This document shows, piece after piece, positions 1-64,000 of a stretch of DNA of 64,000 bases. The position numbers and the translations under genes were made by a program. Under the pieces are notes generated by a model that was not told the DNA's origin, did not search any database, and was given only the letters and a program-made list of their open reading frames with translations. Numbering within the stretch: position 1 is the stretch's first letter; every line of letters starts with the position of its first letter. This stretch comes from Halobacillus halophilus DSM 2266 (lineage in GTDB: Bacteria; Bacillota; Bacilli; Bacillales; Halobacillaceae), in the NCBI RefSeq assembly GCF_000284515.1, contig NC_017668.1, positions 2,046,001 to 2,110,000 of the forward strand, read 5' to 3'.

Positions 1-516
1 GCTTTTTTTGGTAACACTACTATTTTAATGGGGCTTGCTTCAGCACTCGCCCTGCTTATTCTCTCCGTTATCGATTATACATATCAGCGCTACGATCATG
101 AGAAAAATATACGAATGTCTAAAAAAGACATTAAAGATGAACATAAGAACATGGAAGGGGATCCACAGATTAAAGCAAAAATTAAAGAGAAGCAGCGGCA
201 AATGTCTGCTTCCCGCATGATGAGTGAAGTCCCTGATGCGGATGTGGTAATTACGAACCCCACCCATTATGCAATTGCTGTAAAGTACAGTGAGGATCAG
301 GGAGATGCGCCTTATATTGTCGCTAAAGGGGTTGATTTTATCGCTTTAAAGATTAAAGAAGTAGCTAAAGCAAACAACGTAGTTACCGTTGAGAACCGTT
401 CTTTGGCAAGAGCTTTGTATAAAAACACTGAGATCGATCAGCCCATTGATGAGCAATTCTATAAAGCAGTAGCAGAGATTCTTGCTTACGTATATCAATT
501 GGAGAAAAAAATCTAA
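1..516 (+). CDS. flhB: Flagellar type III export protein FlhB, C-terminal part (cut by window start)
   Basis: FlhB is the inner-membrane export-gate protein that switches flagellar secretion from rod/hook to filament substrates. The reading frame is already open at base 1, so the gene begins outside the window. What remains is the end of the last membrane segment, a charged linker and the cytoplasmic domain. The NPTH autocleavage motif is visible (about bases 258-269), preceded by the usual DVVI run; cleavage between Asn and Pro is the known specificity switch of the family. The stop at 514-516 is 18 bases before flhA, with the flhA ribosome site in the gap, so the two are co-transcribed. The identification is secure; only the 5' end is missing. 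Confidence 0.96.
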   Translation, partial: AFFGNTTILMGLASALALLILSVIDYTYQRYDHEKNIRMSKKDIKDEHKNMEGDPQIKAKIKEKQRQMSASRMMSEVPDADVVITNPTHYAIAVKYSEDQGDAPYIVAKGVDFIALKIKEVAKANNVVTVENRSLARALYKNTEIDQPIDEQFYKAVAEILAYVYQLEKKI

Positions 517-534
517 AGTAAAGGAGGCCCACTG

Positions 535-2568
535 ATGTCAGCAAGAGATTTATCCGTTTTATTAGGCGTGATCCTGATCATCGTCATGCTTGTGATTCCG
601 CTTCCGGGGTGGCTCCTTAGTTTTTTTATTCTCATTAATATTACGCTTGCTCTGATTGTCATTTTAGTTTCAATGAATATGGAGGAAGCGCTACAATTTG
701 CTGTTTTTCCAACCCTATTATTATTGCTTACATTATTTCGACTTGGTTTAAATGTTTCAACAACCCGTTCCATTCTGTCCGAAGCCGAAGCGGGAGGTGT
801 GATTGCTACATTTGGAACTTTCGTTATCGGAGGAAACCCTTTGGTTGGATTTGTCGTATTTGTCATTCTGGTTATTATTCAATTTCTAGTAATCACGAAA
901 GGGGCAGAGCGTGTATCTGAAGTAGCCGCTCGATTTACCTTAGATGCTATGCCCGGAAAACAGATGAGTATAGATGCTGATTTGAATGCAGGTATGATTA
1001 ATGAACACCAAGCTAAAGAGCGCAGAGAAAAAATTGAAAATGAGTCCGATTTTTATGGAGCGATGGACGGAGCAAGTAAGTTTGTTAAAGGAGACGCTAT
1101 AGCCGGTATTATCATTGTACTTATTAATATAGTGTTTGGTTTAATTATAGGAATGGTCCAGATGGGCATGTCCTTTAGTGAAGCAATTGATACCTATATG
1201 CGATTAACCATAGGGGATGGTCTTGTCAGTCAAATTCCTGCCCTGCTTATATCTACAGCTACCGGAATTGTAGTCACGCGCGTAGCTTCTCAGGGTAATT
1301 TAAGTACAGATGTAACTAGTCAGCTGCTCCGGTATCCTAAATTGTTATATATAGCTGCTGGAACTATTTTTCTATTAGGTTTAACTCCGATTCCATTCTT
1401 TCTTACAACTCTTATAGCTTCCGTGTTAGGATTTGGGGCTTACTGGCTCTCTAGAGAAGTTGAAGAACCAGTTGAAAATGAGTCCGAAGAGCTGGATGAA
1501 ACAGAAAGTGATCAAATGAAATCGCCCGAAAATGTGGTTAACTTAATCAGTATGGATCCGATTGAGTTTGAATTTGGCTATGCACTTATTCCGATCGCTG
1601 ATTCAAATCAGGGAGGGGACTTATTAGACCGGATTGTCATGATCCGGAGACAGTTGGCTATCGAATTAGGGATAGTCATTCCTGTTGTAAGAATAAGGGA
1701 CAACATCCAGCTGCATCCGAATGAATATCGGTTAAAGATAAAAGGAAATGAGGCGGCACGCGGCGAGCTTCTGCTTGATCATTATTTAGCCATGAGCCCA
1801 GGAGACGAAGATGAGGAATTAGAAGGAATCGAAACGCAGGAACCTGCCTTCGGTTTACCGGCCAAATGGGTTACTGAGGACCTGAAAGATGAAGCAGAAT
1901 TATCTGGCTATACCGTAGTTGATCCTCCATCTGTTGTATCCACTCATATTACTGAGGTAATTAAACAGCACGCCCATTCCCTCCTTGGACGTCAAGAAAC
2001 ACAGCAGCTGATTGATCATTTGAAAGAATCCCATCCAATTCTGGTGGCCGAAGTTACACCGGAGCCTTTATCAGTTGGCGATGTTCAAAAGGTTTTGGCT
2101 AAACTTTTACGTGAGAACGTGTCCGTTCATAACTTACCTGTAATCTTCGAAACACTGGCTGATTTCGGCAGAATGACCACCGATACGGATCTGCTTGCTG
2201 AATACGCGAGACAATCATTAGCCGCTCAGCTCACCCGTCAATATATGAAAGAAGACCAAAGTGTCAAAGTCATCACCGTATCCGGTAAAGTAGAGAAAAT
2301 AATTGCAGACAACATTCAACAGACAGAACATGGCAATTATCTAGCACTGGATCCAGAAAGTCAGCAGTCCATTATTAGCGCCGTGGCAGCTCAAGTTGAA
2401 CAAATTTCACTTCAGGAAGAAACAGCGGTTTTGTTGTGCTCGCCAGCTGTCCGCATGTACATCAAGCAGCTGCTGGAACGATTCTTACCTCAAGTAGTTG
2501 TGTTATCTTATAACGAATTAGAGCCAACTGTTGAAGTGCAAAGTGTAGGAGTAGTGAATGTCGCATGA
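535..2568 (+). CDS. flhA: Flagellar biosynthesis protein FlhA
   Basis: FlhA is the nonameric export-gate subunit that couples proton flow to flagellar protein secretion and docks chaperone-substrate complexes. The 677-residue product has the family's full length: an N-terminal half with about eight hydrophobic segments, the FHIPEP signature (RFTLD followed by MPGKQMSID, about residues 133-147), an acidic linker near residue 320, and a soluble C-terminal domain. The start is set by an AAAGGAGG-type ribosome site at 521-528. The last codons overlap flhF by an ATGA junction, which suggests translational coupling. No irregularity seen. Confidence 0.97.
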   Translation: MSARDLSVLLGVILIIVMLVIPLPGWLLSFFILINITLALIVILVSMNMEEALQFAVFPTLLLLLTLFRLGLNVSTTRSILSEAEAGGVIATFGTFVIGGNPLVGFVVFVILVIIQFLVITKGAERVSEVAARFTLDAMPGKQMSIDADLNAGMINEHQAKERREKIENESDFYGAMDGASKFVKGDAIAGIIIVLINIVFGLIIGMVQMGMSFSEAIDTYMRLTIGDGLVSQIPALLISTATGIVVTRVASQGNLSTDVTSQLLRYPKLLYIAAGTIFLLGLTPIPFFLTTLIASVLGFGAYWLSREVEEPVENESEELDETESDQMKSPENVVNLISMDPIEFEFGYALIPIADSNQGGDLLDRIVMIRRQLAIELGIVIPVVRIRDNIQLHPNEYRLKIKGNEAARGELLLDHYLAMSPGDEDEELEGIETQEPAFGLPAKWVTEDLKDEAELSGYTVVDPPSVVSTHITEVIKQHAHSLLGRQETQQLIDHLKESHPILVAEVTPEPLSVGDVQKVLAKLLRENVSVHNLPVIFETLADFGRMTTDTDLLAEYARQSLAAQLTRQYMKEDQSVKVITVSGKVEKIIADNIQQTEHGNYLALDPESQQSIISAVAAQVEQISLQEETAVLLCSPAVRMYIKQLLERFLPQVVVLSYNELEPTVEVQSVGVVNVA

Positions 2569-3674
2569 AGGTGAAAAAGTTTCAGGCAGTTACCATGCCG
2601 GAAGTCATGAAAAAGGTGAAAAGTGAATTAGGACCTGAAGCGGTAGTGTTGAATACAAAAACAGTCAAGGCAAGGGGACTGTTCAAAAGGTTCAAGAAAG
2701 ATCTTATTGAAGTCATTGCAGCCGTAGATTCTTTCGATTCTATCCAGAAGAAGGAGCAGTCTTCAAAAAGTTCTAAAGCATTAAATTCTAATGAAACGGC
2801 AGCATCATCGAATGAAGCCATCATGAACGAGTTGAAGCAGCTTCGTTTGACGATAGAATCTACAAATGATCACTCGCCGGGCTCTGGAAAATTCGCAGCC
2901 TGGTATGAACATCTGATTGCGCAAGAACTAGAACCTGAACTTGCTGCAAGTATTGTAGAAAGTATCGAACGGAAACAAGGGACAGATCATTCTGGTCAAA
3001 AGGATGGGAGGGAGCGGTTATTAACGGAAGAGATCACTAAGCGTCTGAATCCACATCCTTTTGGACATAAGCATTTGGGTAAAACATTTGTGCACTTAGT
3101 AGGACCAACTGGAGTTGGAAAAACAACGACCGCAGCCAAATTGGCAGCGGAAGCGGTTTTGAATCAAAAACTAAACGTAGCCTTTATTACCACTGATACA
3201 TACCGCATTGCGGCTATTGATCAATTGAAAACCTATGCGAAAATACTGGACGTTCCGCTTGAAGTAGCCTACAACCTCAAAGACTATGAAAAAGCAATAG
3301 AAAAATATAAAGATTTTGATCTTGTGTTAGTGGATACAGCTGGACGTAATTACTTGCAGTCTTCTTATGTAGAAGAGTTAAACCAGCTACTAAAATTTAA
3401 TGATGCTTCCGAAACTTTTTTAGTATTATCGTTAACAAGTAAATATATGGATATGAAAAATATTTATGAGAAATTTCTTCATATTCCCATCAGCAAGGTT
3501 ATTTTTACAAAAGAAGATGAAACCTCTACTTATGGAAGTGCGATTAATTTCCTGGTTCACCATAAAATTGGTGTCGCTTACTTAACTAACGGGCAAAATG
3601 TTCCAGACGACATTGAAGAAGCTTCGCCTGACAAGATGGCGAGGAAAGTTACAGAGGGATATGGTTATGCATGA
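2565..3674 (+). CDS. flhF: Flagellar placement GTPase FlhF
   Basis: FlhF is an SRP-family GTPase that helps set the position and number of flagella. The 369 residues show an N-terminal B domain, a variable Ser/Lys/Asn-rich linker (about 65-90), and the NG domain. The G1 loop GPTGVGKTTT lies near residue 180, followed by the TTDTYRIAA and VDTAGRN motifs typical of SRP GTPases. The ATG overlaps the flhA stop (ATGA). The 3' end overlaps the start of flhG, whose product activates the FlhF GTPase in this family. Context and motifs agree. Confidence 0.96.
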   Translation: MKVKKFQAVTMPEVMKKVKSELGPEAVVLNTKTVKARGLFKRFKKDLIEVIAAVDSFDSIQKKEQSSKSSKALNSNETAASSNEAIMNELKQLRLTIESTNDHSPGSGKFAAWYEHLIAQELEPELAASIVESIERKQGTDHSGQKDGRERLLTEEITKRLNPHPFGHKHLGKTFVHLVGPTGVGKTTTAAKLAAEAVLNQKLNVAFITTDTYRIAAIDQLKTYAKILDVPLEVAYNLKDYEKAIEKYKDFDLVLVDTAGRNYLQSSYVEELNQLLKFNDASETFLVLSLTSKYMDMKNIYEKFLHIPISKVIFTKEDETSTYGSAINFLVHHKIGVAYLTNGQNVPDDIEEASPDKMARKVTEGYGYA

Positions 3675-4536
3675 TCAAGCCGAGCAATTACGGCTACGTA
3701 TGACGGGCAGCCGGGTTGTGGAACCTAAAGCCCGCACTATTGCTATTGCCAGCGGAGTAGAAGGAGAAGGGAAATCCACCTTCGTTGTTAACTTTGGCAT
3801 TAAACTAATAGAACAAAATCATCGCGTCCTAATTTTTGATTTAGATGTTGGTAAGGGAACGATCGACCGATTATTAGAAGTTCATCCTTCACGTTCACTG
3901 GCTCATCTTTTTTCTGAACAGAAAACCATTCATGATCTTATCGAGCAGGCGCCATCATCTGTATCTTATCTCGCCGGGGGGACAGGGGTGGAAGTGTTTT
4001 CTGAGCTTGATGAATGTAAGTTTCAATATTTTCAATCTCAGTTTGAAGAGTTAAACCGGTCCTATGATTACATTCTATTTAATATGAGATCAACTGTAGA
4101 AGAGAATTGTTCAGAATTTATGACGGCTGCCCATGAAGCGATCATTGTAACTACACTGTCCTCCACTTCAATTAGAAGTACATACGGACTTATTAAACGA
4201 TTACTAACCAGGGAAAAAGAATTTCCGATTTCGATACTCCTTAATCGGTATGCTTTGGAAAGGGAGAGTGAAGATACCAGCTTCCGTCTTCAGGAAGTAA
4301 TTCATCGTCATTTAAAAACTCAAGTTCAATATTTAGGTGCCATCCCTGAGGACCGTGCTGTCATTCGTTCAATCATTCAGAAGAAGCCTTTTACGATTCA
4401 ATTTCCTGAAGCTCAGGCAAGCAAAGCTATCAGTAATATAGTCTATAACTATATAAATCTATCTGAAAATAAACTTCACCATCAAGAATTTTTATTTAAA
4501 TTGAGGCGGTTCATTAGTAAAGGAGCAAGACGATGA
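3667..4536 (+). CDS. flhG: MinD/ParA-type ATPase FlhG (YlxH), flagellar number regulator
   Basis: FlhG (YlxH in B. subtilis) is a MinD-like ATPase that acts with FlhF in flagellar patterning and stimulates its GTPase. The P-loop reads GVEGEGKST at about residue 33, a variant of the KGGVGKS deviant Walker A motif; a LIFDLDVG stretch follows. The N-terminal MHDQAEQLRLRM matches the DQA..LR activator segment known to contact FlhF. I chose ATG 3667, eight bases after AGAGGG, over the frame-open upstream ATGs at 3598 and 3661. Length is 289 residues, near the family norm. The gene overlaps flhF by 8 bases. Confidence 0.9.
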   Translation: MHDQAEQLRLRMTGSRVVEPKARTIAIASGVEGEGKSTFVVNFGIKLIEQNHRVLIFDLDVGKGTIDRLLEVHPSRSLAHLFSEQKTIHDLIEQAPSSVSYLAGGTGVEVFSELDECKFQYFQSQFEELNRSYDYILFNMRSTVEENCSEFMTAAHEAIIVTTLSSTSIRSTYGLIKRLLTREKEFPISILLNRYALERESEDTSFRLQEVIHRHLKTQVQYLGAIPEDRAVIRSIIQKKPFTIQFPEAQASKAISNIVYNYINLSENKLHHQEFLFKLRRFISKGARR

Positions 4537-4728
4537 AAAAGACATGAGCTAAAACGAAAATATCCACAGACTTATAGCATTGTCGAGTCGGAAGACAGCT
4601 GTATTGTATTTGGAATGCCTAAAGCTATTTTTAATGCTGGATTGGCTGATGAAGTTATGCATTTATCAGGAATTGGCAGCAGTATCATAAAAGCTCTTAG
4701 ACCAAAGAGGGGGAAGAAGAATGGATAA
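4533..4728 (+). pseudogene. cheB: Relic of chemotaxis methylesterase cheB (only the C-terminus remains)
   Basis: In B. subtilis cheB sits exactly here, between ylxH/flhG and cheA. Only about 190 bases separate the two genes in this window. An ATG at 4533 overlaps the flhG stop but reads only four codons (MKKT) to a stop. Shifted by one base, an open frame runs from 4537 to the stop at 4726-4728; its latter part resembles the end of CheB: IVESEDSCIVFGMPKAIFNAG, then LADEVMHLSGI. CheB catalytic domains end with the same ESEE(T/S)CVV(F/Y)GMPKA pattern. About 1 kb, comprising the receiver domain and most of the methylesterase domain, is missing. No functional product is expected. The match is by eye and needs an alignment. 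Confidence 0.8.
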
Positions 4729-6739
4729 TAACCCATACCTAGAAGTTTTTATAGATGAAAGTAAAGAGCATCTTCAAGCAATTAATGATCATCTATTATT
4801 GTTAGAGAAAAACCCTGAAGACTTGTCCATTGTTAATGAAATATTCAGATCGGCCCATACCTTGAAAGGCATGTCAGCTACAATGGGGTATCAGGATCTA
4901 TCTAATTTAACTCATCAGATGGAAAACGTTCTAGATGGGGTGCGTAATGAACTAATTAAAGTAGATGGTGACATGTTGGATATCGTATTCGACTCAGTAG
5001 ATGATTTAGAAGCGATGGTCATGGATATAGCAGGTGGTGGTGCTGGTAATCGGGATGTTAAACAGGTGGTGAAAATGCTTGAAGGTATTGAAAAAGGTGA
5101 AAAAGCCACAACGTTTTCTTTGGAACCAGCCCAACAGGTGAACACTTCGGCAAGTATGTCTATTGATGAATTTACCCGCACAGTTTTAGAGCAGTCTAAA
5201 GAACAAGGTCAGCAAAATTATCGGGTCGAAATTACTTTAAGAGATGATTGCCTGTTAAAGGCAGCTCGTGTCTATATGGTTTTTGAGGTGCTTGAGCAAT
5301 TGGGGGAAGTTATTCTGTCCGTCCCCTCTGTGGAGCAGTTGGAGAACGAAGAATTTGAACAAAGTTTTATAGTTTTATTAATAACCTCTTCCAACATGGA
5401 AGAAGTAGAAAAAAAGATACATAAAGTCTCGGAAATAGAGAGAGTTGCGGTCGCTGAATTCCTGATTGACAGACGCTCACCTGAATTATCTTCTCAGGAA
5501 GAAAACAATTCTTCAGAATCTGTAAACAATACCAAATCTAAAGAGAAAATAGCTTCAGTAAACTCAGAAAAAACAAATCAAATGCAGACTGGGAATAAAA
5601 CGGTACGTATAAATATAGATCGATTGGATGTACTGATGAATTTGTTCGAGGAACTTGTCATTGATAAAGGAAGACTGGAACAAATTTCAAGTGAATTGAA
5701 ACATGCTGAACTTCAGGAAACAGTGGAACACATGTCCAGGATTTCAGGAGATTTGCAAAGTATTATTCTTAATATGAGGATGGTGCCGATCGAACAAGTT
5801 TTTAACCGGTTCCCTCGTATGGTGCGGCAGCTTTCCAGAGATCTGAGTAAACAAGTAAGCTTGAGTATAGTTGGGGCAGACACAGAACTTGATCGAACCG
5901 TTATCGATGAAATTGGAGACCCTCTTGTTCATTTAATCCGCAATGCTCTTGATCATGGAATAGAAAGTCCAGCAGAAAGAGAAAGAAAAGGAAAAAACCC
6001 TTCAGGGAAACTGGAGTTGAAATCCTTCCATAGCGGCAATCATGTGTTTATAGAAATAGCAGATGATGGTGCAGGAATTAATCGGGATAAGGTCATTCGA
6101 AAAGCGGTAAGCAACCATGTGATTACAGAACACCAGGCCCTAAACATGAACAATAAACAGGTTTATGAATTAATAATGGAAAGTGGTTTTTCGACTGCCG
6201 ACGTGGTTTCTGATGTATCTGGCCGAGGGGTTGGGTTGGACGTAGTTAAGAATACGATCGAAGCGCTGGGTGGTACCATTACGGTAGATTCTGAGCTTGA
6301 CAGAGGCAGCGTTTTTTCCGTGCAACTACCTTTAACGCTATCGATCATATCTGTCATGCTTGTAGAAGTGCAGGAAGAGAAGTTTGCGATTCCACTTGGT
6401 TCGATAATTGAGACGGCGATTGTTAAGAAAGAAGACGTTATGTTAGTTCATAGAAAACAAGTGATCGATTTTCGAGGAAGAGTAGTTCCTCTCGTCTTTT
6501 TAGAAGAAGTGTTAGAAGTACCTTCATCATACGAAGAGGGGGAATATCATTCTCTGGTTATGGTTAGAAAAGGAGATAAAATGGCAGGTCTTGTTGTAGA
6601 TTCGTTTATCGGGCAGCAGGAGGTCGTTTTAAAATCTCTCGGAGACTATTTGAGCGGAGCATATGCCATTTCAGGAGCCACCATCTTAGGAGATGGTCAA
6701 GTAGCATTAATTCTTGATAGTCATGCACTTATTAAATAG
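4721..6739 (+). CDS. cheA: Chemotaxis histidine kinase CheA
   Basis: CheA autophosphorylates in response to receptor arrays and passes phosphate to CheY. Domains in order: HPt (phosphorylated His46 in SAHTLKGMSA), P2 response-regulator docking domain (about 150-250), dimerisation helices (about 290-360), HATPase with the N box HLIRNALDHGIE (about residue 400), DDGAGIN and GRGVGLDVV, and a C-terminal CheW-like domain. Length is 672 residues, as in B. subtilis. The start follows a GGGGGAAGAAG ribosome site, which lies inside the upstream cheB relic. The gene looks intact, so phosphotransfer signalling should persist despite loss of CheB here. Confidence 0.97.
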   Translation: MDNNPYLEVFIDESKEHLQAINDHLLLLEKNPEDLSIVNEIFRSAHTLKGMSATMGYQDLSNLTHQMENVLDGVRNELIKVDGDMLDIVFDSVDDLEAMVMDIAGGGAGNRDVKQVVKMLEGIEKGEKATTFSLEPAQQVNTSASMSIDEFTRTVLEQSKEQGQQNYRVEITLRDDCLLKAARVYMVFEVLEQLGEVILSVPSVEQLENEEFEQSFIVLLITSSNMEEVEKKIHKVSEIERVAVAEFLIDRRSPELSSQEENNSSESVNNTKSKEKIASVNSEKTNQMQTGNKTVRINIDRLDVLMNLFEELVIDKGRLEQISSELKHAELQETVEHMSRISGDLQSIILNMRMVPIEQVFNRFPRMVRQLSRDLSKQVSLSIVGADTELDRTVIDEIGDPLVHLIRNALDHGIESPAERERKGKNPSGKLELKSFHSGNHVFIEIADDGAGINRDKVIRKAVSNHVITEHQALNMNNKQVYELIMESGFSTADVVSDVSGRGVGLDVVKNTIEALGGTITVDSELDRGSVFSVQLPLTLSIISVMLVEVQEEKFAIPLGSIIETAIVKKEDVMLVHRKQVIDFRGRVVPLVFLEEVLEVPSSYEEGEYHSLVMVRKGDKMAGLVVDSFIGQQEVVLKSLGDYLSGAYAISGATILGDGQVALILDSHALIK

Positions 6740-6752
6740 AGGAGGAATGAGA

Positions 6753-7220
6753 ATGGAAGAAATGAATTCTTTTTTAAAGGTAATTGTCTTTCAGCTAAAC
6801 GAGGAAGAATATACAATTCCTGTTCATCAAGTAGGTTCCATTGAGAGGATCATGCCGATCACCAGGGTCCCTGGAACGGCTCCGTTTGTAAAAGGAGTGA
6901 TTAACTTAAGAGGGGTTGTTACTCCTATAATAGACCTGCGTGAGAGATTAGGAATGGAATATACCAGAATGGCTGAGCAAACCAGGATTATTACAGCTAA
7001 AATAAGTGATCTGGCTGTGGGGTTAATTGTTGATGGAGCTAATGATGTTCTTGATATCAATCAGGAATTAATTGAGCCTTCTCCTGAAGCAATAGGAACT
7101 GAAGAATTAGATTTTATACAGGGAGTGGTACATCTTGAACAACGATTGCTGGTTCATTTGAACCTTGAAAAGGTGCTGTCTCTTGAAGAGGTCCATGACC
7201 TGAAAAAGGTTGAAGTATAA
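6753..7220 (+). CDS. cheW: Chemotaxis coupling protein CheW
   Basis: CheW links methyl-accepting receptors to CheA in the membrane-associated array. The 155-residue protein is a single CheW/SH3-like domain with the family's IPVHQVGSIERI and FVKGVINLRGVVTPIIDLR motifs. The start is ATG 6753, seven bases after a strong GGAGG at 6741-6745; upstream in-frame ATGs at 6714 and 6747 lack suitable spacing. It lies 13 bases after cheA, and its stop is just before cheC. Nothing unusual seen. Confidence 0.95.
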   Translation: MEEMNSFLKVIVFQLNEEEYTIPVHQVGSIERIMPITRVPGTAPFVKGVINLRGVVTPIIDLRERLGMEYTRMAEQTRIITAKISDLAVGLIVDGANDVLDINQELIEPSPEAIGTEELDFIQGVVHLEQRLLVHLNLEKVLSLEEVHDLKKVEV

Positions 7221-7224
7221 ATCT

Positions 7225-7884
7225 ATGACATTCAGTGATCGTTTTTCAGCTGTTCAAATAGATGTACTTAAGGAAGTGGGCAACATCGGAGCTGGACACG
7301 CGGCTACCTCTCTTTCCCATTTACTTGAACGAAAGATCGAAATGTTTGTCCCCTCGGTTCGACTGGCAGACTTTGACGAAGTGGTTGAACTTTCAGGGGG
7401 TTCAGAAGAGGTTGTTGTCAGTGTGTATTTAAAAATAGAAGGCAATGCACCAGGGGGGATGTTTTTCATTTTGCCGCCAGCTCAAGCAGAACGTTTTGTA
7501 AGAATCATGACTGGAGATGCGTCTTTTACTATTCATAATTCCAATTCTATGGAAATTGGTGTATCAGCTCTCAAAGAATTAGGGAATATTCTGTCTGGCT
7601 CTTACCTTACAGCCCTCTCAGATTTTACACAATTGACGCTTTACAACTCTGTTCCTTCACTAAATATGGATATGGCAGGAGCCATCTTAAGTTTCGGTTT
7701 ACTGGAACTATCCCTAGTCAGTGATCAGGGTATTGTAATCGAGACTTGCCTGACAGACTCATCTGATGAGACTAAAGGATCTGTTGAGGGGCACTTCTTC
7801 TTATTTCCAGACCCTGATTCATATGATACGTTGTTTAAAGCCCTGGGAGTATCAGCTTATGACGAAGATGATCCAAATGGTTAA
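7225..7884 (+). CDS. cheC: CheY-P phosphatase CheC
   Basis: CheC dephosphorylates CheY-P and binds the receptor deamidase CheD. The 219-residue product carries two copies of the family's active-site helix motif: KEVGNIGAGHAATSL near residue 16 and KELGNILSGSYLTAL near residue 120. Both retain the conserved Glu and Asn. The start at ATG 7225 is preceded only by a weak TTGAAG ribosome site; an upstream TTG at 7210 overlaps cheW but has no spacing for its ribosome site. The next gene, cheD, overlaps by 26 bases, fitting the known CheC-CheD complex. Confidence 0.94.
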   Translation: MTFSDRFSAVQIDVLKEVGNIGAGHAATSLSHLLERKIEMFVPSVRLADFDEVVELSGGSEEVVVSVYLKIEGNAPGGMFFILPPAQAERFVRIMTGDASFTIHNSNSMEIGVSALKELGNILSGSYLTALSDFTQLTLYNSVPSLNMDMAGAILSFGLLELSLVSDQGIVIETCLTDSSDETKGSVEGHFFLFPDPDSYDTLFKALGVSAYDEDDPNG

Positions 7885-8356
7885 AGTGGGAATAGCTGAT
7901 CTAAAAGTAACAAAACGATCAGAAAAACTTCGCACCTCAGGGCTCGGTTCATGCGTAGGTATAGTACTCTATGATGAATTCCATAAGGCTGCAGGCATGG
8001 CTCATATTATGCTTCCTGACTCTTCATTAGCCAGGAAGGGAGATATTAATCGATTTAAATATGCAGATACAGCTATAGAAGATCTTCTTATTAAATTAAG
8101 TCGATCAGGGGCTGACAGCTTCCAATTAAAAGCAAAAATTGCAGGAGGAGCCCAAATGTTTCATTTTACACCGGCGAGTGAAATGATGAGGATAGGTCCT
8201 AGAAATGTTGAGGCTGTAAAGAAAAAGCTTGCTAGTTTGCATATCCCTATTGAAGCTCAGGATGTAGGAGGGCAAAGTGGCAGGACTATTGAGTTTAATC
8301 CACTTACTTCAAATCTTCATATAAAAACAGTAAATAAGGAAGAAATGATTATTTGA
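7859..8356 (+). CDS. cheD: Chemoreceptor glutamine deamidase CheD
   Basis: CheD deamidates glutamines in chemoreceptors, making methylatable glutamates, and it stimulates CheC. The 165-residue protein shows the catalytic Cys32 in GLGSCVGIVLYDE and His49 in GMAHIMLP, the pair used by the family. The start is ATG 7859, nine bases after GGGAG within cheC; the reading frame itself is open further upstream. Since cheB has been lost from this operon, CheC/CheD and CheV-type adaptation would have to carry more of the adaptation load; that is inference. Confidence 0.95.
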   Translation: MTKMIQMVKVGIADLKVTKRSEKLRTSGLGSCVGIVLYDEFHKAAGMAHIMLPDSSLARKGDINRFKYADTAIEDLLIKLSRSGADSFQLKAKIAGGAQMFHFTPASEMMRIGPRNVEAVKKKLASLHIPIEAQDVGGQSGRTIEFNPLTSNLHIKTVNKEEMII

Positions 8357-8575
8357 TAAACGGCTCTATTAACTGGAACTTGTACGCTGCTAAATTTCAT
8401 ACTCTTTACCCTTTGTCTAATTTATGGGAAACCTCTGTCATCCGAGGTGCCACAAGTTTTTTCTATTTCTTTACCGGCTCTTAGAATATAGAAGACTGAC
8501 TGGATATGTAGCAGCTCTTTCTCAAAACTCTGACAGGCTTCATTTAGTAAAGAGCTTGATCAAAGGGGATTTTGG
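8353..8575 (+). pseudogene. Probable frameshifted small membrane protein gene between cheD and sigD
   Basis: This 294-base gap between cheD and sigD is long for the operon and holds two joined open segments. The first, from a TTG at 8353, runs to a stop at 8482-8484 and includes LWETSVIRGATSFF. The second, in another frame, continues from the T-rich stretch at about 8457-8471 with LFLYRLLEYRRLTGYVAALS and a further amphipathic tail to a stop near 8573. Read together across a one-base shift in the T-rich run, they give a protein of about 75 residues with one hydrophobic segment and a basic/amphipathic tail. I do not recognise the family. It could be an inactive gene or a sequencing error. Confidence 0.4.
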
Positions 8576-8650
8576 TAATATCTGAATATTTTAAAAGAAG
8601 ATAAAACGCAGGATAAGTGATTGATTATAGAAAGAGCAGGGAGGGTTATT

Positions 8651-9427
8651 ATGGCAAACTGTTCATCTCCTCAAGAAGAAAGACTATGGGAACTATGGAC
8701 AACCAATAAAGATGGGGAAGCTGCTAATCAATTAGTTCAGCTTTATGATTACTTAGTAAGCTACCACGTGCAGAGGATATCTGCTCACTTACCCAAAAGC
8801 GTGAGTAAGGACGATGTCAGAAGCTTAGGAATGCTTGGATTATATGATGCATTGAAGAAGTTCGACACGACAAGAGATTTAAAATTTGACACTTATGCTT
8901 CTTTCAGAATCCGCGGCTCTATTATGGACGGTTTAAGAAAAGAAGACTGGCTCCCACGCTCGGTCCGGGATCGTTCGAAAAAGATTGAGCAGATGACTGA
9001 AAAACTGGAGCAGCGTCTTCAGCGGCCGGTTACTTCGGCGGAAATCGGAAAAGAATTAAATATGACAGCGGCAGAAGTGGAAGAAACGGTAAAAGATTCA
9101 TTATATGCTAATGTTCTTTCAATGGAAGAAAGGCCGAAAGACGGTGGGGAGGAGCATAAAGAAGGAATTGGTTACTCGATCCCTGATGAACAAACCATGA
9201 CGCCTTCTGCATCAATGATTCAAGGTGAGAACTTTCAGGAGCTCGCGACTCAAATTCAAAAGCTTAATGAGAAGGAACAGTTGGTGATCAGTTTATTTTA
9301 CACTGAGGAGCTTACACTAACGGAAATTGGCGAAGTGCTTAACTTAACTACTTCAAGAATCTCTCAAATACACGCAAAGGCCATATTTAAGTTGAAAGCC
9401 GCACTAAGCGATATGATGAACTCTTAA
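8651..9427 (+). CDS. sigD: Flagellar/motility sigma factor SigD (sigma-28)
   Basis: SigD directs RNA polymerase to late flagellar, chemotaxis and autolysin genes. The 258-residue product shows sigma regions 2 (LGLYDALKKFDTTRDLKFDTYASFRIRG split over about 55-85, then DGLRKEDWLPRSVRD), 3 and 4 (LTLTEIGEVLNLTTSRISQIHAKA, helix-turn-helix). The start is ATG 8651, six bases after GAGG at 8641-8644; the frame extends to 8621 without a better site. Length matches B. subtilis SigD (254). It is intact, unlike its two neighbours on either side. Confidence 0.95.
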   Translation: MANCSSPQEERLWELWTTNKDGEAANQLVQLYDYLVSYHVQRISAHLPKSVSKDDVRSLGMLGLYDALKKFDTTRDLKFDTYASFRIRGSIMDGLRKEDWLPRSVRDRSKKIEQMTEKLEQRLQRPVTSAEIGKELNMTAAEVEETVKDSLYANVLSMEERPKDGGEEHKEGIGYSIPDEQTMTPSASMIQGENFQELATQIQKLNEKEQLVISLFYTEELTLTEIGEVLNLTTSRISQIHAKAIFKLKAALSDMMNS

Positions 9428-9443
9428 ATACAAGGGGGAGAGT

Positions 9444-9877
9444 GTGGTGGAAAAACGGAATAAAATAAAGATACCTGGTTCTCAGGATAAGACGAAAGCT
9501 TACATATTATTAATGGCAGTGTACCAGCAGGCTTCTGTTTAAAATCGCGAGGCGCAACATTATGAACAAGTAGAAAAAGATAAACAGAGACGAATGGTCC
9601 TCTAAGGAAAGAATCGCTTTTCTCGCCAGCGAAAATCATTTATGGAGACGGAAGAAGATATTGAAGATTTTACCGACCAGCTTAAACGACTAGAGTGTAA
9701 GATTAGAGACGTAAAAGACGCCAAGGGGCAGGCAGAAGGTAAACTGTTTGATAACGTACAGCCAGGGCTTGGTCAATACGAATCCAGGGTAAAAGTCTCT
9801 ACAACCCGTTAGAAGCTGTAATACATAAAGGGGAAATAGTCCTTCGTCCATTAGAAGACTCCCAACTCCAGGAATAA
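9444..9877 (+). pseudogene. Decayed FapA (DUF342) family gene, only both ends left
   Basis: Many Bacillaceae carry a FapA/DUF342 gene at this place, and its two ends appear to be still readable. A GTG start at 9444/9447 after AAGGGGGAG gives EKRNKIKIPGSQDKTKAYILL, like the N-terminal 'I..D.M.AYL.L' of the family, and stops near 9540. After several stops, a coiled-coil stretch (ETEEDIEDFTDQLKRLECKI, from 9641) appears. Shifted again, IQGKSLYNPLEAVIHKGEIV then LRPLEDSQLQE runs to the stop at 9875-9877, matching the FapA C-terminus (G.....PL......GEIVL.PL). An intact gene would be well over 1 kb. I infer a large internal deletion and at least two frameshifts. Confidence 0.65.
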
Positions 9878-9935
9878 CCAAAAAACAAACGACAAGGTTT
9901 TACGGACCGATCGTGTACAGCAGGTGAAAATCAAG

Positions 9936-10415
9936 ATGTCCACATTCTTATTAGTCATCAGTTTTATTATTGACGGGGTGATAATACTTACCCTTTTAAC
10001 GATCTCCACCAGAGTGGAAAAAAACGAAGAGCTTGAAATGCGCCAGGAGGAAGTAGCTAGAGAAATTGAAGATATGTTTACTTCTTATTTAATGGAAATT
10101 AAAGAAGAGAACAAACGAATGAGCAGTTGGCTTCAGCCCGAAAAGCATTCGATAAATGATCAAAAAACAGAGGGTGGAAAGGCAATTGTCGATGAGTCTA
10201 TATCCTCTAAGCATTATAAGGTAAAATCTTCAGAAGAGCACACTAATTATTCACCACCCCTGTCTAACGAGGGGAAGGACTTTTTTGAACGCAGCGACAA
10301 CTACCGAATTTTAGAGTTAAGAAGAGTAGGATATTCTGTAGATGAGATCGCGAAGAAATTAGACAGAGGTAAAACAGAAATTGAACTATTTATTAAATTT
10401 GAGCAAAAACATTAA
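9936..10415 (+). CDS. swrB: SwrB-like (YlxL) membrane protein, flagellar assembly/swarming
   Basis: SwrB (YlxL) is a single-pass membrane protein that promotes flagellar type III secretion activation in B. subtilis. The 159-residue product has an N-terminal membrane helix (about residues 1-25), a charged coiled-coil-like stretch, a variable hydrophilic linker, and a C-terminal conserved helix pair ILELRRVGYSVDEIAKKLDRG, a helix-turn-helix-like motif shared by YlxL relatives. Position between sigD and rpsB matches B. subtilis. Start: ATG 9936 ten bases after AGGTG; a GTG at 9924 is possible. The assignment rests on context, topology and the C-terminal motif. Confidence 0.72.
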   Translation: MSTFLLVISFIIDGVIILTLLTISTRVEKNEELEMRQEEVAREIEDMFTSYLMEIKEENKRMSSWLQPEKHSINDQKTEGGKAIVDESISSKHYKVKSSEEHTNYSPPLSNEGKDFFERSDNYRILELRRVGYSVDEIAKKLDRGKTEIELFIKFEQKH

Positions 10416-10424
10416 GTGAAAAAC

Positions 10425-10453
10425 TTGATAGAGCTACGGTGGTATGGTATATT
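10425..10453 (+). promoter_or_regulatory. Sigma-A promoter for rpsB
   Basis: TTGATA (10425-10430), a 17-base spacer and TATATT (10448-10453), with an extended -10 TG at 10445-10446. The elements start 9 bases after the swrB stop. It would give a leader of roughly 115 bases before rpsB and frees ribosomal protein expression from the motility operon. Confidence 0.75.
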
Positions 10454-10502
10454 TACTGTCGGTGTCAATACACACGTCTTTGGATTCTTTTATAGGTTGC
10501 TC

Positions 10503-10520
10503 TTACAAAAGAGTTTGTAA
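10503..10520 (+). other. Hairpin in the rpsB leader
   Basis: TTACAAA, a four-base loop AGAG, and TTTGTAA form a perfect 7-bp stem 55 bases before rpsB. No T-run follows, so it is not a terminator. It may belong to an autoregulatory S2 leader structure; this is inference. Confidence 0.4.
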
Positions 10521-10575
10521 AAGAAAATGATAAAGGCGGAGGATACTAAAAATAAACCAAACAGGAGGAACAATT

Positions 10576-11313
10576 ATGTCTGCAATTTCTATGAAACAGC
10601 TTTTAGAAGCTGGTGTTCATTTTGGACACCAAACCCGTCGCTGGAACCCGAAGATGAAAAAATATATCTTCACGGAGCGTAACGGAATTTATATCATCGA
10701 CCTTCAAAAAACCGTTAAGAAGGTAGATGAAGCATTTAATTTTGTGAAAGATGTAGCCGCTAATGGTGGAAACATTCTTTTCGTAGGTACTAAAAAACAA
10801 GCCCAGGATACTGTACGTGACGAAGCAACTCGTTGCGGCATGTATTACATCAACCAACGTTGGTTGGGCGGAACTCTTACAAACTTCGAAACAATCCGTA
10901 AGCGTATCAATCGTTTGAAAGATATTGAGCGTATGGAAGAGGACGGTACAACAGATGTACTTCCTAAAAAAGAAGTTGTTGACATGCTTAAAGAAAAAGA
11001 TCGTCTAGTTAAATTCCTAGGTGGTATTAAAGAAATGAAGAGTATTCCAGATGCAATGTTTGTCATCGATCCTCGGAAAGAGCGCATTGCGATTGCGGAA
11101 GCTCATAAATTAGACATTCCTGTTGTAGGTATGGTTGACACAAACTGTGACCCGGACGAAATTGATTACGTTATCCCGGCAAATGATGACGCAATCCGTG
11201 CCGTTAAGCTGCTTACTTCTAAAATGGCAGATGCTGTCCTTGAAGCTAAGCAAGGAGAAGAAACTGAAGTTACAGAAGAAGTAGAAGCTCAAGTAGAAGC
11301 TGCTAAAGAGTAA
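10576..11313 (+). CDS. rpsB: 30S ribosomal protein S2
   Basis: S2 binds the 30S subunit at the head-body junction and recruits S1-type function. The 245-residue protein starts with [23 protein letters not shown], the S2 signature, and includes the GGxLTNF and [12 protein letters not shown] motifs. Its C-terminal 25 residues are Glu-rich ([18 protein letters not shown]), an acidic tail of a kind often seen in salt-adapted bacilli. An AGGAGG ribosome site at 10563-10568 sets the start. A hairpin with T-run follows directly, then tsf. Confidence 0.98.
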
Positions 11314-11325
11314 TGAAGTTTCAGG

Positions 11326-11361
11326 AGGTGATAAGGGGGAATTCCTTTTATCACCTTTTTT
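11326..11361 (+). terminator. Intrinsic terminator/attenuator after rpsB
   Basis: GGTGATAA pairs with TTATCACC around a GGGG/CC-containing inner part, followed by six T. It lies 13 bases after the rpsB stop and should reduce read-through into tsf. Confidence 0.75.
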
Positions 11362-11372
11362 AAAGAAGAAAT

Positions 11373-11397
11373 GCACCTGGACTTCGGTCCAAGGTGC
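11373..11397 (+). other. UUCG tetraloop hairpin before tsf
   Basis: GCACCT GGAC, the loop TTCG, GTCC, a bulged A and AGGTGC form a 10-bp stem closed by the very stable C(UUCG)G loop. It lies 42 bases before the tsf start and lacks a T-run, so it looks like an mRNA-stabilising or processing element rather than a terminator. Confidence 0.6.
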
Positions 11398-11439
11398 TAA
11401 ACATAATAAAATTAGTTCAACTCATAAGGAGGCTTTACA

Positions 11440-12324
11440 ATGGCTGTAAACGCTAAAATGGTAAAAGAACTTCGTGAAAAAACTGGTGCTGGAATGATGG
11501 ATTGTAAGAAAGCACTAACTGAAACAGACGGAAACATGGAAGAAGCAATGGCTTGGCTTCGTGAAAAAGGAATTTCCAAAGCGCAGAAAAAAGCAGACCG
11601 TGTAGCTGCTGAAGGTGCTGCTGCAATTGAAGTCTCAGGTAACACAGCTGTTCTTTTCGAAGTAAACTGTGAAACAGATTTCGTAACAAAAAATGATCAG
11701 TTTAAAAAATTGCTTCAAGAACTTGGACAACACCTTGTCAATCAAAAGCCAGCAACAGTTGAAGAAGCTCTAGAGCAGAAACTTCATGGTGAAGGCGAAG
11801 TACTAAGCAGCTATATTACAGATGTAGTAGCTAAAATTGGCGAGAAAATCTCCCTGCGCCGCTTCTCTATCCAGGAGAAAACGGATAATGACGCTTTTGG
11901 TGCTTATCTTCACATGGGCGGTAACATTGGTGTTCTTACTGTACTTGAAGGTTCTACAGATGAAGCTGCAGCGAAAGATGTAGCTATGCACATCGCAGCT
12001 GTAAATCCTCGTTATGTTTCAACAGATGCTATTCCTGAAGAAGAAATCAACAGTGAGCGCGAAATGCTTAAGACTCAGGCGCTTAATGAAGGAAAGCCTG
12101 AAAATATTGTTGAGAAAATGGTAGAAGGCCGTCTGAATAAATTCTTCCAGGAAATTTGCTTACTTGAACAGGACTTTGTTAAAGATCCTGATCAAAAAGT
12201 GAAGCAGTTCGTTAAGTCTTCCGGCGGATCTGTTAATTCTTTCCAACGTTTTGAAGTAGGCGAAGGAATGCAGAAACGTGAAGAAAACTTTGCTGATGAA
12301 GTAATGAGCCAAGTTAAAAAATAA
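11440..12324 (+). CDS. tsf: Translation elongation factor Ts
   Basis: EF-Ts is the nucleotide exchange factor for EF-Tu. The 294-residue protein begins with the UBA-like domain ([19 protein letters not shown]), followed by the core signature [11 protein letters not shown] and the dimerisation/coiled-coil module. An AAGGAGG ribosome site at 11427-11433 sets the start. It pairs with rpsB as in nearly all bacteria; two hairpins separate them. The length and all signature motifs are normal. Confidence 0.98.
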
Positions 12325-12336
12325 TGACTGCTGAGG

Positions 12337-12369
12337 ATAGGGGACACACATGGCGTGTTCCCTATTTTC
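12337..12369 (+). terminator. Hairpin/weak terminator between tsf and pyrH
   Basis: ATAGGG(G)ACAC pairs with GTGT(T)CCCTAT around a seven-base loop, followed by TTTTC. The short T-tract suggests partial termination or attenuation. Confidence 0.6.
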
Positions 12370-12439
12370 AAAGGCTACATAACGTTAAGGAATTTGTAGC
12401 AGACCAACTTAAAGAATAGCAATTACCCGGGAGGTTACT

Positions 12440-13162
12440 ATGACTACTGCTCGTTATCGTCGTATTGTACTGAAACTCAGCGGAGAGGCTTTGAGCGGCG
12501 AAGCTGGTTTCGGACTAGAACCAAGTATTATCCAATCTGTTTCACGTCAAGTGAAAGAAGTGGCCGAGCTCGGTGTAGAAATTGCCGTGGTTGTCGGTGG
12601 CGGCAACATCTGGCGCGGAAAAGTCGGCAGTGAAATGGGTATGGATCGTGCCAATGCCGATTATATGGGAATGCTGGCTACTGTAATGAATTCTCTTGCA
12701 TTGCAGGACAGTTTAGAGAACCAGGGCATCCCGACCCGTGTTCAAACTTCAATTGAAATGAGACAAGTAGCTGAGCCTTATATTAGACGTAAAGCTATAC
12801 GTCATTTAGAAAAAAAGCGCGTTGTGATTTTTGCGGCAGGAACCGGAAACCCATATTTTTCAACTGATACAACTGCAGCTCTTAGAGCAGCCGAAATAGA
12901 AGCAGATGTTATTCTTATGGCAAAAAATAATGTAGACGGCGTATACAACGACGACCCTAAGCTGAATGAAAATGCAACGAAATACGACCAGCTCTCCTAT
13001 ATGGATGTTTTAAATGAGGGGCTTGGAGTTATGGACTCAACAGCATCCTCATTATGTATGGACAATGATATTGATTTACTGGTATTCTCTATTATGGAGG
13101 AAGGTAATATCAAGAAAGCCGTAATGGGTGAAAATATTGGAACGATTGTAAGGGGGAAATAA
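12440..13162 (+). CDS. pyrH: Uridylate kinase (UMP kinase)
   Basis: PyrH phosphorylates UMP to UDP in pyrimidine nucleotide supply and is a hexameric amino-acid-kinase-fold enzyme. The 240 residues show [15 protein letters not shown] at the N-terminus (phosphate-binding Lys), [10 protein letters not shown], the [15 protein letters not shown] segment and the TDTTAALRA nucleotide site. The start follows GGGAGG at 12430-12435. It is two bases upstream of frr, the usual tsf-pyrH-frr order. Confidence 0.98.
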
Positions 13163-13164
13163 TC

Positions 13165-13722
13165 ATGTCTAAAGCAGTGATTAATGAGACAAATCAACAA
13201 ATGGAACAAGCCGTACAAGCTTTCTCTCGTCAGCTTGCTACTGTAAGAGCAGGCCGTGCAAACCCGGCTATTCTGGACAATGTATATGTAGACTACTATG
13301 GTGCTGCCACACCTTTGAACCAGTTAGCTCAAGTTGGCGCTCCAGAGCCTCGCTTGCTGGTTATCACTCCATATGATAAATCAGCAATTGCGGAAATTGA
13401 AAAAGCAATTCAGAAAGCAGACCTTGGACTGTCTCCTTCCAGCGATGGTAATGTCGTTCGTATTAACATTCCATCTTTAACCGAAGAACGCCGTAAAGAC
13501 TTAGCTAAAGTAGTTGGCAAATATACGGAAGAAGCAAAAGTGCAGGTTCGAAACATTCGTCGTGAATCCAACGATCGTTTGAAAAAACTTGAAAAAGAGG
13601 GAGAACTAACTGAAGATGATCTCCGTTCCTATCATGATGACGTGCAGAAAGCTACGGACAAGCACGTTGAGAAAATCGATCAGTTGGCTAAAACGAAAGA
13701 AGAAGAGATCATGGAAGTATAA
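13165..13722 (+). CDS. frr: Ribosome recycling factor
   Basis: RRF splits post-termination ribosomes together with EF-G. The 185-residue product has the family pattern: an N-terminal helix with [19 protein letters not shown], domain [18 protein letters not shown], then [20 protein letters not shown] and a long C-terminal helix. The ribosome site AAGGGGG overlaps the end of pyrH. A strong terminator closes the operon 37 bases downstream. Confidence 0.98.
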
Positions 13723-13758
13723 TCTGCTTCATTTTCAGATATGCCAATAGGTATATAG

Positions 13759-13793
13759 AGCCGCGCTGTAGATGTTAGGCAGCGCGGCTTTTT
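13759..13793 (+). terminator. Intrinsic terminator after frr
   Basis: AGCCGCGCTG pairs perfectly with CAGCGCGGCT, loop of about ten bases, followed by a T5 run. It ends the rpsB-tsf-pyrH-frr unit. Confidence 0.9.
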
Positions 13794-14004
13794 ATGTTAG
13801 GTCTGTTATGCTCCCTTGTAGATAAACAGTCCTTTGGTAGTAGTAATATGGATTAATGAGCGCTTCTTCCCTAAGCGTTTGAGAAGTGAAACGATTTTTC
13901 TGCCTCTGCGCTTTCTTTTGCACAGGTCTTTATGTCGTGCTCAGCATGTTGTAGGATTATAGTATATAATAGAAAGATGGAAGAAACGGACTGGAGGATC
14001 AAGT
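13794..14004 (+). other. Gene-free stretch with probable uppS promoter -10
   Basis: No coding potential is seen between the frr terminator and uppS. A consensus TATAAT is present at 13965-13970, 34 bases before uppS, but I see no good -35 at the right distance. Initiation here is likely but only half supported. Confidence 0.4.
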
Positions 14005-14772
14005 ATGCCACTCAAGTTTCCATTTACAAAAAACAAGAAAGAAATTAAGCCACAGCCTCTAGGTCTTGAACAAAGCCATTTGCCCCAGCATGTAGCGATT
14101 ATCATGGACGGAAATGGACGTTGGGCTAAAAACCGTAATATGCCGCGAATTGCCGGCCATAAAGAAGGGATGGGCGTGGTTAAAAAGATTGTGCGTCATG
14201 CATCAGATATTGGTGTCAAAGTTTTAACGCTTTATGCATTTTCTACCGAAAACTGGAAACGCCCTAAAAATGAAGTTGATTTCTTAATGAAATTACCTGT
14301 AGATTTTCTAAATACATATTTGCCAGAACTCATTGAGAGAAATGTCCAAGTCAGGACAATTGGTGATTTTAACGTTCTGCCTCCACATACAAAAAAAGCA
14401 GTTCAGGAAGCTACAGAGAAGACTCAGCACAATGATGGGCTTATTCTAAATTTCGCCTTAAACTATGGCAGCCGTTATGAAATGATCAATGCAGTGAAGC
14501 AAATAGCTGCTCAAGTAGAAGAGGGAGAACTAAGCAGTGAAGATATTAACGAAGAATTATTCACTTCTAATCTGTACACATGTGAACTAATTGAGCCTGA
14601 TTTATTAATTCGGACAAGTGGAGAACAGCGTTTGAGCAACTTTTTATTATGGCAGTTAGCTTATGCAGAATTCTGGTTCACTGAAGTATATTGGCCTGAT
14701 TTTGATGAGAGTCATTTCGAAAAGGCGCTGCTAGATTACCAAAAAAGGAAACGTCGTTATGGCGGAGTATAA
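14005..14772 (+). CDS. uppS: Undecaprenyl diphosphate synthase (isoprenyl transferase)
   Basis: UppS condenses isopentenyl diphosphate onto farnesyl diphosphate in cis to make the C55 carrier lipid for peptidoglycan and teichoic acids. The catalytic Asp35 sits in HVAIIMDGNGRWAK; LYAFSTENWKRP and LLIRTSGEQRLSNFLLWQLA are the other substrate-binding signatures. 255 residues is normal. The start follows CTGGAGG. cdsA follows after 16 bases, so lipid-carrier and phospholipid synthesis are co-transcribed. Confidence 0.97.
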   Translation: MPLKFPFTKNKKEIKPQPLGLEQSHLPQHVAIIMDGNGRWAKNRNMPRIAGHKEGMGVVKKIVRHASDIGVKVLTLYAFSTENWKRPKNEVDFLMKLPVDFLNTYLPELIERNVQVRTIGDFNVLPPHTKKAVQEATEKTQHNDGLILNFALNYGSRYEMINAVKQIAAQVEEGELSSEDINEELFTSNLYTCELIEPDLLIRTSGEQRLSNFLLWQLAYAEFWFTEVYWPDFDESHFEKALLDYQKRKRRYGGV

Positions 14773-14788
14773 GGTGTGAACGTATGTT

Positions 14789-15589
14789 ATGAAACAACGG
14801 ACAATAACGGCCGTAGTTGCGGCCCTAATTTTTTTACCGATCGTTATGACCGGTGGAATACCATTCAGAATATTTATTTATATCATTGCAAGTATCGCTT
14901 TACTGGAACTTGTAAGAATGAAGAAAATTTCTCGTTACTCTGTACCGTCTGGGCTGGGGTTGTTATTAATGTGGGCGCTTATGTTTCCTTACAGAGACCT
15001 CGGTGCTTATATAGACGCGGAAAATTTAATTACAAAATCGGAAATTACGTTACTGGCTGTTCTAGTACTGCTTAGCTACACCGTCCTCGTAAAAAATCGT
15101 TTTACGTTTGACGACGCCGGGTTCCTATTATTATCAGCTATCTATATAGGGATGGGTTTTAATTATTTAATAGAAACGCGTGAAGCGGACCTTTCTTATA
15201 TTTTCTTTGCTTTGTTTGTAGTCTGGTCTACAGATACGGGTGCCTATGTGTTTGGAAGAACTTTTGGAAAACACAAATTATGGCCTCAGATTAGTCCTAA
15301 AAAAACAATTGAAGGTTCCGTCGGCGGTGTCCTTCTGGCAGTTTTGGTTGCCATAATTTTTCAGTTAATCGCTCCACTGGAGCATTCTCTCTTCATCGTA
15401 ATTCTCGTTACTATACTTGTTTCGATAGCGGGCCAGATTGGAGATTTAGTGGAATCGGCGTTCAAACGTCACTATGCGGTTAAAGATTCAGGGAAAATCC
15501 TTCCTGGACATGGTGGTGTACTTGATCGGTTTGACAGTTTGATATTCATTCTGCCAATTCTTCACCTCATTAATTTCATTTCAATATAG
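14789..15589 (+). CDS. cdsA: Phosphatidate cytidylyltransferase
   Basis: CdsA makes CDP-diacylglycerol from phosphatidate and CTP, feeding pgsA and other phospholipid branches. The 266-residue protein is almost wholly hydrophobic, with about seven or eight membrane segments, and ends with the family signature: [20 protein letters not shown] followed by GVLDRFDS. A short upstream ATG at 14783 is in a closed frame. The ribosome site is weak (AAGGTGTGAACG), in keeping with coupling to uppS. Confidence 0.95.
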
Positions 15590-15604
15590 AAAGGAGAGCG
15601 AATG

Positions 15605-16750
15605 ATGAAGCAAATAACTTTGCTGGGCGCCACAGGGTCTATTGGCTTGCAAACCCTGGATGTAATCCGCCTGCACCCTGAAGAATTCTCCCTCCATTCT
15701 ATGGCCTTTGGACGGAATATCGAGAAAGCCTTACCCCTTATCAAGGAATTTGAACCTCGCTTAATAGTGGTACAGGATGAAGAGACAAAGAAAAGCTTAG
15801 CAGGTCATGTGAATGGAACTCCTATTCTTACAGGAAGTGGAGGTATGATTGAAGCGAGCGTTGCAGATGAAGTGGATGTAGTAGTAAATGCTGTAATGGG
15901 AAGTATAGGTCTCCCAGCAACACTAAAAGCTATCCAGGCTAAGAAGTTAATTGCCATCGCTAATAAAGAAACGCTCGTAACCGCCGGGCATCTGGTTATG
16001 GCAGAAGCTCATAAACACAACGTAGAATTATTACCTGTGGATAGTGAACACTCCGCTATATACCAATCCCTAAATGGTGAACGTAAGGAAGACATTCATA
16101 AGTTAATTATTACGGCATCTGGTGGGAGTTTCAGGGACAACACAAGAGAAGAACTTGCAGGAGTGACGGTTAAAGATGCTTTAAATCACCCAAACTGGAG
16201 TATGGGTGCAAAAATTACGATTGACTCTGCTTCTATGATGAATAAAGGGTTAGAAGTCATCGAGGCGCATTGGCTTTTTGATGTACCTTATGACCAGATC
16301 CATGTTATTCTTCATAGAGAGAGTGTCATTCACTCGATGGTCGAGTATGTAGATGGAAGTGTCATGGCGCAGCTTGGAACACCTGATATGAAGGTGCCGA
16401 TCCAATATGCTTTAACTTATCCGGAACGACTGAATTTACCTATTACCAAACAGCTTAATTTAGAGGAAATCGCTACTCTGAACTTTGAAAAAATGGATTT
16501 TGAGCGCTTTCCATGTCTGAGAATGGCATATGAAGCAGGACGTGCAGGAGGGTCAATGACTACTGTGTTGAATGCAGCAAATGAAGAAGCCGTTCAGTTG
16601 TTTTTAGAAGGAAAAATTTCATTTCTGGATATAGAAAAGAAGATCGAACAATCTTTAGAAATGCACGATCGTATTCATAACCCTGACTTGTCTACCATAC
16701 TTTCTATTGACGAGGAAACCAGGAAACGAGTTCGTTTCCATTTAAATTAA
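15605..16750 (+). CDS. dxr: 1-deoxy-D-xylulose 5-phosphate reductoisomerase
   Basis: Dxr carries out the first committed step of the methylerythritol phosphate pathway, giving isoprenoid precursors used by UppS just upstream. The NADPH-binding motif [12 protein letters not shown] is at the N-terminus; [11 protein letters not shown] and [20 protein letters not shown] are the metal- and substrate-site regions. I chose ATG 15605, eight bases after AAGGAG; ATG 15602 is equally open. Length 381 residues is usual for the family. Confidence 0.96.
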
Positions 16751-16766
16751 AAGGAAGGTGCTTCAT

Positions 16767-18023
16767 TTGACTACAGTGATTGCATTTGTACTCATGTTCG
16801 GACTACTGGTGTTTGTGCATGAGTGGGGGCATCTGATTTTTGCTAAGCGAGCTGGCATGCTTGCACGTGAATTTGCAATTGGCTTTGGGCCAAAAATATT
16901 TGCTTTCACAAAAAATGAGACGTTGTACACGATTCGTCTTCTGCCTATTGGCGGGTATGTACGTGTAGCTGGCGAGGATCCTGAACTAGTTGAATTAAAG
17001 GCAGGGCATCATGTAGGTCTTGAGTTCAATGATCTAGGAAAAGTAAAACGGATTATTGTGAATAACAAATCCAAACATCCCCATGCGCGGGTCATTGAGG
17101 TAGAAAGAGCGGACCTTGATCATCGTTTAATGATTGAAGGTTACGAAATTGATGAGGATGAGAGATTGGCATTTGAAGTAGACCCGAAAGCTATGTTCGT
17201 CATGGACGAAAAAGAAACCCAAATCGCCCCTTACGATCGTCAATTTGCTTCTAAATCCGTCCCGCAAAGAGCGATGCAGCTTTTCGCTGGACCTCTTATG
17301 AACTTTGTACTGGCTATTGTTCTTTTCCTGATTCTTGGCTTTATTCAAGGTGTCCCGTCCAATCAAGCGGTACTTGGTGAAATTCAAGAAGGTTCTCCCG
17401 CAGAATCTTCAGGGCTGCAAAAAGGTGATGAAGTGATCGCCATTGATGGAGAATCCGTGAGCAGCTGGGAAGAATTCACCACTATTGTACGCAGTCACCC
17501 GTCTGAGGAAATTGTGATAACTGTTGAAAGAGAGGGTCAGACTGAGCAAATTGCTGTTACTCCAGCAACCTTGGAGAATCAGGATATGAAGATTGGCCAG
17601 GTAGGAGTAGCCCAAACTTTTGAAGATTCTTTCTTTAAAAAGATTACCTTCGGCTTCACTCAAACCTATGAATGGTCTACTTTAATTTTAACGAACCTTG
17701 GTAAACTGGTGACCGGCCAATTTTCCCTCGACATGTTATCCGGCCCTGTAGGCATATATGATGCCACAGATCAGGTAGTAAAAACGGGATTAACAAACTT
17801 TATCATGTGGACAGCGATTCTAAGCATTAATCTAGGTATTGTAAATTTACTTCCACTTCCAGCCCTTGATGGCGGGCGCTTACTGTTCGTCGGTTTAGAA
17901 GGGGTGCGCGGAAAACCGATTGATCCTCAGAAAGAGGGTATTGTGCACTTTATCGGATTTGCTTTATTAATGTTGTTAATGCTGCTTGTTACATGGAATG
18001 ATATCCAACGACTATTCTTGTAA
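16767..18023 (+). CDS. rseP: Site-2 intramembrane metalloprotease RseP (RasP)
   Basis: RseP/RasP cleaves membrane substrates such as anti-sigma factors and signal-peptide remnants. The zinc motif HEWGH is at residues 18-22 in the first membrane helix; a PDZ domain (about 190-270) and the third ligand region [11 protein letters not shown] near the C-terminus follow, with four membrane segments in all. I chose TTG 16767 eight bases after GGAAGG; GTG 16758 lies on top of that site. Length is 418 residues (B. subtilis RasP is 422). Confidence 0.94.
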
Positions 18024-18030
18024 AATAAAG

Positions 18031-18082
18031 AGCTGGAAGCCGGTGGAGACAACAGCTCTCTTCGGCTTCCGGCTTGCTTTTT
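18031..18082 (+). terminator. Intrinsic terminator after rseP
   Basis: A 12-bp stem pairs 18031-18042 with 18063-18074 (one G-U pair) around a 20-base loop, followed by GCTTTTT. It separates rseP from proS. Confidence 0.75.
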
Positions 18083-18137
18083 AAGTAAATAAACCTATAA
18101 AGTAATATTATTAATTCACAGAACTGAGGTGCATCTA

Positions 18138-19841
18138 ATGAAACAAAGCCAAATGCTGATCCCTACATTGAAAGAAAATCCTGCAGATGCCGAAATTATG
18201 AGCCACCAGCTCCTCGTTCGTGCTGGTTACATACGTCAGCTTGCTTCAGGAATCTACAGTTTCTTACCAATTGGACGACGTGTCCTCTCTAAAGTGGAGG
18301 CTATTGTAAGAGAAGAGATGGAGAAGATTGGTGCTCATGAAATGCTGATGCCTGCTCTTGAACCATCAGAGCTCTGGAAAGAAACAGGGCGCTGGACAAC
18401 TTTTGGATCTGAACTTATGAGAATAAATGATCGCCATGGTCGCGAGTTTGCACTAGGAGCAACTCATGAAGAAGTAATCACCAGCATGGTTCGAAATGAA
18501 GTAAAAAGCTATAAACAACTACCATTGAGTGTTTACCAGATTCAAACAAAATTCCGTGATGAAGCTCGTCCTCGATTTGGACTTTTGAGAGGGCGCGAGT
18601 TTCTCATGAAGGATGCTTACTCTTTTAATGAATCCTATGAAAGTCTGGATCAAACGTATGAGCAGATGTTTGAAGCCTATTCGAATGTATTTAGACGATG
18701 CGGACTTAACTTTAGAGCAGTTATTGCAGATTCTGGCGCTATGGGTGGTAAAGATACACATGAATTTATGGTGCTGTCTGAAGTAGGAGAAGATGTAATA
18801 GCTTATTCAGATACCTCACGTTACGCCGCAAACATTGAAATGGCACCTGTGAACCGGACATATACTAAATCTGATGAAACGCCTTTAGAGATGGAAAAAG
18901 TCCATACACCTGATCAGAAAACAATGAGAGATGTAGCAGATTTCCTAGGTCATGAACTTCAAAAAGGGTTAAAGTCCATTTTGTTTAAAGTTGATGAGAA
19001 GTTTGTTATGACCATTACCCGCGGAGATCATGAAGTAAATGATGTAAAACTTAAGAATTTATATGATGCTGAACTTATAGACCTGGCAAGTGAAGCGGAA
19101 GCAAGAGAGGTCGTAGGTGCTGGCTTCGGCTCATTAGGACCTGTTGACGTATCGGAAGATGTTGAAGTTGTGGCTGATTTTGCGGTAGAAGCTCTGGTTA
19201 ACGTTTCCTGTGGGGCCAACGAAGAAGGTTATCATTTCACCAATGTTACTCCTGGCAAAGACTTTCAAGTCAGTCAGTATGCCGACCTTCGTTTTATTGA
19301 AGAAGGAGATCCTTCCCCTGATGGTGAAGGCAAGATTAAGTTTGCTCGCGGGATTGAAGTGGGCCATGTATTTAAGCTGGGAGAGTTTTATTCAGAACGA
19401 ATGAAAGCTACTTTCCTGAACGATCAAGGGAAAGCTACGACCATGATTATGGGCTCGTATGGGATCGGTGTATCCCGTACGCTCGCAGCTATTGTAGAGC
19501 AATATCATGATGAACGCGGAATCACGTGGCCTGCCAATATTGCACCCTATCAAGTACACTTGTTATCATTAAATCCTAAAAAAGAGGATCAGAAGGAATT
19601 AGCTGATGCTCTTTACAACACACTTATTGAAGCAGGAGTGGAAGTTCTGTATGATGATCGTAAAGAGCGAGCGGGCGTCAAGTTTGCGGACAGCGACCTG
19701 TTTGGAGTTCCGCTGCGTATTACGGTAGGAAAGCGTGCTTCTGAAGGTGTTGTAGAAGTAAAAGAACGAATGTCCAGTAATCAATATGATTTGGAACAAG
19801 AAGAAGTCTTGAACTACGTAACCAACTGGTATAAATCCTGA
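18138..19841 (+). CDS. proS: Prolyl-tRNA synthetase (bacterial type, with editing domain)
   Basis: ProS charges tRNA-Pro. This is the bacterial class II form: motif 1 region ([16 protein letters not shown]), motif 2 ([23 protein letters not shown] split over about 135-160), an inserted YbaK-like editing domain at about 230-380, motif 3 ([17 protein letters not shown]) and an anticodon-binding C-terminus. Start ATG 18138 lies seven bases after GAGGTG; a GTG at 18129 is inside that site. Length is 567 residues, normal. proS sits between rseP and polC as in B. subtilis. Confidence 0.97.
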
Positions 19842-19862
19842 CTTCATAAACAGTTTTTTTTA

Positions 19863-19895
19863 TATACCCTTGCTTAAAGGTGAAGCAGGGGTATA
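19863..19895 (+). other. Hairpin between proS and polC
   Basis: TATACCC(T)TGCTT pairs with AAGCA(G)GGGTATA around a seven-base loop. The T8 run precedes it rather than follows, so it is not a standard terminator on either strand. It may act as a leader structure for polC. Confidence 0.5.
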
Positions 19896-19940
19896 TTCAT
19901 GTAAAGACCTTGCACAGGGGATAATAGGGGAGGAATCACA

Positions 19941-22900
19941 TTGGGTGTGACCAATCAGGATAAAATGCATTATTTACTGGAACAGATCCAGTTTCCACAC
20001 GAACTGATTGAACCTCATTTTAGAGATAGTACGATGGAAAAGCTTACCGTTTACCGGGAAACGAAAGAATGGCATTTTCATTTTAAAATGCCGCAGCCAT
20101 TGCCGCCGGCAGTTTATGAATTATTTACGACGAAACTCCAATCCACTTTCAGAGCTATTGCTGAAGTAAAATGGACCATTGAAACAGATAATAAAGAAAT
20201 GGAAGAAAGCGATACGCTTGAATATTGGAACGGGTTTATCAAAACAATGACCAATTTGTCTCCGGGTTATAAAGATCTCTTGTTGGAACAGCAGCCCGAG
20301 ATAACTGGAAATAAAATAATGTTAACTTGCAGGAATTTGGCAGAAAGCCATGCCGTTAAAAAGAAGTTGGAAGAACCATTACAGAGCTTTTGTGTAAAGT
20401 CCGGACTTCCTCCATATATGGTTTCAACACGTGTGAAAGAAGAACAGGAACAAATTAAAAAATTCCAGGAAGAGCGTCAAAAAGAGGATAAGAAAATTGT
20501 CCAGCAGGCCGTGAAAGATCAAGAAGAGCGTGCCAAAGAAAAAGACGATTCTAAGCCGAAGGGACCTATTGAAATTGGGTACAAAATTCAAGAGGATCCT
20601 GAACCTATGGAAAATATCCAGGAAGAAGAGCGCCGCAAAATTGTCCAAGGATATGTGTTTGAAGCTGAAGTAAAAGAACTGCGGTCGGGCAGGTTTTTAT
20701 TACTTCTTAAAGTTACGGATTACACAGATTCTTTCTCCATAAAAATGTTCTCACGTGGAGATGATCATGCGGAGATGTTTAAGCATGTAAAACAGGGTCT
20801 ATGGATTAAGGCACGGGGAAGTATTCAAACAGATAATTTCACAAGCGAACTCACCATGATGGCTAATGACATTAACGAAATTAAACCGATCCTGCGCAAA
20901 GACGAAGCTCCAGAAGGAGAAAAACGAATTGAGCTTCATTCTCATACTACAATGAGTCAAATGGACGCTCCGGTTTCTCCGGGGAGACTGATCGCTAAGG
21001 CAGCAGAATGGGGCCACGAAGCAATTGCAATCACAGACCATGCTGTTGTTCAGGCTTATCCGGATGCTCATGCGGCCGGTGAAAAAAACGGCATCAAAGT
21101 TATTTATGGTCTTGAAGCCAATCTGGTCGATGATGGTGTTCCGATTGCTTATGAAGAACAGGACCGGGATCTTGAGTCTGATGTTTATGTCGTCTTTGAC
21201 GTAGAAACAACGGGTCTATCAGCTGTTTATGATAAAATCATAGAGCTTGCAGCAGTTAAAGTGAGGGGCGGAGAAATTATTGATCGGTTCGAATCCTTTG
21301 CAAATCCTCACCAGGCTCTGTCTCAAACCACAGTGGATTTAACTGGAATAACGGATGACATGGTCAAAGATGCTCCTGAGATTGAAGAGGTATTAAAAGA
21401 CTTTCATCAATGGATGGAAAACGATATTCTCGTTGCCCATAATGCAAGCTTTGACATGGGATTCCTGAATGCAGGTTTCACAGCGATTGGATATGAGAAA
21501 GCTCAAAATCCGGTTATTGATACGCTTGAACTGGCGAGATTTCTTGTACCAGAGCTTAAGAACCATCGATTAAATACATTGTGTAAAAAGTTCGATATTG
21601 AATTAACCCAACACCACAGGGCTATTTATGATGCAGAAGCTACCGGTTATTTATTGTGGAAGCTCGTTAAACGAGCGATGGAGCGTGGCATTACCAATCA
21701 TAAGAACTTAAATGATTATATGGGTGAAGGAAAAGCTTATCAGCGGTCACGTCCTTCTCATTGCACTCTCCTTGCTACAAACAGTACCGGTCTTAAAAAC
21801 ATTTATAAATTAGTTTCAGAGGCGCATGTGGATTACTTTTATCGTGTGCCAAGGATACCAAGGTCACGCTTAGGTAAACTGAGAGAGGGCATTCTTGTGG
21901 GCTCTGGGTGCGATAAGGGTGAAGTGTTCGAAACGATCATGCAAAAGTCAGAGGAAGAAGCAGAAAAGGTTGCTGATTTTTATGACTATATCGAAATTCA
22001 GCCCCCTGGTAATTACTATCATTTACTCGAGAAAGATCTGGTTCAGAACGAAGCCCAAATCTATGACATTCTGAAAAGACTGGTTGCCATGGGAGAACGG
22101 CTTGGAAAAACAGTGGTTGCCACAGGCAATACCCACTATGTCGAGCCTCATGAAAAACAGTACCGGCAAATTATGATTGCTTCACAAAGCGGAAACCCGC
22201 TTAATCGACAGACTCTGCCTGATGTTCACTTCAAAACCACAAATGAGATGGTGGACGAGCTGTCATTTTTCGGAAACGCCAAGGCTAAAGAGCTCGTAGT
22301 AACGAACACCCGGAAAATCATGTCTCAAATTGGGGAAGTAACTCCTGTGAAAGAAGATCTCTTCACCCCTAATATTGAAGGTGCAGATCAGGAAATTCGC
22401 GAGATGTCTTATAACAAAGCGAAAAGCCTATATGGCGATCCAATTCCGGAGCTTGTTGAAAAAAGACTAGAAAAAGAGCTGGAGAGTATCATTGGTCATG
22501 GTTTCGCTGTCATCTATTTAATCTCCCAGAAGCTAGTAACCAAATCTCTGGAGGATGGATATCTCGTTGGTTCACGTGGTTCTGTAGGGTCTTCCTTTGT
22601 GGCAACGATGACAGATATTACCGAAGTAAACCCTTTACCGCCACATTACGTTTGCCCAGCATGTCAGTTCCATGAATTTTTTACTGATGGATCTGTGGGA
22701 AGTGGATTTGATCTCCCGGAGAAAGATTGTCCAGAGTGTGGTACGGCTTTCCGTAAAGATGGACAGGACATCCCTTTTGAAACATTCCTAGGATTTAAAG
22801 GGGACAAAGTACCGGATATCGATCTGAACTTCTCAGGTGAATATCAGCCTCAAGCCCACAATTATACGAAATATCTATTTGGTGAAGATAATGTGTTTCG

Positions 22901-24233
22901 TGCAGGAACCATAGGGACTATAGCTGAAAAAACTGCTTATGGTTATGTGAAAGGGTATGCGGGCGATCATCAGCTGCAGTATAAAAATGCAGAAATTGAC
23001 CGTTTGGTGCAAGGGTGTACAGGCGTTAAGCGTACCACAGGTCAGCACCCTGGAGGAATTATCGTCGTACCGGATGATATGGAGATTTATGATTTTTCTC
23101 CCATTCAGTTTCCAGCCGATGATACAAAGTCGGAATGGCGGACCACACACTTTGATTTCCACTCGATTCACGATAACCTCCTGAAGCTTGATATACTCGG
23201 GCACGATGATCCCACAGTTATTCGTATGCTTCAGGATCTAAGTGGAATTGATCAGAAGGAAATCCCTGTGGACGATCCAGAAGTGATGAAAATATTCAGT
23301 GGCCCGGAAGCACTTGGGGTTAATGCTGAACAGATTATGTGCAAGACAGGGACGCTTGGTGTACCAGAATTTGGAACAAGATTTGTGCGTCAGATGCTTG
23401 AGGATACGAAGCCTAGTACGTTTGCTGAACTAGTCATTATATCTGGTCTGTCTCATGGTACGGACGTTTGGCTTGGAAACGCTGAACAGCTGATCAATGA
23501 TGGGATTTGTACGCTTCCTGAAGTTATCGGCTGCCGTGATGACATTATGGTATATCTCATGCATAAAGGTCTTGAGCCTTCTCTGGCTTTTAAGATTATG
23601 GAATTTGTTCGTAAGGGGCGGGGGCTGCAGGACGAATGGATTGAAGAAATGAAGAAACATGGAGTACCAGATTGGTACATTGATTCTTGTAAAAAGATCA
23701 AGTACATGTTCCCTAAAGCTCACGCTGCTGCTTACGTACTGATGGCTGTACGTATTGCTTACTTTAAAGTTCATTACCCTATCTATTTTTATGCGGCTTA
23801 TTTTACAGTTAGAGCCAGTGACTTTGAGTTAGATACTATGGTTAAAGGATCAGAAGCCATCCGAAAGCGCATAGAGGAAATTCAGGCTAAAGGGCTGGAT
23901 GCAACACCTAAGGAAAAAAACTTAATGACTGTGTTAGAACTTTCTCTCGAAATGTGTGAAAGAGGATATGGCTTTAAGAATGTGGACCTGTATGAATCAA
24001 GTGCAACTGACTTTATTGTGGAAGACAACCAATTGATTCCGCCGTTTAATGCGGTCGATGGATTGGGCACGAATGCGGCTATTAATATTGTTAAAGCGAG
24101 GAAAGAAGGAGAATTCCTATCTAAACAGGATTTAAGAGAAAGAAGCCGAATTTCAAAAACTGTCCTTGAATATTTGGACAACTTCGGTTGTTTGGAAGGA
24201 ATGCCGGACGAGAACCAGCTCTCCCTCTTTTAA
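19941..24233 (+). CDS. polC: DNA polymerase III alpha subunit PolC
   Basis: PolC is the replicative polymerase of low-GC Firmicutes, with built-in proofreading. Domains in order over 1430 residues: N-terminal domains, OB fold, PHP domain ([13 protein letters not shown], about residue 330) that wraps around the DEDDh exonuclease ([11 protein letters not shown], about 420), zinc-binding Cys pairs CPAC and CPEC (about 905-935), palm with [15 protein letters not shown] (about 955), fingers and duplex-binding C-terminus. TTG start at 19941 follows GGGGAGG by seven bases. B. subtilis PolC has 1437 residues. Confidence 0.97.
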
Positions 24234-24287
24234 GTGAAAGCAAAGGAAATGTGTACACCTCTTAAGAGTGGTGTCATTCTTCCTCTA

Positions 24288-24316
24288 TTGCATATTTTAA
24301 GCATCTATGGTATATT
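24288..24316 (+). promoter_or_regulatory. Sigma-A promoter for the rimP-nusA-infB operon
   Basis: TTGCAT (24288-24293), a 17-base spacer and TATATT (24311-24316) with extended -10 TG at 24308-24309. The TATGGTATATTT core is the same as in the rpsB promoter. Confidence 0.75.
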
Positions 24317-24352
24317 TTTTTATGGTGAGAAGAGCGATATGAACGACCAGAA

Positions 24353-24375
24353 GAGTGGGGCAACCCACTCTTTCG
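24353..24375 (+). terminator. Leader hairpin/attenuator upstream of rimP
   Basis: AGAGTGGG, GCAA, CCCACTCT form an 8-bp GC-rich stem closed by a GNRA tetraloop, followed by TTCG. The short T-tract makes it a weak terminator or an attenuator in the leader. Confidence 0.6.
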
Positions 24376-24439
24376 TCATATTTAACGCTGATGACTGTCA
24401 AGAAACCGGAACCATTAGAGGCTTCAAGCCCGTTTGACT

Positions 24440-24469
24440 CGACCGCTATGATTTAATTCATAGCGGTTT
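24440..24469 (+). terminator. Second leader hairpin upstream of rimP
   Basis: CCGCTATG pairs with CATAGCGG around an eight-base AT-rich loop, followed by TTTCTCG. It stands about 110 bases before rimP and may attenuate the operon. Confidence 0.6.
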
Positions 24470-24580
24470 CTCGTGGACCTTCTTTAGTCTTCACCGCTTA
24501 TGCAGAATTGAAATGAAATCAATGATTGAATGCCATACTAAATTAAAATGTATGAAAGTGTTTTTAAAGGAGGGAAGATC

Positions 24581-25057
24581 ATGAGTCATCATCATGTAAC
24601 ATCCGTTACAGAAAAGCTCGTGCAGCCAATTTTGGAAGATATGAACCTGGAGTTGGTAGAGGTCGAGTATAAACAGGAAGGGAAGAACTGGTACCTTCGT
24701 GTCTTTATCGATAAACCTGAAGGCGTAGATATTGAAGAGTGTGGTCAAGTTTCTGAAAAACTGAGTGAAAAACTTGATGAAGAAGACCCTATTGAGTTTC
24801 CATACTTTTTAGAAGTAGCCTCACCCGGAGCTGAGAGACCTTTAAAAACTCAAGAAGATTTTAAAAAGTATGTAGGCGAACATGTATATATGAAATTATA
24901 CGAACCCATTGATCAAGAAAAAGAGTTCGAAGGAACGCTCGTTTCTTTTGAGAATGAAACAGCAATAGTAGAAATTCGAATAAAAACAAAAAAGAAGCAG
25001 CTGGAAGTACCATTCAGTAAAATTGCTAAGTCGAATCTGGCTGTCACGTTTAACTAA
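24581..25057 (+). CDS. rimP: Ribosome maturation factor RimP
   Basis: RimP assists 30S subunit maturation. The 158-residue protein has an N-terminal alpha/beta domain and an SH3-like C-terminal domain, with LELVEVEYKQEGKNWYLRVF and FLEVASPGAERPLKT as family signatures. Start ATG 24581 follows AAAGGAGG; the frame is open further upstream from 24548 without a ribosome site. It is the first gene of the nusA-infB operon, the usual bacterial order. Confidence 0.96.
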   Translation: MSHHHVTSVTEKLVQPILEDMNLELVEVEYKQEGKNWYLRVFIDKPEGVDIEECGQVSEKLSEKLDEEDPIEFPYFLEVASPGAERPLKTQEDFKKYVGEHVYMKLYEPIDQEKEFEGTLVSFENETAIVEIRIKTKKKQLEVPFSKIAKSNLAVTFN

Positions 25058-25071
25058 GGGGGAGAAAACTG

Positions 25072-26178
25072 TTGAGTAGTGAACTATTTGATGCCATGAA
25101 TTATCTAGAAAAGGAAAAAGGCATCGACAAAGGTTTGTTGTTGGAAGCACTTGAAGCTGCGTTAATTTCTGCCTATAAAAAGAACTTTAATTCAGCCACT
25201 AATGTTCGGGTAGATATTAATGAAGATGAAGGCAGCATGAAAGTGTTTGCCAGAAAAACAATTGTGGATGAAGTAATGGATCCCCAGCAGGAAATTGCTT
25301 TAGAAAGCGCGAAAGAAATTGATCCTAACTATGAAGAAGAAGATGTCATTGAAGTCGAAGTTACACCAATGGACTTCGGGCGTATTGCAGCTCAGGCAGC
25401 GAAACAAGTAGTAACTCAGCGTGTCCGCGAAGCTGAGCGCGGCATTATATACGGTGAGTATGTGGATCGTGAGGAAGATGTCATGACAGGCATTATTCAG
25501 CGGAAAGATCCGCGTTTCGTGTACGTTAACCTTGGAAAAATTGAAGCTAGACTGCCTGAAGGGGAACAAATGCCAACGGAAACTTATGACGTTCATGATC
25601 GTTTAAAAGTATTTGTTACGAAGGTGGAAAATAGTAACAAGGGCCCTCACATCTATGTCTCCCGCACACATCCTGGACTTTTGAAGCGATTATTTGAAAT
25701 GGAAGTTCCTGAAATTTATGATGGCACCGTAGAAGTTCGATCTGTGGCACGTGAAGCTGGGGACCGCTCAAAAATCTCTGTTTACGCTGAAGACCAGGAA
25801 ATTGATCCCGTCGGTTCTTGTGTGGGTCAGCGAGGACAGCGTGTACAGGCTATCGTTAATGAATTAAAGGGTGAGAAAATTGACATTGTCCAGTGGTCGG
25901 AAGATCCGATTGAATATGTTTCTAACGCCCTGAGTCCTTCCAAAGTTGTGGAAGTTCTTGTTGATGAAGAAGAAAAAGCTACAACGGTTATCGTTCCTGA
26001 TTATCAACTATCACTTGCAATAGGTAAACGCGGGCAGAATGCACGCCTGGCAGCGAAGTTAACTGGCTGGAAGATTGACATTAAGAGTGAAAGTGAAGCA
26101 CGTGATCAGGGTCTGCTTGATGAAAGTGAACAAACTGATGTTGACGAAGAAATAGAAGATGAATTGTTTGATGAGTAA
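25072..26178 (+). CDS. nusA: Transcription termination/antitermination factor NusA
   Basis: NusA binds RNA polymerase and modulates pausing, termination and antitermination. Domains over 368 residues: N-terminal RNAP-binding domain (1-125), S1 (about 130-205), KH1 and KH2 ([17 protein letters not shown] and [18 protein letters not shown]). The C-terminal acidic repeats of Gram-negative NusA are absent, as normal for Bacilli; only an acidic tail remains. TTG start at 25072 after GGGGGAG is the only frame start matching the family N-terminus. Confidence 0.96.
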
Positions 26179-26190
26179 GGAGGGGTACTT

Positions 26191-26466
26191 ATGGCCCGTT
26201 CTAAAAAACAACCACTCAGAAAGTGTATAGTTACTCAGGAAATGTACCCAAAGAAACAGTTGATCAGGGTCGTCCGAAATAAAGAAGGAGAAGTCTTCGT
26301 AGATGAATCCGGTAAAAAAAACGGACGAGGAGCTTACCTCTCAAGAGACCTTGAGGTTATAGAAAAAGCAGAAAAACACCAGGTGTTAAATCGCCATTTG
26401 AATACATCCGTAGACACAGCCGTTTATGAAGAACTAAAAGCAACAATTAAGGCAGACGAAAAATGA
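26191..26466 (+). CDS. rnpM: RNase P modulator RnpM (YlxR)
   Basis: YlxR is a small RNA-binding protein in the nusA operon, recently described as a modulator of RNase P. The 91-residue product shows the family pattern RKCIVTQEMYPKKQLIRVVR and GRGAYLSRDLEVIEKA. The usual Cys pair is reduced to one Cys here (RKC...T). AAGGAGGGG precedes ATG 26191; the stop overlaps ylxQ. Identification is firm; the function is taken from the family. Confidence 0.9.
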   Translation: MARSKKQPLRKCIVTQEMYPKKQLIRVVRNKEGEVFVDESGKKNGRGAYLSRDLEVIEKAEKHQVLNRHLNTSVDTAVYEELKATIKADEK

Positions 26467-26777
26467 ACAAACGTTATTTGAATTTATTAGGTTTAGCTTT
26501 CGGAGCCGGAAAGTGTACACTTGGAGAAGAAGCGATCGTTCGGGATATCCAGAAAAACAGAGCAAAAATCGTTCTTATCGCTTCTGACACAGGAAAACAA
26601 ACAAAAAAAAAGCTGACAGATAAATGCAGCTTTTATGATATACCTTGCTATATGGTTGATGATCGGGAAACACTATCACAAGCCATCGGAAAGGCAGGGA
26701 GAGTCGCGATCGCAGTTCTTGACCAAGGATTTGCGAAAAAGTTGCAATCGCTACTCGATGAATCTATTCGGGGGTGA
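26463..26777 (+). CDS. ylxQ: L7Ae-family kink-turn RNA-binding protein YlxQ
   Basis: YlxQ belongs to the L7Ae/L30e fold and its relatives bind kink-turn RNA. The 104-residue protein has [20 protein letters not shown] at the start and [16 protein letters not shown] as the RNA-contact segment. It overlaps rnpM by four bases and ends within the infB ribosome site. The cellular RNA target in Bacilli is not settled. Confidence 0.9.
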
Positions 26778-26785
26778 AGATATAT

Positions 26786-28867
26786 ATGACTAAAATGCGC
26801 GTATATGAATATGCCAAGAAAAATGAATTAGCAAGCAAACAAGTAATTGAGCAATTGAAAAAGATGAATGTTGAAGTTTCCAACCACATGTCAACTGTAG
26901 AGGATGATGTGGCTAAACAATTGGACCAGGCTTTTGGCAAGAACAAGCCAAATACTGAAGCCAAGAACACGGATGGCCAGAAGAATAATAAACCATCCAA
27001 TAAGCAGCAAAAACCAAATCAGAAAAACCAGAAAAACAATAAGAATAAAAACCAGAAAAATCAAAAGTCTTCCAACCAGCAGCAGACTCCGCAGAAAAAG
27101 CAGAAGAAACAAACACCAGAAAAAATTACATTTTCTGAGAGCTTAACCGTAGGAGAGCTGGCTGAAAAGCTAAACAAGGATTCTTCTGAAATTATCAAAA
27201 AATTAATGTTTCTCGGTGTAATGGCTACTAAAAATCAGGAGCTTGAGCCTGATTCCATTGAATTGATCTGTGATGAATTTAATGTGGAAGTCGAAGAAGA
27301 AGTGATCGTTGACGAAACGGATATTGAAAACATGACATTTGACGACAACCCTGAAGACCTGAAAGAACGTCCGGCTGTCGTAACCATTATGGGTCACGTA
27401 GACCATGGTAAAACTACATTGCTCGATCAAATTCGTCATACGAAAGTAACTGAAGGAGAAGCTGGCGGAATTACACAGCATATCGGTGCTTATCAAATCG
27501 AACACGATGAGAAACAAATTACTTTCCTTGATACACCAGGTCACGCTGCCTTTACCAGCATGCGTTCCCGCGGTGCACAGGTTACGGATATCGCGATATT
27601 AGTAGTAGCAGCGGATGACGGTGTAATGCCACAGACGAAGGAAGCCATCAGCCATGCAAAAGCGGCTGGAGTTCCTATTATCGTTGCCGTTAACAAGATG
27701 GATAAAGAAGGGGCAAACCCTGACCGCGTCATGCAGGAATTAATGGAATATGGATTAATTGCTGAAGACTATGGCGGAGAAACCATTTTTGTGAAAATGT
27801 CAGCTGTTCAAGGAGAAGGAATCGACGAGTTAGTTGAAATGATTGTCCTCGTTTCTGAAATGGAAGAGTTGAAAGCCAATCCTGACCGTCTTGCGTATGG
27901 AACGGTTATTGAAGCAGAACTAGACAAAGGTCGTGGCCCTGTTGCAACCCTTCTCGTACAAAATGGAACGCTTAATGTAAGTGACTCCGTAGTTGTAGGA
28001 AATACGTTCGGACGTGTACGTGCCATGGTTAATGATATCGGACGCCGTGTGAAAGTGGCAGGCCCGTCAACTCCTGTAGAAATAACTGGCTTAAATAATG
28101 TACCTCAAGCAGGCGACCGCTTCCTCGTATTTGAAGATGAGAAGAAAGCACGCTCCATCGGCGAAGCACGCGCTCAGAAGGCTCTTGAACAAAATCGGAG
28201 CTCTACTGCTAAAGTCAGCCTGGACGATTTGTTTGAACAAATCAAACAAGGAGATATTAAAGATATTAACCTGATTGTTAAAGGTGATGTTCAAGGTTCC
28301 GTAGAAGCTCTTGCAGGTTCTCTTGAGAAAATTGATGTTGAAGGCGTTAAAGTTAAAATCATCCATACTGGGGTGGGCGCTATAACAGAATCGGACGTTG
28401 CTCTGGCCGCTGCTTCTAATGGTATCATTATCGGATTTAATGTTCGTCCAGATGGAAATGCCCGAAAAGCTGCTGAATCCGAAGATGTACAGATTCGTCT
28501 TCACAACATTATTTATAAAGTAATGGAAGAGATTGAAGCAGCCATGAAAGGAATGCTTGATCCTGAATATGAAGAAAAGATCATAGGTCAAGTTGAAGTT
28601 CGTGAAATCTTCAAAGTTTCCAAGGTGGGCACAATAGCCGGTTCTTATGTAACCGATGGAAAGATATCCCGTAACTCCGGAGTACGTATTATCCGCGATG
28701 GAGTCGTTATATTCGAAGGGGAAATCGATGCTCTTAAACGTTACAAAGATGATACGAAGGAAGTCCAGCAAGGATACGAGTGTGGAATTACGATTAAGAA
28801 CTTTAACGATATTAAAGTCGGAGATATTATTGAGCCATATGAAATGCAGGAAATCGAACGCACATGA
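26786..28867 (+). CDS. infB: Translation initiation factor IF-2
   Basis: IF-2 is the GTPase that places initiator tRNA on the ribosome. The 693-residue product has an N-terminal IF2_N domain ([16 protein letters not shown]), a low-complexity Lys/Asn/Gln linker (about 55-115), a second IF2_N domain, the G domain (GHVDHGKTT near residue 203, [13 protein letters not shown]) and domains II-IV. Start ATG 26786 follows GGGGGTGA by eight bases; a GTG at 26774 lies on that site. The linker differs from the B. subtilis one, but the linker varies within the family. Confidence 0.97.
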
Positions 28868-29142
28868 TTTTGAGTGCTGAGATCGAGTGCATCATTTATG
28901 ATGCTCAGTCGCTGAAGGAAAAAAGGTCGGTCCTCAAGCGTGTGAAAACAAGGATTCAAAACGAATTCAATGTAGCTGTAAGTGAACTTGATTATCAAGA
29001 TCTCTGGCAGCGCACATGTATCGGTTTAGTTACGATAGCCAGTGATAAGGTTATAGCCGAACAAACCATTCAAAGGACCCTGTCCTTCATCGATTCTTTT
29101 CCAGAATTGGAAAGAACGGAAACCGTTCTGGAATGGCTATAA
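28864..29142 (+). CDS. ylxP: DUF503 family protein YlxP
   Basis: YlxP is a small conserved protein of the infB-rbfA region whose function is not firmly known; a role with ribosomes is suspected from context. The 92-residue protein shows the family motif [20 protein letters not shown] followed by [18 protein letters not shown] overlaps the infB stop (ATGA). Nothing unusual seen. Confidence 0.92.
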
Positions 29143-29169
29143 CGTTCGTTCAGAAGAGGTGAAGAAGTT

Positions 29170-29520
29170 ATGAATGATTTACGTGCTAATCGTGTCGGAG
29201 AACAAATGAAAAAAGAATTGAGCGATATTATCGGTAAAAAAATCAAGGACCCGCGTGTGGGCTTTGTTACCGTGACAGAAGTGAAAGTCACTGGCGATTT
29301 GCAGCAAGCTAAAATTTTCATCTCTGTATTAGGAGATGAAAAACAAAAACATGATACCCTCGTTGGTTTAGCCAAAGCTAAAGGGTTTATACGCTCTGAG
29401 ATCGGTCAGCGTATTCGTCTTCGTAAGACTCCGGAAATTATGTTTGAGTTTGACGAGGCGATTGAACGAGGGAATCGTATTGAAACGATTCTTCGCGATT
29501 TGAATGACACAGATAGCTAA
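29170..29520 (+). CDS. rbfA: Ribosome-binding factor A
   Basis: RbfA binds the 30S subunit during late 16S rRNA maturation and aids cold adaptation. The 116-residue protein has a type II KH-like fold with [34 protein letters not shown] and [24 protein letters not shown] precedes the start. A hairpin with an 11-bp stem follows and separates it from truB. Confidence 0.96.
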
Positions 29521-29529
29521 AATTTTGAC

Positions 29530-29556
29530 GAATCCGTGCTCTTGCAGCACGGATTC
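29530..29556 (+). other. Strong hairpin between rbfA and truB
   Basis: GAATCCGTGCT, a five-base loop and AGCACGGATTC form a perfect 11-bp stem ten bases after the rbfA stop. It is followed by TATGTGTAT rather than a T-run, so it may be a processing or stabilising element or a weak attenuator. Confidence 0.6.
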
Positions 29557-29590
29557 TATGTGTATAAAAAACTTACTCTGAGGTGGTTTC

Positions 29591-30487
29591 ATGGATGGGA
29601 TTCTTCCATTATGGAAGCCTAAAGGATTTACTTCCCATGATTGTGTAAGTAAAGCTAGAGGGATGTTAAAAACTAAGAAAATTGGTCATACGGGAACGCT
29701 TGATCCAGAAGTAGAAGGAGTATTACCTTTATGTGTAGGAAAAGCTACTAAAATCGTTCCATTTTTGACAGATACGATCAAAGTATATGAAGCTTCGGTG
29801 AGGATGGGGTATTCCACAGCAACAGAAGATGCTGAAGGTGAAATAATCGAGAGAAAACCTGTAAGTCCTTCACTTAGCTTAGAAAAAATTAAAGAAGAAT
29901 TACCTTCTTTCCAGGGAGATATTATTCAGGTTCCTCCTATGTATTCAGCTGTTAAAGTAAACGGGAAGAAGTTATATGAGTATGCCAGAGAAGGCATTGA
30001 AGTCGAAAGACCTAAGCGTCAGGTTAGAATTGAACAAATAGACGTCACGAGTCGTGATCTAGTATTTGAAGAAGAAACCGCTTCTTTTTCTATTCGGGTT
30101 GTATGTTCAAAAGGAACCTATATCCGAACGCTTTGTGCGGATTTGGGCCGCGCACTTGGGTATCCTTCTCATATGTCTTCCCTTGTACGTACTAAAACAG
30201 CTGATATTTCCGAACAAGAGTGTTATCGCTTTGAAGAAATTCAACGTAAAGTGGATGAACATAAACATCACGAGCTGCTATTACCCATAAAAAGAGGGCT
30301 TTCTCATATGCCATCATGGGAAGTATCGGAAAATATGAAGCCGCTGATTCAACATGGCAGGGTATTAGATAAACCTGAACATCTTGATGCGGATAACTTT
30401 TTAGTTCTGTGTGGAGAAGAAGCGTTAGCCATATATCAGCAGCATCCAACCAAGACTGGATATGTAAAGCCCTTACGAGTCTTTTAA
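29591..30487 (+). CDS. truB: tRNA pseudouridine-55 synthase
   Basis: TruB makes the universal pseudouridine 55 in the T loop of tRNAs. Catalytic Asp38 lies in GHTGTLDPEVEGVLP; the family usually has GHTGTLDPxAxGVL, so the motif is standard apart from a Val. VPPMYSAVKVNGKKLYEYAR and VVCSKGTYIRTLCADLG are the other signatures. Length 298 residues includes the C-terminal PUA-like part. The start follows TGAGGTGG at 29579-29586. Confidence 0.95.
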   Translation: MDGILPLWKPKGFTSHDCVSKARGMLKTKKIGHTGTLDPEVEGVLPLCVGKATKIVPFLTDTIKVYEASVRMGYSTATEDAEGEIIERKPVSPSLSLEKIKEELPSFQGDIIQVPPMYSAVKVNGKKLYEYAREGIEVERPKRQVRIEQIDVTSRDLVFEEETASFSIRVVCSKGTYIRTLCADLGRALGYPSHMSSLVRTKTADISEQECYRFEEIQRKVDEHKHHELLLPIKRGLSHMPSWEVSENMKPLIQHGRVLDKPEHLDADNFLVLCGEEALAIYQQHPTKTGYVKPLRVF

Positions 30488-30514
30488 TAATAAGTAATAA
30501 AGCAGGTGAGTGAA

Positions 30515-31435
30515 TTGAAAACGTTTCGTCTGTCGCAATCGTCATCGGACTCAATAGAATTGGAACCTAACGTGACAGCTGTAGGTTTCTTTGATGGGAT
30601 CCATAAAGGGCATCAGCAAGTGATCAGCACGGCTGTAAAGAAAGCCCAGCAATTAAGCTTGAAAAGTGCAGTAATGACCTTTGATCCTCATCCTTCTGTA
30701 GTTTTAAAGAAAGAAAAACAGCATGCCCAGTACATTACTCCTCTTAAAGAAAAAGAGGAGATTCTTGAAAATATGGGAGTAGATTATTTATTCGTCGTTC
30801 ATTTTGATAAAGATCTTGCTGCGTTATCTCCTCAATCATTTGTAGATGAATATTTTGCTAGTTTAAAAGTCGAGCATGTCGTAGCAGGATATGACTTCAG
30901 TTATGGCCATAAGGGGAAGGGATCGATGGAAACACTCCCTGAACATGCTAAGGGACGATTCACTCACACTGTAGTTAGAAAAGTTGCCCAGGATGAGGAT
31001 AAAGTCAGTTCTACAAGAATACGTACCTTACTGGATGAAGGAAATGTTTCTGAAGTTCAGAAGCTTTTAGGGCGAAAGTTCTCAGTCAGAGGAGAAAGAA
31101 GGGAAGATACGTCGAGTGCGTGTTTTTCCCTTGCTATTAGCTCCTCTTATTACCTTCCTCACCCCGGCATTTATGCTGTAACGATCTCGGATCATCAAAG
31201 AGATTACAAAGGAATGGCGATCATAGAGGACGAGGAGCTTACAAGAAGTGAAACAATGAACCAGAAGATTTATCTTCACTGCCTTGAAAGTCCAGTTTCT
31301 GATGTCCCTGCAGAGTTTATCGTGTATTTCCATCAATTGATTAGAGAAGAAAATCTCTCTGAACAATTGAGTGAACGAAGCAGGCAAAGGGAAAAAGCCA
31401 AAGAGGATATCCGGCAGTTTTTTCGCATAGGTTAA
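30515..31435 (+). CDS. ribF: FAD synthetase RibF with a divergent riboflavin-kinase domain
   Basis: RibF normally phosphorylates riboflavin (C-terminal domain) and adenylates FMN to FAD (N-terminal domain). The N-terminal nucleotidyltransferase half looks complete: GFFDGIHKGHQQVI (about residue 23), MTFDPHPSVVL, VAGYDFSYGHKGKG and SSTRIRTLL. The C-terminal half keeps the overall size and PGIYAV, but the flavokinase signature GDKRGRTIGFPTAN is replaced by GERREDTSSACFSLAIS (about 192-208), and the NIG motif is absent. FAD synthesis is likely; riboflavin kinase activity is doubtful. Start TTG 30515 is seven bases after AGGTG. Total 306 residues, so no truncation. Confidence 0.88.
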   Translation: MKTFRLSQSSSDSIELEPNVTAVGFFDGIHKGHQQVISTAVKKAQQLSLKSAVMTFDPHPSVVLKKEKQHAQYITPLKEKEEILENMGVDYLFVVHFDKDLAALSPQSFVDEYFASLKVEHVVAGYDFSYGHKGKGSMETLPEHAKGRFTHTVVRKVAQDEDKVSSTRIRTLLDEGNVSEVQKLLGRKFSVRGERREDTSSACFSLAISSSYYLPHPGIYAVTISDHQRDYKGMAIIEDEELTRSETMNQKIYLHCLESPVSDVPAEFIVYFHQLIREENLSEQLSERSRQREKAKEDIRQFFRIG

Positions 31436-31451
31436 AGGTTATCCTTGCATT

Positions 31452-31480
31452 TTGCCTTCAAAAATTGTACTCTTTACTAT
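31452..31480 (+). promoter_or_regulatory. Sigma-A promoter for rpsO
   Basis: TTGCCT (31452-31457), 17 bases, TACTAT (31475-31480), 82 bases before rpsO. An alternative pair TTGCAT/TACTCT overlaps it by a few bases. The leader between it and rpsO contains a GC-rich region around 31486-31526 that could fold, in line with S15 autoregulation in other bacteria. Confidence 0.55.
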
Positions 31481-31562
31481 GGAACCTTCGCTTGGCGGAA
31501 CGTAACTCCGACGTCCGCTCGGGGAATGGGAATTTCAAATTTTTTCAGGAGGTGTAGCTATA

Positions 31563-31832
31563 ATGGCTATCACACAAGAACGTAAACAAGAACTAATCAA
31601 TGAGTACAAGACTCATGACAATGACACAGGATCTTCTGATGTACAGATTGCTGTACTTACAGCTAAGATTAATGCATTGAATGAGCATTTACGTACTCAC
31701 AAGCAGGACCACCACTCTCGTCGTGGCTTGCTTAAAATGGTAGGTAGACGTCGTAACCTATTGAACTACCTGCGTAATAATGACATTACACGTTACCGTG
31801 ATTTAATTAAAAGTCTTGGCTTGCGTCGTTAA
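31563..31832 (+). CDS. rpsO: 30S ribosomal protein S15
   Basis: S15 is a primary binder of the 16S rRNA central domain. The 89-residue protein shows the full signature: [41 protein letters not shown] and [14 protein letters not shown]. An AGGAGGTG ribosome site precedes ATG 31563. A strong terminator follows, so rpsO is probably mono-cistronic with limited read-through into pnp. Confidence 0.98.
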
Positions 31833-31840
31833 TGATGGTA

Positions 31841-31869
31841 GAAAAAGCGGGAGTATTCCCGCTTTTTCT
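31841..31869 (+). terminator. Intrinsic terminator after rpsO
   Basis: GAAAAAGCGGGA, loop GTAT, TCCCGCTTTTTC: a 12-bp perfect stem whose right arm contains the T-run. Confidence 0.9.
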
Positions 31870-31885
31870 GTATGTTTACATACAT

Positions 31886-31912
31886 AAGGGTGTAAACTGA
31901 GTTTAAACCCTT
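31886..31912 (+). other. Leader hairpin upstream of pnp
   Basis: AAGGGT pairs with ACCCTT, and TAAAC with GTTTA inside, around a three-base loop, 43 bases before pnp. PNPase mRNA leaders are autoregulated through stems in other bacteria; a similar role here is inference. Confidence 0.45.
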
Positions 31913-31954
31913 ACTTGTACTAATGAGTTATTCTTGAGAGGAGTTAAGTTTTAT

Positions 31955-34078
31955 ATGGCAGATGAAAAGCAAGTGTTTTCAATTGATGTGGCCGGCCGTA
32001 CTTTTTCTGTGGAAGTAGGCGAATTAGCGAAACAAGCTAATGGTGCCGCACTTATCCATTATGGAGATACAACCGTTCTTTCTACAGCAACGGGGTCCAA
32101 AGAACCGAAGGACCTTCCATTTTTCCCGTTAACAATTAATTATGAAGAGCGTTTATACGCGGTTGGTAAAATCCCAGGAGGTTTTATTAAGCGAGAAGGC
32201 CGTCCGAGTGATAAAGCTGTCTTGGCTTCCCGTTTGATCGACCGTCCAATTCGCCCTCTTTTTCCGGAAGGTTTCCGTAATGATGTTCAAGTCATCAGCT
32301 CGGTGATGAGTGTCGATCAGAATTGCTCGTCAGAAATGGCAGCGATGCTTGGTTCATCTATTTCCCTTGGCATATCTAATATTCCTTTTGAAGGACCTAT
32401 CGCCGGGGTTATTGTTGGAAGAGTAGACGGCAAATTTGTTATTAATCCGACTGTGGAAGAACAAGAAAAAAGTGATATTGACTTAACAGTAGCCGGAACG
32501 AAAGATGCGATCAACATGGTAGAAGCAGGGGCTCAGGAAGTACCGGAAGCAGACATGTTAGAAGCGATTATGTTTGGCCATGAAGAGATTAAACGACTGG
32601 TTGAGTTTCAGGAAGAAATCGTTGCAGCTGTCGGCCGTGAAAAAATGGAAGTCCAGCTGTTCGATCTTGAATCGGAACTGAAACAAAAAGTTGAAGAAGA
32701 AGCAACAGCTTCCATCGTTTCTGCCATTAAAACAGAAGAGAAAAAAGCCAGAGAAGATGCGATCGAGCAGGCTAAAAGCGACGTAATTGCTTCTTATGAA
32801 GAACAAGAAGCAGACGAGGAAACGATCAAACAAGTTGGAGCCATTCTTGAAAATATCGTAAAAACCGAAGTGCGCCGTTTAATCACGAAGGATAAAGTTC
32901 GACCAGACGGAAGAGGCGTAGATGAAATTCGCTCCTTGACTTCCCGTGTAGGTTTACTCCCTCGGACGCATGGATCAGGTTTGTTTACAAGAGGACAAAC
33001 CCAGGCTCTTAGTGTATGTACCTTAGGTGCCTTAGGTGATGTTCAAATTTTAGATGGACTGGACTTAGAAGAATCCAAGCGTTTCATGCACCATTATAAC
33101 TTTCCAAAATTCTCAGTAGGCGAAACCGGGCCTATCCGTGGACCTGGACGTCGTGAAATTGGACATGGTGCTTTAGGTGAGCGTGCACTTGAAGTAGTGA
33201 TTCCATCAGAAACTGAATTTCCTTACACCATTCGTCTGGTATCAGAAGTTCTGGAATCTAATGGTTCTACATCACAAGCAAGTATTTGCGCTAGTACACT
33301 GGCCATGATGGACGCAGGCGTTCCTATTAAAGCGCCGGTAGCTGGAATTGCTATGGGTCTTGTGAAATCAGGCGATGATTATACGATATTGACGGATATT
33401 CAGGGAATGGAAGATGCACTTGGAGATATGGACTTTAAAGTAGCTGGTACTGAAAAAGGTGTAACGGCTCTTCAAATGGATATTAAAATCGAAGGGTTAT
33501 CCCGTGAAATTCTTGAAGAAGCACTAGGTCAAGCTAAAAAAGGCCGTATGGAAATTCTGGGGCATATGCTTGAAACACTGCCAGAAACCCGAAGCGGACT
33601 TTCTCAGTATGCTCCGAAGATTATGACAATGAAAATCAGTCCTGATAAAATCCGTGATGTGATTGGACCAAGCGGAAAACAGATTAATCAGATTATCGAA
33701 GACACTGGCGTTAAAATCGATATCGAACAGGATGGAACCGTCTTTATATCTTCTACGGACGCTGATATGAATGCTAATGCACAGAAGATCATTGAAGACA
33801 TCGTTCGCGAAGTAGAAGCAGGCGAAGTTTACGATGGTAAAGTGAAGCGCATTGAGAAATTCGGCGCCTTTGTAGAGTTATTCAAAGGAAAAGAAGGTCT
33901 CGTGCACATTTCTGAAATGGCGGAAGAGCGTATCGGTAAAGTTGAGGATGTTGTCTCTATAGGTGATATCATTAAAGTGAAAGTCAAAGAAATTGACAAT
34001 CAGGGACGAATCAATCTTTCCCGTAAAGCAATTCTTGTAGAAGAGAAGAAAAAACAGGAAGCTAACACTGAACAGTAG
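31955..34078 (+). CDS. pnp: Polynucleotide phosphorylase
   Basis: PNPase degrades RNA 3' to 5' by phosphorolysis and is part of the RNA-decay machinery with RNase Y. Over 707 residues: first RNase PH domain, alpha-helical linker (about 215-300, Glu/Lys-rich), second RNase PH domain with the catalytic region ([21 protein letters not shown]), KH domain ([15 protein letters not shown], about 565) and S1 domain. Start ATG 31955 follows GAGAGGAG at a slightly long spacing; a TTG at 31934 is an alternative. B. subtilis PnpA has 705 residues. Confidence 0.96.
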
Positions 34079-34097
34079 CTCCAATTTAAATGAAAAT

Positions 34098-34127
34098 AAA
34101 GATGCTGGCTTGCCAGTTTCTTTTTTT
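34098..34127 (+). terminator. Intrinsic terminator after pnp
   Basis: CTGGC, TT, GCCAG extended by AAAGA/TCTTT, followed by a T-run to 34127. Confidence 0.75.
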
Positions 34128-34185
34128 CGTTGTAAGGGTCTAACTAGTTTTTTACTTTCATACACTTTTTTTAGGAGTGGATCTT

Positions 34186-35106
34186 ATGAAAGTAAGAAAA
34201 GTTGGACTTTTTTTTATGGTTATTTTTTTTATTGCAGGAGTTGGACTGGCTTATCTGACTGCAAGGACTGAAGCTCCGGTTTCAGGAAGTGATGCTCTTT
34301 ATCAGAAGATCGAAGAGAAAAAAAGTAATTATGAATGGAAAGCTGAAGATGCTCGAATTGACTCTGTATGGAAGAAAACCCCTGGTATTATTGGTCGTTC
34401 TGTGGATGTGGAAGCTTCATATGTAAAGATGAAGGAAAAAGGGAAGTTTGATCCGAAACTTCTCGTGTTTAAGCTGATTAAGCCTAAGGTTTCACTTAGT
34501 GATCTACCTCCTTCTCCTATCTACAGGGGGCATCCGGAGAAGCCAATGGTTTCATTTCTTATCAATGTATCCTGGGGCGAAGAATATATTCCTGATATGA
34601 TTGAAACTTTCAATAAGCATCAGGTGAAAGCTACCTTCTTCATTGACGGAGCATTTGCCCAAAAATTTAATGAACTGGTTCAGATGATAGAAGAAGAGGG
34701 GCACACAATTGGCACTCATGGGTATAACCATAAAGATATGGGGCGGATGACGAAAGAGGAGGCAAGAAATAATCTGGAACAAGCTGATGAATGGTTATTT
34801 GCACTGACAAAGACGAAAGTTAAATACTTTGCACCCCCGTCAGGCAGTTTTAACATGGCGACGGTTGAAGCAGCTCACGAGATGGGAATGGAAACTGTAC
34901 TGTGGACTGTGGATACTATTGACTGGAAAAAACCGACTCCAGATGTTCTGGTGAACCGAGTGATGGGACGCATTCATAATGGAGCCACCATTTTAATGCA
35001 TCCTACAGAAGTTACCGCAGGCAGTCTGCCTGATCTTATTGAGTCGATTAAAAGAGAAAATTACCGGATCGGTTCTCTTCCGACACTGCTAAGTGAAGAA
35101 CGATAA
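34186..35106 (+). CDS. ylxY: YlxY-type polysaccharide deacetylase-like exported protein
   Basis: YlxY proteins are membrane-anchored NodB-fold proteins found in spore formers next to pnp. The 306 residues start with a signal anchor (about 5-24), an uncharacterised stalk, then the NodB homology domain (from about 120). Motif 1 is NVSWGEE in place of TFDDGP, so both catalytic Asp residues are absent; motif 2 THGYNH is kept; motif 3 is APPSGSFN without the Arg. Substrate and activity are therefore uncertain. Start ATG 34186 follows AGGAG by about ten bases. Confidence 0.85.
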   Translation: MKVRKVGLFFMVIFFIAGVGLAYLTARTEAPVSGSDALYQKIEEKKSNYEWKAEDARIDSVWKKTPGIIGRSVDVEASYVKMKEKGKFDPKLLVFKLIKPKVSLSDLPPSPIYRGHPEKPMVSFLINVSWGEEYIPDMIETFNKHQVKATFFIDGAFAQKFNELVQMIEEEGHTIGTHGYNHKDMGRMTKEEARNNLEQADEWLFALTKTKVKYFAPPSGSFNMATVEAAHEMGMETVLWTVDTIDWKKPTPDVLVNRVMGRIHNGATILMHPTEVTAGSLPDLIESIKRENYRIGSLPTLLSEER

Positions 35107-35123
35107 GGAAAGGGTGGACCATG

Positions 35124-35354
35124 ATGAGGTTAAAATCATTGGCTAAAAAAGAAGTAATTAATGTAGAAAATGGCCAAAAACTGGGGGTGCTTGGAAGAGC
35201 TGACCTTATATTTGATCCGAGCACAGGGAAAATACAATCTATTGTTATTCAAAATAACGGAATCACAGGTATCGGTCCTGCTAGAAAAGAATTAATCATT
35301 GAGTGGGAACAGATCAAGACGATTGGCGCAGATACGATTTTATTAAAAAAATAA
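35124..35354 (+). CDS. ymxH: PRC-barrel protein YmxH (YlmC family)
   Basis: YmxH is a small PRC-barrel protein of the YlmC/YmxH sporulation-associated family; its partner is not established. The 76-residue chain has the pattern LGVLGRADLIFDPSTGKIQS then IGPARKELIIEWEQIKTIGADTIL. I chose ATG 35124 (family N-terminus MRL) seven bases after AGGGTGG; ATG 35121 is adjacent. In B. subtilis the M16 peptidase ymxG/mlpA lies between ylxY and ymxH; here only 17 bases separate them. Confidence 0.88.
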   Translation: MRLKSLAKKEVINVENGQKLGVLGRADLIFDPSTGKIQSIVIQNNGITGIGPARKELIIEWEQIKTIGADTILLKK

Positions 35355-35381
35355 CTTTATAAATTTAAAATGTTCATTCTC

Positions 35382-35414
35382 ACGGATGTCTCTGTTTTCC
35401 AGAAATCCGTTTTG
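35382..35414 (+). terminator. Terminator after ymxH
   Basis: ACGGAT pairs with ATCCGT, with an inner TCTG/CAGA pairing and a TTTTC loop, followed by TTTTGTT. Moderate strength. Confidence 0.55.
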
Positions 35415-35493
35415 TTATTCATGTTGAAGTAGTTCGTTTTTAGACCTCTTCGTCGCGCAGGGGTATAGAAAGCATGACAATTACATTGAATGC

Positions 35494-35531
35494 AAAAAAC
35501 CATCTTATCGATTCCATAAGATGGTTTTTTT
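35494..35531 (+). terminator. Second, strong terminator before dpaA
   Basis: AAAAACCATCTTAT pairs with ATAAGATGGTTTTT around a seven-base loop and continues as a T7 run. The A-run on the left arm makes it potentially bidirectional. It isolates the sporulation genes downstream. Confidence 0.9.
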
Positions 35532-35573
35532 AGTGACTTTTACTTCTTAGAAAAGCCCCCATTGATTTGCTTT

Positions 35574-35601
35574 CACTAACTGCATGGTACGGCATAGGAT
35601 A
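35574..35601 (+). promoter_or_regulatory. Sigma-K type promoter for dpaAB
   Basis: GCATAGGATA at 35592-35601 fits the sigma-K -10 consensus gCATAnnnTA, with CACT (35574-35577) about 16 bases upstream as the AC-type -35. The dipicolinate synthase operon is known to be transcribed by sigma-K in the mother cell of B. subtilis, which matches. Confidence 0.65.
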
Positions 35602-35639
35602 CAAGGAGATTAGATCATAGAAAAAAGGAGACATCCGGC

Positions 35640-36542
35640 ATGCTGACAGGATTTCATGTAGCGGTTATAGGGGGCGATGCCCGACAGATCGAAATCATTC
35701 GAAGGCTGAATGGTTGGGATGCAACTGTTTATATAGCCGGCTTCAATCAGTTGAATGAAAGTTTTACTGAGGCCATCGACCTTGACTTTGAAAGTGAGCA
35801 GGTAAAACAATTAGACGCTATTATCCTCCCCATTCCTGGGATGGATGAAGAAGGGAATGTGGACGGAATTTTTTCAAACCGTCTTATATCAATATCGGAA
35901 GATTGGCTGAAGAAGACCCCTGAACATTGTTTGATTTTTACAGGGATTTCAAATAACTATTTAAATGATTTAACCAAACGTGTGAATCGATCACTAATTC
36001 CATTGATGGATCGTGACGATGTCGCTATATTTAACTCCATTCCCACTGTGGAAGGTACAATCATGCTTGTGATTCAGCATACTGATTTCACCATTCATGG
36101 ATCGAGAGTTATCGTTCTTGGATTAGGACGCGTGGGAATGGGGCTAGCCAGAACGTTTGATCACCTTGGGGCTGAGGTGTCTGTAGGTGTGAGATCTTCT
36201 AAAAGTGCGGCAAGGGTTTATGAGATGGGTTTGACTCCGATTGACATGACAAACCTTCAAGATGTAGACCTGGAATGCGATATTCTTTTAAATACTGTTC
36301 CACAGCTTGTTGTTGACGCTTCCATAATAAAGCAGCTTCCTTCCCATGCCTTAATCCTTGACCTTGCTTCCAAACCAGGGGGAACCGACTTCTCCTATGC
36401 AGATAAAAGAGGAATTAAGGCTATTCTTGCACCCGGTCTCCCTGGTATTGTAGCACCCAAAACAGCGGGGCAGATCATCGCTGATGTGGTCTATCGTTTA
36501 TTAAGTAAGAACATTAGAAAGGAGATCGATCATGACGCATAG
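35640..36542 (+). CDS. dpaA: Dipicolinate synthase subunit A
   Basis: DpaA (SpoVFA) oxidises a tetrahydrodipicolinate-derived intermediate to dipicolinic acid in the mother cell, for spore heat resistance. The 300-residue protein has an N-terminal substrate domain with VAVIGGDARQIEIIRRL and a Rossmann domain with VIVLGLGRVGMGLARTF (about 158-175). AAAAGGAG precedes ATG 35640. The gene overlaps dpaB by 11 bases. Its substrate comes from the asd-dapG-dapA genes just downstream. Confidence 0.95.
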   Translation: MLTGFHVAVIGGDARQIEIIRRLNGWDATVYIAGFNQLNESFTEAIDLDFESEQVKQLDAIILPIPGMDEEGNVDGIFSNRLISISEDWLKKTPEHCLIFTGISNNYLNDLTKRVNRSLIPLMDRDDVAIFNSIPTVEGTIMLVIQHTDFTIHGSRVIVLGLGRVGMGLARTFDHLGAEVSVGVRSSKSAARVYEMGLTPIDMTNLQDVDLECDILLNTVPQLVVDASIIKQLPSHALILDLASKPGGTDFSYADKRGIKAILAPGLPGIVAPKTAGQIIADVVYRLLSKNIRKEIDHDA

Positions 36543-37131
36543 TTTAAAAGGGAAAACAATAGGGTTCGGTCTGACTGGCTCTCATTGTACGTATCACGAA
36601 GTATTTCCGATCATGCGTGAGCTTGTAAGTTCGGGAGCGATCGTAGTTCCAATTTTATCGTATACCGTTCAAAAAACGGATACTCGTTTTGGGGATGCTG
36701 CCGATCACTTGAAAACGATTGAAGAGATTACAGGGGAGAAACCAATCATGACCATACCAGACGCTGAACCACTGGGGCCTAAACGTCCGCTGGATTGTAT
36801 GGTAATCGCTCCTATGACAGGTAATTCCACCAGTAAATTTGCTAATGCATTAACAGATTCGCCTGTACTAATGGCTGCAAAAGCAACTCTTAGAAATGAA
36901 AGTCCAGTAGTTGTAGCTATTTCGACAAACGATGCTTTAGGATTGAACGGTGTAAATGTGATGCGGTTGATGGCCACGAAGAATATATATTTTGTCCCGC
37001 TTGGGCAGGATCATCCATATAAAAAGCCAAACTCTTTAGTAGCTGATATGACGCTTATCCCGAAGACGATTGAGAAAGCGATCGAAGGTAAACAGCTTCA
37101 GCCGGTTTTAATTGAACGTTATAAAGAGTAA
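36532..37131 (+). CDS. dpaB: Dipicolinate synthase subunit B (flavoprotein)
   Basis: DpaB (SpoVFB) is the flavoprotein-like partner of DpaA. The 199 residues show the flavoprotein/UbiX-like fold: KTIGFGLTGSHCTYHEV at the start and DCMVIAPMTGNSTSKFANAL in the middle. The ribosome site GAAAGGAG lies inside dpaA and the ATG overlaps the dpaA end, so the subunits are translationally coupled. Normal length. Confidence 0.95.
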   Translation: MTHSLKGKTIGFGLTGSHCTYHEVFPIMRELVSSGAIVVPILSYTVQKTDTRFGDAADHLKTIEEITGEKPIMTIPDAEPLGPKRPLDCMVIAPMTGNSTSKFANALTDSPVLMAAKATLRNESPVVVAISTNDALGLNGVNVMRLMATKNIYFVPLGQDHPYKKPNSLVADMTLIPKTIEKAIEGKQLQPVLIERYKE

Positions 37132-37235
37132 ATTTCCTGTTTCACGCCAACTTACGGTGGTAATATGATAAAATAGCAAAAATAGTGACAAATTCAACTA
37201 TTCTAATAATAAATGAAGAAAAGGGGTTAATAATG

Positions 37236-38282
37236 ATGAGCCAATCCAACACATATAACGTTGCTGTAGTAGGTGCTACAGGAGCTGTCGGTCAAAAGAT
37301 GCTTGAAACACTTGCAGATCGAGACTTTCCAATTAATCAATTAAAACTTTTATCCTCAAGTCGTTCTGCTGGACTCAAGACAACATTTAAAGGAAATGAG
37401 TACGTGGTAGAAGAAGCGACTCCTGAAAGTTTCGCAGATATAGACATTGCACTATTCTCAGCTGGTGGATCCGTCTCAAAAAAATTAGCGCCGGAAGCCG
37501 TAAAAAAAGGTGCTGTGGTCATCGATAATACGAGTGCATATCGTATGGCAGAAGATGTACCTCTTGTGGTTCCTGAGGTGAATGAAGCAGACATTAAAAA
37601 CCATAAAGGCATTATAGCCAACCCGAACTGTTCCACGATTCAAATGGTCGCTGCCCTGGAACCTATCAGGAAATCATTGGGGATTAATCGAGTGATCGTT
37701 TCCACCTATCAGGCCGTTTCAGGTGCTGGAAATGAAGCTAATGATGAACTGAGAGAACAATCTCAGGCGTTCCTGAACGGGGAAGAGCTTGAAGCTAATA
37801 TTTTACCTGCTAAAGGAGATGAAAAGCATTACCCGATTGCCTTTAACGCCCTGCCACAAATTGATGTTTTTCAAGATAATGGATACACATTTGAAGAAAT
37901 GAAAATGATTAATGAAACTAAGAAAATCATGCATATGCCAAAGTTATCTGTTGCAGCCACATGTGTTCGTTTACCGATTTTTACATCTCATGCAGAAAGT
38001 GTGTATATTGAGATTGAACAAGACGGTGTATCAGTGGAAGAAATCCAGCGTCTATTAGCAGAGGCTCCAGGTATTGTGCTGCAGGATGATCCTGCTACTC
38101 AAACCTATCCAACTCCATTAAGTTCTGCTGAAAAAAAGGATGTATTTGTTGGACGCATTCGTAAAGATTTGGATGAAGACCGTGGATTCCATTTATGGGT
38201 AGTCTCCGATAACCTCTTAAAAGGGGCCGCATGGAATTCAGTTCAAATTGCAGAGCGAATAGTTGCTAATCAATGGCTGTAA
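37236..38282 (+). CDS. asd: Aspartate-semialdehyde dehydrogenase
   Basis: Asd reduces aspartyl phosphate to aspartate semialdehyde, the branch point for lysine/diaminopimelate, threonine and methionine. NADP motif [15 protein letters not shown] is at the N-terminus and the catalytic Cys lies in NPNCSTIQ (about residue 131). I chose ATG 37236, nine bases after AGGGG; ATG 37233 is adjacent. It starts the asd-dapG-dapA operon after the dpaAB pair. A TATGAT/TAAAAT-rich stretch at 37165-37175 could be its promoter -10, without a clear -35. Confidence 0.96.
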
Positions 38283-38307
38283 ACTTTTTATGAGTTGAGG
38301 TGGCCGA

Positions 38308-39549
38308 ATGAAGCTGCTTGTACAAAAATTTGGAGGAACTTCGGTCCGGGATCGGGAAAGCAGGTCCCGGGCCATCACTCATGTCAAAAAAGCCCTTTAT
38401 GAAGGGTATAAAGTGGTCGTTACCGTGTCTGCAATGGGAAGGAAAGGGAGCCCCTATGCGACAGATACGATCCTAAGTTTGATTAATTATCCAGACACTC
38501 TGGTTTCAGAGCGAGAACAGGATCTCCTGATGTCGTGCGGGGAGACCATCTCCTCCATTGTTTTTACACATGAGTTAATGAATGAAGGAATTTCAACTGT
38601 ATCTTTAACAGGAGCACAGGCAGGATTTTTAACGAATGATGATTTTACAAGAGCTAAAATTATTCGAATGAATCCGGCAAGAATATATAAAGAACTTGAA
38701 TCTCATGACGTTGTAGTAGTGGCCGGTTTTCAGGGACAGACGGATAAAGGAGAAACGACTACGATCGGCCGAGGAGGCAGCGATACTTCCGCTGCAGCAC
38801 TTGGAGCAGCATTATCAGCTGAGTTCATTGATATATTTACCGACGTAGACGGAATCATGACGGCAGACCCACGAGTGGTTACATCTGCTCGGGCTTTAAA
38901 TGTGATTACGTACAATGAAATCTGTAATTTAGCCTATCAGGGAGCGAAGGTTATCCATCCTAGAGCAGTTGAAATTGCCATGTACGCAAAGGTGCCTCTT
39001 CGTGTTCGTTCAACCTATTCAGACCTGCCAGGAACGCTGGTAACTGGAATAAAGGAACCACCTGCGGGTAAAGATATTTCCGATCGCGTTGTGACGGGAA
39101 TAGCCCACATGATGGGTCTGACTCAAATAAAAGTTCTCTCGAAAGAAGATCCCTCAAAATTACAATCCGATGTATTCAAGTCCATGGCTGCTGCCAACAT
39201 TTCAGTTGACTTCATCAACATTTCTCCAAGCGGTGTCATTTATACCATCAATCATATTTATACAAAAAAAGCGGTCAGCATTCTTGAGGATTTAGGGTAT
39301 GAACCTGAAATTAAAGAAAAGTGTGCAAAAGTTTCTACGGTAGGAGCGGGGATTGCCGGTTTTCCTGGCGTTACGGCTAAAATCGTTCAGTCTCTAACAG
39401 ACTCCGGTATCCAGATTCTCCAATCAGCCGACTCCCATACAACGATATGGGTGCTGATTAAAGAAGAGGACCTTGTTCAGGCTGTTAATGCGCTTCACGA
39501 ATCTTTCCAGCTCAACGTAGAAACGGTGAAAGGGGAAAGAACATCATGA
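38308..39549 (+). CDS. dapG: Aspartokinase I (DapG type)
   Basis: Aspartokinase phosphorylates aspartate, opening the diaminopimelate pathway; the DapG isoenzyme is inhibited by diaminopimelate in B. subtilis. The 413-residue protein has the kinase domain with VQKFGGTSVRD and TTIGRGGSDTSAAALGAAL, and two ACT domains in the last 150 residues. GTTGAGGTGG precedes the start; the stop overlaps dapA (ATGA). Isoenzyme naming rests on the asd-dapG-dapA context. Confidence 0.94.
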   Translation: MKLLVQKFGGTSVRDRESRSRAITHVKKALYEGYKVVVTVSAMGRKGSPYATDTILSLINYPDTLVSEREQDLLMSCGETISSIVFTHELMNEGISTVSLTGAQAGFLTNDDFTRAKIIRMNPARIYKELESHDVVVVAGFQGQTDKGETTTIGRGGSDTSAAALGAALSAEFIDIFTDVDGIMTADPRVVTSARALNVITYNEICNLAYQGAKVIHPRAVEIAMYAKVPLRVRSTYSDLPGTLVTGIKEPPAGKDISDRVVTGIAHMMGLTQIKVLSKEDPSKLQSDVFKSMAAANISVDFINISPSGVIYTINHIYTKKAVSILEDLGYEPEIKEKCAKVSTVGAGIAGFPGVTAKIVQSLTDSGIQILQSADSHTTIWVLIKEEDLVQAVNALHESFQLNVETVKGERTS

Positions 39550-40442
39550 ATTTCGGGAAAGTCTTAACAGCCATGGTTACCCCTTTTGATAATCATGGAA
39601 AGATTGATTTAAAGAAAACAGCGGATCTGATCGATTATTTATTAGCTAATGGAACAGATGGATTAGTAGTGGCTGGTACAACAGGTGAATCGCCCACTCT
39701 ATCAGCAGATGAAAAAGTGGAACTTTGGAAACAGGTGGTTCAAGTAGTTAAGGGGCGTGTTCCCGTGATTGCGGGTTCTGGAAGCAACAGTACAGATAAG
39801 TCCATTCATCTATCCAAACGGGCAGAAGAAGCAGGAGTCGACGCCGTCATGCTGGTAGCTCCTTATTATAATAAACCGGACCAAAGAGGTCTTTATCAAC
39901 ATTTTAAAACCATTGCGGAAGCTATTGACTTACCCGTAATGATCTACAATGTTCCAGGTAGATCTGTCGTTCGGCTGACTCCGGATACTGTTGTATCTCT
40001 TTCTCATATTAAAAATATTGTTTCTGTGAAGGAAGCGACGGGAGATCTGGACGGAATGTCTGAAATTATTTCTCGAACAGACGATTCTTTCTCTTTATAT
40101 AGTGGCGATGATAACCTTACACTGCCTTCATACGCAATCGGTGCTCATGGCATTATCTCTGTTTCCAGCCATATTATTGGAAATGAAATGCAGACGATGC
40201 TTAAGCTTTATGAAGAAGGAAAGGATAAGAAAGCGGCTGCTCTTCATCGAAAACTCCTCCCCTTAATGAAGGGGATGTTTAGTGCACCTTCTCCTACACC
40301 GGTGAAAGCTGCTTTAAAGATGGTTGGAATCGATACCGGAGGAGTTCGCTTACCTTTAGTACCTTTGTCAGATAAAGATCTCGAGTCCATTCATCAGATT
40401 ATAAATAAGGTAAAGTCAAATGGAACCGAAAAGGGAGTGTGA
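39546..40442 (+). CDS. dapA: 4-hydroxy-tetrahydrodipicolinate synthase
   Basis: DapA condenses pyruvate with aspartate semialdehyde, giving the precursor for peptidoglycan diaminopimelate and spore dipicolinate. The 298-residue TIM barrel has GTTGESPTLS, the Tyr in MIYNVPGRSVVRL and the Schiff-base Lys in IVSVKEATGDLDG. ATG overlaps the dapG stop. The left arm of the operon's terminator lies in its last codons and the stop codon falls in the loop. Confidence 0.97.
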   Translation: MNFGKVLTAMVTPFDNHGKIDLKKTADLIDYLLANGTDGLVVAGTTGESPTLSADEKVELWKQVVQVVKGRVPVIAGSGSNSTDKSIHLSKRAEEAGVDAVMLVAPYYNKPDQRGLYQHFKTIAEAIDLPVMIYNVPGRSVVRLTPDTVVSLSHIKNIVSVKEATGDLDGMSEIISRTDDSFSLYSGDDNLTLPSYAIGAHGIISVSSHIIGNEMQTMLKLYEEGKDKKAAALHRKLLPLMKGMFSAPSPTPVKAALKMVGIDTGGVRLPLVPLSDKDLESIHQIINKVKSNGTEKGV

Positions 40443-40461
40443 TCCCTTTTCGGTTTCTTTG
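40425..40461 (+). terminator. Terminator overlapping the dapA stop codon
   Basis: AACCGAAAAGGGA (40425-40437) pairs with TCCCTTTTCGGTT (40444-40456), loop of six bases carrying the stop TGA, followed by TCTTTG. The 13-bp stem would compete with ribosomes finishing dapA. Confidence 0.85.
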
Positions 40462-40559
40462 TTGGCAGGAGAGGGATGGACCCTTTTAATTTAATCACAT
40501 GTATGAGAGCAGCATGCTTGAGTCATACTACGTGAAAAGAGCGAAAGGAGCCCTGCCTT

Positions 40560-41285
40560 ATGAAAGAATCTCCTCAAGAACAGGAAAAGGATAAATCCAA
40601 AGGGCAATCGTCCATTGTTGATAAGATCCAGCAGCTTGGTCAATCCAATGTACCTCAGCCAGCTGATTCCAATATTCATGTACTTCCAATAATTGGTCAA
40701 ATTGAAGGTCACGTCCAACTGCCTTCTCAAAACAAAACTACGAAATATGAACATATGATTCCCCAGCTTATAGCCATTGAACAAAATCCAAAAATCGAAG
40801 GATTAGTCGTACTATTAAATACTGTGGGTGGAGATGTGGAAGCGGGACTTGCGATTTCAGAAATGATTGCTTCTTTATCTAAGCCAACTGTTTCCATCGT
40901 CCTCGGTGGAGGGCATTCCATTGGTGTTCCAATTGCTGTTTCCGCTGATTATTCATTTATTGCTGAAACAGCTACTATGACCATTCACCCGATCCGCATG
41001 ACCGGACTAGTCATAGGTGTTCCACAAACATTTGAATACATGGATAAGATGCAGGATCGAGTGGTTAATTTTGTTACCAGACATTCCAATGTGGACGAGG
41101 AGAAATTTAAAGAACTCATGTTTGCAAAAGGTAATCTTACACGAGATATAGGTACAAATGTAGTCGGCCAACAAGCCGTAGACCATGGGCTTATCGATGC
41201 TGTAGGAGGAGTGAAAGAAGCAATGAGTAAACTGAATGAATTAATTGATCATAATAAAGAAAATGAGAAGAAGGTCGTTCAATGA
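40560..41285 (+). CDS. tepA: ClpP-like serine protease TepA (YmfB)
   Basis: TepA is a ClpP-fold cytoplasmic protease linked to protein translocation and, in B. subtilis, to spore protein turnover. The 241-residue protein keeps the nucleophile region [15 protein letters not shown] and the His in [12 protein letters not shown]. The N-terminal 45 residues are charged and variable. Start ATG 40560 follows GAAAGGAG. In B. subtilis rnjB lies between dapA and tepA; only about 120 non-coding bases are present here. Confidence 0.93.
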
Positions 41286-41488
41286 TTCATTATACACCGC
41301 TTAGTGAATACGATATTTTCCCTTCCCATGAAAAAGAGCAGCAAATTATTTACAATCAGGACAAAAAGTGTTCTGTAAAATGTCAGGATATGGGCGATGG
41401 AAAAAAACAAATTGTGCAAGTTTTGTCTACGGATCCAGCGCATTATATGGATCCATCCTTACAGCCTGGACAATGGTTGGACTCGTAA
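41282..41488 (+). CDS. ylzJ: YlzJ-like small protein
   Basis: YlzJ is a short conserved protein found between tepA and spoIIIE in bacilli; its function is unknown. The 68-residue product begins [14 protein letters not shown] and ends with [13 protein letters not shown], the conserved tail. It overlaps the tepA stop by four bases, so it is probably translationally coupled to it. Confidence 0.85.
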
Positions 41489-41503
41489 CACACTCTTTTC
41501 ATG

Positions 41504-41512
41504 TGGTATAAT
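41504..41512 (+). promoter_or_regulatory. Extended -10 promoter upstream of spoIIIE
   Basis: TGTGGTATAAT contains an extended -10 TG followed by perfect TATAAT at 41507-41512; no good -35 at 17 bases. It would give a leader of about 175 bases for spoIIIE. Confidence 0.6.
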
Positions 41513-41530
41513 TATAATAATGGCTAGTCA

Positions 41531-41590
41531 GGATGTCGAACATGTTTTCTTCTCCTTCTCAGAAGAGACAGTCGGCATCCTTATCTTTTC
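41531..41590 (+). other. Hairpin in the spoIIIE leader
   Basis: GGATGTCG (41531-41538) pairs with CGGCATCC (41573-41580) with one G-U pair; inside, TCTTCT and AGAAGA also pair. TTATCTTTTC follows, giving a terminator-like shape just after the promoter, so it may attenuate spoIIIE. Confidence 0.5.
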
Positions 41591-41694
41591 AAGCTGCTTC
41601 TATTATTCTTTGAAACTAATTGGTGTGCATAGATGAATTAAAGGCTGCTCCGGCGTGCAGAAGTATAAACAACTAATTTGGAGGTGTCTATTTA

Positions 41695-44004
41695 ATGGCT
41701 AGAAAAAGAAAATCTTCTTCAAAATCTAAGAAAAAACAGTCTGGATTAAAACAGCAAGTTAAATTTGAATTGATGGGACTGCTGTTTATCTTAATTGCTG
41801 TCTTTGGAAGTGGAGCTTCAGCTATCAGCGATGGAGCTGTGCCTGGTGGACTTGAGCGCATCTGGCAGTTTTTCTTCGGGGTCTGGTATTTTGTAGCTTC
41901 ACTATTCTTTCTTATACTCGGTGTCTTCTTAATGGTTAAGAGAAGTTGGCCATCTTTCCTACATAAACGTTTAATTGGAGTATATATTGTATTTGTCTCG
42001 CTATTATTATTTACTCACTTAGAAACTTTATCCGATGAACTGGCAGCAGGTGAAGGTTCAATTTTAGCTATGACCTGGGAACGGATTACCGGCATGATGC
42101 GGGGAGAGTTGTCTTTCTATAGTATCGGCGGCGGACTTTCCGGAGCCTTTCTACTATCCGTAACCTATTTTCTCTTCTCAGGTACTGGAGCGGCTATTTT
42201 ATCGTTCTTCCTATTTTTAATCGGGATCATATTTATTAGTGAATGGTCAATTGGCAACTTCGTAAGCGTAGTTGGAAACAAAGGAAAAGACCTATTACAG
42301 GACCAGGTTAAGCGTATTAAAGAATCAAGGGCTCATCCTAAAGAAAAAAAATCCCAACGAGAAAAACCTGAAGAAACGACGGTTATTGAAATTAATGAGC
42401 CTGAGACTAGTGAATATGAAAATCCGGCTGAACCGATTATTCAGGACTTTACAGACCATGCATACGCAAATGAAGATAAAACGGAAAGTCAGTTATCCGA
42501 AAATATTTCTTCTAAAGAAGATTATGAGGGAGAGGAACCCGGTCTGGAGAAATCTATGCCGACGGCTGAATTAGAAAATTTCGATTATCAACTACCTAGT
42601 ATGGAACTTTTGGATGAACCCACTTCAAGTCCTCAAAGTCAGGGGCGTTCCCACATTCAGGCAACGGTTCGTAAACTCGAAAAAACATTTCAGAGTTTCG
42701 GTGTCAAAGCAAAAGTTACCAAAGTGCATGTTGGTCCTGCCGTTACGAAGTACGAGGTGTATCCAGATACCGGTGTTAAAGTAAGTAAAATAGTTAATTT
42801 AAATGATGACCTGGCGCTGGCGCTGGCAGCTAAGGATATTCGTATTGAAGCTCCCATTCCCGGGAAGTCTGCTGTAGGAATTGAAGTTCCTAATCAAGAA
42901 ATATCCATGGTTTCTTTGAGGGAAGTTTTGGAAACAGGGAAGTCCAACACAGAAGCAAAATTAGGTTTTGCTTTGGGCAGAGATATCTCTGGTGAGGCTG
43001 TTATGTCTGAGTTAAACAAGATGCCGCACCTGCTTGTAGCTGGAGCCACAGGCAGTGGTAAAAGTGTATGTATCAACGGTATTATTACGAGCATCTTAAT
43101 GCGGGCGAAACCTCACGAGGTGAAAATGATGATGATTGATCCGAAAAAAGTAGAGTTAAATGTGTATAATGGGATTCCTCATTTACTGGCTCCAGTGGTA
43201 ACTGATCCTAAAAAAGCGTCACGTGCACTTAAAAAAGTTGTATCAGAAATGGAACGACGCTATGATTTATTTTCAGAAACAGGTACCAGAAATATAGAAA
43301 GTTATAACGAATATATAAAAAAACACAATAAAGAAAGCGAAGATACACAGCCTCAGCTTCCTTATATCGTTGTACTGGTGGATGAACTTGCTGACTTAAT
43401 GATGGTTGCGTCAAATGAAGTTGAAGACGCAATTACCCGATTGGCCCAAATGGCACGTGCGGCCGGCATCCATTTAATTATCGCTACTCAGCGTCCTTCC
43501 GTAGATGTTATTACAGGGGTCATTAAAGCTAATATTCCTTCACGTATTGCGTTTAGCGTTTCCTCTCAAACAGATTCCAGAACTATTTTGGATTCAGGAG
43601 GAGCAGAGAAACTGTTAGGACGAGGAGATATGCTCTTTACGCCGGTTGGATCTAATAAGCCAACCAGGGTACAGGGAGCTTTTCTTTCTGATGAAGAAGT
43701 GGAACGTGTGGTCAATTTCTGTGTAGAACAGCAGAAAGCTCAATATCAAGAAGAGATGATTCCAGAAGAAGAAAATGAAGTGAAGCAGGAAGTAGATGAT
43801 GATCTTTATCCTGAAGCAGTACAGATGGTTATTGAGATGCAAAGTGCCAGTGTATCGATGATTCAGCGGAGATTCAGGGTGGGCTATACACGAGCTGCCC
43901 GGTTAATTGATGCGATGGAGGATAATGGAATCGTAGGACCCTATGAAGGAAGTAAGCCAAGGTCTGTACTCGTCTCACAAGTATCGGAAGAACAGTCCTC
44001 TTAA
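41695..44004 (+). CDS. spoIIIE: DNA translocase SpoIIIE/FtsK
   Basis: SpoIIIE pumps the chromosome into the forespore and clears DNA from septa. The 769-residue protein has four membrane segments (about 20-175), an acidic linker (about 215-310), the alpha/beta motor with Walker [11 protein letters not shown] (about residue 449) and Walker [13 protein letters not shown], and a C-terminal winged-helix gamma domain ([20 protein letters not shown]) that reads orienting DNA sequences. GGAGGTG precedes ATG 41695. Full length for the family. Confidence 0.96.
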
Positions 44005-44052
44005 TTGATCATCAGAGCAGCTAATATAGCTGAAAATAGTTATTAAGTCATA

Positions 44053-44100
44053 AATAGAGTTAGGACAAAACAGAAAAATGTCCTAACTCTATTTATTTAT
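44053..44100 (+). terminator. Strong terminator after spoIIIE
   Basis: AAATAGAGTTAGGACA pairs with TGTCCTAACTCTATTT around an 11-base A-rich loop, followed by ATTTATTT. Confidence 0.9.
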
Positions 44101-44111
44101 TTGTGGAATAG

Positions 44112-44120
44112 TGTTATATT
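44112..44120 (+). promoter_or_regulatory. Extended -10 promoter for the GntR gene
   Basis: TG (44112-44113), one base, TATATT (44115-44120); the -35 region is T-rich only. Downstream, at about 44146-44159, a tandem GTCAGAT repeat lies between this promoter and the gene and could be an operator. Confidence 0.45.
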
Positions 44121-44196
44121 AATTAAAAATTATGATGTGTCAAACGTCAGATGTCAGATCACTTAATTGCAGTTTAATAGACTTGGGGTGTAGATA

Positions 44197-44922
44197 ATGT
44201 CCATAAAGCACGATACACGTCACCTGTACTTGCAGGTGATTGAACAGATAAAAAAAGATATTGAAAACGGTATCTTCATCGAAAAGCAAAAATTACCCTC
44301 TGAGTTTCAATTATCTAAATCTCTTGGAGTTTCAAGAGCGACATTAAGAGAAGCACTTCGAATCCTGGAAGAAGAAGGAGTTGTAACCAGAAGACATGGC
44401 GTGGGGACATTTGTTAATCCTAAGCCGCTTTTTACCTCCGGAATAGAGGAACTTGATAGTGTAACAGGGATGATTGCAAAGTCGGGCATGCGTCCTGGGA
44501 CGCAGTACCTCACAGCTGAACTTGTGGAGGCTACTATAGAAGACCGTAAACGATTCGCTGTTATGGATCTACATAATTTAGCAAAAGTGGAACGTGTCCG
44601 TACAGCAGACGAGGAGCCGGTCGTTTATTGCATTGATAAAATCCCTGAGGGACTTCTGCCTATTGACCAAATTCGAGAAGCAGACTCTATGTTCGGAATC
44701 CTTGAAGCATACACAGGGAAATCGATCAGCTATGCGGTCACTCACATCGAACCTATTGGTTATCATGAAAAAATTTCACCAATCTTAAATTGCGAACCAG
44801 AACAAGCTTTACTTTTATTAAAACAAATGCATTACACAGTGGATGATGAACCAATGCTTTTGTCTTCCAATTACTTTAGGGCTGACAAATTCAGTTTCCA
44901 TGTTTTAAGAAAAAGAGTGTAA
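44197..44922 (+). CDS. ymfC: GntR/HutC family transcriptional regulator (YmfC)
   Basis: The 241-residue protein has an N-terminal winged helix-turn-helix of the GntR type ([20 protein letters not shown] then [20 protein letters not shown]) and a C-terminal UTRA ligand-binding domain (about 85-240). YmfC occupies the same place in B. subtilis. Here it stands directly upstream of the nupN-O-P-Q importer, so it may control that transporter or itself; the effector is unknown. Start ATG 44197 has only a weak TGGGGTG ribosome site. Confidence 0.9.
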
Positions 44923-44967
44923 GCGTTTTCAATAGTGTGTACCAATGACTATTTTGGGAGGTGAGGC

Positions 44968-45021
44968 TTGCTGAAAAAGGGTAAAAGAAACACTCCAAAG
45001 GGTTTCAGGCGTCAAACTTAA
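44968..45021 (+). CDS. Possible 17-residue leader peptide before nupN
   Basis: A GGGAGGTG ribosome site at 44956-44963 stands five bases before TTG 44968, opening a very basic 17-codon frame (MLKKGKRNTPKGFRRQT) that stops 19 bases before nupN. No gene of normal size uses this ribosome site. It could be a regulatory leader peptide or the chance remainder of a lost gene. Confidence 0.25.
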   Translation: MLKKGKRNTPKGFRRQT

Positions 45022-45040
45022 TAAATTAGGGGGAGTTATT

Positions 45041-46174
45041 TTGTTTAAAAATCGTCGTTTTCTTTTAGTTTTTTCACTCTTATTAGTCATTGGTTTAGTT
45101 CTTGGAGCATGTGGTGCTTCTGATGATGGAGGAGACTCAGCAGAGGATTCAGGTGGAGATAGTGAGAACAACACGGAAAACTCTTCTGAAAACGGTAGTA
45201 ACGAAGATTTCTCAGTAGCTATGGTTACAGATGTAGGCGGCGTGGACGACAAATCGTTTAACCAGTCTGCATGGGAAGGTTTGCAAGCATTTGGCGAAGA
45301 AAATGGAATGTCTAAAGGTGAAGGTTATGACTATGCTCAATCAGAAAGTGATGCAGACTATAATACGAACCTAAACCGTCTTGTCCGTCAGGATTATAAC
45401 TTAATTTATGGAATTGGATACTTATTACAGCCAGCTATTGAAGAGGTTGCCGCTCAATATCCAGATACAAACTTTGCGATCGTTGACTCAGGTGCAGAAG
45501 GTGACAACGTCGCGAGTATTTTATTTAAAGAACATCAGGGATCTTTCCTGGCTGGTGTGGCTGCAGCAAAGAAAACCCAGTCCAATCAAGTTGGATTCGT
45601 AGGTGGAGTAGATGGAGCCTTGATCAACAAGTTTGAAGCTGGTTTTGAGGCCGGTGTTAAATCTGTAAATGCTGATATTACAGTTGACGTACAGTATGCA
45701 GAAGCTTTCGACGCCCCGGATGATGGGAAATTGATTGCTTCCGATATGTATTCAAAAGGAATAGATGTTATTTATCACGCTTCTGGCGCAACAGGTAACG
45801 GGGTTTTTGCTCAAGCCAAAGACCTTAAGAAGAATAACCCAGATGAAGATGTATGGGTAATTGGTGTTGACCGTGACCAGCATGAAGAAGGCGCTATTGG
45901 AGACAATAACGTAACGCTTACTTCTATGGTTAAGCGTGTGGATATTGCTGTACAGGATGTGGCTAATCAGGCCATGAATGGTGAATTCCCAGCTGGAGAA
46001 ACCATTGAATACGGCCTGGATGATGACGCGATCAGCCTGGCACGTACGAATGAAGAAGCTCTAACGGACGACATTATTACAGCTATTGAAGATTGGAAAG
46101 AGAAAATTATCAATGGAGATGTGGAAGTACCTAGCACACGTGAAGAATTAGAAACTTATGTAAATTCCTTATAG
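45041..46174 (+). CDS. nupN: BMP-family substrate-binding lipoprotein of a nucleoside ABC importer
   Basis: NupN (YufN) is the extracellular lipoprotein that delivers nucleosides to the NupOPQ importer; BMP/PnrA relatives bind purine nucleosides. The signal peptide (about 1-23) ends in a lipobox LGAC with the lipidated Cys24, followed by a strongly acidic Ser/Asp/Glu linker (25-60) and the BMP domain with VDDKSFNQSAWEGLQ and FLAGVAAA. TTG start at 45041 follows GGGGGAG. 377 residues. The substrate is inferred from the family. Confidence 0.92.
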   Translation: MFKNRRFLLVFSLLLVIGLVLGACGASDDGGDSAEDSGGDSENNTENSSENGSNEDFSVAMVTDVGGVDDKSFNQSAWEGLQAFGEENGMSKGEGYDYAQSESDADYNTNLNRLVRQDYNLIYGIGYLLQPAIEEVAAQYPDTNFAIVDSGAEGDNVASILFKEHQGSFLAGVAAAKKTQSNQVGFVGGVDGALINKFEAGFEAGVKSVNADITVDVQYAEAFDAPDDGKLIASDMYSKGIDVIYHASGATGNGVFAQAKDLKKNNPDEDVWVIGVDRDQHEEGAIGDNNVTLTSMVKRVDIAVQDVANQAMNGEFPAGETIEYGLDDDAISLARTNEEALTDDIITAIEDWKEKIINGDVEVPSTREELETYVNSL

Positions 46175-46183
46175 GATTACTGG

Positions 46184-46213
46184 AAAAAGGCTGGTGTAAG
46201 CCGGCCTTTTTTT
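46184..46213 (+). terminator. Terminator after nupN
   Basis: AAAAAGGC(T)GG pairs with CC(G)GCCTTTTT around a six-base loop, ending in a T7 run. It should let nupN be made in excess of the membrane subunits. Confidence 0.8.
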
Positions 46214-46225
46214 ACTGTATGGACT

Positions 46226-46280
46226 AAAAATCATCAAATGAAGAGTTATTATATCCGGCCCTCTTCATTTGATGATTTTT
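46226..46280 (+). repeat. Perfect 20-bp inverted repeat between nupN and nupO
   Basis: 46226-46245 and 46261-46280 are exact reverse complements with a 15-base loop. The left arm begins with A5 and the right arm ends with T5, so it resembles a bidirectional terminator. It comes 13 bases after a first complete terminator. Confidence 0.85.
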
Positions 46281-46345
46281 AAAGAGAGGATTTGGACTGG
46301 AGCGTAGATGGATTCATCTAAGACTGAAAAGGAGTGAGAGCAGCA

Positions 46346-47872
46346 ATGGAATACGTTATTGAAATGCTTAACATCCGTAAAGAATTTCCAGGGATTGTAG
46401 CTAATGATAATATAAATCTTCAAGTTGAGAAAGGCGAAATCCATGCTTTGCTTGGTGAAAACGGAGCAGGAAAATCTACCTTAATGAATGTTTTATTTGG
46501 TCTTTATCAGCCGGAAAAAGGCGAAATAAAGGTGAAGGGTGAAAAAGTTAAAATAACAGATCCGAACGTAGCCAATAAACTTGGTATTGGAATGGTTCAC
46601 CAGCACTTTATGCTGGTCGATACATTTACGGTAACGGAGAACATCGTTCTAGGTAATGAACCTAAAAAGGGCGGAACAGTAGATATAAAGAAAGCTGAAA
46701 AAGAAGTAAAAGACCTTTCAGAACGGTATGGTTTAAATGTGGACCCAGGCGCTAAGATCCGTGATATCTCCGTGGGGATGCAGCAGCGAGTTGAAATATT
46801 GAAAACGCTTTATCGCGGGGCGGAAATATTAATTCTTGACGAACCTACTGCAGTTTTGACCCCTCAGGAAATTAAGGAGCTAATAGGGATTATGCACAGC
46901 CTTGTTAAAGAAGGGAAATCCATTATTCTGATCACTCATAAACTAAAGGAAATAATGGAAGTCTGCGACCGGTGCACTGTAATTAGAAAAGGAGAAGGAA
47001 TTGGAACCGTTAAAGTAGCCGACACAAACCCTACCGAATTGGCTTCGTTGATGGTGGGACGTGAAGTAAGCTTTTCTACTGAAAAAACTCCAGCGAATCC
47101 GAAGGAAACCTTCTTATCCATCGAGGACTTATTTGTAAAAGATGTGCGCAGGGTGGACATGGTCAAAGGATTAAATCTTGAGGTGAAAGCAGGAGAAATT
47201 CTCGGGATCGCTGGTATTGATGGCAATGGGCAATCTGAGCTCATCGAAGCGATTGCAGGTCTAAGAAAAAGTGAGTCGGGAAGCATCAAACTTCATGATC
47301 AAGTGATTACAAACTTATCACCTAGAAAAGTAACTCAGTCCGGCGTATCTCATATTCCGCAGGATCGTCATAAATTCGGGCTGGTACTTGATTTTCCGGT
47401 TGGGGAAAATATGGTTCTTCAAAGTTATTATCAACAGCCTTTTTCCAAAAAAGGGGTTATGAATTTTAAGAAAATATACAAAAAAGCTCAAGAACTAATT
47501 GAAGAGTATGATGTGCGAACGCCGAATGCTTATACGAAAGCTAGAGCGCTGTCAGGCGGAAACCAGCAAAAAGCCATTATTGGACGTGAAGTCGACCGCT
47601 CTCCCGATTTAATTATAGCTGCACAGCCTACCCGAGGCCTTGATGTTGGAGCGATTGAATTCATTCATAAGAAATTGATTGAGGAACGCGATAAAGGAAG
47701 AGCTGTACTATTGCTATCTTTTGAGCTGGAAGAGATTATGAATTTAAGTGATCGAATTGCAGTCATGTTCGATGGAAGAATTATTTCAGAAGTCAAACCG
47801 GAAGACACAAATGAACAGGATCTCGGTCTTATGATGGCAGGGAACACTCCACAGAAAGCAGGTGGAAGCTGA
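46346..47872 (+). CDS. nupO: Nucleoside ABC importer, ATP-binding subunit (double ATPase)
   Basis: NupO is the energy-coupling subunit with two fused ABC domains, as in the sugar/nucleoside class. First domain: GENGAGKST (about residue 37), signature ISVGMQQR and LILDEPTAVLT. Second domain: degenerate Walker A GIDGNGQSE, signature LSGGNQQK and AAQPTRGLD. ATG 46346 follows AAGGAG by about 11 bases; an upstream GTG (46334) lies on the ribosome site. The stop is immediately followed by the nupP start. 508 residues, as expected. Confidence 0.94.
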   Translation: MEYVIEMLNIRKEFPGIVANDNINLQVEKGEIHALLGENGAGKSTLMNVLFGLYQPEKGEIKVKGEKVKITDPNVANKLGIGMVHQHFMLVDTFTVTENIVLGNEPKKGGTVDIKKAEKEVKDLSERYGLNVDPGAKIRDISVGMQQRVEILKTLYRGAEILILDEPTAVLTPQEIKELIGIMHSLVKEGKSIILITHKLKEIMEVCDRCTVIRKGEGIGTVKVADTNPTELASLMVGREVSFSTEKTPANPKETFLSIEDLFVKDVRRVDMVKGLNLEVKAGEILGIAGIDGNGQSELIEAIAGLRKSESGSIKLHDQVITNLSPRKVTQSGVSHIPQDRHKFGLVLDFPVGENMVLQSYYQQPFSKKGVMNFKKIYKKAQELIEEYDVRTPNAYTKARALSGGNQQKAIIGREVDRSPDLIIAAQPTRGLDVGAIEFIHKKLIEERDKGRAVLLLSFELEEIMNLSDRIAVMFDGRIISEVKPEDTNEQDLGLMMAGNTPQKAGGS

Positions 47873-48919
47873 ATGTTTGCCAATCGAACAGTAAATATCC
47901 TAATTCCTATAATATCCGTACTGCTCGGATTATTATCAGGGGCTGTTATTATGCTCGTTTTTGGTTACAATCCTTTAAAAGGATATGCTGCTTTATGGTC
48001 AGGTGCTTTTGGTGATGCTTATTTCTTAGGCGAAACCCTGAGACAGGTTACGCCTTACATTCTTTCAGGGCTCGCTGTCGCCTTTGCGCTTCGTACAGGT
48101 CTTTTAAATATCGGTGTGGAAGGTCAGGTCTTTGTGGGATGGGTAGCTTCCGTATGGGTGGGAGTGGCTTTTAAACTGCCTATGATGATCCACCTTCCGC
48201 TAGCTGTGCTGGCCGCAGCATTAGCAGGTGCATTTTGGGGGTTTATACCCGGAATTTTAAAAGCTAAACTTGGCGTCCATGAAGTTATTGTCACGATTAT
48301 GATGAATTACATCGCCCTATATTTATCAAATGAGATTGTTAGGAATGTTATAACAGATGGTAAAGACCGCACCGATTCTATTGCTCCTACGGCTTCCCTG
48401 GCCTCTGAATGGCTGGCTGAAATGACCTTTTTTTCACGCCTTCACTGGGGATTGTTGATTGCCCTATTTATGGCACTGGTTATGTGGTTTCTTTTAAATA
48501 AAACGACCCGCGGTTTTGAATTGCGGTCAGTAGGTTTTAATCAGCATGCCTCGAACTATGCGGGGATGAATGTGGGTAAAAATATTGTGCTTGCAATGGT
48601 TATCTCGGGAGCTTTCGCAGGGTTAGCGGGTGCGATGGAAGGATTGGGGACTTTCGGCTACATGTCTGTTAAATCAGGATTTACTAATATCGGTTTTGAC
48701 GGAATCGCTGTGGCTCTTCTTGGAGCAAACACGGCACTTGGAGTAGTACTCGCAGCCTTCTTGTTCGGTACCCTTAAAATTGGTGCCCTGAACATGCCTA
48801 CCGTAGCAGGCGTTCCTACAGAGTTAGTAGAAATCGTCATCGCCCTTATCATTATTTTTGTAGCATCAAGCTATATGATCCGATGGATTATTTTACGTTT
48901 TAAAAAGGAGGGGAAATAA
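47873..48919 (+). CDS. nupP: Nucleoside ABC importer permease NupP
   Basis: NupP is one of two permease subunits. The 348-residue protein has about ten hydrophobic segments and the branched-chain/nucleoside permease motifs LNIGVEGQVFVGWV and GFNQHASNYAGMN. It starts on the base after the nupO stop and ends directly before nupQ, which indicates tight coupling. Nucleoside specificity is inferred from similarity of the whole operon to nupNOPQ. Confidence 0.92.
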   Translation: MFANRTVNILIPIISVLLGLLSGAVIMLVFGYNPLKGYAALWSGAFGDAYFLGETLRQVTPYILSGLAVAFALRTGLLNIGVEGQVFVGWVASVWVGVAFKLPMMIHLPLAVLAAALAGAFWGFIPGILKAKLGVHEVIVTIMMNYIALYLSNEIVRNVITDGKDRTDSIAPTASLASEWLAEMTFFSRLHWGLLIALFMALVMWFLLNKTTRGFELRSVGFNQHASNYAGMNVGKNIVLAMVISGAFAGLAGAMEGLGTFGYMSVKSGFTNIGFDGIAVALLGANTALGVVLAAFLFGTLKIGALNMPTVAGVPTELVEIVIALIIIFVASSYMIRWIILRFKKEGK

Positions 48920-49879
48920 ATGGAATTCATAGATATCCTTGCTCGAATTATTCCACCTGCCATTTTCTTTGCATCCCCTCTGATTTTCACAGCCCTGGGT
49001 GGTGTATTTAGTGAACGTTCTGGAATTATTAATATAGGACTCGAGGGTCTTATGGTTATGGGAGCCTTTGTAGGTATTGTGTTTAATTTAACCTTTCATG
49101 AGGTTTTAGGTGATGCAACCCCCTGGGTTTCGATTATTGTAGCAATGGTCGTGTCCGCAATCTTTGCACTGGTCCACGCCGTAGCATCGATCACCTTTCG
49201 TGCCGATCAGGTGGTTAGTGGAGTGGCCATAAACTTTCTTGCCTTAGGAGTCGGTCTGTTTCTTACAAAGCAATGGTATGATAAAGGACAAACCGATATG
49301 GTGGATCGTCCTTTCTATACTATTGATATCCCTGTACTGAATAAAATTCCAATATTGGGTGACCTGTTTTTCTCAGGGTGGTATTTAACCTCTTATTTAG
49401 CGATTATCCTAGCTTTTGCTGCCTGGTTCATCATTTATAAAACTCCATTTGGCTTACGTCTGAGATCGGTTGGAGAGCATCCAATGGCTGCAGACACCAA
49501 TGGTATCAATGTGTATGCTATGCGTTACGTAGCCGTTATGATCTCAGGAGCGCTTGGTGGTCTCGGCGGTTCCGTTTACGCTTTAACCATAGCACTTAAC
49601 TTTTCTCATGCTACGATTGTAGGGCAAGGATTTATGTCCCTGGCAGCCGTTATTTTCGGAAAGTGGCACCCATTGGGAGCATTAGGAGCAGCTATTTTCT
49701 TTGGACTAGCCCAAAGTTTAAGTATTGTTGGATCCAGTTTGCCTTTATTGGAAGACGTTCCTCAAATATTTTTATTAATCGCTCCTTACGTCCTGACGAT
49801 CCTGGCTCTTGCTGGATTTATAGGACGAGCGGAAGCTCCTAAGTCTCTTGGTGAGGCATATGTTAAAGGAAACCGTTAA
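48920..49879 (+). CDS. nupQ: Nucleoside ABC importer permease NupQ
   Basis: NupQ is the second permease. The 319-residue protein is hydrophobic throughout, with FSERSGIINIGLEGLMVMGA at the N-terminus and GEHPMAADTNGINVYAMRY in the cytoplasmic loop that contacts the ATPase. AAGGAGGGG within nupP precedes ATG 48920. A terminator follows within a few bases and ends the operon. Confidence 0.93.
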   Translation: MEFIDILARIIPPAIFFASPLIFTALGGVFSERSGIINIGLEGLMVMGAFVGIVFNLTFHEVLGDATPWVSIIVAMVVSAIFALVHAVASITFRADQVVSGVAINFLALGVGLFLTKQWYDKGQTDMVDRPFYTIDIPVLNKIPILGDLFFSGWYLTSYLAIILAFAAWFIIYKTPFGLRLRSVGEHPMAADTNGINVYAMRYVAVMISGALGGLGGSVYALTIALNFSHATIVGQGFMSLAAVIFGKWHPLGALGAAIFFGLAQSLSIVGSSLPLLEDVPQIFLLIAPYVLTILALAGFIGRAEAPKSLGEAYVKGNR

Positions 49880-49883
49880 AATA

Positions 49884-49919
49884 AATTAAGCCCGGTCCTT
49901 ACACCGGGCTTAATTTTTT
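49884..49919 (+). terminator. Terminator after nupQ
   Basis: AATTAAGCCCGGT pairs with ACCGGGCTTAATT around a six-base loop, followed by T5. Confidence 0.92.
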
Positions 49920-50019
49920 ACATTTCGAAACATATACCTTAGCATAGGACGTAGCTTTTTATGGATGAATTATGTGGAGTGAGTCTATAATAGTAGAGAA
50001 ACGACAAGGAGGATGGGAA

Positions 50020-51303
50020 ATGAAAATTAAGGAAGAAGTATTGCTTGAAAAACAAGGATATCGATTACATATTCTACCTAGTAAAAAATATAAAACCATT
50101 TCAATTGTGGCTAAATTTAAAACACCACTAAGAAGAGAGGGCATTACAGAGAGGGCTTTGCTTCCTCATGTTCTGCAAAAAGCCACCAATAATCATCCGA
50201 ATGTAAGAGAATTCCAATCTTCGTTTGAAAATTTATATGGAACGGTACTATCCAGTGATGGGTCGAAAAAAGGCGAGAATCATGTTATCAGTTTCCGGAT
50301 GGAAGTGGTTAACGAAGCTTACCTCAATGATCAGGAGCCTATATTGGAAGAAGCTCTAAAACTCTTCAATGAAGTTCTTTATGCTCCTAAAGTAGAAGGG
50401 GAAGGGTTTGATTCGTCCATTGTAGAACGTGAAAAACAAACGCTAGAGCAGAAGATCACGTCTGTAAAAGACGATAAAATGAGTTATGCCAATATGCGTT
50501 TAATGGATCACATGTGTAAAGATGAACCTTACTCTCTACACGTAAGCGGTTATCAGGAAGATATCTCTTCGATTACTCCGGAAAGTCTTTATACTTATTA
50601 TCGGTCAATGATAAAAAATGATCTGCTTGATGTTTATGTTATTGGAGACATCGATCAAACTGAAATTGAGAAAATGACAGATCAGTATTTCATCCGTGAG
50701 AACAGCAGCAATCAGGATAACGATCAGGTATCTACTTCCAAAGACGTACAAGAGGTAAATGAAGTCGTGGAACGTGAGGAAGTGAATCAGGGTAAACTTC
50801 ATATTGGATACCGTACGTACACTAAATTCGGTGATTCTGATTATTATGCCCTGCAGATTTTTAACGGGTTATTCGGAGGATTTCCAAGCTCTAAATTATT
50901 TATGAATGTGCGTGAAAAACATAGCCTGGCTTACTATGCAGCCTCTCGTTTTGAAAGTCATAAAGGATTGCTTCTTGTATTTAGTGGTGTTGATCCAAAA
51001 GACTACAAACAAGCAAAATCCATTATTTTAGAGCAGATGGATGCGATGCAAAACGGAGATTTCACCGAAGAGCAAGTAGAAGAAACGAAGGAACAAGTGA
51101 TTCATCAACTGCAAGAAACAATGGATAATGCCAATGGGATTATTGAAGTCCTGTACCACCAAATGCTGTCCGGAGCTGAAATGCCAGTTAAGGATTTAAT
51201 TGAACATATCCGAAAAGTGACGAAGCAGGATGTTGTGGCTATGGCTAATAAGATTAAACTAGATACTATTTACTTTTTAACCAGCCTTGAGGGAGGGGAA
51301 TAA
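50020..51303 (+). CDS. ymfF: M16-family peptidase-like protein YmfF (no zinc motif)
   Basis: YmfF is an M16/insulinase-fold protein that pairs with YmfH. In the N-terminal region, where M16 enzymes have HxxEH, this protein reads LLPHVLQKATNNHP, so the zinc site is missing, as in the non-catalytic partner of processing-peptidase dimers. The 427 residues otherwise span both M16 domains, with a VYVIGDIDQ stretch between them. Start ATG 50020 after AAGGAGG is better than upstream ATG 49972. A TATAAT at 49986-49991 may be its -10. It ends three bases before ymfH. Confidence 0.9.
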   Translation: MKIKEEVLLEKQGYRLHILPSKKYKTISIVAKFKTPLRREGITERALLPHVLQKATNNHPNVREFQSSFENLYGTVLSSDGSKKGENHVISFRMEVVNEAYLNDQEPILEEALKLFNEVLYAPKVEGEGFDSSIVEREKQTLEQKITSVKDDKMSYANMRLMDHMCKDEPYSLHVSGYQEDISSITPESLYTYYRSMIKNDLLDVYVIGDIDQTEIEKMTDQYFIRENSSNQDNDQVSTSKDVQEVNEVVEREEVNQGKLHIGYRTYTKFGDSDYYALQIFNGLFGGFPSSKLFMNVREKHSLAYYAASRFESHKGLLLVFSGVDPKDYKQAKSIILEQMDAMQNGDFTEEQVEETKEQVIHQLQETMDNANGIIEVLYHQMLSGAEMPVKDLIEHIRKVTKQDVVAMANKIKLDTIYFLTSLEGGE

Positions 51304-51305
51304 CT

Positions 51306-52598
51306 GTGGAAGAACTAGTCTATGACCAGATCAATGAAACCGTCTACACAGAAACAATGGATAATGGATTGAAGGTGTTCCTGCTCGCGAAACCTGAGAT
51401 GGCTAAAACATTCGGTATATTTACCACGAATTATGGATCTATTGATCAGACCTTTACACCTATTGGACAGGAAGAGAAAGTGACCGTTCCAGAAGGGATT
51501 GCACACTTCCTCGAACATAAACTTTTTGAAAAAGAAGATCGTGATGTCTTTCAAGACTTCACGAAGCTTGGGGCGTCCGCAAATGCTTTTACTTCATTTA
51601 CAAAAACGGCTTACTTATTTACAGCCACCAGTCAAATAGAAAAAAATGTGGAGACTTTGCTTAATTTTGTGCAGGACCCATATTTCTCAGAGGAATCAGT
51701 AGAAAAAGAAAAAGGCATCATTGCTCAGGAAATCCGCATGTATGATGATCAGCCGGACTGGCGTTCCTTTTTTGGAACCATTCAAAGCTTGTATCATCAT
51801 CACCCTGTAAAAGTAGATATCGCAGGGACAGTGGATTCCATTCAAAACATCACGAAAGATGACCTTTATACTTGCTATGAAACGTTTTATCATCCTTCCA
51901 ACATGGTCTTATTCGTAGCTGGTAATATAGAACCAGAAGCGATGATGAAGCAAATTCGCGAAAATCAAGATAGTAAAGAATTTCCGGCTGCTCCGGAAAT
52001 TAATCGATCCTATCCGAACGAACCGGCGGAAGTCGCGAAAGCCAATAATTCGATTACTATGCCTGTTACTACTGCTAAAGCAATGGTTGGGGTTAAAGAA
52101 AAAGTTACTCATTTAACAGGGAAGGAATTACTTCGAGCCGAGCTGCTTTCCAGCATGATCCTTGATTACTACTTCTCTAAGAGTGGTGCGTTTTATGAGG
52201 AACTATACCGTAATGATTTAATTGATGACAGCTTTCAGTTTGAAACAGAACTGGATCGTCAATTCGGATTTACTATCCTTGGCGGAGATACACGGAAGCC
52301 TGAAGAAATGACTAAACGTGTAAAAGAAATGCTTCATGAACTAAAAGAAAATAGCATCTCTGATGAAGACTTCACCCGAATGAAGCGTAAGAAAATCGGC
52401 CAGTTCATGCGGGCTTTAAATTCCCTTGAATTTATTGCTAACCAGTTTACTCATTACCACACGCTTGGCGTGGATCTGTTTGACGTTCTGCCTGTTATTG
52501 AATCGCTTACTTCCAACGATGCTGAGGAATACCTGCAGCACTGGATTAATGAAGAAGCTATTTCGGTCTTCCAGGTCAAACCTCAGGAAGATGAGTAA
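51306..52598 (+). CDS. ymfH: M16-family zinc peptidase YmfH
   Basis: YmfH is the likely catalytic M16 peptidase. It has the inverted zinc motif HFLEH (about residue 66) and a downstream Glu in EKEKGIIAQEIRMYDDQP (about 135-150). 430 residues cover the active and inactive halves. GTG start at 51306 follows GGGAGGGG. It overlaps ymfI by eight bases. In B. subtilis the pair lies in the same ymf cluster; substrates are not clearly known. Confidence 0.93.
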   Translation: MEELVYDQINETVYTETMDNGLKVFLLAKPEMAKTFGIFTTNYGSIDQTFTPIGQEEKVTVPEGIAHFLEHKLFEKEDRDVFQDFTKLGASANAFTSFTKTAYLFTATSQIEKNVETLLNFVQDPYFSEESVEKEKGIIAQEIRMYDDQPDWRSFFGTIQSLYHHHPVKVDIAGTVDSIQNITKDDLYTCYETFYHPSNMVLFVAGNIEPEAMMKQIRENQDSKEFPAAPEINRSYPNEPAEVAKANNSITMPVTTAKAMVGVKEKVTHLTGKELLRAELLSSMILDYYFSKSGAFYEELYRNDLIDDSFQFETELDRQFGFTILGGDTRKPEEMTKRVKEMLHELKENSISDEDFTRMKRKKIGQFMRALNSLEFIANQFTHYHTLGVDLFDVLPVIESLTSNDAEEYLQHWINEEAISVFQVKPQEDE

Positions 52599-53307
52599 AC
52601 GTTGTCTAATCATTGGAGCAAGCGGTGAAATTGGATATAGCGTCACCCGGACTCTTGTAGAAAAAGGATATCGTGTCGGTCTGCAGTATTACTCGAATTT
52701 GCGTAGAATTGAAAAACTGGAAAACCAAATTCCAGCAGGCCAATTTCTCGGAGCTCATCAGGCTGATTTAACTACTACAGAAGGAATTCAAGCTTTTTTA
52801 CAAATCATTTCTAAAGAATGGGAAGCTGTGGTATTTTGTGGAGGTCATCTATGGAAAGGCCTTTTCCAGGACATGACTGACGCAGAAATGGATGAACTAT
52901 ATCATGTCCATCTTAAAGCTCCCTGGATGATTTCCCGGCACGTTCTTCCCTTTATGATTCATATTAAAGCAGGCAATATCGTAACCGTTTCCTCCATATT
53001 TGGCGAAGAAGGAGCAAGTATGGAAGTGGCCTACAGCTCTGTAAAAGGCGCACAAATAAGTTTTGTTAAAGCATTGTCTAAAGAAGTGGCTCCAAGCGGA
53101 ATTCGAGTTAATGTAGTGACACCGGGTGTTGTTGCAACAAAAATGAATAACATGCTCTCTCCTGAAGAATGGAATACTTTAGAAGGTGAAATACCTCTTG
53201 GGAGAGCGGGGCAGCCTGATGAAATAGCTGACGCCATCAGCTATTTATTGAGTGATCAATCGAGTTATGTTACAGGACATGTACTGCGAGTAAATGGCGG
53301 TTGGTAA
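52591..53307 (+). CDS. ymfI: SDR-family EF-P 5-aminopentanone reductase YmfI
   Basis: YmfI is a short-chain dehydrogenase that in B. subtilis reduces the 5-aminopentanone modification of elongation factor P, needed for swarming. The 238-residue protein has the Rossmann motif IIGASGEIG (about 8-16), the catalytic Ser in VSSIFGEEGA and YSSVKGAQISF (Tyr-x-x-x-Lys), and ends GHVLRVNGGW. ATG 52591 overlaps the ymfH end; the frame is open upstream only as a shadow of ymfH. The EF-P role is by orthology and position. Confidence 0.88.
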   Translation: MSKRCLIIGASGEIGYSVTRTLVEKGYRVGLQYYSNLRRIEKLENQIPAGQFLGAHQADLTTTEGIQAFLQIISKEWEAVVFCGGHLWKGLFQDMTDAEMDELYHVHLKAPWMISRHVLPFMIHIKAGNIVTVSSIFGEEGASMEVAYSSVKGAQISFVKALSKEVAPSGIRVNVVTPGVVATKMNNMLSPEEWNTLEGEIPLGRAGQPDEIADAISYLLSDQSSYVTGHVLRVNGGW

Positions 53308-53377
53308 TAAAAATGTGTGCATAAAATGTTTGTTTCCTCTCATACTAAGTATGAAAAACTTAGAGGAGGTAACAACA

Positions 53378-53638
53378 ATGTCTGTTCTTGAAAATTTTGA
53401 CTCTTGGAAAGACTTTCTTGGCGATCGTTTGCATCAGGCGCAAGGGCAAGGGATGGATCAACAAGCTGTATCAGAAATTGCTTACGAAATTGGGGGATAT
53501 CTTGCCAATTCAGTAGATGCAGAAAATGATCAGGAAGCGGTTCTTCGTGATCTTTGGAACGTAGCTGATCAAAAGGAACAACACGCTATTGCTAATATGA
53601 TGGTGAAACTCGTACGTAACGAAGGAACTCAAGCTTAA
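53378..53638 (+). CDS. ymfJ: DUF3243 protein YmfJ
   Basis: YmfJ is a small soluble protein of unknown function, conserved in bacilli between ymfI and ymfK. The 86-residue product begins SVLENFDSWKDFLGDRL and ends HAIANMMVKLVRNEGTQA, and looks all-helical. The strong AGAGGAGG ribosome site sets ATG 53378; the frame is open upstream to 53294 without features. A terminator follows immediately. Confidence 0.88.
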   Translation: MSVLENFDSWKDFLGDRLHQAQGQGMDQQAVSEIAYEIGGYLANSVDAENDQEAVLRDLWNVADQKEQHAIANMMVKLVRNEGTQA

Positions 53639-53644
53639 TTTGCT

Positions 53645-53675
53645 AAAAACCGCACATTTCACTGTGCGGTTTTTG
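53645..53675 (+). terminator. Terminator after ymfJ
   Basis: AAAAACCGCACA and TGTGCGGTTTTT pair in a 12-bp stem, loop of about six bases, with the T-run in the right arm. Confidence 0.92.
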
Positions 53676-53793
53676 CTATTTTTCAAAGATAATCCATTTC
53701 CTGACTTTCCTATTCAATAAAAATCCTTTATGATAGATAGTGAGTTCGAGTCCTTAAAGGACAAAAAATGACATTTTCCAGAGGAGTTTTGTC

Positions 53794-54585
53794 ATGGAGA
53801 AAAAAGAATGGTACTTAGAATATGAAATACAGTATAATCGGCCAGGGCTGCTTGGAGATATCTCTTCTTTGCTCGGGATGATGGCGATTAACATTGTTAC
53901 AATAAACGGGGTAGAAAATTCCCACAGGGGAATGCTGCTTTTATGCAAAGATGAAGAGCAGATTATTCGATTAAAATCAATTTTAGATACAATGGATACC
54001 ATTAAAGTCACAAAATTACGCCGTCCTAAATTAAGAGACCGTCTTGCCGTCAGGCATGGACGCTACATACATAGTGATGTGGATGACCGTAAAACCTTCC
54101 GATTCAATCGTGAAGATTTAGGAGTACTCGTTGATTTTATGGCTGAACTGTTCATGAAAGAAGGGCATAAACTTGTAGGAATTCGCGGTATGCCCCGGGT
54201 TGGTAAAACGGAGTCTGTAGTAGCGGCAAGTGTATGTGCTAATAAAAGGTGGCTTTTTGTCTCGAGTACTCTTTTAAAGCAGACGGTCAGAAATCAGTTA
54301 ATTGATGAAGAATACAGGGAAGATAACCTTTATATTATTGATGGCATTGTTTCTGCCAGACGTGCAAGTGAACAGCACTGGCAGCTTGTGAGGGAAATTA
54401 TGAGGCTTCCAGCTACCAAAGTGATTGAACATCCAGACATTTTTGTGCAGGAAACAGAGTATAAACTCGATGATTTTGATTACATCATTGAATTAAGAAA
54501 TAACGATGATGAAGTAATCACGTATGAAACGGTGGAAAAACCAGATATGTCGATGAGTGACGGGTTTTCCATGTTTGATTTTTAA
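53794..54585 (+). CDS. ymfK: DUF3388 protein YmfK: ACT-like domain plus P-loop
   Basis: YmfK is conserved in bacilli but has no established function. The 263-residue protein has an ACT-like N-terminus (WYLEYEIQYNRPGLLGDIS, about 6-75), a basic linker, then a Walker A-like loop GMPRVGKTES at about 132-141 and a hydrophobic strand LYIIDGIV that may be Walker B-like. The C-terminus is acidic and ends MFDF. AGAGGAG precedes ATG 53794. It sits before rodZ, so a link with cell shape or division is possible but unproven. Confidence 0.85.
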   Translation: MEKKEWYLEYEIQYNRPGLLGDISSLLGMMAINIVTINGVENSHRGMLLLCKDEEQIIRLKSILDTMDTIKVTKLRRPKLRDRLAVRHGRYIHSDVDDRKTFRFNREDLGVLVDFMAELFMKEGHKLVGIRGMPRVGKTESVVAASVCANKRWLFVSSTLLKQTVRNQLIDEEYREDNLYIIDGIVSARRASEQHWQLVREIMRLPATKVIEHPDIFVQETEYKLDDFDYIIELRNNDDEVITYETVEKPDMSMSDGFSMFDF

Positions 54586-54605
54586 ATTAATGGATGGTGT
54601 TTTAC

Positions 54606-55556
54606 ATGGAGAAGGAGATTGGAGCTCGACTAAGGAATGCACGCGAGTCTAAAGGGATGTCACTTGAACAAGTGCAGGAAACAACTAAAATTAAAACACG
54701 CTATCTTCATGCCATTGAAGAGAATGATTTTAATGTTTTGCCGGGTAAGTTTTATACACGTGCTTTTATAAGAGAATATGCATCAGCTGTAGGTATTGAT
54801 CCTGAACAGATGATGGAAGAACATAAAGATGAGATGCCTTCATTTGAGAAAGAGGGAGCAGCTCAGTATAAAAGCGTACAGCCCTCTTCAAAAGAGCCTG
54901 TTGCGAAAAGAGGTAATATTAACAAATACTTACCGACCGTCATGACGTTTGTTCTTATAATTGGAATATTGTTTGTCGCTTACACCTTTATCAAGAATGG
55001 TAATAATGATTTGGGAAGCGGGGCCGCTGACCAGGAAGTATCGAACAACGATATTAATGTTCCGGAAGCGTCTGAGCCAGAAGACAGCGAAAGTACTCCG
55101 GCCAGCTCAGAATCATCAGGTGAAGAGTCGGCGGATGATGAGAAAGATACAAAAAAAGAGCAAGCTGGCGAAGAAGGAAGCTCTTCAAGCGAGAAGGAAA
55201 ATCCGAGTGGGAATGACCAGGAAAGTGAATCCTTCGAAATTTCCCTGGCTGAAAAAGGAACGGGAAACTTTCCACAACATACGTATAACATCTCAACGGC
55301 TGAAGAGAAATCTTTGACCATTGAATTGAAAGGTACTGCCTATTTAGAAATACAAGGTGAAGAAACGGGTGAGAATTTAATCTCCCCTATTGAATACAGC
55401 CCGGCGGATTCTCCGGTTAAGGTTGATGTTTCAGATAAGAAACAAGTATTTATTAAAACAGGGAATGCTCTTGGCACCATTGTGAAAATCAACGGTGAAC
55501 AAATAGATTTTCAAACCCAGCAGGCTACCCAAAAGCTTTTGCTTAACTTTAAGTGA
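54606..55556 (+). CDS. rodZ: Cell-shape protein RodZ (YmfM)
   Basis: RodZ links MreB filaments to the membrane and sets cell width. The 316-residue protein has an N-terminal helix-turn-helix domain (IGARLRNARESKGMSLEQVQ), one membrane helix (about 108-130), a long acidic Ser/Glu/Asp linker (about 140-215) and a C-terminal periplasm-side DUF4115 beta domain. Start ATG 54606 follows GGATGG; an upstream ATG at 54594 has no ribosome site. The acidic linker is longer than needed for topology and fits a salt-adapted cell surface. Confidence 0.92.
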   Translation: MEKEIGARLRNARESKGMSLEQVQETTKIKTRYLHAIEENDFNVLPGKFYTRAFIREYASAVGIDPEQMMEEHKDEMPSFEKEGAAQYKSVQPSSKEPVAKRGNINKYLPTVMTFVLIIGILFVAYTFIKNGNNDLGSGAADQEVSNNDINVPEASEPEDSESTPASSESSGEESADDEKDTKKEQAGEEGSSSSEKENPSGNDQESESFEISLAEKGTGNFPQHTYNISTAEEKSLTIELKGTAYLEIQGEETGENLISPIEYSPADSPVKVDVSDKKQVFIKTGNALGTIVKINGEQIDFQTQQATQKLLLNFK

Positions 55557-55565
55557 AATTATTCG

Positions 55566-55640
55566 AAAAGGCTGTCCTGAAGGTGGATCATAGAGGAGAT
55601 GATCATCTTCAATCATTAAAAGGGCAGCCTTTTATTTTAG
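55566..55640 (+). terminator. Terminator after rodZ
   Basis: AAAAGGCTGTCCT (55566-55578) pairs with AGGGCAGCCTTTT (55621-55633) and is followed by ATTTTAG. The 42-base loop carries a perfect GATGATCATC palindrome that may form an inner stem. Confidence 0.7.
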
Positions 55641-55662
55641 TGGATTTTAGGAGTGTGACAAA

Positions 55663-56241
55663 ATGAACTTACCGAACAAAATTACGATTTCGAGAATTCT
55701 ACTTATCCCCATTTTTATCATTTTAATGAGTGTCCCGTTCGAGTGGGGATCTATTCAAATGGGGGATCGGGAGTTACCCGTGGCTCACCTGGCTGGAGCC
55801 ATACTATTTATTTTGGCTTCAACGACTGATTGGATTGATGGTTATATTGCAAGAAAATATAATCTGGTAACGAATCTTGGGAAATTCTTAGATCCGCTCG
55901 CTGATAAACTCTTAGTAAGTGCCGCCTTAATCGTACTAGTCGAAATCGGTCTTGCTCCAGCCTGGATTGTAATTGTTATTATTAGCCGAGAATTCGCGGT
56001 TACAGGGCTTAGGCTTGTTGCGGCAGGTGAAGGAAGTGTTTTAGCTGCAAGTCAAATGGGGAAATTGAAAACTTGGATACAAATTATTTCCATTTCTCTT
56101 TTGCTGCTTCACAACTGGCCTTTTGCTTACCTAAACCTGCCTCTCGGAATCATTACTCTTTACTTAGCACTAATTATCACTTTTTATTCTGGATATGAAT
56201 ACTTCCAGAAAAACTGGCATGTTATGAGGGATTCTAAATGA
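55663..56241 (+). CDS. pgsA: Phosphatidylglycerophosphate synthase
   Basis: PgsA transfers phosphatidyl from CDP-diacylglycerol (made by CdsA) to glycerol 3-phosphate, giving anionic lipids. The 192-residue membrane protein has the CDP-alcohol phosphotransferase motif in DWIDGYIARKYNLVTNLGKF and LDPLADKLLV (about 46-75), with the DG...AR...G...D...D residues all present, and about four or five membrane segments. The start follows AGGAG; the stop overlaps cinA (ATGA). Confidence 0.95.
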   Translation: MNLPNKITISRILLIPIFIILMSVPFEWGSIQMGDRELPVAHLAGAILFILASTTDWIDGYIARKYNLVTNLGKFLDPLADKLLVSAALIVLVEIGLAPAWIVIVIISREFAVTGLRLVAAGEGSVLAASQMGKLKTWIQIISISLLLLHNWPFAYLNLPLGIITLYLALIITFYSGYEYFQKNWHVMRDSK

Positions 56242-57479
56242 AGGCTGAAGTTATAGCAGTAGGTACAGAATTGTTACTCGGGCAAATAGCTAATACGAAT
56301 GGACAATGGATTTCTAAAGAATTTGCAAGCCTCGGTATACCTGTTTATCAGCATAGTGTCGTCGGTGACAACATAAAAAGAGTGGAAGATGTTTTCGAGG
56401 CGGCTCACAGTCGATCGGACGTTATAGTGATCACAGGGGGTCTTGGTCCAACCGAGGATGACTTAACCAGAGAAGCTGCCCAAAAAATAATCGGGCAGAA
56501 ACTTATAGAAGACCAACAGGCGATGGAGAAAATAGCTCTATATTACGAAAAAAACAAACAAACGATGACAGCGAATAACCGAAAACAAGCGTTAGTCTTT
56601 GAAGAGAGTATTGTACTTCCTAACCAAGAAGGGATGGCGCCTGGCCAAATTGTAGAACATGACGGAAGAGCGTGGATCTTTCTTCCGGGAGTTCCCTCTG
56701 AGATGAAGTCCCTTATGAATAGCGGAGTGCTGCCTTATCTGCAGCGTTCCTATAAACTACAGTCTGATATCGTTTCCGAAATGATGTACTTCATAGGTAT
56801 CGGTGAATCAACCTTGGAAAATAAACTCTCTGCATTAATTTCCCACCAGACGAACCCTACACTTGCTCCGCTGGCAAGTGAAGGGGAAGTGGGACTGCGG
56901 ATTACTGCCACTGGAGAGACAGGCGACGAGGCAAGAGAGAAAATCGCCGTAATGAAAGAGACCATATTACAGATTGTGGGCTCCTATTATTATGGAAGTG
57001 ACGATGTATCTATTGAGGCCACGGTGCGGGACTTACTTAAAAAAACCGGCTACCGTCTGGGGGCAGCTGAAAGCCTTACAGGAGGCAAATTCATCGAGAA
57101 GCTAATATCCCTGCCCGGCGCTTCTACTGTGACTCAGGGCAGCCTTGTAGCCTACACACCTTTAATGAAAGAGAAAGTGATTGAGGTACCTGCTTCTCTC
57201 ATTAAACAGCATGGAACGATCAGTAATGAATGTGCTGAAACGATGGCTGTAAATGCTAAAAGGATTTTAGAGGCTGATGTTGCCATTAGTTTTACAGGGG
57301 TGGCTGGACCAGAATCCAGTGAAGGACATGAACCGGGCGCTGTGTTTATCGGACTGCAAATCGCAGATGAGCGTCCCTCTGTGTATTATTTTCAATTTGA
57401 AGGAAGCAGAGATAAGATTCGTTCCCGTGCTGTAAAAAAAGGATACGAATTAATTTTTCACCATATCAAAAATTTATAA
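56238..57479 (+). CDS. cinA: CinA family protein (nicotinamide-nucleotide amidase-type)
   Basis: CinA proteins join an N-terminal molybdopterin-binding-like (COG1058) ADP-ribose pyrophosphatase domain (AVGTELLLGQIANTN; TGGLGPTEDDLTREAA) to a C-terminal pyridine-nucleotide amidase domain (AAESLTGGKFIEKL; SFTGVAGPES). The 413-residue product has both. cinA next to recA is a conserved competence-linked arrangement. No terminator separates it from recA, but recA has its own promoter. Confidence 0.93.
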   Translation: MKAEVIAVGTELLLGQIANTNGQWISKEFASLGIPVYQHSVVGDNIKRVEDVFEAAHSRSDVIVITGGLGPTEDDLTREAAQKIIGQKLIEDQQAMEKIALYYEKNKQTMTANNRKQALVFEESIVLPNQEGMAPGQIVEHDGRAWIFLPGVPSEMKSLMNSGVLPYLQRSYKLQSDIVSEMMYFIGIGESTLENKLSALISHQTNPTLAPLASEGEVGLRITATGETGDEAREKIAVMKETILQIVGSYYYGSDDVSIEATVRDLLKKTGYRLGAAESLTGGKFIEKLISLPGASTVTQGSLVAYTPLMKEKVIEVPASLIKQHGTISNECAETMAVNAKRILEADVAISFTGVAGPESSEGHEPGAVFIGLQIADERPSVYYFQFEGSRDKIRSRAVKKGYELIFHHIKNL

Positions 57480-57560
57480 ATGACTAAGAAGCCCCTATAT
57501 AATAACTCTTTTTTCTTAGGAAGAAATAGCATTATTGTAAGAAAAGCAACTCAAAAAAAG

Positions 57561-57574
57561 GGAACATTTATTCG
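57561..57574 (+). promoter_or_regulatory. Possible LexA (SOS) box upstream of recA
   Basis: GGAACATTTATTCG matches the Bacillus LexA box CGAACNNNNGTTCG except for the first base and one central-half base (GAAC-N4-ATTC). It lies nine bases upstream of the recA -35. A single weak site, so binding is uncertain. Confidence 0.45.
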
Positions 57575-57582
57575 CTTTTTAG

Positions 57583-57611
57583 TTGGCAAACTATCAAAAA
57601 CAAGTTATGAT
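57583..57611 (+). promoter_or_regulatory. Sigma-A promoter for recA
   Basis: TTGGCA (57583-57588), exactly 17 bases, TATGAT (57606-57611), 33 bases upstream of the recA start. It allows recA to be expressed apart from cinA. Confidence 0.78.
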
Positions 57612-57644
57612 AGGGATAGAAATTTTGAAAGGCGGTATATTTAT

Positions 57645-58706
57645 ATGAGTGATCGTAAACAAGCATTAGATTCAGCTTTGCGTCAAATAGAGAAACAATT
57701 TGGTAAAGGTTCTATCATGAAAATGGGGGATGGAAGCGAACAGAAAGTAAATACAGTACCCAGCGGGTCGCTGGCACTGGATGTTGCACTGGGAGTAGGC
57801 GGCTATCCTCGAGGTAGAATTGTAGAAATATATGGACCGGAATCGTCCGGTAAAACCACAGTAGCTCTTCATGCTATTGCAGAAGCACAAAGAAAAGGCG
57901 GCACGGCGGCTTTCATTGATGCAGAGCATGCGCTTGATCCAGTATACGCGCGCCGTTTAGGTGTAGATATCGAAGAACTTCTGTTATCTCAGCCTGATAC
58001 AGGGGAGCAAGCATTGGAAATAGCGGAGGCGCTTGTTCGAAGCGGTGCAGTAGATATGGTCGTTATTGATTCCGTAGCCGCCCTGGTACCGAAAGCAGAA
58101 ATTGAAGGGGAAATGGGGGACGCGCATGTAGGATTGCAGGCTCGTCTAATGTCTCAAGCTCTTCGTAAGCTATCAGGAGCAATCAGCAAGTCTAAAACAA
58201 CTGCCATCTTTATTAATCAGATTCGTGAAAAAGTTGGGGTTATGTTTGGTAATCCTGAAACGACTCCGGGCGGCCGTGCTCTTAAGTTCTACTCCTCTGT
58301 TCGTTTAGAGGTGCGCCGAGCGGAAACCTTAAAACAAGGAAATGAAATGGTCGGTAATAAAACACGTCTTAAAGTGGTAAAAAATAAAGTTGCCCCTCCT
58401 TTCAAACAAGCAGAAGTCGACATCATGTACGGGGAAGGGATCTCCAGAGAAGGCGAATTACTTGATATCGGGACCGATCTTGATTTGATACAGAAAAGCG
58501 GTTCCTGGTACTCTTACGAAGGTGAACGATTAGGTCAGGGAAGAGAGAATGCTAAACAGTTCCTTAAGGAAAATAATCATGTATATGAAGAAGTTAAGCG
58601 CATTATTCGTGATCATTACCAAATGGAGCCTAAAGAAGAGGAAAAAGGTGAAAAAAATGAAAAAAATGAAAAAAAATCAGACAGTCAGGAAACTCTTGAC
58701 GTATAA
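57645..58706 (+). CDS. recA: Recombinase RecA
   Basis: RecA drives homologous recombination and SOS LexA cleavage. The 353-residue protein has GPESSGKTT (Walker A, about 66-74), [20 protein letters not shown] (Walker B and L1 region) and [20 protein letters not shown] (L2). Start ATG 57645 follows AAAGGCGG; the frame is open upstream to 57480 but that part lacks RecA features. The C-terminal tail has a nine-base repeat giving EKNEKNEKK, with A7-A8 runs prone to slippage. Confidence 0.97.
58650..58677 (+). repeat. Nine-base A-rich repeat in the recA tail
   Basis: GAAAAAAAT occurs at 58650-58658 and 58659-58667, and as GAAAAAAAAT at 58668-58677. Slippage here would alter only the last ~12 residues of RecA. 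Confidence 0.8.
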
Positions 58707-58773
58707 CCTGTTTGATTTCTGATCTGATTTGGCGTGGGTGGAACGACATCTGATTCCATAGACACTTACAAAT

Positions 58774-58810
58774 AGAAGCAGTGGCTGTCATGCACTGCTT
58801 CTGTCTTTTT
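58774..58810 (+). terminator. Terminator after recA
   Basis: AGAAGCAGTG pairs with CACTGCTTCT around a nine-base loop, followed by GTCTTTTT. Confidence 0.88.
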
Positions 58811-58869
58811 ATACATAAGACTATACTTGATAGCGGAAACGACAAAATCAGAAGTATAAAGACTGACTG

Positions 58870-58885
58870 TTTGAAATATTTCAAA
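58870..58885. repeat. Perfect 16-bp palindrome upstream of the rny promoter
   Basis: TTTGAAATATTTCAAA is its own reverse complement and ends 28 bases before the -35. A site of this shape is typical of a dimeric regulator; which one is unknown. Confidence 0.55.
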
Positions 58886-58913
58886 TAATCTGTGGGCTGG
58901 ATTTGACGTTTCC

Positions 58914-58942
58914 TTGACATTCCCTATTGGCAGGCATAAAAT
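58914..58942 (+). promoter_or_regulatory. Sigma-A promoter for rny
   Basis: Consensus TTGACA (58914-58919), 17 bases, TAAAAT (58937-58942). It gives a leader of about 110 bases with a CGTTTGT/ACAAACG hairpin at 59005-59025. Confidence 0.85.
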
Positions 58943-59056
58943 GAATGTGTATCATTTTCATCTTTATAACCTTATTTAAATTTAATCACACATTGAAAAT
59001 GAAACGTTTGTACTACCGACAAACGGACCAAGTTCATAGCAAGAGGAGGTGAAAAT

Positions 59057-60619
59057 ATGGGTATAATATCCTCGCTCATCTTCATTTTGCTTGCCCTTAT
59101 CGTCGGTTCTGTTGTTGGTTATCTTATTCGGAAATCGATTGCGGAGGCGAAAATTTCAAGTGCTGAAGAACTTGCAAAACAGATCGTAGAAGAAGGTCGT
59201 CGTAATGCAGATTCAGCTAAAAAAGAGGCTCTTCTGGAAGCTAAAGAAGAGAATCAGAAACTACGCCAGGATGCGGAAAGTGAAAACCGCGAACGCCGCA
59301 TGGAACTGCAGAAAACTGAAAATCGTTTAACACAGAAAGAAGAGAATCTCGATCGTAAGAGTGATATGCTTGACCAGCGTGATCTTTCACTCGAAAAGAA
59401 AGAAGGAACTCTTGCCGAGAGACAACAACAAATTGAAGAAATGGAAAGCAAAGTGAATGCTATGCTTCAAGAGCAGCAAACCGAGCTTGAACGCATATCA
59501 GGCTTGACATCAGACCAGGCGAAACAGGTTATTTTAGAACGAGTTGAGCAAGAAGTATCACACGAGTCAGCTCTTATGATTAAAGAAGCGGAAAACCGTG
59601 CTAAAGAAGAAGCTGATAAAAAAGCGAAAAGCATTCTTTCACTTGCCTTACAGCGATGTGCTGCCGATCACGTGGCAGAAACAACAGTGTCAGTAGTCAA
59701 CTTGCCAAATGATGAGATGAAAGGACGTATTATCGGCCGTGAAGGTCGTAATATCCGTACTTTAGAAACGTTAACAGGTATTGACTTGATTATTGATGAT
59801 ACACCGGAAGCTGTCATTCTGTCAGGTTTTGACCCAATCCGCCGTGAGACTGCCCGAATGGCTCTTGAAAAACTTGTGCAGGATGGTCGAATCCACCCGG
59901 CACGTATTGAAGAAATGGTGGACAAGTCACGCCGAGAGGTAGATGACTACATTCGTGAAGTAGGGGAAGAAACTACCTTTGAAGTTGGAGTGCATGGTTT
60001 ACACCCTGACCTTGTTAAAATTCTTGGTCGCTTGAAGTATCGTACAAGTTACGGGCAGAATGTCCTTAAACACTCAACAGAGGTTGCTTACTTATCAGGT
60101 TTACTTGCTGCAGAGTTAGGTGAAGATGAAATGCTCGCCCGCCGGGCAGGTTTACTCCACGACATAGGTAAAGCGATTGACCATGAAGTCGAAGGAAGTC
60201 ACGTAGAGATTGGAAAAGAACTAGCTACCAAGTATAAAGAAAATGAAACGGTAATCAATGCGATTGCTTCACACCACGGTGATGAAGAGCCTACCTCAAT
60301 CATTTCTGTACTAGTAGCAGCTGCGGATGCCTTATCAGCAGCTCGTCCAGGTGCTAGAAGTGAGACACTTGAGAATTATATTAAGCGTCTTGAAAAACTC
60401 GAAGAAATCTCTGAGTCCTACGAAGGGGTCGAAAAATCATTTGCCATTCAAGCTGGTCGTGAAGTACGTATAATGGTTCGTCCTGATGAAATTGATGATC
60501 TTGAAGCTACTAGATTAGCCCGAGATATTCGCAACCGAATCGAGGGAGAACTCGATTATCCAGGTCATATTAAAGTAACAGTTATTCGTGAAACACGTTC
60601 GGTGGAGTATGCGAAATAA
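59057..60619 (+). CDS. rny: Ribonuclease Y
   Basis: RNase Y is the membrane-anchored endonuclease that starts decay of most mRNAs in B. subtilis. The 520-residue protein has an N-terminal membrane helix (about 3-23), a long coiled coil (about 30-185), a KH domain ([20 protein letters not shown], about 220) and an HD domain ([17 protein letters not shown], about 367). The length equals that of B. subtilis RNase Y. GAGGAGGTG precedes ATG 59057. A terminator with a GAAGCGGCC stem follows at 60626-60650. Confidence 0.97.
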
Positions 60620-60625
60620 AAGATA

Positions 60626-60660
60626 TGAAGCGGCCCGCGCGGCCGCTTCATTTATGTTTT
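60626..60660 (+). terminator. Terminator-like hairpin after rny
   Basis: TGAAGCGGCC pairs with GGCCGCTTCA around CGCGC, followed by TTTATGTTTT. The interrupted T-tract suggests incomplete termination into ymdB. Confidence 0.7.
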
Positions 60661-60696
60661 CAATAAAATATTAATAGAAATAGAGAGGGTTTAATG

Positions 60697-61494
60697 ATGA
60701 AGATATTATTTATAGGAGACGTTGTAGGGTCACCAGGCCGAGATATGGTGGATGAGTATCTGCCAAAATTGAAACAGAAATACCAGCCGACTGTAACGGT
60801 AATTAATGGAGAGAATGCTGCCTCAGGTAAAGGAATTACAGAAAAAATTTATCGTCGTTTTCTGGAGAAAGGAGCTCAGGCTGTAACTTTAGGAAACCAT
60901 GCTTGGGATAAAAAAGAGATTTTTGACTTTATAGACGATGCACAGTATCTCGTTCGACCGGCTAATTTTCCAGAAGGGACTCCAGGGAAAGGTCTAACTT
61001 TTGTTAAAACCCCTAAAACTGAGGTAGCCGTCATTAATTTACAAGGGCGTACTTTCCTGTCTCCAAATGATGATCCTTTTAGAAAAGTAGATGAATTAAT
61101 AGAAGAGGCGAAAAAACGAACGTCCATTATTTTTCTGGATTTTCATGCTGAAGCCACCAGTGAGAAGCAAGCGATGGGCTGGTATGTCGATGGAAGAGTA
61201 AGTGTAAATGTTGGGACCCATACTCATATTCAAACCGCAGATGAAAGAATCCTTCCTGGTGGTACGGCTTATATATCGGATGTGGGAATGACGGGTCCTT
61301 ACGATGGAATTCTTGGTATGGATCGGGAGGCTGTACTTAAACGCTTTCTAACAAATTTACCTGTACGTTTCGAAGTTCCAAAAAAGGGAAGATCACAATT
61401 AAGTGGGTTTTTGGTAGATGTGGACGAACGGACAGGAAAAGCTAAAAAGGTAAATCGAATTCAGATCAATGATGATCATCCTTTCTTCGAATGA
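60697..61494 (+). CDS. ymdB: Cyclic-nucleotide phosphodiesterase-like protein YmdB
   Basis: YmdB is a calcineurin-fold metallophosphoesterase that affects biofilm, motility heterogeneity and nanotube formation in B. subtilis. The 265-residue protein has metal-site motifs FIGDVVGSPGRDM, INGENAASGKGI, LGNHAWDKKEIF and GTHTHIQTADERILPGG. I chose ATG 60697 (seven bases after GAGAGGG); ATG 60694 is adjacent. Position after rny is conserved. Confidence 0.94.
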   Translation: MKILFIGDVVGSPGRDMVDEYLPKLKQKYQPTVTVINGENAASGKGITEKIYRRFLEKGAQAVTLGNHAWDKKEIFDFIDDAQYLVRPANFPEGTPGKGLTFVKTPKTEVAVINLQGRTFLSPNDDPFRKVDELIEEAKKRTSIIFLDFHAEATSEKQAMGWYVDGRVSVNVGTHTHIQTADERILPGGTAYISDVGMTGPYDGILGMDREAVLKRFLTNLPVRFEVPKKGRSQLSGFLVDVDERTGKAKKVNRIQINDDHPFFE

Positions 61495-61530
61495 TTATTT
61501 GAATTTTGTGACAAATTGATTCATAATGAA

Positions 61531-61559
61531 AAGGTAATATTCTACATCTCCAAGAATAT
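61531..61559 (+). promoter_or_regulatory. Sigma-H type promoter for spoVS
   Basis: AAGGTAAT (61531-61538) and CAAGAATAT (61551-61559), 12 bases apart, fit the sigma-H pattern RnAGGAwww-N12-RnnGAATww with two mismatches. spoVS is known to be sigma-H dependent in B. subtilis. Confidence 0.6.
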
Positions 61560-61602
61560 AGTAGTTATGGAACAACTATAGTGATTGAAGGAGGAGCTAG
61601 TA

Positions 61603-61863
61603 ATGGACGTATTAAAAGTATCAGCTAAATCCGTACCTAATTCAGTAGCAGGAGCTTTAGCCAACGTTGTGAGAGAGCGCGGCACTGCAGAGATTCAGGC
61701 CATTGGTGCAGGCGCATTGAACCAGGCGGTTAAAGCGGTGGCAATTGCTAGAGGGTTTGTAGCCCCCAGTGGATTAGACTTGATTTGCATTCCAGCCTTT
61801 ACTGACATTATGATCGACGAGGAAGAACGTACGGCGATCAAATTGATTGTCGAGCCTCGATAG
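61603..61863 (+). CDS. spoVS: Stage V sporulation protein SpoVS
   Basis: SpoVS is a small Alba-like protein, possibly DNA/RNA-binding, needed for late sporulation steps. The 86-residue product is highly typical: MDVLKVSAKSVPNSVAGALA, then IQAIGAGALNQAVKAVAIARG and IPAFTDIMIDEEERTAIKLI. Start ATG 61603 follows AAGGAGG; upstream in-frame codons have no ribosome site. A terminator follows 30 bases after the stop. Confidence 0.96.
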   Translation: MDVLKVSAKSVPNSVAGALANVVRERGTAEIQAIGAGALNQAVKAVAIARGFVAPSGLDLICIPAFTDIMIDEEERTAIKLIVEPR

Positions 61864-61890
61864 CATTAATATAAAGCTTACCTTCATACA

Positions 61891-61927
61891 AGCCGAAGTC
61901 GTACTCTCTGGAGTACGGCTTTTTTTG
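61891..61927 (+). terminator. Terminator after spoVS
   Basis: AGCC and CGTACTC pair with GAGTACG and GGCT around TCTG, with a small internal bulge, followed by a T7 run. Confidence 0.88.
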
Positions 61928-61961
61928 TGTGCAAATGTATTTTTAGAGTGGACAGTTAAGG

Positions 61962-61989
61962 TTGATAATAAAACTGATCATGTTAAAAT
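61962..61989 (+). promoter_or_regulatory. Sigma-A promoter for tdh-kbl
   Basis: TTGATA (61962-61967), 16 bases, TAAAAT (61984-61989) with TG at 61981-61982 forming an extended -10. Confidence 0.65.
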
Positions 61990-62040
61990 TATTATGTACA
62001 TAGCTTTTATAACTTGTATTAATGATTAGGGGTGTTCACT

Positions 62041-63081
62041 GTGAATGGAACAATGAAAGCAATTGTTAAACACCATCGCGGTAAAGGAGCAGAGCTTAAG
62101 GAAGTAGCGATTCCTTCAATTCGTGATGATGAAGTATTAATACGTGTGCAGGCAACTTCCATATGTGGAACAGATGTTCATATATATAATTGGGATGAGT
62201 GGTCCGAGAGCCGGGTACAGCCACCTTATGTTTTCGGCCATGAATTTGCAGGTGAAATTGTTGAAGTTGGAGAAAAAGTAAATAACTTCACAGTAGGTGA
62301 TTATGTAAGTGCAGAGACACACTTAGTATGCGGTCACTGTCCTCAGTGCCTGACGGGTAAATCCCATATATGTGAAAATACTAAGATTATTGGAGTAGAT
62401 ACCCAAGGCTGCTTTGCAGAGTACGTAGCACTGCCAGCTAGTAACCTATGGCGCAACCCAAGCGATCTCCCGACAGATATAGCCTCCATCCAGGAGCCGA
62501 TGGGCAATGCTGTACACACCGTCCTCAATGGCGATGTGGCAGGTAAATCCGTGGCTATTATTGGGTGCGGGCCTATTGGTTTAATGGCTGTGGGTGTAGC
62601 TAAAGCAGCGGGAGCGTCCCAGGTCCTGGCTTTTGATCTCAACACTTATCGTCTGGAACTAGCTGAAAAAATGGGAGCTACTACAACGATTAACTCAAGG
62701 GAAGAAGATCCTGTAGTTAGAGCTAAAGATTTAACCGATAGACATGGAGTAGATGTGGTTTGTGAAATGAGCGGCCATCCTGTAGCCATGGACCAGGGTT
62801 TTAAGATGATCACAAACGGAGGACGTGTGTCTATATTAAGCCTGCCCACGAAAAGAGTGAGCCTTGATGTAACGAATGATATTGTTTTTAAGGGAATAGA
62901 GGTTCAAGGGATCACAGGCCGTAAGATGTATGAAACGTGGCAGCAAGTTTCCCGGCTGCTTCAATCAGGGCAGGTTGATGTTAAACCAATGATTACTCAT
63001 CACTTAAAACTGGATGAGTTTGAAAAAGGATTTGAATTAATGAATCAAGGCGAGTGCGGGAAAGTTGTACTGCATCCATAA
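62041..63081 (+). CDS. tdh: L-threonine 3-dehydrogenase
   Basis: Tdh oxidises L-threonine to 2-amino-3-ketobutyrate with NAD, the first step of threonine breakdown to glycine and acetyl-CoA. It is a zinc-dependent medium-chain dehydrogenase: catalytic zinc ligands in SICGTDVHIYNWDEW and FGHEFAGE, structural Cys cluster in CGHCPQCLTGKSHIC, and Rossmann motif AIIGCGPIGLMAVG (about 170). I chose GTG 62041, seven bases after AGGGGTG; GTG 62032 and ATG 62053 are alternatives. 346 residues. Confidence 0.95.
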   Translation: MNGTMKAIVKHHRGKGAELKEVAIPSIRDDEVLIRVQATSICGTDVHIYNWDEWSESRVQPPYVFGHEFAGEIVEVGEKVNNFTVGDYVSAETHLVCGHCPQCLTGKSHICENTKIIGVDTQGCFAEYVALPASNLWRNPSDLPTDIASIQEPMGNAVHTVLNGDVAGKSVAIIGCGPIGLMAVGVAKAAGASQVLAFDLNTYRLELAEKMGATTTINSREEDPVVRAKDLTDRHGVDVVCEMSGHPVAMDQGFKMITNGGRVSILSLPTKRVSLDVTNDIVFKGIEVQGITGRKMYETWQQVSRLLQSGQVDVKPMITHHLKLDEFEKGFELMNQGECGKVVLHP

Positions 63082-63100
63082 TTGTTAAGGAGGAATTATC

Positions 63101-64000
63101 ATGAAGGGTTTTGAATATTTACAAGAACAATTAGATGAAATGAAGGATGAAGGAACATTCAGAAGTTTGATCCCGTTGGAATCAGCTCAAGGATCAAGAG
63201 TGACGATTAAAGGAAAAGAAGTCATTCAGCTTTCTTCCAATAATTATTTAGGATTAACATCTCACCCAAAGATGAAGAAAGCTGCGGAAAAAGCTAACGA
63301 AGAATTTGGTGTTGGAACTGGTTCCGTTCGTACCATTGCGGGAACATTGCAAATGCATGAAGATTTTGAAAAGAAACTTGCAAAATTCAAGCACACGGAA
63401 GCAGCTCTTGTGTTTCAATCCGGATTCACTACCAATCAGGGTGTACTTTCTTCCATTTTAGGAAAAGAAGATGTAGTTATTTCTGATGAACTGAACCACG
63501 CCTCTATTATCGATGGCATTCGCTTAACGAAGGCGGATCGAAAAATTTATAAGCATGTGGACATGAAGTCTTTAGAAGAAGCACTGCAGTCAAGTTCTGA
63601 GTACCGTACGCGCTTAGTCGTGACGGACGGGGTGTTTTCCATGGATGGTAATATTGCACCGCTCCCGGAGATTGTCGAACTTGCAGAAAAGTATAACGCC
63701 CTCATTATGGTGGATGATGCCCATGCCAGCGGTGTCCTCGGAGATAACGGACGCGGAACGGTCAATCATTTTAATCTTGATGGTCGTGTGCATATTCAAG
63801 TGGGTACCTTAAGTAAAGCGATCGGTGTCCTCGGTGGATATGTGGCCAGTACGCAAACACTCAGGGAATACTTAATTCATAAAGGACGTCCATTTTTGTT
63901 CAGCACCTCTCATCCGCCTGCAGTTACAGCAGCTAACGACACAGCTATCGATGTACTGCTGGATGAACCTGAGTTAATTGAAAAGCTTTGGGATAATACG
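63101..64000 (+). CDS. kbl: 2-amino-3-ketobutyrate CoA ligase (cut by window end)
   Basis: Kbl cleaves 2-amino-3-ketobutyrate with CoA into glycine and acetyl-CoA, completing the path begun by Tdh 19 bases upstream. The open frame runs from ATG 63101 (after AAGGAGG) to the window edge, giving 300 of the roughly 395 residues expected. [31 protein letters not shown] and the PLP-Lys in [15 protein letters not shown] are present, typical of alpha-oxoamine synthases. A 7-keto-8-aminopelargonate synthase is the nearest alternative, but the tdh context favours Kbl. Confidence 0.94.

Follow-up and report, generated by a model that had tools for sequence, protein, structure and literature searches.

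The window analysed here is a stretch of 64,000 nucleotides of the Halobacillus halophilus DSM 2266 genome (NC_017668.1, positions 2,046,001 to 2,110,000). In this window, the 496 bases between the stop codon of sigD and swrB (9428-9923) contain five collinear pieces of FapA (DUF342), which lie in shifted frames over 9435-9859 (Table 1). Nine intact FapA proteins of this bacterial family supplied the consensus on which the pieces were placed. A previous sequence-only reading had described the interval as a FapA remnant with both ends recognisable and the middle gone. The GTG at 9444 does follow a ribosome site, AAGGGGGAG, and opens a frame that closes 32 codons on; frame-free chaining mapped consensus residues 4-27 to 9435-9506, which identifies the N-terminus as that of FapA. 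The coiled-coil fragment also proved to be FapA, and the C-terminal end was found in a shifted frame as proposed. Both ends are thus kept, but the middle is not entirely lost, as the piece IINGSVPAGFCLKSRG (9506-9553) and the SSKERI piece persist. Because these two pieces persist, at least two separate deletions are required; internal deletion and frameshifting of a gene between sigD and swrB were correctly proposed, a single deletion was not.

Table 1. Genes and relics around sigD in the window
Feature	Position	Strand	Remarks
cheB relic	4549-4698	+	CheB residues 301-350 of 352
Relic of FlgV-like two-membrane-helix gene before sigD	8353-8472	+	Residues 1-45 in pieces
sigD (sigma-28/FliA family), intact	8651-9427	+	
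fapA relic, N-terminal piece with start and ribosome site	9444-9542	+	FapA residues ~7-27; TAA at 9540-9542
fapA relic, middle piece, other frame	9509-9553	+	Consensus residues 209-223
fapA relic, SSKERI piece	9598-9615	+	Consensus residues 375-380; assigned solely by collinearity
fapA relic, coiled-coil to C-terminal piece	9624-9794	+	Consensus residues 384-440
fapA relic, C-terminal end, another frame	9800-9859	+	Consensus residues 443-462
Possible last codons of orfX (FYGPIVYSR-stop)	9898-9927	+	Overlaps the swrB ribosome site
swrB (TM + helix-turn-helix; DUF6115), intact	9924-10415	+	True start may be ATG 9936

The collinear chaining score of the relic, calculated irrespective of frame, was 145.9. 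None of 1000 dinucleotide shuffles reached this value, nor did any of 252 tiles of equal length taken from both strands of the window; the maximum was 59.1 in either set. When an intact congener FapA was compared with the intervals by tblastn, the N-terminal, middle, coiled-coil, and C-terminal pieces were recovered; the lowest E value was 2e-9, calculated for a very small database. Pfam barely detected the relic (best piece 15.2 bits versus a cut-off of 31). A functional FapA such as that of genome G006 is encoded by an ORF of ~455-475 codons with PF20250 and PF03961, and 9435-9859 contains no such ORF. No second fapA exists in the genome of the window, in which nothing exceeded the PF03961 cut-off, and a plasmid search using the sigD-swrB interval matched nothing.

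Intact fapA of ~460 codons was found between sigD and swrB in five of 21 congeners. With PF03961, FapA was detected in 10 of 44 family genomes, among them G056 with a gene interrupted by a frameshift, and in 62 of 150 genomes sampled from the order. The FapA assignment would have been undermined if neither end were related to DUF342 or if relatives and outgroups were devoid of fapA, and both turned out to be otherwise. At the 41 high-scoring loci examined for synteny (L007-L017 and L080-L109), fapA was accompanied by sigD in all 41, by swrB in 40, and by rpsB in 40. Another 19 lower-scoring loci (L018-L036) represent other DUF342-like matches without this neighbourhood, one of which showed a weak partial sigma-factor match. 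The synteny of the high-scoring loci marks the position of fapA between sigD and swrB as the older state, of which the window holds the leftovers. The relic is thus what is expected of a pseudogene: its collinear homologous pieces exceed chance, and relatives hold an intact orthologue at the same site. Pairwise dN/dS of the intact fapA genes was uninformative owing to saturation at synonymous sites; three of four pairs gave no value and the fourth gave a dS of 4.4.

The fapA relic is accompanied by two others, a cheB stub and a broken ORF before sigD, so that the three relics proposed earlier for this operon were borne out. The cheB relic matches the C-terminus of the CheB methylesterase, with 52% identity over residues 301-350 (PF01339 positions 136-174). 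The window genome has lost cheB and kept cheR; in the regions of G019 and G001 (L059, L060), G019 has most of cheB (from residue 54) and a cheR with stops, and G001 shows no cheB match and a truncated cheR. Receptor-methylation genes therefore erode in the clade of the window, G019, and G001.

The broken ORF before sigD corresponds to a protein of 96-120 residues encoded at this position in many relatives (51% identity over residues 1-45, E 4e-8). Its score of 69.6 was reached by none of 100 shuffles, the maximum of which was 25.1. The protein of the relatives has two hydrophobic stretches with an arginine in the second, followed by a polar tail and, at the C-terminus, a peptide resembling EETSKMIRSLLNED. 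According to the consulted part of the published description, flgV adjoins genes for sigma-28, FapA, YjfB, and a TM + HTH protein (PMC11607428). Judged by eye against that description, the intact relatives show the two helices, the arginine, the polar tail, the hydrophobic/basic C-terminal peptide, and the sigma-28 neighbour, and the two-helix protein appears to fit FlgV; it had no Pfam or NCBIfam match over the cut-off and is likened to FlgV by description only. The FlgV-like gene is also decaying in G012 and G016, genomes without fapA: an in-frame stop was observed in G012 (L065, turned, 7666-7845) and a frame break in G016 (L063, 7640-7809).

A fourth gene, orfX, is missing from the window. 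It comprises ~97 codons and lies between fapA and swrB at 32 of the 41 fapA loci, as in G004 (L067, turned to the sigD strand, 10257-10550). Its product of ~97 aa (MSWKxVEMQVALPRVQDAGKLQEQ...HPxLGKRxDYSG) is conserved beside fapA across the order and had no Pfam or NCBIfam match. A long fapA match was absent at six of the 26 named loci having orfX. The score of the possible orfX end in the window was reached by 34 of 5000 shuffles and ranked 13th among 3571 stops of the window, and the G019 counterpart scored below zero. These values are suggestive of the window keeping at most the last ten codons of orfX.

To follow fapA across the family, we compared 43 regions (the window and 42 fetched regions). 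The sigD-swrB gap was measurable in 41 of them; G021, whose region stops at a contig end, and G045, which had no swrB match, were left out. Nine gaps contained intact fapA and four were too short for any remnant. The other 28 were scored against 100 shuffles each: seven gaps (window, G019, G001, G007, G016, G002, and G056) exceeded all shuffles, three were borderline (G012, 5/100; G008, 2/100; G050, 1/100), and 18 gave no fapA signal. The score of the G007 gap was modest (55.7, against 46.8 for its reverse strand), and its FapA N-terminus was found by tblastn (E 1e-8). A 12-residue FapA-like piece, PLYEVHGNLDLH (E 0.002), was observed on the minus strand of this gap (positions 8914-8949 of L061, turned to the sigD strand), possibly the result of a small inversion. 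G056 (L126, turned, 8811-10162) has a nearly whole fapA with a single frameshift near residue 198; either the gene became a pseudogene recently or the frameshift is a sequencing error. The states seen among the relatives were thus intact gene, one frameshift, fragments, and clean gap.

In a tree of polC and proS from 42 family members and three outgroups, the window, G019, and G001 formed a group (support 84 and 100); G021, whose region stops at a contig end, and G024, in which sigD had no match, are absent from this tree. The neighbours of the group on the tree are G006, in which fapA is present, and G017, where most of the operon is gone. Among named genomes, Halobacillus alkaliphilus FP5 and H. 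halophilus AcN7-4 are the closest. The three remnants were compared by pairwise alignments, since a three-way alignment misplaced the short G019 sequence. In G019, residues 15-27 are fused to 403-459, and G001 holds other pieces. The left edges of the first deletion agree within a few bases in the window and G019, which suggests that this deletion is shared. G001 continues past that edge, and no lesion common to all three was seen in the pairwise alignments. On the 42-genome tree, a single ancestral gain implies 12 independent losses of fapA, which drop to 11 when nodes below 80 are collapsed and to 10 when those below 90 or 95 are; with free regain allowed, seven changes are counted. We estimate that fapA was lost independently about 10-12 times in the family, with the rest of the flagellar operon mostly kept.

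The operon neighbours of the relic are intact: between the window and G019, dN/dS of the operon neighbours ranged over 0.03-0.29 (flhA 0.034, sigD 0.042, cheA 0.136, and swrB 0.29). All 23 upstream flagellar reference ORFs of G006 were matched in the window genome and no match contained an internal stop; two ORFs matched incompletely at the start, the matches beginning at residues 17 and 81. An open sigD was also observed at L078 (G017) and L115 (G045), although most of the flhA-cheD region has been lost there. Chloride-dependent motility and flagellin synthesis are described for H. halophilus in the consulted part of PMC2412884. Between the window and G019 the remnant diverges by 0.14-0.19, which is above dN of the operon genes and below most of their dS values. 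In the pieces common to both, 14 nonsynonymous changes in 132.5 sites compare with eight synonymous changes in 38.5 sites (Fisher p = 0.10); with fewer nonsynonymous changes per site, the counts do not prove strict neutrality over the entire branch, part of which may predate the inactivation.

We consider it very unlikely that the relic has been retained as a new functional element, either as a small protein or as a leader for the translation of swrB. An ATG-started ORF of 56 codons (9642-9812) is open within the relic, and G019 has a counterpart that is likewise open in frame, but in G001 the stretch has frameshifts and stops and the ORF is not conserved in frame, and ATG 9642 has no visible ribosome site. 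The last 43 nt before swrB diverge by only 0.07 between the window and G019, as opposed to 0.14-0.19 elsewhere; such low divergence is, however, already expected because the swrB ribosome site is located there. Moreover, other congeners have shortened or fully removed the stretch, and it had no Rfam match over the cut-off. The single Rfam match below threshold, to a snoRNA family of eukaryotes (E 0.9), was dismissed as a sign of an RNA element. Shuffled sequences contained more promoter-like sites and a similar number of terminator-like ones.

An error of assembly or sequencing that split an intact fapA is still less probable. The full-length fapA of G056 with its single frameshift could be such an error, but in the window ~960 bp are absent, the own assembly consists of three contigs estimated to be 100% complete, and the independent assemblies of G019 and G001 carry different deletions at the same place. 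Assembly error in the window is already excluded by these two sister assemblies. A chance likeness of intergenic sequence to FapA is negligible in view of the shuffles, the tiles, and the intact orthologues at the same place.

We conclude, with a probability of roughly 0.96 on the sequence evidence, that the sigD-swrB interval is a fapA pseudogene that presumably yields no FapA product and is the residue of a probably dispensable gene decayed through at least two deletions and frameshifts. This is supported by homology, collinearity, synteny of the intact gene, the lack of another copy, and the intactness of the checked operon genes. The ancestral order was probably cheB-cheA-cheW-cheC-cheD-flgV-sigD-fapA-orfX-swrB-rpsB. 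In this lineage, fapA was inactivated and shrank from ~1.4 kb to 0.43 kb through at least two internal deletions (residues 28-208 and 224-374) and several frameshifts. FapA would then no longer be made from the relic, which may still be co-transcribed with its neighbours and would serve as a spacer, with swrB using its own ribosome site; most likely, it does nothing beyond separating sigD from swrB. FapA would be unneeded for building this flagellar system, its loss would be neutral or nearly so, and ordinary deletion-biased mutation may drive the decay. The repeated loss of fapA is best read as dispensability, with a selective cause being possible. In Vibrio, FapA is linked to the flagellated pole and to glucose signalling (PMC6877527; reportedly Park et al. 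2016 and 2019). In the literature searched, we found no paper on FapA action in Gram-positive bacteria, nor, by title and start of abstract, on fapA decay in this group.

More broadly, the relic is an ordinary pseudogene within a well-replicated erosion of accessory genes around sigD. Within one genus and at one fixed site, fapA is seen intact, broken, and erased, while other flagellar genes mostly stay. The series amounts to a set of natural knock-outs of two flagellar genes about which little is understood, with which one can ask why FapA and FlgV are dispensable. It suggests that neither fapA nor the FlgV-like gene is required for these bacteria to maintain a flagellar operon under selection. 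For annotators, it means that relic pieces should not be called small genes. We tentatively propose, as a reading that is rather less probable than its negation, that FapA, FlgV, and the orfX protein form an accessory layer around the flagellar sigma factor which is being dismantled repeatedly and stepwise in the Halobacillus group, converging on a bare cheD-sigD-swrB, the gene order of Bacillus subtilis, and that fapA perhaps goes before flgV. In a table of 42 genomes, seven had both genes, two fapA only, 15 flgV only, and 18 neither, with kinship uncontrolled and with G012 and G016 scored as having flgV despite their stop and frame break. If true, such an order would point to a shared change of flagellar control in halophilic bacilli and not to random decay.

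Compared with FapA/DUF342 proteins, which consist of the PF20250 N-terminal domain and the PF03961 beta-solenoid, the relic keeps recognisable pieces of both domains and of the C-terminal part in order, and shares the position between sigD and swrB with the intact copies. In contrast to them, it has no open gene, lacks the two deleted segments, and is spread over more than one frame. The FlgV module, as far as described in the consulted part of PMC11607428, resembles the intact relatives in having a two-helix protein before sigD, fapA after it, and then the TM + HTH swrB. The differences from that module are that Pfam does not recognise the small gene between fapA and swrB in the relatives as YjfB, and that the window has only relics of fapA and of the FlgV-like gene. 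The same part of that source states that flgV is absent in Bacillus subtilis (PMC11607428). B. subtilis and the window share the end state with neither flgV nor fapA around sigD; in the window, the relics are still readable.
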